A stretch of 35,135 nucleotides of DNA from NCBI GenBank assembly GCA_903915955.1, contig CAIWUU010000048.1, positions 1-35,135 on the forward strand, given 5' to 3'. A program made the position numbers and the translations under genes. Source of the stretch: an uncultured Chlorobiaceae bacterium (GTDB lineage Bacteria > Bacteroidota > Chlorobiia > Chlorobiales > Chlorobiaceae). The notes beneath the pieces were generated by a model. The model ran no database searches and was not told the origin of the DNA. It was given only the letters and a program-made list of their open reading frames with translations. This document shows positions 1 through 35,135 of this stretch, piece by piece (positions within the stretch are counted from its first letter, which is position 1; every line of letters starts with the position of its first letter).

Positions 1-220
1 CGTGCACCGGGTCGACGGGCAGCTCGGCATCTGGGTGGTTGATGGCTCAGCCCTTCGTTTTGCGCCGGTTCGCATCGGTGCAACTGACCAGGCGGGAAAC
101 ATTCAGGTGCTTGCGGGTCTGCAACCCGGCGAGCGCGTTGTGGCGTACAGCAAAAGCACGTTACATGCCGGAAGCCGTATCACGATTATCAGGAATAACG
201 GTAAAGGAAGCCTCTTATGA
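1..220 (+). CDS. HlyD-family periplasmic adaptor subunit, C-terminal fragment
   Basis: The gene is cut by the left edge of the window, so only about 72 C-terminal residues are visible. The stretch with GLQPGERVVAYSKSTLHAGSRI is typical of the end of HlyD/MFP adaptors, where a beta-barrel domain leads into 'aGLkpGerVv'. Such adaptors bridge an inner-membrane ABC exporter to an outer-membrane channel. The stop codon overlaps the next start as ATGA, so translation of the two is probably coupled. The permease, ATPase and outer-membrane factor that follow support the call. The true start and substrate are outside what can be seen. Confidence 0.75.
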   Translation, partial: VHRVDGQLGIWVVDGSALRFAPVRIGATDQAGNIQVLAGLQPGERVVAYSKSTLHAGSRITIIRNNGKGSLL

Positions 221-1419
221 TCAGCCTTGCCGGACGGGATATACTGCATGGGTGGGTGCGCTTTCTCATGACCGGCTTCGGCCTCGGTCTCTTGATCGGG
301 GTCACTTTGAGCATGGCCGGGATCTATCGTGGCATGGTTGATGATGCCAATGTGCTGATCGACAATAGCGGAGCCGATCTCTGGGTGGTGCAGCAGGGAA
401 CCCTCGGCCCTTATGCCGAACCATCGAGCCTCTACGAGGATACCTACCGCAGTATTATCGGGATTGCGGGTGTGGCGCGTGCGGCCAATGTCACCTATCT
501 CACCATGCAGGTGCGTCATGGAGGGGGCGATGTGCGGGCAATGGTGGTGGGCGTGGTACCGGGTGGGCCGGGTGAGCCTGGGCAGCCGGGCTTTCTCGTC
601 GCTGGTCGCCACCTGACTGGAGGCCACTATGAGGTTGTGGCGGATGTCAAAGCAGGATGTGCGCTGGGCGATACCGTGATTATCCGCCGCAACCGATTCC
701 GGGTTGTCGGGTTGACGCGGCGCATGGTCTCCTCTGGTGGCGATCCGATGCTGTTTATTCCGCTGAAAGAGGCCCAGGAGGCGCAGTTTCTCAAGGATAA
801 TGATATGCTGCTTCAGCAGCGGCGGCGCACAGCGCAAAATCCCGGCTTTAACCGTCCAAATGTGCCGGGATTGCTCGATGCCATTATTGCATCACAAACC
901 ACCAGCGTCTACGTTAATGCCGTGCTCGTGCAACTGAAACCAGGATACGCTCCTGAAACCGTCGCAAAGGATATTCAACGCTGGCAGCGGCTTCAGGTCT
1001 ATACGCGCTCACAGATGCGGACGATTTTGGTCGACAAGCTCATTGCAACATCGGCCAAACAGATCGGAATGTTTCTCGTCATTCTCTCCATTGTCAGTGC
1101 GGCAATTGTCGCTTTTATCATCTACACCATGACGATGGCAAAGATCCGGGAGATTGCGGTGCTGAAGCTGATTGGAACCAGAAACCGTGTCATTGCCAGC
1201 ATGATTCTTCAGCAGGCGATCGGGCTTGGAGCCATTGGCTTTGTGGTTGGAAAGATTGCCGCAACGCTCTGGTCGCCATTTTTTCCAAGATATGTGCTGC
1301 TTGAACCCGGCGATGCAATTCGTGGCTTCATCATCGTCATGGTGATTTCGGTTCTTGCCAGTATTCTTGCCATTACAGCAGCGCTCAAGGTTGATCCTGC
1401 TGAAGCAATAGGAGGTTGA
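217..1419 (+). CDS. ABC exporter permease, MacB/DevC (FtsX-like) family
   Basis: This 400-residue inner-membrane permease has the FtsX/MacB layout. There is one N-terminal membrane helix (about residues 15-35), a large periplasmic domain (about 40-275), and three C-terminal helices (about 280-310, 325-350 and 370-390). It ends with the usual short cytoplasmic tail '..ALKVDPAEAIGG', where 'dPaeaLr' is the family signature. Its start overlaps the adaptor stop (ATGA), and the ATPase follows after one base with AGGAGG inside its own last codons. It probably works as a mechanotransmitting exporter like DevBCA or MacAB. The substrate is unknown. Confidence 0.85.
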   Translation: MISLAGRDILHGWVRFLMTGFGLGLLIGVTLSMAGIYRGMVDDANVLIDNSGADLWVVQQGTLGPYAEPSSLYEDTYRSIIGIAGVARAANVTYLTMQVRHGGGDVRAMVVGVVPGGPGEPGQPGFLVAGRHLTGGHYEVVADVKAGCALGDTVIIRRNRFRVVGLTRRMVSSGGDPMLFIPLKEAQEAQFLKDNDMLLQQRRRTAQNPGFNRPNVPGLLDAIIASQTTSVYVNAVLVQLKPGYAPETVAKDIQRWQRLQVYTRSQMRTILVDKLIATSAKQIGMFLVILSIVSAAIVAFIIYTMTMAKIREIAVLKLIGTRNRVIASMILQQAIGLGAIGFVVGKIAATLWSPFFPRYVLLEPGDAIRGFIIVMVISVLASILAITAALKVDPAEAIGG

Positions 1420-1420
1420 G

Positions 1421-2155
1421 ATGTCGGGCAATGGCATTGTGATTGAGGGGTTACAGAAGCGCTATGGAAGTGGAGACACCCTTGTGGATGCTCTGAAGGG
1501 GGTTGACATGCAGGTTGCTCCGGCAGAGGTTGTCGGGCTTGTCGGCCCCTCAGGCTCCGGGAAAAGCACGCTGCTGAAATGCCTTGGTGCCGTTATCGAA
1601 CCATCCGCAGGACGAATGCGACTGGGGGAGGAGATGATCTACGACAACGGCTGGAAAATCAGGGATCTTCGGGCGCTCCGGCGCGATAAAATCGGGTTCG
1701 TGTTTCAGGCGCCCTACCTGATTCCCTTTCTCGATGTGGTGGATAATGTGGCGCTGCTGCCGATGCTGGCCGGTGAGCGGAATGGTGTGGCCCGCAAACG
1801 GGCGATGGAGCTGCTGGAGGCGCTTGATGTCGGCCATAGGGCAAAGGCGATGCCTGCGCAGCTCTCCGGCGGCGAGCAGCAGCGGGTGGCTATTGCCAGA
1901 GCGCTCGTCAACCATCCGCCGGTCATCCTTGCCGATGAACCGACCGCTCCGCTCGACAGCCAGCGTGCGCTTGCGGTGATTGCCATCCTCAACGACATGG
2001 CGCGTCAGTATGAGACGGCCATTATCATTGTCACCCACGACGAAAAAATCATCCCCACCTTCAGGCGGATCTACCATATTCGGGATGGCCGCACCCATGA
2101 AGAGGCAGGGGAGGGGAAATCACCCCACGAACTGATTAAAACCGACAAGGCATGA
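1421..2155 (+). CDS. ABC exporter ATP-binding protein, MacB/LolD/DevA type
   Basis: This 244-residue ATPase energises the upstream permease. It shows a Walker A motif GPSGSGKS (about residues 42-49), a Q-loop in 'FVFQAPYLIPFLDV', the signature LSGGEQQRVAIARAL, a Walker B with VILADEPT, and a switch histidine in 'VTHDEKI'. The D-loop region reads EPTAPLD, where most relatives have EPTGNLD or EPTAALD. That is a mild oddity and not a loss of function. The start has a strong AGGAGG site in the end of the permease gene. The stop overlaps the next start by ATGA. Confidence 0.9.
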   Translation: MSGNGIVIEGLQKRYGSGDTLVDALKGVDMQVAPAEVVGLVGPSGSGKSTLLKCLGAVIEPSAGRMRLGEEMIYDNGWKIRDLRALRRDKIGFVFQAPYLIPFLDVVDNVALLPMLAGERNGVARKRAMELLEALDVGHRAKAMPAQLSGGEQQRVAIARALVNHPPVILADEPTAPLDSQRALAVIAILNDMARQYETAIIIVTHDEKIIPTFRRIYHIRDGRTHEEAGEGKSPHELIKTDKA

Positions 2156-3588
2156 GAAGAGACTATCGACTATCACTCCCGCTCGCGCTGTTGCTGGCGG
2201 GATGCAGCGCCGGGCATGAGCTGGCGCGCCCCGATATTCCAGCAATTACTCGCTATTCCTCGAATGCGGTGCCGACGGTGATGGAAGCGGAGGGGGTGGA
2301 ACAGCGTATTGCATCAGGTGAGATTGCGGAGCGCTGGTGGGAAGCGTTCGGCTCGGCAAAACTCAATAATCTGATCACGGAAGCCTTGAAAAAAAGCCCG
2401 ACGCTGGAGGCTGCGCAAGCGACACTGCGCCAGGCTGAGTCTCTCTCTCAAGCCAAAGAGGGGAGTCTCTATCCTCGAGTTGATGCAGCCCTTGGCGCTC
2501 AGCGTCAGGGCATCAATGGCAGCAAGAACGGGCTGGATGGTGGCGGAAAAACCTTCAATCTCCTCAATGCGTCAGTCAGTGCAGGCTATACGTTTGACCT
2601 CTCTGGCGGTAATCGTCGTCAGCTTGAAGCGCTTGCCGCCAAAGCGGGGTATCAGCGCTTTCAGCTTGCAGGTGCCCGTTTGATGCTGGCGGCTGATATT
2701 GCGACAACAGCAATAGGCCAGGCGCAGCTTACCGGCCAGATTACCGCTATGAAACGAATGCTCACAACACGCGAGGAGCAGCTTGCGATCACCCGTGAAC
2801 GACTCCGGCTCGGCGCTGCCTCAAGCCACGAAGTGCTCGCGATGGAGGCGTTGGTGGAGCAAACTCGTGCGGCTCTTCCAGCGCTGCGCCACCAGCTCAA
2901 CCAAACGACCAATCTTCTTGCCCTGCTTGCTGGCCAGCCACCGGATACGGTAACGCTCCCATCATTTACGTTGCAGGATTTTACCTTGCCACCTGCACTT
3001 CCTCTTCGGGTTCCCTCTGAACTGGTTCGCGTGCGACCCGATATTCAGGCATCGGAGGCGCTAATAAGAGCGGCAAATGCCGATTTCGGGGCGGCGGCAG
3101 CCAAATCCTGGCCGCAGATAACGCTTGGTGCCACTACCGGCTCACAGGCGTTGACCACGGCGGCGCTCTTTGGCAGCGGTTCGCTGGTCTGGGGAGTTGC
3201 CGGTCAGCTTGTGCAGCCTCTATTCAACAAGGGGACGGGTGCAGAAAAAGATGCCGCCAAAGCAGGATTTGATGCGGCGGCGGCAAACTATCGCCAAAGT
3301 GTACTGAAAGGGTTGCGCGAGGTTGCCGACGTTCTCTCTGCGCTCGACAACGATGCCCGGAGGCTCTCCGCTTTAGCCGCAGGAGATGGGGCGGCGCAGG
3401 GGCAGTTGGCGATTACCGCAAGCCGGTATCAGCTTGGTGCAGCATCGTATCTGGAGCTGTTGCAGGCACAAGGTGAGGCAGAGCAGCTCCAGCTTGAGAT
3501 GATAGCCGCAGAGGCACGCCGCTTGTCGGATAGTGTAGCGTTTTATCAGGCGATGGGCGGCGGGAGGATAATTGATGTGGGGAAGTGA
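2152..3588 (+). CDS. NodT/TolC-family outer-membrane efflux lipoprotein
   Basis: This is a 478-residue outer-membrane factor. The N-terminus is a short lipoprotein signal with lipobox LAGC and acylated Cys18. The body shows two TolC-type helical repeats, each beginning with a 'Lixea...nptleaAqA' / 'VRPDIqasEAliraAnAdfGaA' motif as in the NodT branch. It completes a full tripartite exporter with the adaptor, permease and ATPase before it, and it is translationally coupled to the ATPase by ATGA. Having its own dedicated outer-membrane channel suggests the exporter does not borrow a shared TolC. The cargo cannot be told from the sequence. Confidence 0.9.
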   Translation: MRRDYRLSLPLALLLAGCSAGHELARPDIPAITRYSSNAVPTVMEAEGVEQRIASGEIAERWWEAFGSAKLNNLITEALKKSPTLEAAQATLRQAESLSQAKEGSLYPRVDAALGAQRQGINGSKNGLDGGGKTFNLLNASVSAGYTFDLSGGNRRQLEALAAKAGYQRFQLAGARLMLAADIATTAIGQAQLTGQITAMKRMLTTREEQLAITRERLRLGAASSHEVLAMEALVEQTRAALPALRHQLNQTTNLLALLAGQPPDTVTLPSFTLQDFTLPPALPLRVPSELVRVRPDIQASEALIRAANADFGAAAAKSWPQITLGATTGSQALTTAALFGSGSLVWGVAGQLVQPLFNKGTGAEKDAAKAGFDAAAANYRQSVLKGLREVADVLSALDNDARRLSALAAGDGAAQGQLAITASRYQLGAASYLELLQAQGEAEQLQLEMIAAEARRLSDSVAFYQAMGGGRIIDVGK

Positions 3589-3606
3589 CGGAAGTTTGAA
3601 CAAGTT

Positions 3607-3625
3607 TCATCAGGATTGCTGATGA
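3607..3625 (+). terminator. Small hairpin after the exporter operon
   Basis: Perfect 7-bp arms TCATCAG and CTGATGA flank a 5-base loop, 18 bases past the NodT stop. No T-run follows, so it is either a weak terminator or an mRNA 3' end stabiliser. Confidence 0.3.
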
Positions 3626-3739
3626 GGCACCACTTTGGTTAACCATCGGCGCAACAAATAGCGGACGAAGGTGTGAAGGGGATATTCATGGGAGAGTGGC
3701 TCAGAGTATTTTTCTATAGTTGATGTTTGAGAGAGTATC

Positions 3740-4198
3740 ATGAAAACAATACGGAGTGAAATTATCATTGCCGCTTCAGCAGAGGAGGTGTGGTCGGTTC
3801 TGGCAGCTTTTCACCTCTACCCGGAGTGGAACCCCTTTATTCGTAAAGTGAGAGGTAAAATAGCCGTGGCTGAGCGGTTATGGTTTAAAGCCAGAATTGA
3901 TGGTTTGCCTGCGATTTTTTTTCGGGCTACCATCTGGCAGCTTGTGCCTCCAGTCAAACTTGGATGGTATGCCATATTCCTGAAAGGCATTTTTGAGGCT
4001 TCTCATTACTTTGAGATAGAGGAGCTGGGCTCCGGGATGAGCAGGTTTATCAATACCGAAGAGTTCAGCGGGCTTTTCTCTGGTGCGGTGCTTTTTTTGC
4101 TGGAATCAAGGTTCAGAAAGAGATATCAGATGATGGATGAGGCTTTGAAAGAGCGGGTTGAGGCCGTAGCCATTACAAATCCTGCCAGGTTGAACTAA
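3740..4198 (+). CDS. SRPBCC (START/Bet v1-like) domain protein
   Basis: This 152-residue soluble protein has the start of the polyketide-cyclase-like SRPBCC fold: 'I.S.iiI.AsaeeVWsVLaaFhlYPEWNPFIrkVrG'. That is the first beta strand, the two short helices and the conserved W-N-P-F segment. These proteins form a deep hydrophobic pocket that binds lipids or other apolar ligands. No ligand or partner can be named here. It stands alone, about 150 bases after the exporter operon, and converges on a minus-strand membrane protein. The ATG start follows GAGAGTATC, which is a weak ribosome site. Confidence 0.75.
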   Translation: MKTIRSEIIIAASAEEVWSVLAAFHLYPEWNPFIRKVRGKIAVAERLWFKARIDGLPAIFFRATIWQLVPPVKLGWYAIFLKGIFEASHYFEIEELGSGMSRFINTEEFSGLFSGAVLFLLESRFRKRYQMMDEALKERVEAVAITNPARLN

Positions 4199-4286
4199 TA
4201 ATTATTGAATGGAAGGGAGCTGAAGCCAACTATTTTGCTCATGATGTTCACGTCGTCAGGTTATGAGGCAGACCGGTTGGGACGTG

Positions 4287-4748
4287 CTATTTTTTTATTG
4301 GCTGTTTTGACTGAGCGGAAAGCTTGCCCCCATAATGACCGAGAAGTGTCACGACCGGCAGCATGGAAAAAAGAGTTACAAGGTATAACCAGTGGTCGAT
4401 ACCTTGCTGGCTCATCACATCAGGAGAGCTGAGTCTGATAGCAACAGCAGAAGCGCAGAGCGCAAAAAGCAGGCAGGAGAGCCTGATTTTTTTTATAAAG
4501 ACAGGTGCTTTGGCTGCGCGATATTTTGTTTTCCAATCGTGGATACCTGAAAAAAAAGAGACCGGAATCGCAAGTACGACAATGAGAATAAGATGTTCGA
4601 CGGTATGCTCGAAATAGCTGTTCGCGGTTGCAAGTGTCAAGATCAAGTACAGCACGGCAACGGGGATAAGACCATTACTGAAATGTGCAGCAATGGCATG
4701 AAACAGAAAAGTCTTTTTCATCTCCTTGAATAATCCCGAACCTGGCAT
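4287..4748 (-). CDS. Four-helix membrane protein, DUF2231-like
   Basis: I choose the ATG at 4748 because AAGAGGAG lies just upstream on the minus strand. The frame stays open to 4874, but those 42 extra residues look non-coding. The 153-residue product has four predicted membrane helices. Histidines lie near the helix ends (HAIAAHF, HTVEH, GIHDW, GHYGGKL), which resembles small DUF2231-type membrane proteins. Such histidines could bind haem, but that is inference. The stop side converges on the SRPBCC gene. The short plus-strand frame over the same DNA is judged a shadow. Function is unknown. Confidence 0.6.
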   Translation of the reverse strand: MPGSGLFKEMKKTFLFHAIAAHFSNGLIPVAVLYLILTLATANSYFEHTVEHLILIVVLAIPVSFFSGIHDWKTKYRAAKAPVFIKKIRLSCLLFALCASAVAIRLSSPDVMSQQGIDHWLYLVTLFSMLPVVTLLGHYGGKLSAQSKQPIKK

Positions 4749-4928
4749 AACAACAATCTCCTCTTGACCTGTTTGTTTGAATGTTCCAAGATAATAAGGC
4801 TTCGCCGTAAAATACCATGGCAACGAAATTTCCTGTCTTGAACGACATGCCGGGGCTGGGTGATTTCTTTCCAAAAATTCTTATTATAGCACAAAAATTT
4901 TGCTGAAAAATCTTGAAAAGGTAACATC

Positions 4929-5264
4929 ATGAGCGACTTGCCGAACTGTCCTGAATGCAACTCGGAATATATCTACAAAGTTGGGGCCCTCCTGACCTGC
5001 CCCGAGTGCGCCTACGAATGGAGTTCGTTGGAACCTCTGTTGGAAAAGGCTCGTGTCTGGAAGGATGCGAATGGTACCACCTTGCTGGATGGAGATACCG
5101 TGACAGTAATCAAGGATCTCAAGGTCAAGGGATCGTCATCGGCGCTCAAGGGTGGTACGAAGGTGAAGAACATTCGCCTTATCGACGGTGATCATGACAT
5201 CGACTGCAAAATCGATGGTTTTGGCGCAATGCAATTGAAGTCGGAATTTGTCAGGAAAGCCTGA
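4929..5264 (+). CDS. phnA: PhnA/YjdM-family zinc-ribbon protein
   Basis: This 111-residue protein has an N-terminal zinc ribbon with Cys7-x2-Cys10 and Cys24-x2-Cys27. A small beta-barrel follows, with the family-specific stretch 'W.DanGt.[20 protein letters not shown].lK.[10 protein letters not shown].[11 protein letters not shown]'. This is the PhnA (YjdM) protein, first named from the alkylphosphonate operon of E. coli although not needed for phosphonate breakdown there. There are no phosphonate genes nearby, so the gene name should not be read as a function. The start has AAAAGG seven bases upstream. It shares a promoter region of about 180 bp with the divergent membrane protein gene. Confidence 0.9.
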
Positions 5265-5315
5265 AGCGACTTCTTGTTTCATCATGTGTTCACATTCACA
5301 GGGGCCGTCGTCCAC

Positions 5316-5909
5316 TTACCCGGGGTAATATGGTCGCACACGGAATGATGCCCCCAGAGAAAGAGCCAGTGCTTTACACGCATCGACATCAAGTGATGGT
5401 ACATGAACAACGCTTGCAATGACTTCCGGCATTTCTGCTGCGGCAAGACGGATGAAATCGCAGAGAGCCGTAAAGCCTGCGGTGCCGAAAGGGCTGTGGC
5501 AGAGGCGCAGATATGTTTCGGCATCAGGTGCGTTCAGACTGATTGAGAGGCAATCCACTATGCCTGCCAGTTCTGGTATGATGTTCCGGCCATGCACCAG
5601 ATTTGCCTGTCCATCAGTATTGATTCGAACAGGAACGTTGTAATGCTGCTTGATTGCTTCAGCCACCTGCCTGACGATCTCAAGCCGTATCAATGATTCA
5701 CCATAACCGCAGAACACAATCTCATCGAACTCATTGAATGCTGCAATTGCAGCCATGATCTCATGGAATGATGGCTCGACATCGAGAAAGAGGTCGTTTT
5801 CATCAAATGTTCGGGTGTTGAATTTAATGCAGAATGAGCAGTCGTTTGAACAGCGATTTGTAATATTCAAGTATAGTGTGTTTCTGATTTTGTAGGCAAT
5901 GGTGGGCAT
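5316..5909 (-). CDS. TatD-associated radical SAM protein
   Basis: This 197-residue protein is short for the superfamily. The radical-SAM cluster motif is Cys20-x3-Cys24-x2-Cys27 inside 'NITNRCSNDCSFC'. A glycine-rich SAM-binding segment 'EIVFCGYGESLIRLE' (the GGE equivalent) follows, then the partial-barrel strands 'RINTDGQANLVHGRNI' and 'LSISLNAPDAETY'. This matches the small radical SAM family usually found beside tatD nucleases. No tatD lies in this window. The gene converges on phnA with about 50 bases between stops. Its reaction is unknown. Confidence 0.8.
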   Translation of the reverse strand: MPTIAYKIRNTLYLNITNRCSNDCSFCIKFNTRTFDENDLFLDVEPSFHEIMAAIAAFNEFDEIVFCGYGESLIRLEIVRQVAEAIKQHYNVPVRINTDGQANLVHGRNIIPELAGIVDCLSISLNAPDAETYLRLCHSPFGTAGFTALCDFIRLAAAEMPEVIASVVHVPSLDVDACKALALSLGASFRVRPYYPG

Positions 5910-6263
5910 TATTCATGAAAAATGGTTTCGAAGATGAATGACATTATCGTCAAAAGAGCTTATAAATCCTATACAAACGGCATATAGTACATCTTGTCCG
6001 GGCAAGCCTATTTACTCTCAATGTCAAACCGGTGCTACCGATATTGTCACTCTCGAGAACGCTGATCTCGGGGTGTAGCCTATTGTTACAATTTTTTTTT
6101 AAGATTTGAGCTTCAAAATCTCCTGTTATACCCAACTTTTTTATATTGAGGTGCGTCTGAAACACAGCTCTCCGGTGAGTGGATTTGTTATTTCCTCTTT
6201 GCTCTAACTTGTTATTATAAAGCATTCTATATTTTTCTCTTCTCAAATCTGATCTCTGAAATC
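5910..6263. other. 354-base intergenic region upstream of nrdJ
   Basis: This region separates the divergent radical SAM gene and nrdJ, so it should hold both promoters. It is AT-rich near nrdJ and contains a long T-run at 6091-6100 and TATAAAG near 6218. No Shine-Dalgarno-like sequence precedes the nrdJ ATG. I looked for a cobalamin riboswitch and for paired NrdR boxes, and found neither convincingly. A half-site-like CATATAGTAC at about 5979-5988 is the only NrdR-like hint. Confidence 0.5.
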
Positions 6264-9200
6264 ATGAAAATATCTCGTTTGTTCACTACCCTTGGTGAGA
6301 ATGTCTATGACCGGTTCGAATACACGATAAGGACGTCGGTACTTCGTAATCCCGACGGCTCGAAGGTTTTTGAGATGAACAATATCGAGGTACCCAGGCA
6401 GTGGTCGCAGGTTGCGGCTGATATTCTTGCGCAGAAGTACTTCCGCAAAACAGGAATTCCGCAGCGCGATGAGCAGGGGAATGTGATAACCGACAGCGAG
6501 GGTAAGACGGTGACGGGGAGTGAGCATTCAATCCGGCAGGTGGTGCATCGCATGGCGGGCTGCTGGAAGGAGTGGGGTGAAAAGAACCGGTATTTTGATA
6601 CGTCCGACGATGCGCAGGCCTTTTATGACGAGGTTGCCTTCATGATTCTCGAGCAGATGGGCGCTCCCAATTCACCGCAGTGGTTCAATACGGGGCTCAA
6701 TTTTGCTTATGGCACAACCGGGCCAGCCCAGGGCCACTATTATGTTGATCCTGCCAGTGGCCATGTGAAGGAGTCGGAGGATGCCTACTCTCGTCCCCAG
6801 GCCCACGCCTGTTTTATCCAGTCAGTCAATGATGACCTGGTCAATGATGGCGGAATTTTTGATCTGGCGATGCGCGAGGCGAGGGTCTTCAAATTTGGCA
6901 GTGGTTCGGGCACAAACTACTCCAACCTGCGTTCGGGTGGAGAAAAGTTGAGTGGCGGGGGAAGCTCTTCGGGGTTGATGAGCTTTCTGAAGATTTTTGA
7001 TTCAGCGGCGGGGGCGATAAAGTCGGGCGGAACAACACGCCGGGCAGCCAAAATGGTGATTGTTGATATCGATCATCCGGATGTCGAGAAATTTATTGAG
7101 TGGAAGGCGAAGGAGGAGGACAAGGTGGCTTCGCTGGTCGCCGGTTCAAGAATCTGTTCCCGTTTCCTTCAGGCAATTGTTGAAGAGGCGCTTGCAAATG
7201 GCGCTGATCGCGAGACGAATCCGCGACTGCATCAGTTGATCCAGAATGCGCTCAGCCGTGCGGTGCCGATGAGCTACATCGTGCGCGTGCTTGCGCTGGT
7301 TGAGCAGGGGTACACTACGCTCGATTTTGCAGAGCACGATGCCAATTATGAATCGGAAGCTTACTCGACGGTTGGGGGACAGAACTCCAACAATACTGTT
7401 CGCGTGACCAACGAGTTTATGAAGTCGGTGGAAAATGATGACCTCTGGCACCTTCGCCAGCGCACCACAGGCCAGACCGCAAAAGTTGTCAAAGCGCGTG
7501 ACCTTTGGGAAAAAATTCTTCTCAGCGCCTGGAAGTGTGCCGATCCCGGTTTGCAGTTCGATACCACCATTAACGAATGGCACACCTGCCCGAAGAGCGG
7601 CCGCATCAATGCAAGCAACCCCTGTTCGGAGTATATGTTCCTTGACGATACAGCCTGCAATCTTGCCAGTCTTAATCTGCTCCATTTTGTGGATGAGGCA
7701 TCGGGTACGATGAAGGTGAAGGAGTTGCAGCACGCTTCAGCGTTGTGGACGGTTGTGCTTGAAATTTCTGTGCTGATGGCCCATTTTCCTTCAAGGGATA
7801 TTGCACGCCTGAGCTATGAATTCAGAACGCTTGGCCTTGGGTTTGCCAATCTCGGTACGGTGCTGATGGTGCTCGGGATTCCTTACGATTCACCCAAGGC
7901 GCTGGCTCTTGCGGGAGCAATTTCTGCCTTGATGACAGGTCAGGCTTACGTCACCTCGGCTGATATGGCACACGATCTTGGCACTTTCAGTGGTTATACG
8001 GAAAATGCTGAGAGTATGCTTCGCGTGATTCGCAACCACCGCAGGGCTGCGCGGAACCTCTCGGAAGAGGAGTACGAGGGGTTATCGGTCAAGCCTCGCG
8101 GGATTGATTCGGAGTACTGCCCCAAAGCGTTGTTTGAGGCAGCAGGCAAGGTTTGGGACAAGGCGTTGCAGAAGGGTGAGAAGTATGGATTTCGTAATGC
8201 CCAGGTGAGTGTGATTGCTCCGACTGGCACCATTGGTCTGGTGATGGATTGTGATACCACCGGTATTGAGCCGGAGTTTGCCATTGTCAAATTCAAAAAA
8301 CTTGCTGGTGGAGGCTACTTCAAGATTGTTAATCAATCAGTGCATAAAGCGCTTGAGCGCCTCGGTTATACGGCTGCGCAGATTGAGGATATTGAGCACT
8401 ATTGCAAGGGTCATGGTACGCTTGCCGGTTCACCCTCTATTAATCGACAGTGGCTGCAGAGTCGTGGGTTTACGGACGAGAAGATCAACGTTGTGGAGTC
8501 GCAGCTTGAAATGGTGTTTGATATCCGCTTTGCCTTTAACAAGTGGATTTTGGGTGATGATTTCTGTGCTGCTCTTGGTTTTACCGATGAGCAGCTTGAT
8601 GATCCAGACTTCGATATGCTTCAAGCTCTTGGCGCCACTCTAGCAGATTCCGAAACGACCAATGACTATATATGCGGTACCATGACCATTGAGGGTGCAC
8701 CTCATCTGAAGCATGAGCATCTCGCAGTATTTGACTGTGCGAGCAAGTGTGGCAGAAAAGGGCTGCGCTACATCAAGCATCAGGCTCATGTTCACATGAT
8801 GTCTGCCGTTCAACCGTTTATATCCGGCGCCATTTCAAAAACGGTCAATATGCCTGGTACCGCAACGACTGCTGAAATTGGTGAAGTCTACCAGTCGGCC
8901 TGGTTACAGATGGTCAAGGCAGTTACCATCTATCGTGATGGGTCGAAACTCTCCCAGCCGCTTAATATTTCGAGCTATCAGGATCTCGATGAGGTTATTA
9001 TGCTTGGAACAGAGGAGAACCTTGATGAAACCAAAGGGCCGAAAGAGGTGCAGGAGCGAATTATTGAAAAAGTCTTTCATCGCTCCGAGCGCAGGATGCT
9101 GCCGAAACGGAGGAAGGGATATATCCGCGAAGCCTATGTCGGTGGCCACAAGGTGTTTCTCAGAACAGGGGAGTACGATGATGGCTCTCTCGGTGAAGTC

Positions 9201-9704
9201 TTTATCGACATGTACAAGGAGGGCGCCTCATTCAAGGGACTTCTTAACTGTTTTGCCGTGCTTGCATCCAAAGCACTCCAGTATGGTATGCCGCTGGAAG
9301 AGCTTGTGGACAGCTTCACCTTTACCCGGTTTGAACCTGCGGGTGCGGTTCAGGGCCACAATGTCATCAAGAATTCTACCTCCATTCTTGACTACGTTTT
9401 CCGTTCCATCGGCTATGATTATCTGGGCCGCAAGGATTTTGTCCATATCAAGGCAGTTGATGAAGTGCCATGTAGCGATATTGAGGCCAACAACGGTACC
9501 ACAATCCATCTCCCGGAGCCCTCATTGGCTGATCATCCAGCAGCCGTATCGGGAAACTCATCAACACGCAAGAGTCAGGTCTATCAGGCAAAGGTGCAGG
9601 GTTACACCGGTGAGCAGTGCGAAAACTGCGGCTCCATGCGAGTCAAGCAGAATGGCACCTGCAAGGTCTGCGAAGATTGCGGTATGACGACGGGATGTTC
9701 GTGA
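6264..9704 (+). CDS. nrdJ: Adenosylcobalamin-dependent (class II) ribonucleotide reductase
   Basis: This 1146-residue enzyme reduces ribonucleotides to deoxyribonucleotides using a B12-derived radical in the cytoplasm. The active-site signature N452-P-C454-S-E456 gives the thiyl-radical cysteine with its Asn and Glu partners. Cys183 (in HACFIQSV) and Cys465 (in TACNLASLNL) are the likely redox pair. The spacing Cys454 to Cys465 is 11 residues, as in other class II enzymes. The substrate-loop motif NSNNTVRV and a glycine-rich GSGSGTNYS are also present. The C-terminus is a zinc-ribbon-like tail with CENC, CKVCEDC and a final Cys near the stop, likely the shuttle for re-reduction. It stands alone and requires cobalamin. 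Confidence 0.97.
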   Translation: MKISRLFTTLGENVYDRFEYTIRTSVLRNPDGSKVFEMNNIEVPRQWSQVAADILAQKYFRKTGIPQRDEQGNVITDSEGKTVTGSEHSIRQVVHRMAGCWKEWGEKNRYFDTSDDAQAFYDEVAFMILEQMGAPNSPQWFNTGLNFAYGTTGPAQGHYYVDPASGHVKESEDAYSRPQAHACFIQSVNDDLVNDGGIFDLAMREARVFKFGSGSGTNYSNLRSGGEKLSGGGSSSGLMSFLKIFDSAAGAIKSGGTTRRAAKMVIVDIDHPDVEKFIEWKAKEEDKVASLVAGSRICSRFLQAIVEEALANGADRETNPRLHQLIQNALSRAVPMSYIVRVLALVEQGYTTLDFAEHDANYESEAYSTVGGQNSNNTVRVTNEFMKSVENDDLWHLRQRTTGQTAKVVKARDLWEKILLSAWKCADPGLQFDTTINEWHTCPKSGRINASNPCSEYMFLDDTACNLASLNLLHFVDEASGTMKVKELQHASALWTVVLEISVLMAHFPSRDIARLSYEFRTLGLGFANLGTVLMVLGIPYDSPKALALAGAISALMTGQAYVTSADMAHDLGTFSGYTENAESMLRVIRNHRRAARNLSEEEYEGLSVKPRGIDSEYCPKALFEAAGKVWDKALQKGEKYGFRNAQVSVIAPTGTIGLVMDCDTTGIEPEFAIVKFKKLAGGGYFKIVNQSVHKALERLGYTAAQIEDIEHYCKGHGTLAGSPSINRQWLQSRGFTDEKINVVESQLEMVFDIRFAFNKWILGDDFCAALGFTDEQLDDPDFDMLQALGATLADSETTNDYICGTMTIEGAPHLKHEHLAVFDCASKCGRKGLRYIKHQAHVHMMSAVQPFISGAISKTVNMPGTATTAEIGEVYQSAWLQMVKAVTIYRDGSKLSQPLNISSYQDLDEVIMLGTEENLDETKGPKEVQERIIEKVFHRSERRMLPKRRKGYIREAYVGGHKVFLRTGEYDDGSLGEVFIDMYKEGASFKGLLNCFAVLASKALQYGMPLEELVDSFTFTRFEPAGAVQGHNVIKNSTSILDYVFRSIGYDYLGRKDFVHIKAVDEVPCSDIEANNGTTIHLPEPSLADHPAAVSGNSSTRKSQVYQAKVQGYTGEQCENCGSMRVKQNGTCKVCEDCGMTTGCS

Positions 9705-9711
9705 GGTGGGC

Positions 9712-9757
9712 ATAACCCGGGAGCTCCCAGAAACTCGGCGCTCCCAGGAGTTGTTAT
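9712..9757. terminator. Bidirectional terminator between convergent nrdJ and ftsE
   Basis: An inverted repeat pairs CCCGGGAGC (9716-9724) with GCTCCCAGG (9740-9748) with one mismatch. Outer arms ATAAC (9712-9716) and GTTAT (9753-9757) can also pair, with a few unpaired bases between. It fills the whole gap between the two convergent genes, so it can serve both strands. There is no long T-run on either side. Confidence 0.65.
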
Positions 9758-10464
9758 CATGCAGGGCTGTTGCTCACCGCCGGTCGAAACCCTGTTGCCG
9801 ATTTCTCCATTGTGCTCTCCACAAGGTTTTGCCCGCTGATTTGCAGGGTTCTGAAAGGGGAGTGGTGCACCAGCTCATAGTCATGGGTTCCAATAACCAC
9901 AGTGATGCTTTTCTGGTTGACCCTCTTCAGGTAGTCGAGAATTTCCAGTGAGGTATCGGGATCGAGGTTGCCGGTGGGTTCGTCGGCAAGGATGACGAGA
10001 GGCTCGCGTACCAGCGCACGTGCAATGGCAATTCTCTGTTGCTCTCCTCCAGAGAGGCGCAGAGGCATCACTTTGGCGGCATGTTCAAGCCCGACGCATT
10101 CGAGGGCGTGCATCACCTGCTCTTTGACGAGCGTCTCCTTTGTGCTGGTTACCTTCAGCACAAAGGCCAGATTATCATACACATTACGATCTTCAAGCAG
10201 GCGGAAGTCCTGGAAGATAATGCCAAGCTTTCTGCGCAGGAGCGGTATCTGTCGCTTTTTGATGGTGCGGGAGCTGTATCCGGCAATTCGTATCTCTCCT
10301 TTTGTCGGACGAACATCCATATAGAGCGACTTGAGCAACGTCGATTTGCCCGTGCCGCTTTTGCCGACAATGTAAACAAGATCTCCCTGCTGAATGGTGA
10401 GGTTCAGTTTGCTGAACACAGGTTTTTTATCAAGTTCAAGGTCAACGTCAGTAAATGAGATCAT
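9757..10464 (-). CDS. ftsE: Cell-division ATP-binding protein FtsE
   Basis: This 235-residue ABC ATPase has Walker A GKSGTGKST (residues 34-42), signature LSGGEQQRIAIARALV, Walker B LVILADEPTGNLD and switch His in 'IGTHDYELVHH'. The short start 'MISFTDVDLELDKKPVFSKLNL' and the LRRKLGIIFQDFRLLEDRNVYDN segment fit FtsE. FtsE pairs with the membrane protein FtsX to control peptidoglycan hydrolases at the division site. FtsX is not in the window, and in this phylum the two need not be adjacent. The start overlaps the pdxA stop (ATGA). It is the last gene of a three-gene minus-strand operon. A generic LolD-type exporter ATPase is the main alternative. Confidence 0.85.
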   Translation of the reverse strand: MISFTDVDLELDKKPVFSKLNLTIQQGDLVYIVGKSGTGKSTLLKSLYMDVRPTKGEIRIAGYSSRTIKKRQIPLLRRKLGIIFQDFRLLEDRNVYDNLAFVLKVTSTKETLVKEQVMHALECVGLEHAAKVMPLRLSGGEQQRIAIARALVREPLVILADEPTGNLDPDTSLEILDYLKRVNQKSITVVIGTHDYELVHHSPFRTLQISGQNLVESTMEKSATGFRPAVSNSPA

Positions 10465-11468
10465 GATTGGTGCTCTGTTTGTTTAATTCTGTTCTGTGCA
10501 ATTGTTGTGGCAACCAGTGTCGCTTCACGAAAACTTCGTTGTGATGCTTTTCCTTTTGCTGCAATATTGAAACCGGTGCCGTGGTCGGGTGATGTTCGCA
10601 CGATTGGCAGGCCGAGAGTGATGTTTACCCCGGTATCGAAGGCGAGTACCTTGAACGGCAGTAGTCCCTGATCGTGGTACATTGCCACTACTATATCATA
10701 GTTGCGGTACATCCCTGCCCCGAAAAAACCGTCGGCAGCGAAGGGGCCTTCCACCCTGAGACGGGATGAGAGACGTATGATGCAGGGACGGATAACATCC
10801 TGCTCTTCATTTCCCATTACCCCTCCATCTGAAGCGTGCGGATTAAGCCCGAGTACGGCAATACGTGGCGCTGGAAGATCAAAATCGGTTGTAAGCGATT
10901 CCGCGAGATTCGAGAGAAAAGCATCAAGGTTCATGGTGCGGATCAGTCCGGGCACCTTTTCAAGAGGTTCATGGATGGTGGCAAGGGCGACTCTGAGCTC
11001 TGAGAGCTGATCAAAAAACATCATGGTTGGCGAAGGAACCCCAAAGATTTTGCCAAGTAAGCCTGTGTGGCCTCTCTCTTTATAACCAGCCAGTGCTACA
11101 GCCTCTTTGTGAATTGGGGCGGTGACAAGCCCGTCGCACACTCCGCTGTGGCAGAGCCCGGCTGCGGCCTCAATTGATTCCATAGCGAGTCGTCCAGCTT
11201 CAGGTGATATGGTACCGGGCCTGATGTCGTCCGGTTCCCCGATGCTCAGTACCGGCAAAACTCCGCCACGTGCCGGAGTCATCTCCTCAGCGCTGTCGAC
11301 CAGTTTGAGTTTTACCGGCAGATCCAGCGTTTTCCGATAATAATCCAATACCGTATAAGAGCCTGCAACAATAAAGGAGTGAGTTGAGCTCCCAAATGTC
11401 AGAAAACTTTTCAGAATAATTTCCGGCCCGATGCCGTGAGGGTCGCCAATTGACCAGACAATACGCAT
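10461..11468 (-). CDS. pdxA: 4-hydroxythreonine-4-phosphate dehydrogenase
   Basis: This 335-residue cytoplasmic enzyme of pyridoxal phosphate synthesis oxidises 4-phosphohydroxy-L-threonine with NAD(P)+. The family signature begins at residue 7 with GDPHGIGPEI. Metal-binding histidines lie in the usual places: 'APIHKEAVALAG', 'NPHASDGGVMG' and 'AMYHDQGLLPFKV'. The last stretch 'IVRTSPDHGTGFNIAAKGKA' is also diagnostic. Length matches the family (about 330). It sits two bases after the DUF4293 gene and overlaps ftsE, so all three are likely one transcript. Confidence 0.97.
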   Translation of the reverse strand: MRIVWSIGDPHGIGPEIILKSFLTFGSSTHSFIVAGSYTVLDYYRKTLDLPVKLKLVDSAEEMTPARGGVLPVLSIGEPDDIRPGTISPEAGRLAMESIEAAAGLCHSGVCDGLVTAPIHKEAVALAGYKERGHTGLLGKIFGVPSPTMMFFDQLSELRVALATIHEPLEKVPGLIRTMNLDAFLSNLAESLTTDFDLPAPRIAVLGLNPHASDGGVMGNEEQDVIRPCIIRLSSRLRVEGPFAADGFFGAGMYRNYDIVVAMYHDQGLLPFKVLAFDTGVNITLGLPIVRTSPDHGTGFNIAAKGKASQRSFREATLVATTIAQNRIKQTEHQS

Positions 11469-11470
11469 GT

Positions 11471-11935
11471 TCAGAGTCGTTTGTAAGCGTTGGCTATTTT
11501 CTCATCGGTTTTGACCCCTTTCAGCGCAAGCATAAGCAGCACGGGTTCAGGCAAAAGTATGAAAAACCCTGCTTCAGGTTTGTGTGTTATGGCGGCGCCA
11601 ATAGTTTCGAAATGCAGGTTCAGAAAATGAGCGGCTGTAAGCCCTGCGAAAAGATCTGCAACGAAGAAAAGTATTGCCAGTGCAATCAACTTGCTCTGCA
11701 CGATCCTGTTGTTAAAGAGAAAAATAGCAGTAATCGCCACAATGGCGGTCAGAGGAGAAAAGAGACGTCCAGCATAGCAAACTAAAGAATACCCGACAGT
11801 AGTAATCTCTGCCACTCCAAAATCGGAGATGAGATACACTTGGCCAGCGCTGAAGCTCCAGAAGGGAAAAAACATACTCGCCACAGCAAGCATGCCGACA
11901 AGGAGGAGATAGAGGTTTTGGATTCTGGCTATCAT
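11471..11935 (-). CDS. DUF4293-family membrane protein
   Basis: This 154-residue protein starts MIARIQNLYLLLVGMLAVASMFFPFWSF, the usual opening of DUF4293 proteins of the Bacteroidota/Chlorobiota, in which 'MIQRIQSvyLLla' is conserved. Four membrane helices are predicted (about residues 6-24, 54-75, 83-103 and 118-138). Function is unknown. It is the first gene of the operon with pdxA and ftsE, two bases ahead of pdxA. Its promoter should lie in the gap shared with the fadL-like gene. Confidence 0.8.
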   Translation of the reverse strand: MIARIQNLYLLLVGMLAVASMFFPFWSFSAGQVYLISDFGVAEITTVGYSLVCYAGRLFSPLTAIVAITAIFLFNNRIVQSKLIALAILFFVADLFAGLTAAHFLNLHFETIGAAITHKPEAGFFILLPEPVLLMLALKGVKTDEKIANAYKRL

Positions 11936-12306
11936 GGTTTCGTGCGTTTAGGAGTCAATAAAACATTTGAGCTAATATACATAATCAGAAGAAAAGAGTT
12001 TTGATGGAAAAATCGCAGGATGGAGCTGACCGATTTTAACAGAAGCGGCAAAAGGTTTCTTGTGATGGCCAGGAAGGGGATGAGCTGAATTTTATTTCAT
12101 ATATAACCATATAGCTTTGTTATTATATGGTTATATTATTTAACTACCAATATCCATACTTTTTCCCCCATATACCGAAGCGATTACCGACTTCTTGCGA
12201 CTTGATTTCAGAAGGCCGATAGTGATTTTTTGTACGTCTATGGTGCAGGGTTTATTTGTCGAAGTACAGTCTGTTATTTTAATCATCTTTAATTCATCAA
12301 TAAAAT
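11936..12306. other. 371-base divergent intergenic region ahead of the sulfur genes
   Basis: This region lies between the leftward DUF4293-pdxA-ftsE operon and the rightward fadL-like gene, so it must carry both promoters. It contains a long perfect inverted repeat at 12101-12136 (listed separately). The 170 bases from there to the fadL start show no other clear structure. The base composition drops to AT-rich compared with the flanking genes. Confidence 0.6.
12101..12136. promoter_or_regulatory. Perfect 13-bp inverted repeat, candidate operator
   Basis: ATATAACCATATA (12101-12113) is matched exactly by TATATGGTTATAT (12124-12136) across a 10-base spacer. Its core half-sites AACCATAT and ATATGGTT resemble the arms of a palindrome ahead of dsrC, and one arm recurs almost exactly ahead of the soeBC-like gene. 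No T-run or GC stem is present, so a protein-binding site is more likely than a terminator. The regulator is unknown. Confidence 0.5.
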
Positions 12307-13731
12307 ATGATCAGTAAATCAGCAGTTGGAGCGGCTCTTCTGGTCGGGCTCTTTGGACCATTGACGGTATTTGCTACTAACGGCATGAACCTCGAAGGGT
12401 ATGGCGCTAAATCCCATGCTCTTGGTGGGGCCAGCATGGCCTTTGACACTGGCAACTCCGCCGCGATGAATAACACGGCAACGCTTGGCCTGATGAAAAA
12501 TGGCCAGCAAGAGCTTGGCTTCGGTATCAGGGGGCTGCATCCAGATATTAGCGTCAGTTATGGGCCTTTATCGGATACATCGGATGGAACTGCATACTAC
12601 ATGCCATCACTTTCTTATATGAGAAAAGATGGTAACATTGCCTGGGGCGCAGCCTTCCTTGCCCAGGGAGGAATGGGTACTGAGTATGGTAATAATTCGC
12701 CTTTGTTTCAGGGAGGGTATTCTATGCTGAATACTCTGGTTTCAATGAGTGGAAAGGAGATACGTTCGGAAGTGGGCGGTGGAAGGCTGATGTTTCCGCT
12801 TGCCTGGAACATTACACCAAATACGACGATTGGGGCATCTCTTGATCTGATTTGGACGAGCATGGATCTGCAGATGGATATGGACGGAGCGCATTTTCTG
12901 GGGATGATTGGAGGGCAGGGAGGGTCTGTCAGCGGGTCGATGTATACTGCTCTTGGTGGTATGATGGTTCCAGGTGGGGCTGTTACCGATATCAATTATC
13001 TTCGTTTTGATTTTTCCAATAACAGCTCATTTATTGGCGAAGCCATAGGGTATGGCACAGGAGCGAAGATCGGCATGACCCATCGATTCAGCGAAGTACT
13101 CACCGTTGGAGGAAGTTACCATACCAGAAGCTTGATCTCCGATCTTGAAACCTCAAAAGCGACACTCTCTTTTGCGGGTACTGGCAGTGCATTTTCAGGC
13201 TCAAATCCGGTTTCCGTGACTGGAACGATCAAGGTTATGGATTTTGAATGGCCCTCTATTCTTGCTGCCGGATTTGCACTTTACCCTGATGAACGATGGA
13301 TGATTGTTGGAGATGTCAAGTATATCGATTGGTCAACAGCCATGAAAAGATTTTCAATGTCGTTTGTTGCAGACAACTCTGCCGCGAATGGAGGTTTTGT
13401 CGGTCAGATACTTGATGTGGAGATGAAACAGGAGTGGAAAGATCAGGCGGTTTTCTCGATAGGCGCTCAATACAAGGCAACCGATCGTCTCGCGCTGCGT
13501 GCCGGAGCGAGCTTTTCGACAAATCCAGTGCCCGACAGCTATCTCAACCCCCTGTTTCCGGCAATTACCAAAAACCATTATACTGGTGGCTTTGGTTATC
13601 GTATGACGGATACATCGACCGTTGCCGCTGCGCTTTCCCTGGTGCCGAAGGTGTCAGCGACCAACATTGACGGGATGGCTATCAGTCACAGCCAGATCAA
13701 CTGGTCACTTAACTATACGCATTCACTGTAG
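12307..13731 (+). CDS. FadL/OmpP1/TodX-family outer-membrane channel
   Basis: This 474-residue beta-barrel protein has a cleavable signal peptide (about residues 1-23, ending VFA). It is followed by 'TNGMNLEGYGAKSHALGGASMAFDTGNSAAMNNTATLG', the classic FadL-family N-terminal hatch with its G-x-G-x(4)-A-M-G-GA pattern and NPA-like asparagines. The C-terminus 'HSQINWSLNYTHSL' is amphipathic strand sequence ending the barrel. FadL proteins take hydrophobic molecules through the outer membrane by lateral diffusion. It sits directly before the sulfur-oxidation genes in the same orientation, about 250 bases from the next gene. A role in sulfur or polysulfane uptake is only a hypothesis, and fatty acid or hydrocarbon uptake remains possible. 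Confidence 0.85.
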   Translation: MISKSAVGAALLVGLFGPLTVFATNGMNLEGYGAKSHALGGASMAFDTGNSAAMNNTATLGLMKNGQQELGFGIRGLHPDISVSYGPLSDTSDGTAYYMPSLSYMRKDGNIAWGAAFLAQGGMGTEYGNNSPLFQGGYSMLNTLVSMSGKEIRSEVGGGRLMFPLAWNITPNTTIGASLDLIWTSMDLQMDMDGAHFLGMIGGQGGSVSGSMYTALGGMMVPGGAVTDINYLRFDFSNNSSFIGEAIGYGTGAKIGMTHRFSEVLTVGGSYHTRSLISDLETSKATLSFAGTGSAFSGSNPVSVTGTIKVMDFEWPSILAAGFALYPDERWMIVGDVKYIDWSTAMKRFSMSFVADNSAANGGFVGQILDVEMKQEWKDQAVFSIGAQYKATDRLALRAGASFSTNPVPDSYLNPLFPAITKNHYTGGFGYRMTDTSTVAAALSLVPKVSATNIDGMAISHSQINWSLNYTHSL

Positions 13732-13747
13732 TAGCGTGCCGCCGTTA

Positions 13748-13776
13748 CCATAAAACGATCAGATAGCTTTTTATGG
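13748..13776 (+). terminator. Hairpin after the fadL-like gene
   Basis: Perfect 8-bp arms CCATAAAA (13748-13755) and TTTTATGG (13769-13776) lie 17 bases after the fadL stop. The stem is AT-rich and only a broken T-run follows, so termination would be partial at best. Confidence 0.35.
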
Positions 13777-13832
13777 GTGATTTCTTTTGCAATTCCCAAT
13801 ATTTTTTAATTAATTGCGACAACCTGTTAGTA

Positions 13833-13844
13833 ATATGGTGATAT
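13833..13844. promoter_or_regulatory. Copy of the fadL-upstream motif ahead of soeBC
   Basis: ATATGGTGATAT matches 11 of 12 bases of ATATGGTTATAT in the right arm at 12125-12136. It lies 134 bases before the soeBC start, in a gap without genes. Only one arm is clear here. It may be a binding site for the same regulator, but one short AT-rich match can occur by chance. Confidence 0.3.
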
Positions 13845-13977
13845 AATGTTTATGCTGTGCGCCATAAGAATATTTTCCCTTTCGTCTGCGCTTAGTTCCC
13901 GATTTTTCTTTATGAAGTCATGCTTGGTCTGATTTTTCTGGTCAAGTGTCTTACAATTATTTAGAGCCAACCACTCC

Positions 13978-15531
13978 ATGAATTACGGTTTCGTTATTGA
14001 TGCCCGAAAGTGTATCGGATGTCATGCGTGTACGGTCGCATGTAAATCTGAAAACCAGGTACCCCTCGGAGTAAACCGCACCTGGGTGAAATATGTTGAA
14101 AAGGGAACATTTCCCGACAGCAGAAGATATTTTACTGTTCTTCGGTGCAACCATTGCGCGGAACCGCCCTGTGTCGATATCTGCCCTGTTGAGGCCCTGC
14201 ATCGTCGCGATGATGGCATCGTTGATTTCGATCAGCGTCGCTGTATCGGTTGCAAAGCCTGTTCTCAGGCCTGTCCTTATGGCGCGCTCTATATGGATCC
14301 AGAGACTCATACCTCTGCGAAATGTAATTATTGTGCGCATCGAAAAGAGGTTGGGCTTAATCCAGCCTGTGTTGCGATTTGTCCACAGCAGGCAATTATT
14401 GCTGGTGATCTTGATGATCCAAGGAGTGCAATAGCTATGCTTGTGGCAAAAGAGCAGACTATGGTGCGAAAGCCGGAAAAAGGCACTTCCCCCAAGCTTT
14501 ATTATATCAATGGAGATGGAGCTTCGCTTGATCCTCTGGAGGTTTCGGAGGTCAACGGATATCTCTGGAGTGAGCAGTCACGCGGAGTTGGCCATTTTGC
14601 AGGCAAGCACTTTGTTAAACCGGCCAAAAAATTGCTTCCATCATCCGGCATTGATGGAAAACCAAAGGCCAGAAAGGTGTATGATATTCCTTCAAAGGGA
14701 GTTGTCTGGGGCTGGGAAGTTCCCGCTTATGTCTGGTCGAAGGCTGTTGCTTCTGGACTGTTTCTTCTGATGTTTGTATTGCAGACGTTGCTGATGCACA
14801 CAATGCCAGATTCCCTGCAATGGGCCGTATGGGCGACATCACTACTTTTTCTTGCTCTTACGGGAGGATTTCTTGTCAAGGATCTTGATCGTCCAGAGCG
14901 TTTCTCCTCGGTGATGCTTCGTCCGCAATTCGGTTCATGGCTTACGAAGGGCGGGTTGACGATTGGTGGATTTGGTGCTTTTCTTGCCTTGTGGGGAGTT
15001 GCAAAATATTTTCAGTTGCCACTTCTCGAAACCATATCGATGTGGTGCGGAGGGATTTTTGCCCTGTTGACTGCGATCTATACCGCCTTTCTTTTTGGTT
15101 CAGCAAAGGGGAGAGACTTCTGGCAAAGCCCGATGCTTCTGTTGCACATGTTCCTGAACTCGCTGCTTGCGGGAGGTTCTGCCATGCTTGTTCTTGACCT
15201 TTTGACAGGAAGCGCTTCCGGTCTTTCTGAAACGCTCCGCCCTGCTCTTGCCGGTGGTTTTGTTCTCCACATTCTTGTCATGCTTTCAGAGCTTTTAGGC
15301 AAGCATCCCTCGAAGTCTGCAGAGCGTGCTGCGGAGGTGATTTTGCATGGCACACTGAAACAACAGTTCTGGATTGGCAGTTTCATGCTGGGCAATGTGC
15401 TTCCTTTTTTATTGTGTTTTGTTTTTGCGAATCCTGTCATCCTTGCAGTCGCCGCCATTTTTGGACTTTGTGGTGTCTTCTACACAGAAAAAGTCTGGAT
15501 TCATGCGCCGCAAACAGTCCCGTTAAGTTAA
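13978..15531 (+). CDS. Fused SoeB-SoeC-like subunit (PSRLC3 iron-sulfur plus NrfD-like membrane protein)
   Basis: This 517-residue protein joins two subunits that are separate in most relatives. Residues 1-180 form a PsrB/NrfC-type ferredoxin with 16 cysteines for four [4Fe-4S] clusters: 12/15/18/22, 57/60/65/69, 89/92/95/99 and 116/119/131/135. After a linker (about 180-235), residues 240-510 form an NrfD/PsrC-type membrane domain with about eight helices. No Tat or Sec signal precedes the ferredoxin, so the clusters face the cytoplasm. It would carry electrons from the molybdoenzyme encoded next to quinone. In green sulfur bacteria this complex is called PSRLC3. It is related to SoeBC of Allochromatium vinosum, which oxidises sulfite. 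Confidence 0.88.
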   Translation: MNYGFVIDARKCIGCHACTVACKSENQVPLGVNRTWVKYVEKGTFPDSRRYFTVLRCNHCAEPPCVDICPVEALHRRDDGIVDFDQRRCIGCKACSQACPYGALYMDPETHTSAKCNYCAHRKEVGLNPACVAICPQQAIIAGDLDDPRSAIAMLVAKEQTMVRKPEKGTSPKLYYINGDGASLDPLEVSEVNGYLWSEQSRGVGHFAGKHFVKPAKKLLPSSGIDGKPKARKVYDIPSKGVVWGWEVPAYVWSKAVASGLFLLMFVLQTLLMHTMPDSLQWAVWATSLLFLALTGGFLVKDLDRPERFSSVMLRPQFGSWLTKGGLTIGGFGAFLALWGVAKYFQLPLLETISMWCGGIFALLTAIYTAFLFGSAKGRDFWQSPMLLLHMFLNSLLAGGSAMLVLDLLTGSASGLSETLRPALAGGFVLHILVMLSELLGKHPSKSAERAAEVILHGTLKQQFWIGSFMLGNVLPFLLCFVFANPVILAVAAIFGLCGVFYTEKVWIHAPQTVPLS

Positions 15532-15549
15532 ACAAGTGCTGGAGAAACT

Positions 15550-18411
15550 ATGAGTTATACCCATAAACCAACAGTTATTGAAACTATAGCAGAGAAGCTG
15601 CATCTTATCCCTGATCTCCATACTGAAGGTGAAGGCCCAGCAGCGAAAAGTGCCACCACTGATGGCAGTCAGGTTAACTGTCCACCTCCCGACCAGTGGG
15701 ACAACTGGGTGGAGTACGATTCCAAAAGCTGGCCTGAACGCAAGTCAAAAGAGTATATGATTATTCCGACAGCCTGTTTCAATTGTGAGGCAGGTTGTGG
15801 ACTTCTGGCTTATGTTGACAAGGAGACCATGACGATGCGCAAGCTGGTCGGCAATCCCTATCATCCGGCAAGTCGAGGCAGAAACTGTGCAAAAGGTCCT
15901 GCGACGCTCAACCAGATTGAGGATACCGACAGAGTGCTCTATCCAATGAAACGCTCGGGAAAAAGAGGTGGTGGCAAATGGGATAGAGTGAGCTGGGACA
16001 GTGTGCTTGATGACATTGCAGGAAGAATGCGCAAGGCTATTCAGGAGGGTCGCAACAATGAAATCTCTTACCATGTCGGACGTCCCGGTCATGAAGGGTT
16101 CATGGAGTGGGTACTCAGGGCATGGAACGTGGACGGTCATAACAGCCATACCAATGTTTGTTCATCGGGAGCTCGTTTTGGTTACGCTATATGGGAAGGA
16201 TTAGATCGCCCATCTCCCGATTATACCAATGCTAAATTTATGCTTCTCGTCAGTGCCCACCTTGAGTCGGGGCACTATTTCAATCCTCATGCCCAGCGCA
16301 TTGTAGAGGCAAGGATGAAAGGCGCGAAACTTGCCGTACTTGATCCTCGTCTTTCAAACACGGCCAGCATGTCGGACTACTGGATGCCGAGTTTTCCAGG
16401 CAGTGAGCCAGCTATCTTGCTTGCCATGGCAAAGGTTATTATTGATGAGGGGCTCTACAACCGCGACTATCTTGAAAACTGGGTGAACTGGAAGGAGTAT
16501 CTGCAGCAGGATTACCCGGGAACTCCAGTGACTTTTGAAAATTTTATTGAGGCGCTGAAAAAAGAGTACAGCATCTATACTCCGGAGTATGCAGAAAAAG
16601 AGAGTGGAGTCAAGGCTGCAATGATTGTTGAGGTGGCCCGCAAAATAGGTGAGGCTGGTACGCAGTTTGCCACGCATGTGTGGCGCAGCGCAAGCAGTGG
16701 TAACCTTGGAGGCTGGGCAGTCTCTCGCACCCTCCATTTCCTGAATGTTTTGACCGGCAGCGTTGGTACGCCCGGCGGAACTTCGCCAAGCGCATGGAAC
16801 AAGTTCCACCCGGATGTTCATGCCAAACCAAAACCTCAGACCTTCTGGAACACACTCCAACTGCCGGATGAGTATCCTCTTGCCCACTTTGAGCTAAGCT
16901 TTTTGCTACCCCATTTTCTTAAAGAGGGCCGTGGTAAACTTGATGTCTATTTTACCAGGGTGTTCAATCCTGTATGGACCTATCCTGATGGTTTTTCATG
17001 GATAGAGGCCTTGGAAGATGAGTCGAAAATAGGTCTCCATGCAGCGCTTACTCCAACCTGGAGCGAAACTGCCTATTTTGCCGATTACGTACTCCCTATG
17101 GGGCATTCCGCTGAACGGCATGATCTGCTCAGTTATGAAACTCATGCAGGCAAGTGGGTGGCTTTCCGTCAACCGGTTCTTCGAGTTGCCCATGCGAAGA
17201 TGGGACATCCTGTACAATATACCTGGGAAGCAAATGTTGGTGAGGTGTGGGAAGAGGATGAGTTCTGGATTGAGCTGACCTGGAGGATTGATCCGGATGG
17301 AAGCCTTGGTATAAAACAGTATTGCATGTCACCTTACCGTCCTGGTGAAAAGATAACTATAGAAGAGTATTACCGTTATATCTTTGAGCGTGTTCCAGGT
17401 CTTCCTGAAACGGCAGCTAAAGAAGGGCTCACACCGCTGGAGTATATGCAGAAGTATGGAGCTTTCGAGGTTGAAAGTAATGTCTACAAGGTCAATGAAA
17501 GAGCTCTGTCGCAGGCAGATATGCAGGGTTCAGCAGTGCAGCAGGGTACAGGTCTGATAACCAAAAATGGTAAATCAGTCGGTGTTCAGGTTGATGGTGT
17601 AAATTGCACAGGTTTCCCGACTCCATCCCGCAAGCAGGAGTTTTACTCCAGGACAATGGTCGACTGGAAGTGGCCTGAATACCGTCTTCCAACCTACATT
17701 AAAAGCCATGTGCATCAGGAGATCATGAACCGGAGCAAGGGTGAATTTGCGCTTGTCCCGACATTTCGTCTTCCTGTCTTGATTCACTCTCGTTCCGGCA
17801 ATGCCAAATGGCTTGCTGAGATTGCTCACCGAAATCCGGTCTGGATGAATGCCTCGGATGCAAAGAGTCTTGGTTTTGAAGATGGTGATCTCATTCGAGT
17901 GAATACAGATATCGGCTTTTTCATCAACCGTGTATGGGTTACAGAAGGGATTCGACCCGGCGTGGTTGCCTGTTCGCACCACATCGGTCGCTGGCGTCGG
18001 GAACAGGATCCTGCTGCCAACCGTTGGTCAACCAACCGGGTGGAGATCAAGCGTGAAGGTGGCGGAAAATGGAAAATGAGAGTTGAAGAGAGCATTGAGC
18101 CCTATGAGAGCAGCGATCCTGATTCAACGCGAATCTTCTGGTCTGATGGTGGCGTGCACCAGAACATCACCTTCCCGGTTCATCCTGATCCGATCAGCGG
18201 AATGCACTGCTGGCATCAGAAGGTGCGTATCGAAAAAGCGCATGAAGAGGATCGTTATGGCGATGTGTTTGTCGATACAGAGCGTTCACACCAGATTTAC
18301 AAGGAGTGGCTTGCCATGACAAGGCCAGCGCCGGGCCCTGATGGTCTTCGCCGTCCTCTCTGGATGGGTCGCCCATTCAGGCCTGATGAAAAGACTTTTT
18401 ACATCTCTTAA
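15550..18411 (+). CDS. soeA: SoeA-like molybdopterin oxidoreductase (PSRLC3 catalytic subunit), probable sulfite dehydrogenase
   Basis: This 953-residue catalytic subunit belongs to the polysulfide reductase branch of the DMSO reductase superfamily. Cys76-x2-Cys79-x3-Cys83 and Cys113 bind the [4Fe-4S] cluster. Cys204 in 'TNVCSSGARFG' sits where the family has its Mo ligand. The C-terminal molybdopterin dinucleotide-binding domain is about residues 740-930. There is no twin-arginine signal, unlike periplasmic PsrA or PhsA, which agrees with the cytoplasmic SoeA of A. vinosum. The ATG has GGAGAAAC upstream and starts 18 bases after the fused soeBC gene, so they form one complex. Sulfite oxidation is inferred from family and context; polysulfide or thiosulfate activity is not excluded. 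Confidence 0.85.
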   Translation: MSYTHKPTVIETIAEKLHLIPDLHTEGEGPAAKSATTDGSQVNCPPPDQWDNWVEYDSKSWPERKSKEYMIIPTACFNCEAGCGLLAYVDKETMTMRKLVGNPYHPASRGRNCAKGPATLNQIEDTDRVLYPMKRSGKRGGGKWDRVSWDSVLDDIAGRMRKAIQEGRNNEISYHVGRPGHEGFMEWVLRAWNVDGHNSHTNVCSSGARFGYAIWEGLDRPSPDYTNAKFMLLVSAHLESGHYFNPHAQRIVEARMKGAKLAVLDPRLSNTASMSDYWMPSFPGSEPAILLAMAKVIIDEGLYNRDYLENWVNWKEYLQQDYPGTPVTFENFIEALKKEYSIYTPEYAEKESGVKAAMIVEVARKIGEAGTQFATHVWRSASSGNLGGWAVSRTLHFLNVLTGSVGTPGGTSPSAWNKFHPDVHAKPKPQTFWNTLQLPDEYPLAHFELSFLLPHFLKEGRGKLDVYFTRVFNPVWTYPDGFSWIEALEDESKIGLHAALTPTWSETAYFADYVLPMGHSAERHDLLSYETHAGKWVAFRQPVLRVAHAKMGHPVQYTWEANVGEVWEEDEFWIELTWRIDPDGSLGIKQYCMSPYRPGEKITIEEYYRYIFERVPGLPETAAKEGLTPLEYMQKYGAFEVESNVYKVNERALSQADMQGSAVQQGTGLITKNGKSVGVQVDGVNCTGFPTPSRKQEFYSRTMVDWKWPEYRLPTYIKSHVHQEIMNRSKGEFALVPTFRLPVLIHSRSGNAKWLAEIAHRNPVWMNASDAKSLGFEDGDLIRVNTDIGFFINRVWVTEGIRPGVVACSHHIGRWRREQDPAANRWSTNRVEIKREGGGKWKMRVEESIEPYESSDPDSTRIFWSDGGVHQNITFPVHPDPISGMHCWHQKVRIEKAHEEDRYGDVFVDTERSHQIYKEWLAMTRPAPGPDGLRRPLWMGRPFRPDEKTFYIS

Positions 18412-18424
18412 ACTTGATACAGTA

Positions 18425-19381
18425 ATGAATCAAAGAGGTTATAGAGCATTCAGCTCCATTTTTCTTCTGACTCTGTTCTCTGCGTTGCTGCTGTTGTCAC
18501 CGGCAGCGGCATTTGCTGTACAGGCTCAACCACCTGTACAGACGGAATGGTGGGTTTGGGAGATAGCACTCTTCGTCTTTTCATTTTTTCTTGGGATTAT
18601 CGCCGTTATTGCAGGGGTTGGCGGTGGGGTGCTGTTTGTTCCGATCGTCAGCAGTTTTTTTCCCTTCCACATCGACTTTGTCAGGGGAGCGGGATTGCTG
18701 GTAGCACTTTCCGGAGCCCTTTCTGCGGGCTCTCCCTTGCTGAAAAAGGGACTTGCCAATCTCAAGCTGGCTCTTTCCATGGCACTAATTGCCTCTATCA
18801 GCTCAATAGCAGGAGCTATGGTCGGGCTGGCCATGCCGGAAAATGTTGTGCAGTTATCACTTGGTGCTACAATTCTCGGTATTTCCGTGATTATGCTGCT
18901 TTCAAAAAACTCTGCATATCCTGAAATATCTGAGCCAGATACGCTTTCAAAAATATTACATATCTATGGTATCTATTACGATGAACAGCTTAAAAAAGAT
19001 GTCAGTTGGCAGATCCATCGCACCCCTGTTGGAATTCTTCTGTTTATTGTGATTGGATTCATGGCTGGTATGTTCGGGCTTGGCGCTGGATGGGCAAATG
19101 TACCAGTATTCAACCTTGTTCTTGGGGCGCCTCTGAGAGTTTCCGTGGCCACAAGCATTTTTGTACTCTCTATCAATGATACTGCAGCCGCATGGGTCTA
19201 TCTGCACAAGGGAGCGGTACTCCCTCTTATTGCAGTTCCATCAATTGCCGGGATGATGATAGGGACAAAAATTGGTGCCAGACTGCTGACAAAGGTTCAT
19301 ACTCGTGTTGTCAGAAAGCTTGTTATCACACTCCTGGCTGCTGCTGGATTAAGAGCTCTCTTAAAAGGATTCGGAATCTGA
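18425..19381 (+). CDS. TauE/SafE-family permease, probable sulfite or organosulfur-anion exporter
   Basis: I take the ATG at 18425, which gives 318 residues and starts after the soeA stop. The frame stays open back to 18341 over the soeA end, and no start has a clear ribosome site. After an N-terminal hydrophobic segment there are about eight helices. The first conserved motif is 'FFLGIIAVIAGVGGGVLFVPIVSSFF', the glycine-rich TauE signature, repeated in the second half as 'GFMAGMFGLGAGWANVPVFNLVLG'. TauE/SafE proteins move sulfite, sulfoacetate or related anions. Next to a sulfite-producing and sulfite-oxidising gene set, sulfite export is the natural guess. The DUF1634 gene that follows often accompanies this family. 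Confidence 0.85.
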   Translation: MNQRGYRAFSSIFLLTLFSALLLLSPAAAFAVQAQPPVQTEWWVWEIALFVFSFFLGIIAVIAGVGGGVLFVPIVSSFFPFHIDFVRGAGLLVALSGALSAGSPLLKKGLANLKLALSMALIASISSIAGAMVGLAMPENVVQLSLGATILGISVIMLLSKNSAYPEISEPDTLSKILHIYGIYYDEQLKKDVSWQIHRTPVGILLFIVIGFMAGMFGLGAGWANVPVFNLVLGAPLRVSVATSIFVLSINDTAAAWVYLHKGAVLPLIAVPSIAGMMIGTKIGARLLTKVHTRVVRKLVITLLAAAGLRALLKGFGI

Positions 19382-19396
19382 CTTTAAACATATACG

Positions 19397-19810
19397 ATGA
19401 AACAAGAACTTCATGCAAACAGGGTTCAGTTGAGCTATGCCACTGTTCTCTTCTGGACTTCGACTTTAGGAATTATTTTTATTATTGCAGGCTATCTGAC
19501 CTATGTCCTTCAGTTGCTTCCCTCGGCGGTTTCTCCCGCTGAGGTTGCTTTGCATTGGCATCTTCGGGCAGCAGAGTTGCACAAAGTGGTTGCTGTTCCT
19601 TCAGGATGGGATTGGCTTACTCAGTTGGGTCGGGGTGATGTCATCAGTTACGCTTCAATTGTCTATCTTTCATCGGTGACCATGTTCTGTCTTGCTGTTA
19701 TTATTCCTGCTTTTGTTAAGGAAAAAGATTTCATTTATACCGTTTTAACATTGCTTCAGGTTACAGTTCTTCTTTTTGTCGCAGCAGGGGCTTTTTCAGG
19801 AGGACATTGA
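19397..19810 (+). CDS. DUF1634 membrane protein, partner of TauE
   Basis: This 137-residue protein has three clear membrane helices (about residues 14-40, 84-106 and 111-132). Between the first two is the extracytoplasmic segment 'AEVALHWHLRAAELHKVVAVPSGWDWLTQLGRGDVISYASI', which matches DUF1634. DUF1634 proteins are very often encoded right after TauE/SafE permeases, as here with a 15-base gap. They are thought to be part of the transporter, but no function has been assigned that I know of. No ribosome site is obvious before the ATG. Confidence 0.8.
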   Translation: MKQELHANRVQLSYATVLFWTSTLGIIFIIAGYLTYVLQLLPSAVSPAEVALHWHLRAAELHKVVAVPSGWDWLTQLGRGDVISYASIVYLSSVTMFCLAVIIPAFVKEKDFIYTVLTLLQVTVLLFVAAGAFSGGH

Positions 19811-19833
19811 CAATCCTGAAACTTATGCGATTG

Positions 19834-19845
19834 GTCTCGCGAGAC
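19834..19845. promoter_or_regulatory. Perfect 12-bp palindrome ahead of dsrE2
   Basis: GTCTCGCGAGAC is a perfect, spacer-free palindrome 42 bases before the dsrE2 start. It is GC-rich in an AT-rich gap (19811-19887). With no loop it cannot form a normal terminator hairpin, so it looks like a dimeric regulator site. Confidence 0.45.
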
Positions 19846-19887
19846 AGATTTAATTATTTAATACAAACGTAAACAAAGAAAATAACC

Positions 19888-20397
19888 ATGGCTGATACAA
19901 AAAAACTTGCAATTATTGCATCCCAGGGGTCACTTGACTGGGCATACCCTCCATTTATCCTTGCTTCAACAGCCGCAGCCATGGATATGGAAGCGGTCAT
20001 TTTCTTTACTTTTTACGGCTTGCCATTGCTTAAAAAGGAGATTGAGGCAAAAGTCTCTCCTCACAGTAATCCGGCAATGCCCATGAAAATGCCGTTTGGC
20101 AGCAAGGAGTTTCAGTCGATTAACTGGCCGATTCCAAACATCATATCAGGGAATGTCCCTGGTTTCGACAATATGGCGACCATGCTGATGAAGGAGACTT
20201 TCAAAAAGAAAGGAGTTGCTACAATTGAACAGCTTCGGGGAATGTGTCAGGAGTTCGGTGTTCGCTTTATTGCATGCCAGATGACCATGGAGGTTTTCGG
20301 CTTTGAAAAAGAGGAGTTCATTGACGGAGTTGAATACGGCGGTGCGGCAACTTTTCTTGAATACGCGGCTGATGCCAATATTTCGCTTTTTATCTGA
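19888..20397 (+). CDS. dsrE2: DsrE2-type sulfurtransferase (DsrE/F superfamily)
   Basis: This 169-residue protein shows the DsrE2/DsrE-like sequence 'KLAIIASQGSLDWAYPPFILASTAAAMDMEAVIFFTFYGLPLL'. The hydrophobic segment at residues 19-50 may associate with the membrane. Cys120 and Cys130 ('GMCQEFGVRFIACQMTMEVFG') are the only cysteines and lie in the region that carries persulfide in relatives. In A. vinosum a rhodanese, TusA and DsrE2 encoded together pass sulfur into the Dsr pathway. The same three genes occur here in the order dsrE2-rhodanese-tusA, just before dsrN. Which cysteine is loaded first is not known from the sequence. Confidence 0.88.
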   Translation: MADTKKLAIIASQGSLDWAYPPFILASTAAAMDMEAVIFFTFYGLPLLKKEIEAKVSPHSNPAMPMKMPFGSKEFQSINWPIPNIISGNVPGFDNMATMLMKETFKKKGVATIEQLRGMCQEFGVRFIACQMTMEVFGFEKEEFIDGVEYGGAATFLEYAADANISLFI

Positions 20398-20415
20398 CAT
20401 AAAAATTTCCTGATT

Positions 20416-20883
20416 ATGGTGCGTTATATTGAACTTATTCGGCACTGTTTATCAGATATTCAAGAAATTATGCCTTGGGATCTCGTTGATCGTATGAAAG
20501 CGAACCCCGATCTGCTGGTTCTTGATGTTCGAGAACCTTATGAATTTGATGCCATGCATATTGCCGGTTCAATGAATATTCCAAGGGGTATTCTTGAATC
20601 TGCCTGTGAATGGGATTTCGAGGATACTGTACCTGAATTAGTGAAAGCCAGAAAGCGTGAAGTTGTTGTTGTTTGTCATTCCGGTCACCGCAGTATTCTT
20701 GCCGTCCACTCCATGCAGTTGCTTGGTTATGAAGATGTTGTCTCTTTACGGACAGGGTTGAGGGGCTGGAATGATTATGAAGAGCCCCTTGTGAGCAGCG
20801 CAGAAACAATTGTTGTTTCTGCTGAGACGGATGATTATTTTGTTGCCAGGTTGCGGCCCGAACAAATGGCACCGAGGGGCTGA
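20416..20883 (+). CDS. Rhodanese-like sulfurtransferase
   Basis: This is a single-domain rhodanese of 155 residues. The fold is seen from 'LLVLDVREPYEFDAMHIAGSMNIPRG' (residues 33-58) to the active-site loop Cys87-H-S-G-H-R-S and 'GLRGWNDYEEPL' (about 118-129). Cys87 would carry the persulfide. It lies between dsrE2 and tusA and is the likely partner that feeds sulfur to TusA. The start is uncertain: the ATG at 20416 and an internal ATG at 20470 both lack a good ribosome site. The tail after residue 130 is poorly conserved and acidic. Confidence 0.9.
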   Translation: MVRYIELIRHCLSDIQEIMPWDLVDRMKANPDLLVLDVREPYEFDAMHIAGSMNIPRGILESACEWDFEDTVPELVKARKREVVVVCHSGHRSILAVHSMQLLGYEDVVSLRTGLRGWNDYEEPLVSSAETIVVSAETDDYFVARLRPEQMAPRG

Positions 20884-20930
20884 AATGGTTTGAGCAATTT
20901 CTAACAATAATAAAAATAAGGAGTATTTAA

Positions 20931-21167
20931 ATGAGCGAGGTTGTTTGCAACATGGAGCTGAATTGCGAAGGTTTAAATTGCCCTTTACCAATTCTGAAGA
21001 CAAAAAAAGCTATTGATTCACTGAACAGTGGCGAGATACTGAAAATGATTGCTACCGATCCTGGTTCTGTCAATGATATGGCCTCATGGGCAAAACGTAC
21101 TGGACACGAATTGGTATCGCACACTGAAGCAGCGAACGTCCATACTTTCTTGATCCGGAAGAAGTAA
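20931..21167 (+). CDS. tusA: Sulfur carrier protein TusA
   Basis: This 78-residue protein has the TusA/SirA signature 'LNCEGLNCPLPILKTKKAI', with the persulfide-carrying Cys17 in the CPxP motif. The second half 'GEILKMIATDPGSVNDMASWAKRTGHELV' also matches the fold. TusA hands sulfur between rhodanese, DsrE2 and DsrEFH/DsrC in sulfur oxidisers. The start is well set by AAGGAG eight bases upstream, and dsrN begins seven bases after the stop. Its position makes it the physical and probably functional link between the sulfur-transfer genes and dsr. Confidence 0.95.
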   Translation: MSEVVCNMELNCEGLNCPLPILKTKKAIDSLNSGEILKMIATDPGSVNDMASWAKRTGHELVSHTEAANVHTFLIRKK

Positions 21168-21174
21168 GAGGGTA

Positions 21175-22584
21175 ATGCCTCCTCAATGCAATCTCCCCCG
21201 GTTGATGATATCCGCAGCCTGGAAGAGTTCAGGCAAGACAATGGTCAGCCTGGGTATATTGCGGTATCTTGCTCATCAGGGAGTTGCTGCCAGCAGTTTC
21301 AAGAAAGGTCCGGATTATATTGACCCTTCATGGCACAAGCTGGCAAGTGGAAGCGAGTGCTATAATCTTGATCCTTACCTGATGGGGAGTGAGGCGTGTC
21401 TCGATTCATTTCATAGAAATATCAGCGAGGATGGTACCACTATCGCTCTTGTCGAAGGTAATCATGGCCTTCATGATGGTCTCTCCCTTGATGGCTCTGA
21501 CAGCAGCGCTGGCCTCGCGCTGATGCTTGATATGCCGGTGTTGCTGGTGGTTGACAGCAGAAAATCAAACCGGGGGTTAGCAGCGCTTGTTATGGGCATG
21601 CAGGCGATGTCGCCCAGGGTGAATATTTGTGGTGTAATATTAAACCAGATAAAAAGTTTACGTCAGGGGGAAAAGCAGAAACAGTCGATTGAGCATTATT
21701 GCAAGCTGCCCGTGTTGGGGATGATTCCTTCTGACAGTGCGCTGATTATTCCGGAAAGGCATCTTGGACTTACAGCAGTTGGAGAGATGGCTGATGCCAG
21801 CAAGTTTATTGAGGGTGCGGCAGAAGCTGTTGACCGTTATTGTGATATGAAGGCAGTGCTTGAGCTCTTTTATAAGGCACCTCCAATGGATATACGGAAG
21901 AGTGAGAGCTCAGTGAAGAGAATGTCGGTAAAAGCAAGGATAGGGGTCTTTATGGATGCGGCCTTCTGTTTTTACTATCCTGACAATTTGAGGGCATTAA
22001 GGGAAAACGGCGCTGAGCTTGTGTTCATTAATTCATTTACCTCTCATGCGTTGCCTGATGTCGATGCTCTCTATCTTGGCGGAGGGTTCCCTGAATCATT
22101 CTTTGAAATGTTAAGCTCAAACAATGGGCTTTTGAAAGATGTTCGTGAACATGCAGAGGCGGGTATGCCGGTTTATGCAGAGTGTGGAGGCTTTATTTAT
22201 CTTTGTCGTAATGCAACCTGGGGAGGCAGAACGTATCCTCTTGCCGGTATACTTCCATTTGAAATCGGGTTTGGGCATATTCCTGCCGGGCATGGATATC
22301 TTGATTTGAAGAGCAGCAGAGATTCGCCCTGGTTCAGAAAGGATGAACGGGTCAAGGCGCATGAGTTTCACTATTCCCGAGTGCTTGCGCCTGCAGGGGA
22401 GACTCTTTTTCAGTTTGAGGTTATCCGGGGGGCAGGAATAACGGGAAAACGTGATGGCGCGCTTCATCAGAATCTTTTTGCATCGTTTGCACATCTGCAT
22501 GCAACAGGTAACCCCGAGTGGGCTGAGAGGTTTGTTCAGCTTGCGTCCGAATTTAAAACGAATGGATGCAGCTATCAGATATAG
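21175..22584 (+). CDS. dsrN: DsrN, siroheme amidase (cobyrinic acid a,c-diamide synthase family)
   Basis: This 469-residue CobB/CbiA-type amidotransferase has an N-terminal ATP-binding domain with the P-loop-like 'SAAWKSSGKTMVSLGIL' (residues 13-29). The C-terminal class I glutaminase domain has the nucleophile Cys337 in 'VYAECGGFIYL' and His396/His399 in 'HEFHYS'. In dsr clusters this enzyme converts siroheme to the siroheme amide used by DsrAB. AGAGGG before the ATG supports the start. A cobalamin-synthesis role is the alternative, but the position before dsrC favours DsrN. About 210 bases separate it from dsrC. Confidence 0.93.
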   Translation: MPPQCNLPRLMISAAWKSSGKTMVSLGILRYLAHQGVAASSFKKGPDYIDPSWHKLASGSECYNLDPYLMGSEACLDSFHRNISEDGTTIALVEGNHGLHDGLSLDGSDSSAGLALMLDMPVLLVVDSRKSNRGLAALVMGMQAMSPRVNICGVILNQIKSLRQGEKQKQSIEHYCKLPVLGMIPSDSALIIPERHLGLTAVGEMADASKFIEGAAEAVDRYCDMKAVLELFYKAPPMDIRKSESSVKRMSVKARIGVFMDAAFCFYYPDNLRALRENGAELVFINSFTSHALPDVDALYLGGGFPESFFEMLSSNNGLLKDVREHAEAGMPVYAECGGFIYLCRNATWGGRTYPLAGILPFEIGFGHIPAGHGYLDLKSSRDSPWFRKDERVKAHEFHYSRVLAPAGETLFQFEVIRGAGITGKRDGALHQNLFASFAHLHATGNPEWAERFVQLASEFKTNGCSYQI

Positions 22585-22627
22585 TCATTCATGAGCGTTT
22601 GCAATCAGTAATTTTATTCTGTGAGTT

Positions 22628-22652
22628 TTAAAAACAACTTCTTCGTTTTTAA
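22628..22652 (+). repeat. Inverted repeat after dsrN
   Basis: TTAAAAAC (22628-22635) and GTTTTTAA (22645-22652) are exact reverse complements around a 9-base loop. The last two bases are shared with the next palindrome at 22651. It could act as a weak AT-rich terminator for dsrN or as part of a regulatory region for dsrC. Confidence 0.35.
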
Positions 22653-22670
22653 CTATATTGACATATAGTT
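22651..22670. promoter_or_regulatory. Palindrome upstream of dsrC, candidate operator
   Basis: AACTATATTGACATATAGTT has perfect 8-bp arms around TGAC and lies about 125 bases before dsrC. Its half-sites resemble AACCATAT/ATATGGTT upstream of the fadL-like gene. Six T residues follow, so an AT-rich terminator is an alternative reading. Confidence 0.45.
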
Positions 22671-22680
22671 TTTTATTATC

Positions 22681-22710
22681 TTGTTGTCAGATTTTTGTTT
22701 TTTGTATAAG
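22681..22710 (+). promoter_or_regulatory. Possible dsrC promoter
   Basis: TTGTTG (22681-22686) and TATAAG (22705-22710) are 18 bases apart, a reasonable sigma-70-type pair. Transcription would start near 22717 and put the palindrome at about -56. This is a weak match and a guess. Confidence 0.25.
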
Positions 22711-22795
22711 TTCGGAGCTACTTACCCAAGGTCACTGTTCTTGCCTGAGGGTTTGAAATTCGACTCATATTATCTAATATCTAAAGGAGTACAGC

Positions 22796-23131
22796 ATGGC
22801 AATTGAAGTTAATGGTGGCCGTTATGAAACGGATGAGAATGGATATCTTGTCAATCTTGATGACTGGTCGGAGGATGTAGCCCTTGTTTTAGCTCAGGGT
22901 GAGGAAATTGAGATGACAGAGTCCCATTGGGATCTTGTTAAATTCCTAAGAAATTATTACGAGGAGTACCAGATAGCCCCTGCCGTCAAGGTGCTGACCA
23001 AGGCAGTTGCTACAGAGAAAGATATGGATAAAAAAGCTGCATCAGAGTTTCTTTATGGGCTTTTTCCGAAAGGTCCAGGATTGCAGGCCTGTAAAATTGC
23101 CGGGCTGCCGAAACCTACGGGTTGCGTTTAA
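22796..23131 (+). CDS. dsrC: Sulfur carrier protein DsrC
   Basis: This 111-residue protein is full length for DsrC. The C-terminal swinging arm 'GLQACKIAGLPKPTGCV' carries both redox cysteines, Cys99 and the penultimate Cys110. They are ten residues apart, as needed for trisulfide formation, so it is a true DsrC and not a TusE/RspA-like relative with fewer cysteines. DsrC receives sulfur from DsrEFH, presents it to DsrAB and passes electrons through DsrK. The ATG has AAAGGAG upstream. The upstream gap with a palindrome suggests its own promoter, which fits the high amounts of DsrC needed. Confidence 0.98.
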   Translation: MAIEVNGGRYETDENGYLVNLDDWSEDVALVLAQGEEIEMTESHWDLVKFLRNYYEEYQIAPAVKVLTKAVATEKDMDKKAASEFLYGLFPKGPGLQACKIAGLPKPTGCV

Positions 23132-23185
23132 GAGACGGAAAGAGGTTTGCTGATCCCAATTTACTGTGAATCAAAGGAGGTAATA

Positions 23186-24439
23186 ATGGAAGGCGCTCAA
23201 AAGGCTGCTTCAGATGAAGTGATACGCGGGAAGGACGGAGGTGTGGATGAAACCGGGACTTTTTTAAATCCTACCCCAATGCTTGATGAACTGGAAAAGG
23301 GCCCATGGCCAAGTTTTATTTCCGGGTTCAAGGAGCTTGCTGAAAGAACAGAAAAACCCATGTTGCGTGGGGTTATGGATCAGCTTGAGTACTCTTACAA
23401 TACCAAAATGGGGTACTGGAAGGGTGGTCTTGTGACTGTGGATGGATATGGTGCTGGAGTTATCACACGCTATTCCATGATCAAGGAGAAGTTTCCTGAA
23501 GCTGCTGAATTTCACACCATGCGAATTCAGCCTGCACCGGGTCTCCACTATAATACCGATATGCTTCGGGGGCTTTGTGATACATGGGAGAAGTTTGGCA
23601 GTGGGATCATTACCCTGCATGGACAGACTGGTGACATTATGCTGCAGGGTATTGAGCAGGGTAAGGTTCAGGCCTGTTTTGATGAACTCAACCAGGCTGG
23701 GTGGGATCTCGGAGGAGCTGGTGCCGGTATGCGTACTGCGGTCTCGTGTATTGGGCCTGGTCGTTGCGAGAATGCCTGCTACGACAATCTCAAGTGTCAT
23801 CTCACGCTTCTCAAACATTTTATAGGACAGGTTCATCGTCCGGAGTGGAACTATAAGATCAAGTTCAAGTTCTCCGCATGTCCAAATGATTGTACCAATG
23901 CAATCATGCGCTCAGATCTCGCCGTTATCGGAACCTGGAAAGATGCAATACAGGTTGAAAGGGAAGAGGTTCAGGCTTGGGTTAAGGAGAACGGGGTAGA
24001 CACCCTGGTAAACCAGGTTATCAATCTTTGCCCGACCCGTGCGATATCGCTGAAAGAGGGGGAGATGGTCATTGACAGCAGGGATTGTGTTCGTTGTATG
24101 CACTGCCTGAATGTTATGCCCAAGGCTCTCTCGCCAGGCAAGGATCGGGGAATATCATTGTTGATGGGCGGCAAAAATACGCTGAAGGTTGGCGTTAACA
24201 TGGGTTCGCTCATTGTGCCGTTTATGAAGATGGATACCGACGAAGATATTGAAGAGTTTACAGAACTTGTGGAAGGGATTATTGATTGGTGGGATGACAA
24301 TGGGCTTGATCATGAAAGGATCGGTGAAACCATTGAGCGCGTTGGTTTGAAGCTTTTCCTTGAGGGAGTTGGCCTCGAAGCTAACATTAATATGGTGACA
24401 AGGCCTCGCGACAATCCATACTTCAAGGCGAAGTATTGA
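23186..24439 (+). CDS. dsrA: Dissimilatory sulfite reductase alpha subunit (reverse type)
   Basis: I start at the ATG at 23186, where AAAGGAGG lies six bases upstream; the frame is open further back but only to a TTG. The 417-residue protein has the siroheme/[4Fe-4S] cysteines Cys188-x5-Cys194 (in CIGPGRC) and Cys232-x3-Cys236 (in CPNDC). A ferredoxin insert 'DCVRCMHCLNVMPKAL' is also present. With DsrB it forms the cytoplasmic alpha2beta2 enzyme, which in green sulfur bacteria oxidises DsrC-bound sulfur to sulfite. The start is 54 bases after dsrC, and dsrB follows after a 92-base gap. Confidence 0.98.
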   Translation: MEGAQKAASDEVIRGKDGGVDETGTFLNPTPMLDELEKGPWPSFISGFKELAERTEKPMLRGVMDQLEYSYNTKMGYWKGGLVTVDGYGAGVITRYSMIKEKFPEAAEFHTMRIQPAPGLHYNTDMLRGLCDTWEKFGSGIITLHGQTGDIMLQGIEQGKVQACFDELNQAGWDLGGAGAGMRTAVSCIGPGRCENACYDNLKCHLTLLKHFIGQVHRPEWNYKIKFKFSACPNDCTNAIMRSDLAVIGTWKDAIQVEREEVQAWVKENGVDTLVNQVINLCPTRAISLKEGEMVIDSRDCVRCMHCLNVMPKALSPGKDRGISLLMGGKNTLKVGVNMGSLIVPFMKMDTDEDIEEFTELVEGIIDWWDDNGLDHERIGETIERVGLKLFLEGVGLEANINMVTRPRDNPYFKAKY

Positions 24440-24531
24440 GCCTTCAGTCAGATCTGTAAATGAATTCAACTCTCTCAATGAGGTAAGAAAAAAACCTCAA
24501 AAGGAAGGAAAAATTTAAGGAATAAATCAAT

Positions 24532-25611
24532 ATGAGCAGTCCTGAACAAAAGTGGAAAACCGTAGAGTCGGGGCCTCACGCTTACGAGGAGGCCTTGCAT
24601 CCGGTTGTAAGAAAAAATTACGGAAAATGGAAATATCATCTTATTCCAAAGCCGGGAGTGCTGAAACATGTCGCAGAAAGTGGAGATGTTATCTATACTG
24701 TTCGGGCGGGAACTCCTCGTCAGGATACGGTCGATATGGTACGACGGCTTTGTGATATTGCCGATAAATACTGCGACGGTTATCTTCGGTTTACGGTACG
24801 CAACAATGTGGAGTTCCTCACTCCCAGCGAAGCGAATGTTGAGCCGATGATCCGCGAACTGGAGGCGATGGGTTTTCCGGTGGGTGGAACAGGGATGTGC
24901 GTCTCTTCAGTTTCTCACACACAGGGTTGGCTTCATTGTGATATTCCGGCGACAGATGCTTCCGGAGTTGTTAAATCAATGATGGACACGGTCTTCAATG
25001 AGTTCAAGAGCATGCAGATGCCGAACAAGGTGAGGCTCTCCACCTCCTGTTGTGCAATCAACTGTGGTGGCCAGGCAGATATTGCTGTGGTTATCAAGCA
25101 TACCCGTCCTCCGAGAATCAATCATGATCATCTCGCTACAATTTGTGAATTACCAAAAGCTGTTACCCGTTGTCCGGTGGCTGCAATACGTCCGACAGTG
25201 GTTAACGGCAAACGCTCCCTGATGGTCGATGAGGAAAAATGTATCTGCTGTGGTGCCTGTTTTGGCGCTTGCCCGGCCATGGAGATCAACCATCCAGAGC
25301 ATTCGAAATTTGCCGTCTGGGTTGGTGGCAAGAACAGCAATGCCCGTTCAAAACCATCAACAATGAGTATCGTGGCACACAATCTGCCGAACAATCCACC
25401 GAGATGGCCTGAAGTCACTGAGGTTCTTGGTAAAATTCTTACTGCGTACAAAGAGGGTGGACGTCCCTGGGAACGAGTCGGGGAGTGGATTAACCGGATT
25501 GGGTGGAAGCGCTTTTTTGAAGAAACAGGACTTACTTTTGATGACGATATGATTGATAGCTATCGTCATGCAAGAACTACGTTCAATCAGTCTGCTCATG
25601 TTCGCTTTTAG
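24532..25611 (+). CDS. dsrB: Dissimilatory sulfite reductase beta subunit (reverse type)
   Basis: This 359-residue partner of DsrA has the conserved cysteine run at 173-178 (CCAINC). A ferredoxin domain at Cys237-x2-Cys240-x2-Cys243-x3-Cys247 passes electrons to or from the siroheme. 'GGTGMCVSSVSHTQGWLHC' is the typical DsrB central motif. The oxidative direction is inferred from the neighbours (dsrL, dsrEFH, tusA), not from a residue I can point to. The ribosome site is AAGGAA, farther upstream than usual (about 20-30 bases), in an A-rich leader. dsrL starts 17 bases after the stop. Confidence 0.98.
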   Translation: MSSPEQKWKTVESGPHAYEEALHPVVRKNYGKWKYHLIPKPGVLKHVAESGDVIYTVRAGTPRQDTVDMVRRLCDIADKYCDGYLRFTVRNNVEFLTPSEANVEPMIRELEAMGFPVGGTGMCVSSVSHTQGWLHCDIPATDASGVVKSMMDTVFNEFKSMQMPNKVRLSTSCCAINCGGQADIAVVIKHTRPPRINHDHLATICELPKAVTRCPVAAIRPTVVNGKRSLMVDEEKCICCGACFGACPAMEINHPEHSKFAVWVGGKNSNARSKPSTMSIVAHNLPNNPPRWPEVTEVLGKILTAYKEGGRPWERVGEWINRIGWKRFFEETGLTFDDDMIDSYRHARTTFNQSAHVRF

Positions 25612-25628
25612 ATTATAGGAGATTATTC

Positions 25629-27365
25629 ATGAAGGTAGAATCCAATCCAATTCTCGATTTCGCGACATCTTATGTCTTTCCGAAATACAGCGAATTGACG
25701 GGAACTGAAAAAATCGTCGCATTTGGAGACCATAGTCACAAGTGTCCTGTTTATGTCAGCCAGCTTCCGCCATGTACGGCGGAGTGCCCGGCTGGAGAAA
25801 ATATTCGCGGTTATCAGCGATTGCTGAACGGCGTCGACAAATCTGATGATGTATGGAAAGCAGCATGGGAGACGATTGTCGATGCAAATCCCTTTCCCGC
25901 AGTGATGGGGCGGATATGTCCACATCCCTGCCAGAACGCATGCAATCGTCAGTACCATGACGAGAGTGTTGCCATTAATGCGGTTGAGCAGGCGATTGGC
26001 AATTATGGTATTGAGGCGGATCTGCAACTACCCGGAGCAGGGGCTGATACAGGAAAGAGAGTAGCGGTTATTGGTGGTGGCCCGGCAGGGCTCTCCGCAG
26101 CATACCAGCTTCGTCGGAAAGGTCATGCCGTAACGATTTATGATGCCAATGAAAAATTGGGAGGCATGGTGCTTTACGGCATTATGGGCTATCGGGTTGA
26201 TCGTAAAGTTCTTGAAAAAGAGATTCAGCGCATTATCAACCTTGGGGTTAAAACCAAAATGGGAGTTCGTGTTGGAACCGATATCTCCATTGAACAACTG
26301 AAACAAGAGTATGACGCTGTTTTTATTGCTCCTGGAGCACAGCGTGGTCGCTCTCTTCCGGTGCCAGGTTCTGCAGATACACCGGGTGTGACGAATGCCA
26401 TTGATTTCCTGAGAAATTATGAAGTTCAGGGCGATGACATCACTATAGGAAAAAAGGTACTGATTATAGGTGACGGAAACGTCGCAATGGATGTCGCACG
26501 CCTTGCGCTTCGGCTTGGTTCAGAAGCTTCTGTTGTAGCAGGAGTTCCTCGAGAGGAGATGGCTTGTTTCCAGATAGAATTTGATGATGCGGTCAGGGAA
26601 GGTGCAGCCATGCATTATATGACCGGGGCACTTGAGGTAATAGCTGGTGAAGATGGTGTTCAAGGGTTACGCTGTGCCAGAATGGTTAAAAAAGTGAAAG
26701 GGGAAGATGGCTGGAATTCACCCATTCCTTTTTTCAGGTATAAAAACAGTGATGAAACTTTTGAAATCGAGGCAGATATGGTTGTTGCGGCTATTGGCCA
26801 GACAACTGATATGCAAGGTTTTGAACAGGTTACTGGTGGAGCTCCATGGCTTAAGGTTGATAGATATTTTCGCCTGCCAGGGCAAGAAAAACTCTTCGGT
26901 GGCGGAGATGCAATAAAGGTTGATCTGATTACGACTGCGGTCGGTCACGGACGCAAGGCTGCAAATTCTATTGATGCTTTCTTGAAGGGGATGCCTCTAC
27001 CCGAGCAGGGTTATCGTGAGATAACAAAAGTTAATAAACAGGATGTTCTTTATTTTATCCATTCTGAGCAGGCAAAGAGAGAGACCATTGAGCTTGATGA
27101 GGTAGTCGGTAACCATGATGAGCTGCTCGTTGCGTTGACAGCAAGTGAGGCTAAAGCTGAGTCGGAACGTTGTATGAGCTGCGGGCTCTGCTTCGACTGC
27201 AAGCAGTGCGTCTCTTTCTGCCCACAAGAAGCGATTACCCGATTCAGGGATAATCCGCCGGGTGAAGTGGTCTATACCAACTATTCCAGATGTGTCGGGT
27301 GTCATCTCTGCTCACTGGTTTGTCCCTCCGGATATATCCAGATGGGAATGGGGGAGGGTCTTTAG
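25629..27365 (+). CDS. dsrL: DsrL, iron-sulfur flavoprotein NAD(P)H:acceptor oxidoreductase
   Basis: This 578-residue protein resembles the small subunit of glutamate synthase. The N-terminal Fe-S domain has 'PPCTAECPAGENIRGYQ' and 'CPHPCQNACNRQ' (about residues 40-110). The FAD Rossmann motif 'VAVIGGGPAGLSAAYQL' is near 140-160, and the NAD(P) motif 'VLIIGDGNVAMDVARLAL' near 280. Two C-terminal [4Fe-4S] sites are in 'CMSCGLCFDCKQCVSFCP' and 'CVGCHLCSLVCPSG'. DsrL takes electrons from DsrAB and reduces NAD(P)+ in sulfur oxidisers. It is shorter than the roughly 650-residue DsrL of purple sulfur bacteria. AGGAGATTATTC precedes the ATG. The stop lies in a small tandem repeat. Confidence 0.96.
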   Translation: MKVESNPILDFATSYVFPKYSELTGTEKIVAFGDHSHKCPVYVSQLPPCTAECPAGENIRGYQRLLNGVDKSDDVWKAAWETIVDANPFPAVMGRICPHPCQNACNRQYHDESVAINAVEQAIGNYGIEADLQLPGAGADTGKRVAVIGGGPAGLSAAYQLRRKGHAVTIYDANEKLGGMVLYGIMGYRVDRKVLEKEIQRIINLGVKTKMGVRVGTDISIEQLKQEYDAVFIAPGAQRGRSLPVPGSADTPGVTNAIDFLRNYEVQGDDITIGKKVLIIGDGNVAMDVARLALRLGSEASVVAGVPREEMACFQIEFDDAVREGAAMHYMTGALEVIAGEDGVQGLRCARMVKKVKGEDGWNSPIPFFRYKNSDETFEIEADMVVAAIGQTTDMQGFEQVTGGAPWLKVDRYFRLPGQEKLFGGGDAIKVDLITTAVGHGRKAANSIDAFLKGMPLPEQGYREITKVNKQDVLYFIHSEQAKRETIELDEVVGNHDELLVALTASEAKAESERCMSCGLCFDCKQCVSFCPQEAITRFRDNPPGEVVYTNYSRCVGCHLCSLVCPSGYIQMGMGEGL

Positions 27366-27379
27366 GCCCGTTAGGCCCG
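27362..27379 (+). repeat. Two tandem copies of TTAGGCCCG over the dsrL stop
   Basis: The 9-base unit occurs twice with no gap. The TAG in the first copy is the dsrL stop, and the second copy repeats a TAG in the same frame. It looks like a small replication-slippage duplication. Confidence 0.8.
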
Positions 27380-27389
27380 GAGAAAAAAC

Positions 27390-27785
27390 ATGAAAACAAG
27401 GGGAGATAACGAATCTATGTCAGAAGATGTTATACAGCAGGTACAGGGGGCGGTTACTCGCTCCAGAAAATGGGCTGAAACGGGGTGGCCTGTCACTTTC
27501 GGGCCACGCAATGTAGAGGTGTCGTCCTTAAGTCAGGCTAAATCTCTGCCGAAGAATTTTGTTTTTCGACAGGAAGCGGTCAACTACTGGAACCAGGCGC
27601 AGCTTACCGGTAATGATGCGGCTGATTCGGGTCAGAAGGCGCTGGATGCACTGAAAAACGGCAATTTTGCTGCGGCTGAGAATGCACTTTATTTTTGCCA
27701 GTTTATAGAGAAGCCATTTGCAGAATATGCAAAAACATGGTTGCCTCTGTATGAAGCTACAAAAGAGAGGCTTTCCGGGCGTTGA
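27390..27785 (+). CDS. dsrU: DsrU, conserved dsr-cluster protein of unknown function
   Basis: This 131-residue protein sits between dsrL and dsrE, the dsrU place in green sulfur bacterial clusters. The name rests on that position, because I recognise no domain. The first part is polar. The last 70 residues look all-helical with alternating Ala/Leu (VNYWNQAQLTGNDAADSGQKALDALKNGNFAAAENALYFCQFI), somewhat like one tetratricopeptide-type hairpin. There is a single cysteine near the end in 'YFCQF'. The start at 27390 has CGGAG eight bases upstream; an ATG at 27417 after GGGGAG is a fair alternative. dsrE begins 50 bases after the stop. Confidence 0.8.
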   Translation: MKTRGDNESMSEDVIQQVQGAVTRSRKWAETGWPVTFGPRNVEVSSLSQAKSLPKNFVFRQEAVNYWNQAQLTGNDAADSGQKALDALKNGNFAAAENALYFCQFIEKPFAEYAKTWLPLYEATKERLSGR

Positions 27786-27835
27786 ACGGTTGGTGCATTT
27801 CGCTTGTTTACATAATTTTACAGAACTTATTGACG

Positions 27836-28195
27836 ATGAAAATAGGAATTCTGCTCAAGGAGGGGCCGTACAACCATCAGGCGTCCGATACGGCCTTCAA
27901 GTTTGCTGAAGCTGCCATCAAAAAAGGACATACTGTTGATGCGGTTTTTCTTTACAACGACGGGGTGACTAATGTTACCAAACTCATGGATCCACCCCAG
28001 GACGATCGCAACATTGCAACTCGCTGGAGTGAGTTGAGCCAGAAGCATGGGTTTGAGGTACTTGCCTGCATAGCAGCCTCAAAACGACGGGGAATAAACG
28101 ATGATGTTCTTGTGCAAGGTAGTGCAATCACAGGCCTTGGCACTCTTACAGACATTGCCATACGTAACGACAGACTGGTAACCTTTGGAGATTGA
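27836..28195 (+). CDS. dsrE: Sulfurtransferase subunit DsrE
   Basis: I start at ATG 27836 because the protein then begins MKIGILLKEGPYNHQ, the family N-terminus; the open frame before it overlaps dsrU non-conserved sequence. The product has 119 residues. Cys78 in 'FEVLACIAASKRRG' is the persulfide-binding residue and falls at the same number as in A. vinosum DsrE. DsrE forms a hexamer with DsrF and DsrH and passes sulfur from TusA to DsrC. Its stop shares a base with the dsrF start. No Shine-Dalgarno sequence is clear. Confidence 0.96.
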   Translation: MKIGILLKEGPYNHQASDTAFKFAEAAIKKGHTVDAVFLYNDGVTNVTKLMDPPQDDRNIATRWSELSQKHGFEVLACIAASKRRGINDDVLVQGSAITGLGTLTDIAIRNDRLVTFGD

Positions 28196-28572
28196 TGCAC
28201 ATGGAAAACGAAAATATTAAAAAGATCATGCATGTCCTGCGACATGCACCGCATGGAACGATTTATACCTACGAAGGGCTGGAGATGATTCTGATCATGG
28301 CTGCTTACGAGCAGGATCTTTCTGTGGTTTTTATTGGTGACGGTGTCTATGCACTTAAAAAAAATCAGGATACTGCCGGCATCGGGATCAAAGGCTTTGC
28401 AAGGACTTTTATGGCTCTTGATGGTTATGATGTTGAAAAGCTTTATGTCGATAAACTTTCACTTGAAGAACGAGGCTTGACTGAAGATGATTTGGTTGTT
28501 GATGTTGAAGTCCTCGATGCTGAAGTGATTGGGGGCCTGATGAAGGAACAGGATGTCATTATTCACCATTGA
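28195..28572 (+). CDS. dsrF: DsrF, structural partner of DsrE
   Basis: This protein of about 125 residues has the DsrF/TusC sequence 'LMHVLRHAPHGTIYTYEGLEMILIMAAYEQDLSVVFIGDGVYAL' type fold (about residues 9-55) and a conserved end 'DVEVLDAEVIGGLMKEQDVIIHH'. There is no cysteine anywhere in it, so it cannot carry persulfide itself and must be structural in the DsrEFH hexamer. The first ATG overlaps the dsrE stop by one base after GGAG. A second ATG at 28201 is possible. dsrH begins 12 bases after the stop. Confidence 0.95.
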   Translation: MHMENENIKKIMHVLRHAPHGTIYTYEGLEMILIMAAYEQDLSVVFIGDGVYALKKNQDTAGIGIKGFARTFMALDGYDVEKLYVDKLSLEERGLTEDDLVVDVEVLDAEVIGGLMKEQDVIIHH

Positions 28573-28584
28573 CCTTACGAAATT

Positions 28585-28878
28585 ATGTTACATACCATCA
28601 ATAAATCTCCCTTTGAGAACATTACTTTCGAAACCTGTATCAGGTTTTTGCTGCCAGGGGATCCCGTTCTTTTCATTGAGGACGGAGTTTATGCAGTTCA
28701 GGCAGGAAACAGGTTTTCAGCGATAATTGCAAACGTCCTTATAACTAATCCCGTATTTGCACTTCAACCCGATTTGGTTGCGCGTGGACTCACCGTTGTT
28801 ACTGAGGGTGTACAATCTGTCGATTATGAAGGTTTTGTGGGGCTTGTCGAAGAACATCAGGTGAACAGTTGGCTTTAG
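28585..28878 (+). CDS. dsrH: Sulfurtransferase subunit DsrH
   Basis: This 97-residue DsrH/TusB-type protein starts 'MLHTINKSPFENITFETCIRFLLPGDPVLFIEDGVYAV', the usual opening. Cys18 is near the position of the conserved cysteine of A. vinosum DsrH. It completes the DsrEFH set for sulfur relay to DsrC. The ribosome site is weak (TTACGAAATT), so translation may depend on dsrF. dsrT begins 33 bases after the stop. Confidence 0.95.
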   Translation: MLHTINKSPFENITFETCIRFLLPGDPVLFIEDGVYAVQAGNRFSAIIANVLITNPVFALQPDLVARGLTVVTEGVQSVDYEGFVGLVEEHQVNSWL

Positions 28879-28911
28879 GTTGTCAATTCGTTTCAGAATT
28901 ATGAGATTGTT

Positions 28912-29394
28912 ATGAACTATTCCATGAGTACAGAATGGGCATACCTCCTGCATGCCAATCGCGATGTGATTCTCGAACAGTGGCTTGAGCGTTCACTTGG
29001 CTTGTTTCCCGAAAAAATGGGTTATGACACCCCCGTTGCGGAGGCACTTGCTGAAGCTTTGGGGAAGGTGATCACTGGGCTTGAAGAGGGCAATCAGCGC
29101 TTCCGGGATGCTCTTGATGATGTCACCCGTATCCTTGCAGTACAAAACTTTCCGCCATCGAGGGCAATCTCAATTTTCTTTGAACCGAAAATAATATTGC
29201 GTGAGATGATGATGAAACCAACTATGGCGGAGAGGTTGACGCAGGAGGTACAGAACACATTTTCTTTACGTATTGATGAGCTTGTTCTTCAGGCATTTGA
29301 TAGCTATATGCAACATCGTGAAAAAATAGCCCAGCTTAAAGTGGAAGAGGGGAGTCGTCGAATGTTTATGGCGTTGAGGAGGGCAGAGGCATGA
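28912..29394 (+). CDS. dsrT: DsrT, RsbRD-N-like helical protein
   Basis: This 160-residue protein lies between dsrEFH and dsrM, the dsrT place. It looks all-helical. The opening 'WAYLLHANRDVILEQWLERSLGLFPEKMGYDTPVAEALAEALGKVITGL' resembles the N-terminal globin-like domain of RsbR/RsbRD (stressosome) proteins, including a conserved tryptophan and 'R.FPP.rAi.i.f' near residue 85. It has no cysteines. It is needed with DsrM in some sulfate reducers, but the role in sulfur oxidisers is not settled. The stop overlaps the dsrM start by ATGA, so it is probably made in step with the membrane complex. Confidence 0.88.
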   Translation: MNYSMSTEWAYLLHANRDVILEQWLERSLGLFPEKMGYDTPVAEALAEALGKVITGLEEGNQRFRDALDDVTRILAVQNFPPSRAISIFFEPKIILREMMMKPTMAERLTQEVQNTFSLRIDELVLQAFDSYMQHREKIAQLKVEEGSRRMFMALRRAEA

Positions 29395-30386
29395 AGAAAG
29401 TGTTAATGCCCCTCTTGATTGTACTGCTTCTTGCGCTTCTGCCCTACATTGGGGTGCAATACGCAGGGCTCTCTTATCTTTTTGGAGTTATTATACCCTA
29501 TACGGCATTTGCGGTGCTTACTTTTGGTTTCCTCCTGCGATTGGTTGACTGGATCAGGAGACCAGTACCATTTCGTATTCCGACAACCTGCGGACAGGAG
29601 AAATCTCTTGACTGGATCAAACATAACAGATTCGAAAACCCTTCTCATTCCTGGGAAGTTGTTGTCAGGATGTTGTTGGAAGTGCTGTTTTTCCGCTCTC
29701 TTTTTCGCAATACAAAGGCTGAGCTTCACAAAGATGCCAATCTTGCTTATGGGTCACACAAATGGCTCTGGCTTGGTGGACTGGTGTTTCACTGGTCTTT
29801 TTTAGTGATCGTGCTTCGTCACTCACGCTTCTTTTTTGTCATGATTCCAGGTTTCGCTGAATTTATTACTCATGTTGACAGCTTTTTTGAGATTACCCTT
29901 CCTGCTTTTTATACCACAGACGCATTGATTCTTGCGGCTATCACCTTTCTTGTTGTTCGTCGGTTGACTGATGCTAAAATGCGTCTTATCTCATTGCAGA
30001 CGGATTACTTTCCGCTTTTTCTGATTGCGGCCATTGTTGTGGTTGGAGTGCTCTTGCGATACGTTGTAAGGCTGAATATTATGCCAGTCAAAGACCAGAT
30101 GTTGAGGCTGGTCAACTTCAGTTTTGATGCTCCGGGAGAAATCGGTGCTCTCTTTTATGTTCACCTTTTTCTTGTTTCTGTTCTTGCTCTCTATTTCCCC
30201 TTCAGCAAGCTTATGCATGCAGGAGCGATATTTTTAAGTCCTACTCGAAACCTGTGCAATAACAGCCGTCAGAAACGGCATGTTAACCCATGGAATGCTG
30301 ATATCAAGTTCAGAACATACTCTGAATATGAGGATGATTACCGCGAGAAGATGAAAAAGGCCAATTTGCCCGTTGAAAAGGAATAA
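29391..30386 (+). CDS. dsrM: DsrM, membrane cytochrome b subunit of DsrMKJOP
   Basis: This 331-residue NarI-like membrane protein has an N-terminal pair of helices (about residues 5-50), a hydrophilic loop, and then three to four helices (about 125-145, 180-195, 205-225 and 258-280). Histidines that could bind two b haems occur in 'GSHKWLWLGGLVFHWSFLVIVLRHSRFF' and 'FYVHLFLVSVLALYFPFSKLMHAG'. It exchanges electrons between the quinone pool and DsrK. The start overlaps dsrT, and dsrK follows after two bases with AAAGGAA upstream. Confidence 0.95.
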   Translation: MKKVLMPLLIVLLLALLPYIGVQYAGLSYLFGVIIPYTAFAVLTFGFLLRLVDWIRRPVPFRIPTTCGQEKSLDWIKHNRFENPSHSWEVVVRMLLEVLFFRSLFRNTKAELHKDANLAYGSHKWLWLGGLVFHWSFLVIVLRHSRFFFVMIPGFAEFITHVDSFFEITLPAFYTTDALILAAITFLVVRRLTDAKMRLISLQTDYFPLFLIAAIVVVGVLLRYVVRLNIMPVKDQMLRLVNFSFDAPGEIGALFYVHLFLVSVLALYFPFSKLMHAGAIFLSPTRNLCNNSRQKRHVNPWNADIKFRTYSEYEDDYREKMKKANLPVEKE

Positions 30387-30388
30387 AT

Positions 30389-32038
30389 ATGTCGAAATAC
30401 CTTCCTGACCTGTCCGAGCTGAAAAAAGAGTTCGACGAAAAGCCCAGTGTTCTCAAAGGAGACTATTCTCCTCGTGAGTGGTGGGATCTACCCGTAGAGT
30501 ATCGTGACGGAAACTGGTGTTTTTCCGGTAAACCTGAGGTGCTTGATGACCTTGGTTTTGCCAATCCAAGAAAATGGGCTGCAACCGATCAAGACTGGCA
30601 ACTACCTGCCGGGTGGCAGAAGATAATCAGTGACGGTTTGCAAAGCCGGCTGAAAAAGTATCGTTCGCTAAAGTTATTTCTTGATGCCTGTGTTCGTTGT
30701 GGAGCATGTGCTGACAAATGTCATTTTTTTCTTGGCACAGGCGATCCCAAAAATATGCCGGTTGTCAGGGCTGAGCTTCTTCGCTCGGTTTATCGCAACG
30801 ATTTTCCTCTGGTCGAAAAAATACTGAAGGGTTTTTCCGGTTCCCGGAAGCTGACTGAAGAGGTGATCAAAGAGTGGCACATGTATTTTCATCAGTGTAC
30901 AGAGTGTCGCCGCTGCTCGGTTTTCTGTCCCTTCGGGATAGATACGGCAGAGATAACGATTATGGTCAGGGAGCTGCTGCACCTGATAGGCGTGAATAAC
31001 AACTGGATTCTTGGTCCGGTTTCGAACTGCAATCGCACTGGGAACCACCTTGGTATCGAGCCACACACCCTTGTGCAGAATATTAACTCTCTTGTTGAGG
31101 ATATTGAAGATCTTACCGGTGTTGCCGTAGAGCCGACCTTTAATCGCAAAGGCGCAGAGGTTCTCTTCATTACTCCCTCTGGCGATGTTTTTGGTGATCC
31201 CGGCGTCTATACCATGATGGGTTATCTTTTGCTTTTCCATCACATCGGTCTTGATTACACCATCAGCACTTATGCTTCGGAGGGGGGCAATTTTGGTTTG
31301 TTCACTTCCAATGATATGATGAAGAAGTTGAACGCCAAGATGTATCATGAAGCAAAACGGCTTGGTGTGAAATGGATACTTGGTGGTGAGTGCGGTCACA
31401 TGTGGCGTGTGGTGCATCAGTATATGAGCACGATGAATGGCCCTGCAGATTTTCTTGAGCAGCCGGTATCTCCGATCACCGGAACACGTTTCAGCAATGC
31501 AGCGGCTACAAAAATGGTGCACATCGCTGAATTTACCGCTGATTTGATCCACCACAAAAAATTGAAGCTTGATCCGAAACGTAATGATCATTTGCGGACA
31601 ACATTCCATGACTCATGCAACGTTGCCAGAGGAATGGGTATGTTTGAGGAGCCTCGCTATGTGCTTCGTAACGTATGCAACAGTTTTCATGAAATGCCCG
31701 AAAATACCATCAGGGAGAAGACATTCTGCTGTGGTTCAGGAAGTGGTCTGAATGCTGAGGAGTACATGGATATTCGGATGAGGGGAGGGTTTCCAAGAGC
31801 GCATGCAGTCAGGTATGTCAAGGAGCGTCACAAAGTTGACTCTCTTGTGACAATCTGTGCTATTGATCGTGCAAGTCTTCCACCTCTTATGAAGTACTGG
31901 AATCCAGGTGTTTCAGTGTATGGTCTCCATGAACTTGTTGGCAATGCGCTTGTCATGCAGGGGGAGAAGAAGAGAACAACTGATTTGAGAGAGAACACCA
32001 TGGCTGGTTTTGAGGATGGAGGTGATGATGAAGAGTAG
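30389..32038 (+). CDS. dsrK: DsrK, HdrD-like iron-sulfur subunit
   Basis: This 549-residue cytoplasmic subunit has two ferredoxin clusters at Cys101/104/107/111 and Cys170/173/176/180. Two CCG-type segments of the heterodisulfide reductase family follow: 'GGECGHMWRV..' / 'TFHDSCNVARGMGMFEEPRYVL' and 'KTFCCGSGSGLNAEE'. The CCG domain holds the special [4Fe-4S] centre that reacts with the DsrC thiols or trisulfide. It couples DsrC to DsrM in the membrane. The C-terminus is an acidic tail (GGDDEE) that overlaps the dsrJ start. Confidence 0.97.
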   Translation: MSKYLPDLSELKKEFDEKPSVLKGDYSPREWWDLPVEYRDGNWCFSGKPEVLDDLGFANPRKWAATDQDWQLPAGWQKIISDGLQSRLKKYRSLKLFLDACVRCGACADKCHFFLGTGDPKNMPVVRAELLRSVYRNDFPLVEKILKGFSGSRKLTEEVIKEWHMYFHQCTECRRCSVFCPFGIDTAEITIMVRELLHLIGVNNNWILGPVSNCNRTGNHLGIEPHTLVQNINSLVEDIEDLTGVAVEPTFNRKGAEVLFITPSGDVFGDPGVYTMMGYLLLFHHIGLDYTISTYASEGGNFGLFTSNDMMKKLNAKMYHEAKRLGVKWILGGECGHMWRVVHQYMSTMNGPADFLEQPVSPITGTRFSNAAATKMVHIAEFTADLIHHKKLKLDPKRNDHLRTTFHDSCNVARGMGMFEEPRYVLRNVCNSFHEMPENTIREKTFCCGSGSGLNAEEYMDIRMRGGFPRAHAVRYVKERHKVDSLVTICAIDRASLPPLMKYWNPGVSVYGLHELVGNALVMQGEKKRTTDLRENTMAGFEDGGDDEE

Positions 32039-32408
32039 TAAATTCATTTTGATGGTGGCCGTTGCTGCTCTTTCTCTTTTTGCAGTGCTCAATGTTTTCA
32101 GGAATGGGGAGGCTGAGACATCGCAGAAACCTCTCCCTAGCGTTTCAGCTATCGACAGCACCAAGTGCATCGCTCCTGCATCGTTTATGCGTGCCAACCA
32201 TATGCAGGTGTTGCATGCCTGGGAGAAATCAGTAGTGCGAGAAGGAGATCGAGTGCATATCGCCGCAAATGGGAGCCGATTCCAGAAGAGCCTGGGGACT
32301 TGTCTTGGTTGTCATAACAACCGGCTTTTCTGCTTCAACTGTCATAGCTATGCCAATGTTAAACCAAAGTGCTGGAATTGTCATCTCTCGCCGATGGAAA
32401 CACCATGA
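32028..32408 (+). CDS. dsrJ: DsrJ, triheme cytochrome c
   Basis: I choose the ATG at 32028, where GGAGG lies five bases upstream; ATG 32025 is possible. The 126-residue protein has an uncleaved-looking N-terminal helix (about residues 5-24) that exports and anchors it. It has three haem c sites: CLGCH (92-96), CFNCH (102-106) and CWNCH (115-119). Cys47 in 'STKCIAP' matches the conserved cysteine proposed as a distal ligand of one haem. It acts on the periplasmic side of DsrMKJOP. The start lies inside the end of dsrK, and the stop overlaps dsrO (ATGA). Confidence 0.97.
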
Positions 32409-33184
32409 TGAATGAACAACGAAGAGAATTTATCAAAAAAACCGCATTAGGGGTTTTTGCCGGGCTCGGTGTCGCATCCGGGCTTGTACCTGCGTTTTCG
32501 CTTGAAAAAACAGCTCTTCCCGTCTGGGATGAAAAGCCAGTTCCGGGAAAAATTCGCTGGGGCATGGTGATAGATACGCGTCAATGCAAGGAGGGTTGTC
32601 AGCAGTGTGTTACTGCATGCCATCATGAGCATAACGTGCCTGCCTTCAAGAACAGGAAAGAGGAGATCAGGTGGATCTGGAAAAACTCATACAAGAATGT
32701 TTTTCCAACTGCAACCAATTCCGCTGTCAGTAAAGAGATTCAAAACCGCTCTTTCCTCTCGTTGTGCAACCATTGCGCCGATTCTCCCTGTACACAAATC
32801 TGCCCGACCGGAGCAACGTTTAAACGCTGGGATGGTATCGTTGAGATTGATTATCATCGTTGTGTTGGATGTCGTTTCTGTATACCAGCATGCCCTTATG
32901 GCTCACTGAGTTTTAACTGGCAGGATCCACGGACAGCGATTGTTGATCCGGTTACTGCATACCCGACAAGGGAGCAGGGTGTCGTTGAAAAATGCAATTT
33001 CTGTTCCGACAGGCTTGTCAAAGGCTTGCTGCCTGCATGTGTTGACGCGTGTCCCGAACAGGCTTTTACTTTTGGCGATATGAACGATCCCGTCTCAGAT
33101 ATTCGCGTAGTGCTGGAAAGCAATGTCACGATGCAGAGAAAGCCAGAGTTGGGAACCAAACCTTCAGTTTTTTACATTATTTAA
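32405..33184 (+). CDS. dsrO: DsrO, Tat-exported ferredoxin-like subunit
   Basis: The start at 32405 overlaps the dsrJ stop by ATGA; the next codon is also ATG. The 259-residue protein begins with a twin-arginine signal [18 protein letters not shown], so it is folded with its clusters before export. It has NrfC/HybA-type cysteine groups: '[12 protein letters not shown]', '[14 protein letters not shown]', '[12 protein letters not shown]' and '[21 protein letters not shown]'. It sits in the periplasm between DsrJ and the quinone-binding DsrP. It resembles the ferredoxin half of the soeBC-like fusion, which by contrast has no signal. Confidence 0.97.
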
Positions 33185-33193
33185 CGTTTTCCC

Positions 33194-34291
33194 ATGATTG
33201 AGAAAGCTCTGAAAGGAAACCGCAGTTACTGGATCTGGATAGTATTCCTTGTTACTCTTGTTGCTTCAGGCCTTTCTGCCTATTATCAGCAGAGATGGTT
33301 CGGGCTTACTGTTACCGGTATGGGGCGTGAGGCAAGTTTTGGGATTTATACAGCACAACTCACCTTTCTCCTTGGTGTAGCGGCTTCCGCTGTTATGGTT
33401 GTTTTTTCCTTCTCTCTGCGTCGGCAGAAGGAGTTGGCAAAAACAGTTATCATTGCTCTCTTCATGGCAGTATCAGCAGCCTTGATGAGTATGCTGTTTG
33501 TTGTTGCTGATATGGGAAAGCCTGATCGTGTACTGAATATCATTTTCTTTCCAAATCCCCGCTCTCTGGTTTTCTGGGATCTTCTGTTGCTTTCGGGTTA
33601 TCTTGCCACCAGCCTTATCTCCGGTTGGGCAATGCTTGGCGCTGAGCATAAGGGGGTGCCGCCATCTGCTTGGGTGACGTCGGTCATGTATCTCTCAATT
33701 CCTTTGGCATTCGGTATAGCTACTATTTCGGCAGTTCTCTATGCGGGCTTGCCTGGTATCAATCTTTGGTTGACGGCCGTGCTTGCCATCCGTTTTATAG
33801 CTTCTGCCTTGGCGGCAGGCATGGCGTTGTTGATTTTGGTTACTCTTATGCTGAAGGAAACTACAGGGTTTGATGCCGGAAAAGAGGCAAGAGAGAAGCT
33901 TGCCATGGTAGCAACTTACGCAGGGATAGCCAATGTTTTGCTGCTTGGGGTTCAATTTATTACTACCACCTATAGCAATCTTCCATGGATGTGGTTTTCC
34001 CTCATTATTGGTGTTGTTTCGGTTACTATTCTCCTTCTTCCAGCACTAAGAAAATCGCAACTGTTGTTTGTTGGAGCATGTACCGCTCTTGTCCTCTCCG
34101 TGTGGGTTGACAAGAGCGCCGGGTTAATGATTGGAGGAGAGCTTGTTCCTGCACCGCTCGGATCAATTGTTGCGTATGCACCAACGTCAACGGAACTCTT
34201 TGTTGTCGTTGGAATTTGGAGTCTTGGTACCATGTTGTTTACGGCCCTGTTAAAGGTTGTCGTTGCCGTAAAGGTTGACAATGAAGGTTGA
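33194..34291 (+). CDS. dsrP: DsrP, NrfD-like quinone-interacting membrane subunit
   Basis: This 365-residue integral membrane protein has about ten helices, with the NrfD-family opening 'WIWIVFLVTLVASGLSAYYQQRWFGLTVTGMGREASFGIYTAQLTF'. DsrP moves electrons between quinone and the periplasmic DsrO/DsrJ part of the complex. It starts nine bases after dsrO. A strong terminator follows, so DsrP is probably the last gene at full transcript level. Confidence 0.96.
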   Translation: MIEKALKGNRSYWIWIVFLVTLVASGLSAYYQQRWFGLTVTGMGREASFGIYTAQLTFLLGVAASAVMVVFSFSLRRQKELAKTVIIALFMAVSAALMSMLFVVADMGKPDRVLNIIFFPNPRSLVFWDLLLLSGYLATSLISGWAMLGAEHKGVPPSAWVTSVMYLSIPLAFGIATISAVLYAGLPGINLWLTAVLAIRFIASALAAGMALLILVTLMLKETTGFDAGKEAREKLAMVATYAGIANVLLLGVQFITTTYSNLPWMWFSLIIGVVSVTILLLPALRKSQLLFVGACTALVLSVWVDKSAGLMIGGELVPAPLGSIVAYAPTSTELFVVVGIWSLGTMLFTALLKVVVAVKVDNEG

Positions 34292-34333
34292 TTGTTTGCC
34301 GAAGTTTTCTGTTTTGAAATTTATTTTCCAAAG

Positions 34334-34373
34334 GGCTTCCTGCTATTCTGGTATGCAGGAGGCCATTTTTTTT
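34334..34373 (+). terminator. Intrinsic terminator between dsrP and dsrV
   Basis: GGCTTCCTGC (34334-34343) pairs with GCAGGAGGCC (34355-34364) over ten positions with one G-U pair and an 11-base loop. Eight T residues follow (34366-34373). This is the best rho-independent terminator in the window. It lies 43 bases after dsrP and ahead of dsrV. Confidence 0.85.
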
Positions 34374-34420
34374 GATGGAAGCTCCTTGTCATGGGAGTTT
34401 TTACTGTAAAAGGAGAGATC

Positions 34421-34870
34421 ATGAAGAGTTTTCTGCCACTGAATATCAGGATAGATAACAAGAAAATTCTCTTTGTTGGCGGTGGTAAAATTGCACTCCA
34501 CAAGATTAAAACGGTTGGGCAGTACACCCGTAATATCACCATTGTTTCACCGGACATTCAGGATGAGTTGCATCAGATGGGATTCACAGAGATTCGTAAA
34601 GAGTATGGCACTTCAGATCTTGAAGGATTTTTTCTTGTCTATGCCTGCACCAACAACCTTGAGGTGAACCGAAGGATAAAAAACGATGCGGCTGATTACG
34701 GAATTCTGGTCAATGTTGTTGATAACAGGGAGTTGTCAGATTTTATCTCACCAGCGGTTATTAAGCAAGACGAGATGACGATTGCGGTCTCTTCAAATGG
34801 TGAAAATGTAAAAAAGTCAGTTGAGTGGCGGAACAAACTGAAATCCATCGTGGAACGTAGTGATTTCTGA
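34421..34870 (+). CDS. dsrV: DsrV, precorrin-2 dehydrogenase / sirohydrochlorin ferrochelatase-like protein
   Basis: I choose the ATG at 34421, which follows AAAGGAG with good spacing; an upstream in-frame start at 34391 lacks support. The 149-residue protein has the Met8/CysG-B NAD domain '[19 protein letters not shown]' (about residues 13-31) and the conserved end '[38 protein letters not shown]'. It would oxidise precorrin-2 to sirohydrochlorin, and perhaps insert iron, to make siroheme for DsrAB. It is shorter than the usual 200-residue form and lacks most of the C-terminal helical domain. dsrW follows after 30 bases. Confidence 0.92.
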
Positions 34871-34900
34871 ATCACTTGTTATAATAAGAGGAATCAAGTC

Positions 34901-35135
34901 ATGAATAAGAGAGCAGATAGTGCTATACTGGTCCCGGAGCCGCAGAAAAGGGGGTATGTCTATATTATCGGTGCTGGTCCAGGTGATCCGGAACTGCTGA
35001 CCGTAAAGGCCGCCAGGGTTTTGCATGAGGCTGATGTTATCCTTTATGATGATCTGGTCAGCAGTGACCTTGTTGCTCAATTCAGTGCGCTTAAAATCTA
35101 TACCGGCAAACGGAAAGACAGTCACCATTTTGAAC
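34901..35135 (+). CDS. dsrW: DsrW, uroporphyrinogen-III C-methyltransferase (partial)
   Basis: The gene runs off the right edge; 78 residues are visible. After a leader of about 17 residues the sequence is '[37 protein letters not shown]', the signature of SUMT/CobA enzymes. These enzymes methylate uroporphyrinogen III twice to make precorrin-2, the substrate for DsrV. AGAGGAATCAAGTC precedes the ATG. Together dsrN, dsrV and dsrW give the cluster its own siroheme-amide pathway. Whether a uroporphyrinogen synthase domain is fused at the C-terminus cannot be seen. Confidence 0.93.

Follow-up and report, generated by a model that had tools for sequence, protein, structure and literature searches.

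A TodX/TbuX-type channel gene beside the soe and dsr genes of a green sulfur bacterium: a candidate for the uptake of zero-valent sulfur

The channel gene and its genomic localization

Analysis of a 35,135-nt stretch of DNA from an uncultured Chlorobiaceae bacterium (GenBank contig CAIWUU010000048.1; this whole stretch is referred to as the window) revealed an open reading frame with an ATG start and a 474-aa product, which encodes an intact barrel of the OmpP1/FadL/TodX type. The genes and sequence elements are listed in Table 1. An earlier note, made from the sequence alone, had placed soeBC-soeA-tauE-dsrE2-rhd-tusA-dsr downstream of this gene on the same strand. This order was borne out, with two genes added that the note had omitted, one encoding a small membrane protein (19397) and one a CobB/CfbB-like amidase (21175). 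A homologue of the small membrane protein (27% identical) follows tauE in the betaproteobacterial locus L195. At its 5' end, the longest tauE frame shares 71 bp with the end of soeA (18341-18411), and the true start of tauE is probably located further downstream.

Table 1. Genes and sequence elements of the channel locus (window positions unless another locus is named)
Feature	Position	Strand	Basis or remark
Left arm of perfect inverted repeat, putative operator copy 1, ATATAACCATATA	12101..12113	+	
Right arm, putative operator copy 2, TATATGGTTATAT	12124..12136	-	
TodX/TbuX-type outer-membrane channel (FadL superfamily), 474 aa	12307..13731	+	PF03349, profile, model
Putative operator copy 3 before soeBC, ATATGGTGATAT (ATATCACCATAT)	13833..13844	-	
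soeBC-like fused Fe-S/NrfD subunit (PSRLC3)	13978..15531	+	
soeA-like molybdopterin oxidoreductase (PSRLC3)	15550..18411	+	
TauE/SafE-type sulfite exporter	18341..19381	+	
Small membrane protein, DUF1634-like	19397..19810	+	weak match
DsrE2 sulfur carrier	19888..20397	+	NF047629 above cut-off
Rhodanese	20416..20883	+	
TusA sulfur carrier	20931..21167	+	
CobB/CfbB-like amidase (position of dsrN), between tusA and dsrC	21175..22584	+	
Related palindrome before dsrC, AACTATAT-TGAC-ATATAGTT	22651..22670	.	read by eye
DsrC	22796..23131	+	
DsrA	23147..24439	+	TIGR02064, 512 bits
Deletion in strain G019, natural knock-out of the channel	L207:8300-10100 vs window 12020-13380		

The N terminus of the channel protein is a signal peptide, and the mature protein begins with TNGMNLEGYG, the start of the hatch. 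The protein matched PF03349 Toluene_X (OMPP1/FadL/TodX) with 94.4 bits, compared to a cut-off of 29.7, which confirms the FadL/OmpP1 assignment of the earlier note and can be made more precise. A profile built from 18 relatives (alignment A1) was used to search the Protein Data Bank and returned TbuX (E value of 1e-88), TodX (1e-84), and CymD (1e-73), whereas Escherichia coli FadL was found at 1e-5 to 1e-6. In an AlphaFold2 model of the channel (m69ef45e88eba; pLDDT 85.6), short helices at residues 34 to 62 form the predicted N-terminal hatch and are followed by strands up to the C terminus, as in a beta-barrel. Superposition with TodX gave a Z score of 42 and an rmsd of 2.2 over approximately 410 aligned residues, compared to a Z score of 36 for FadL, and TodX, TbuX, and CymD structures filled ranks 1 to 6 in both structure comparisons. 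The channel is therefore a member of the TodX/TbuX/CymD branch, nearer to it than to FadL in both sequence and predicted fold. The classic fatty acid channel FadL was rejected as the nearest kin on the basis of the profile E values.

The monoaromatic hydrocarbon channels TbuX, TodX, and CymD (Protein Data Bank entries 3BRY, 3BS0, and 6Z34) resemble the window channel over the whole length, including the start of the hatch (Z scores of 41 to 43 for the fold), but their sequence identity to it is just 28 to 30%. The long-chain fatty acid channel FadL of E. coli (Protein Data Bank entry 1T16) belongs to the same superfamily and shares the barrel and the N-terminal hatch, but represents a different branch with 13 to 15% identity. 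The subgroup of the window channel carries WxSMDLQMDMDG where TbuX has WTSLNLGTLLDV, and also NPVPDxYLNPLFPAI, and it is accompanied by sulfur genes in place of those for aromatic catabolism. With the subgroup's own profile, the sulfur-linked channels mostly scored 430 to 690 bits, compared to 285 to 300 bits for TbuX and TodX.

Three further sequence details were observed. The subgroup-specific MDLQMDMDG is located at window positions 12862-12888 (residues 186 to 194). The Asn-Pro of the hatch, present as NP-A or NP-S in 17 of 17 relatives in alignment A1, is replaced by N-T-A in the window protein (residue 57; 12475-12477). Methionine accounts for 5 to 6% of the residues in the channel subgroup versus 1.9% in TbuX, a feature possibly tied to a soft, sulfur-like substrate.

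A candidate operator motif shared with soeBC and dsrC

The inverted repeat upstream of the channel gene consists of perfect 13-nt arms that are 10 nt apart, and its hairpin was more stable than expected (z of -4.7; 0 of 200 shuffles). The recurrence of its arm before soeBC, which had been claimed before, is real: the pattern ATATGGTKATAT with at most one mismatch has three matches in 35 kb compared to 0.22 expected, and these are only the two arms and the soeBC site. The copy before soeBC is conserved in the loci L107, L112, and L128.

The pattern ATATNACYATAT was then used for a whole-genome motif search in 17 channel carriers. G062 (2.4 Mb, single contig) contains only three exact copies, one before the channel gene and two before dsrC, and in G011, four of five copies precede the channel gene, soeBC, and dsrC. 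Over the 17 genomes, 33 of 92 copies precede FadL, soeBC, or dsrC genes, compared to 0.08 expected; because the motif was partly read from the DNA upstream of FadL and soeBC, only the dsrC matches (24 exact copies, in 12 of 17 genomes) are fully independent. The total number of copies per genome did not separate strains with dsr from those without; the positions alone did. These data suggest that the channel gene, soeBC, and dsrC share a candidate operator motif and may form a sulfur oxidation regulon. As a side observation, in G001 and G009 (loci L223, L230, L236, and L238) single copies of the motif also lie before soxY and before genes for an SQR-like flavoprotein, a porin-looking secreted protein, and a molybdopterin oxidoreductase, as would be found in a wider sulfur regulon.

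The channel gene had been described as heading the sulfur genes. This fits its upstream position, but a role as the head of an operon appears unlikely. The 246-nt gap between the channel gene and soeBC contains its own operator copy, and strain G019 keeps soe-dsr intact while lacking the fadL promoter; a single operon headed by fadL is therefore unsupported. No terminator was scored 3' of the channel gene, and the RNA fold there was no better than that of shuffled sequences. The channel gene looks like a separate transcription unit.

Distribution and gene company in two phyla

The distribution among green sulfur bacteria was analyzed in 65 Chlorobium-type genomes, of which 44 contain dsrA and 21 do not. 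The channel, whole or in traces, was detected in 21 of the 44 genomes with dsrA and in none of the 21 without (Fisher P of 3e-5, uncorrected for phylogeny). Its absence from the other 23 dsr-positive genomes indicates that it is an accessory of the sulfur oxidation module and not an obligatory member. The gene or its remnant adjoins soeBC in 16 of the 21 carriers (remnants counted). In Chlorobaculum-type strains, it follows a thioredoxin-like (tlpA) gene and the PEPCK gene, with no sulfur gene adjoining, and in Chlorobium sp. N1 (L112) and C. phaeovibrioides (L121) the PEPCK side lies upstream and soeBC downstream of the channel gene.

Several copies are decayed. Frameshifted channel genes were found in G022, G031, G035, G063, and strain 24CR, although some frameshifts in draft metagenome bins may be errors, and only remnants are present in G018, G019, and G073. 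Chlorobaculum sp. 24CR (G098; L117:7807-9217) yielded no dsrA match, and its channel gene, split by a frameshift, appears as if it had decayed along with the pathway. In its soe and dsr genes, G019 hardly differs from the window strain, but a deletion of approximately 1.3 kb has taken away the fadL promoter together with the 5' three quarters of the gene. The channel gene is accessory and not required; the intact copies are nonetheless under purifying selection (dN/dS of about 0.08 to 0.12).

A scan of named genomes revealed relatives at 40 to 53% identity in Thiobacillus, Hydrogenophilales, Sulfuritalea, Chromatiales, and Hydrogenovibrio. Six of the seven genomes with such relatives had a dsrA match of at least 319 bits, four of them above the curated cut-off. 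For a broader sample, 300 genomes were picked evenly across the betaproteobacterial order to which the Hydrogenophilales genome G090 belongs. With carriers defined by at least 193 bits (most at 430 to 690, two split copies lower, and one further weak match excluded), 32 genomes carry the channel subgroup. dsrA was present in 28 of the 32 carriers and in 36 of the 268 noncarriers (64 of 300 overall; P of 1e-17), and dsrE2 was present in 30 of the 32 carriers compared to 78 of 300 overall (P of 7e-18); since the genomes are related and not independent, the Fisher values of this and the Chlorobium-type sample overstate the case. In the order of the Chromatiales genome G094 (a MAG), dsrA occurs nearly everywhere (173 of 195 genomes), and the channel is missing in at least 162 of these 173; the order is uninformative about co-occurrence and demonstrates just that the channel is dispensable. 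A quick tree placed the Chlorobi channels in one clade next to Chromatiales and Thiobacillus-type sequences. The tree allows an exchange of the channel between phyla, which it neither dates nor directs.

At 10 betaproteobacterial loci, tusA-dsrE2 lies upstream of the channel gene on the same strand and ends less than 200 bp from it (L125, L176, L177, L182, L183, L185, L192, L195, L198, and L200). SoeABC is also present in four of these (L176, L182, L192, and L195), and SoxY adjoins the channel in L183 and L185. The SoeA at these loci is approximately 21% identical to Chlorobium SoeA and has a DmsC-type membrane anchor that is not NrfD-fused, so the channel is paired with sulfite oxidation as a function, via different genes. 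The neighborhood with the sulfur oxidation module thus holds in two phyla, with 16 of 21 Chlorobium-type carriers adjoining soeBC and 10 proteobacterial loci containing tusA-dsrE2. Many beta- and gammaproteobacterial carriers have no sulfur gene within approximately 5 kb of the channel, and in about two thirds of the proteobacterial carriers no relay gene is a direct neighbor. No aromatic degradation genes were met among the channel neighbors that were checked.

Two side observations concern the betaproteobacterial loci. The TauE of L195 (10433-11413) is 63% identical to the window TauE, in contrast to the low identity of SoeA, and a transfer of single genes between the phyla is possible. In 11 loci (L170, L171, L172, L176, L182, L186, L187 [5255-6211], L188, L189, L192, and L125), a gene for a secreted protein of approximately 295 aa directly follows the channel gene, often between two tandem channel genes. 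This protein has no Pfam or NCBIfam match and no homologue in the window; it is possibly a periplasmic partner of the channel.

The comparison of gene neighborhoods and dsr content had been set beforehand as a test of the sulfur link, and its outcome was mostly in favor of the link. No intact copy was seen in strains without dsrA, and in the one dsrA-negative strain with the gene, 24CR, it is frameshifted; on the other side, the Chlorobaculum-type orthologue stands away from sulfur genes, the channel is missing in most purple sulfur bacteria with dsr and in more than half of the Chlorobium-type strains with dsr, and several copies have decayed.

Candidate function of the channel

Known substrates of TodX-branch channels are small apolar molecules. 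Membership in this branch makes S8 or polysulfanes a better fit than they would be for a fatty acid channel, although this last step is an inference. Uptake of zero-valent sulfur is the mechanism that we consider best, with a probability of roughly 0.55. S8, or apolar polysulfanes shed from the external globule, would be the substrate and would pass the barrel passively into the periplasm, where sulfur would be activated. The activated sulfur would cross the inner membrane to the rhodanese/TusA/DsrE2 relay and proceed from there via DsrEFH-DsrC to rDsrAB and finally to Soe. The channel and soe, and in many relatives dsr, would be switched on by a regulator recognizing ATATNACYATAT-type sites. 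From these data we infer that the channel resides in the outer membrane in vivo, that its substrate is sulfur, that transport is directed inward, and that such a regulator exists. The Chlorobaculum-type location away from sulfur genes and the broken copies speak against sulfur uptake. Since the channel is missing in 23 of 44 and at least 162 of 173 dsr-positive genomes, it can be neither the general nor the only route.

The regulatory and genomic company of the channel, dsr and soe, consumes sulfur, and import therefore fits better than export. Green sulfur bacteria do deposit sulfur outside the cell, a passive barrel could work in both directions, and a motif copy precedes the SQR-like flavoprotein gene of G009, so that periplasmic zero-valent sulfur from sulfide oxidation might instead leave through the channel to form external globules. 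Sulfide oxidation to sulfur is independent of dsr, yet the channel is absent from every dsrA-negative Chlorobium-type genome, and dsr and soe act on stored sulfur; we regard such an exit as quite improbable. For Chlorobaculum tepidum, outer-membrane vesicles have been proposed as the exit route of sulfur (PMC12285230).

The import of a hydrophobic organic compound (an aromatic, a fatty acid, or an organosulfur compound), with the adjacency to sulfur genes reflecting lifestyle, is unlikely but deserves consideration, as the nearest characterized relatives carry toluene and cymene, most proteobacterial carriers have no relay gene directly beside the channel, and the channel follows PEPCK in some strains. 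It is opposed by the same-strand tusA-dsrE2 at 10 loci, SoeABC at four, the motif common to dsrC and soeBC, the higher own-profile scores of the sulfur-linked subgroup, and the lack of aromatic degradation genes among the neighbors checked. Cells must touch the globule in order to use it (PMC12285230; PMC11269200), and the family-less secreted protein hints at a surface or periplasmic partner; a barrel that serves globule contact, as an adhesin or by anchoring other surface proteins, and not sulfur transport is nevertheless very unlikely, given the TodX-type hatch and barrel architecture retained in the model.

Other candidates for sulfur uptake differ from the window channel. OprD-type porins, which have been suggested to take up S0 in Sulfurovum (PMC10045233), belong to a different barrel family, and SoxT/YeeE are sulfur importers of the inner membrane (PMC11582611), whereas the window channel is of an outer-membrane type. 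The rhd-tusA-dsrE2 relay and the soe genes in the window have their counterpart in betaproteobacterial tusA-dsrE2 and SoeABC beside the same channel type. In the literature searched, neither an outer-membrane channel described as belonging to this gene set nor an earlier report joining FadL or TodX with sulfur oxidation was found.

The link to sulfur oxidation made in the earlier note gained support from the co-occurrence with dsr in two phyla, the adjacency to tusA-dsrE2 and SoeABC, and the motif common to dsrC and soeBC, and the tie of the channel subgroup to sulfur oxidation is strong. A broader proposal, to which we give slightly less than even odds, is that a separate methionine-rich TodX branch has evolved as a carrier of elemental sulfur or polysulfanes over the outer membrane, has passed between Chlorobiota and Proteobacteria along with tusA-dsrE2-soe, and is coregulated with dsr; it would be the first outer-membrane sulfur channel of a recognizable family. 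No membrane protein for the passage of sulfur has been experimentally confirmed in acidophilic or neutrophilic sulfur oxidizers (PMC10045233). The channel is a good testable candidate for the step by which insoluble sulfur gets across the outer membrane of sulfur oxidizers: with a named barrel family that has a regulatory and genomic tie to dsr, occurs in some strains, and is naturally lost in close relatives, the question can be reduced to a knockout, a transport assay, and a comparison of strains.
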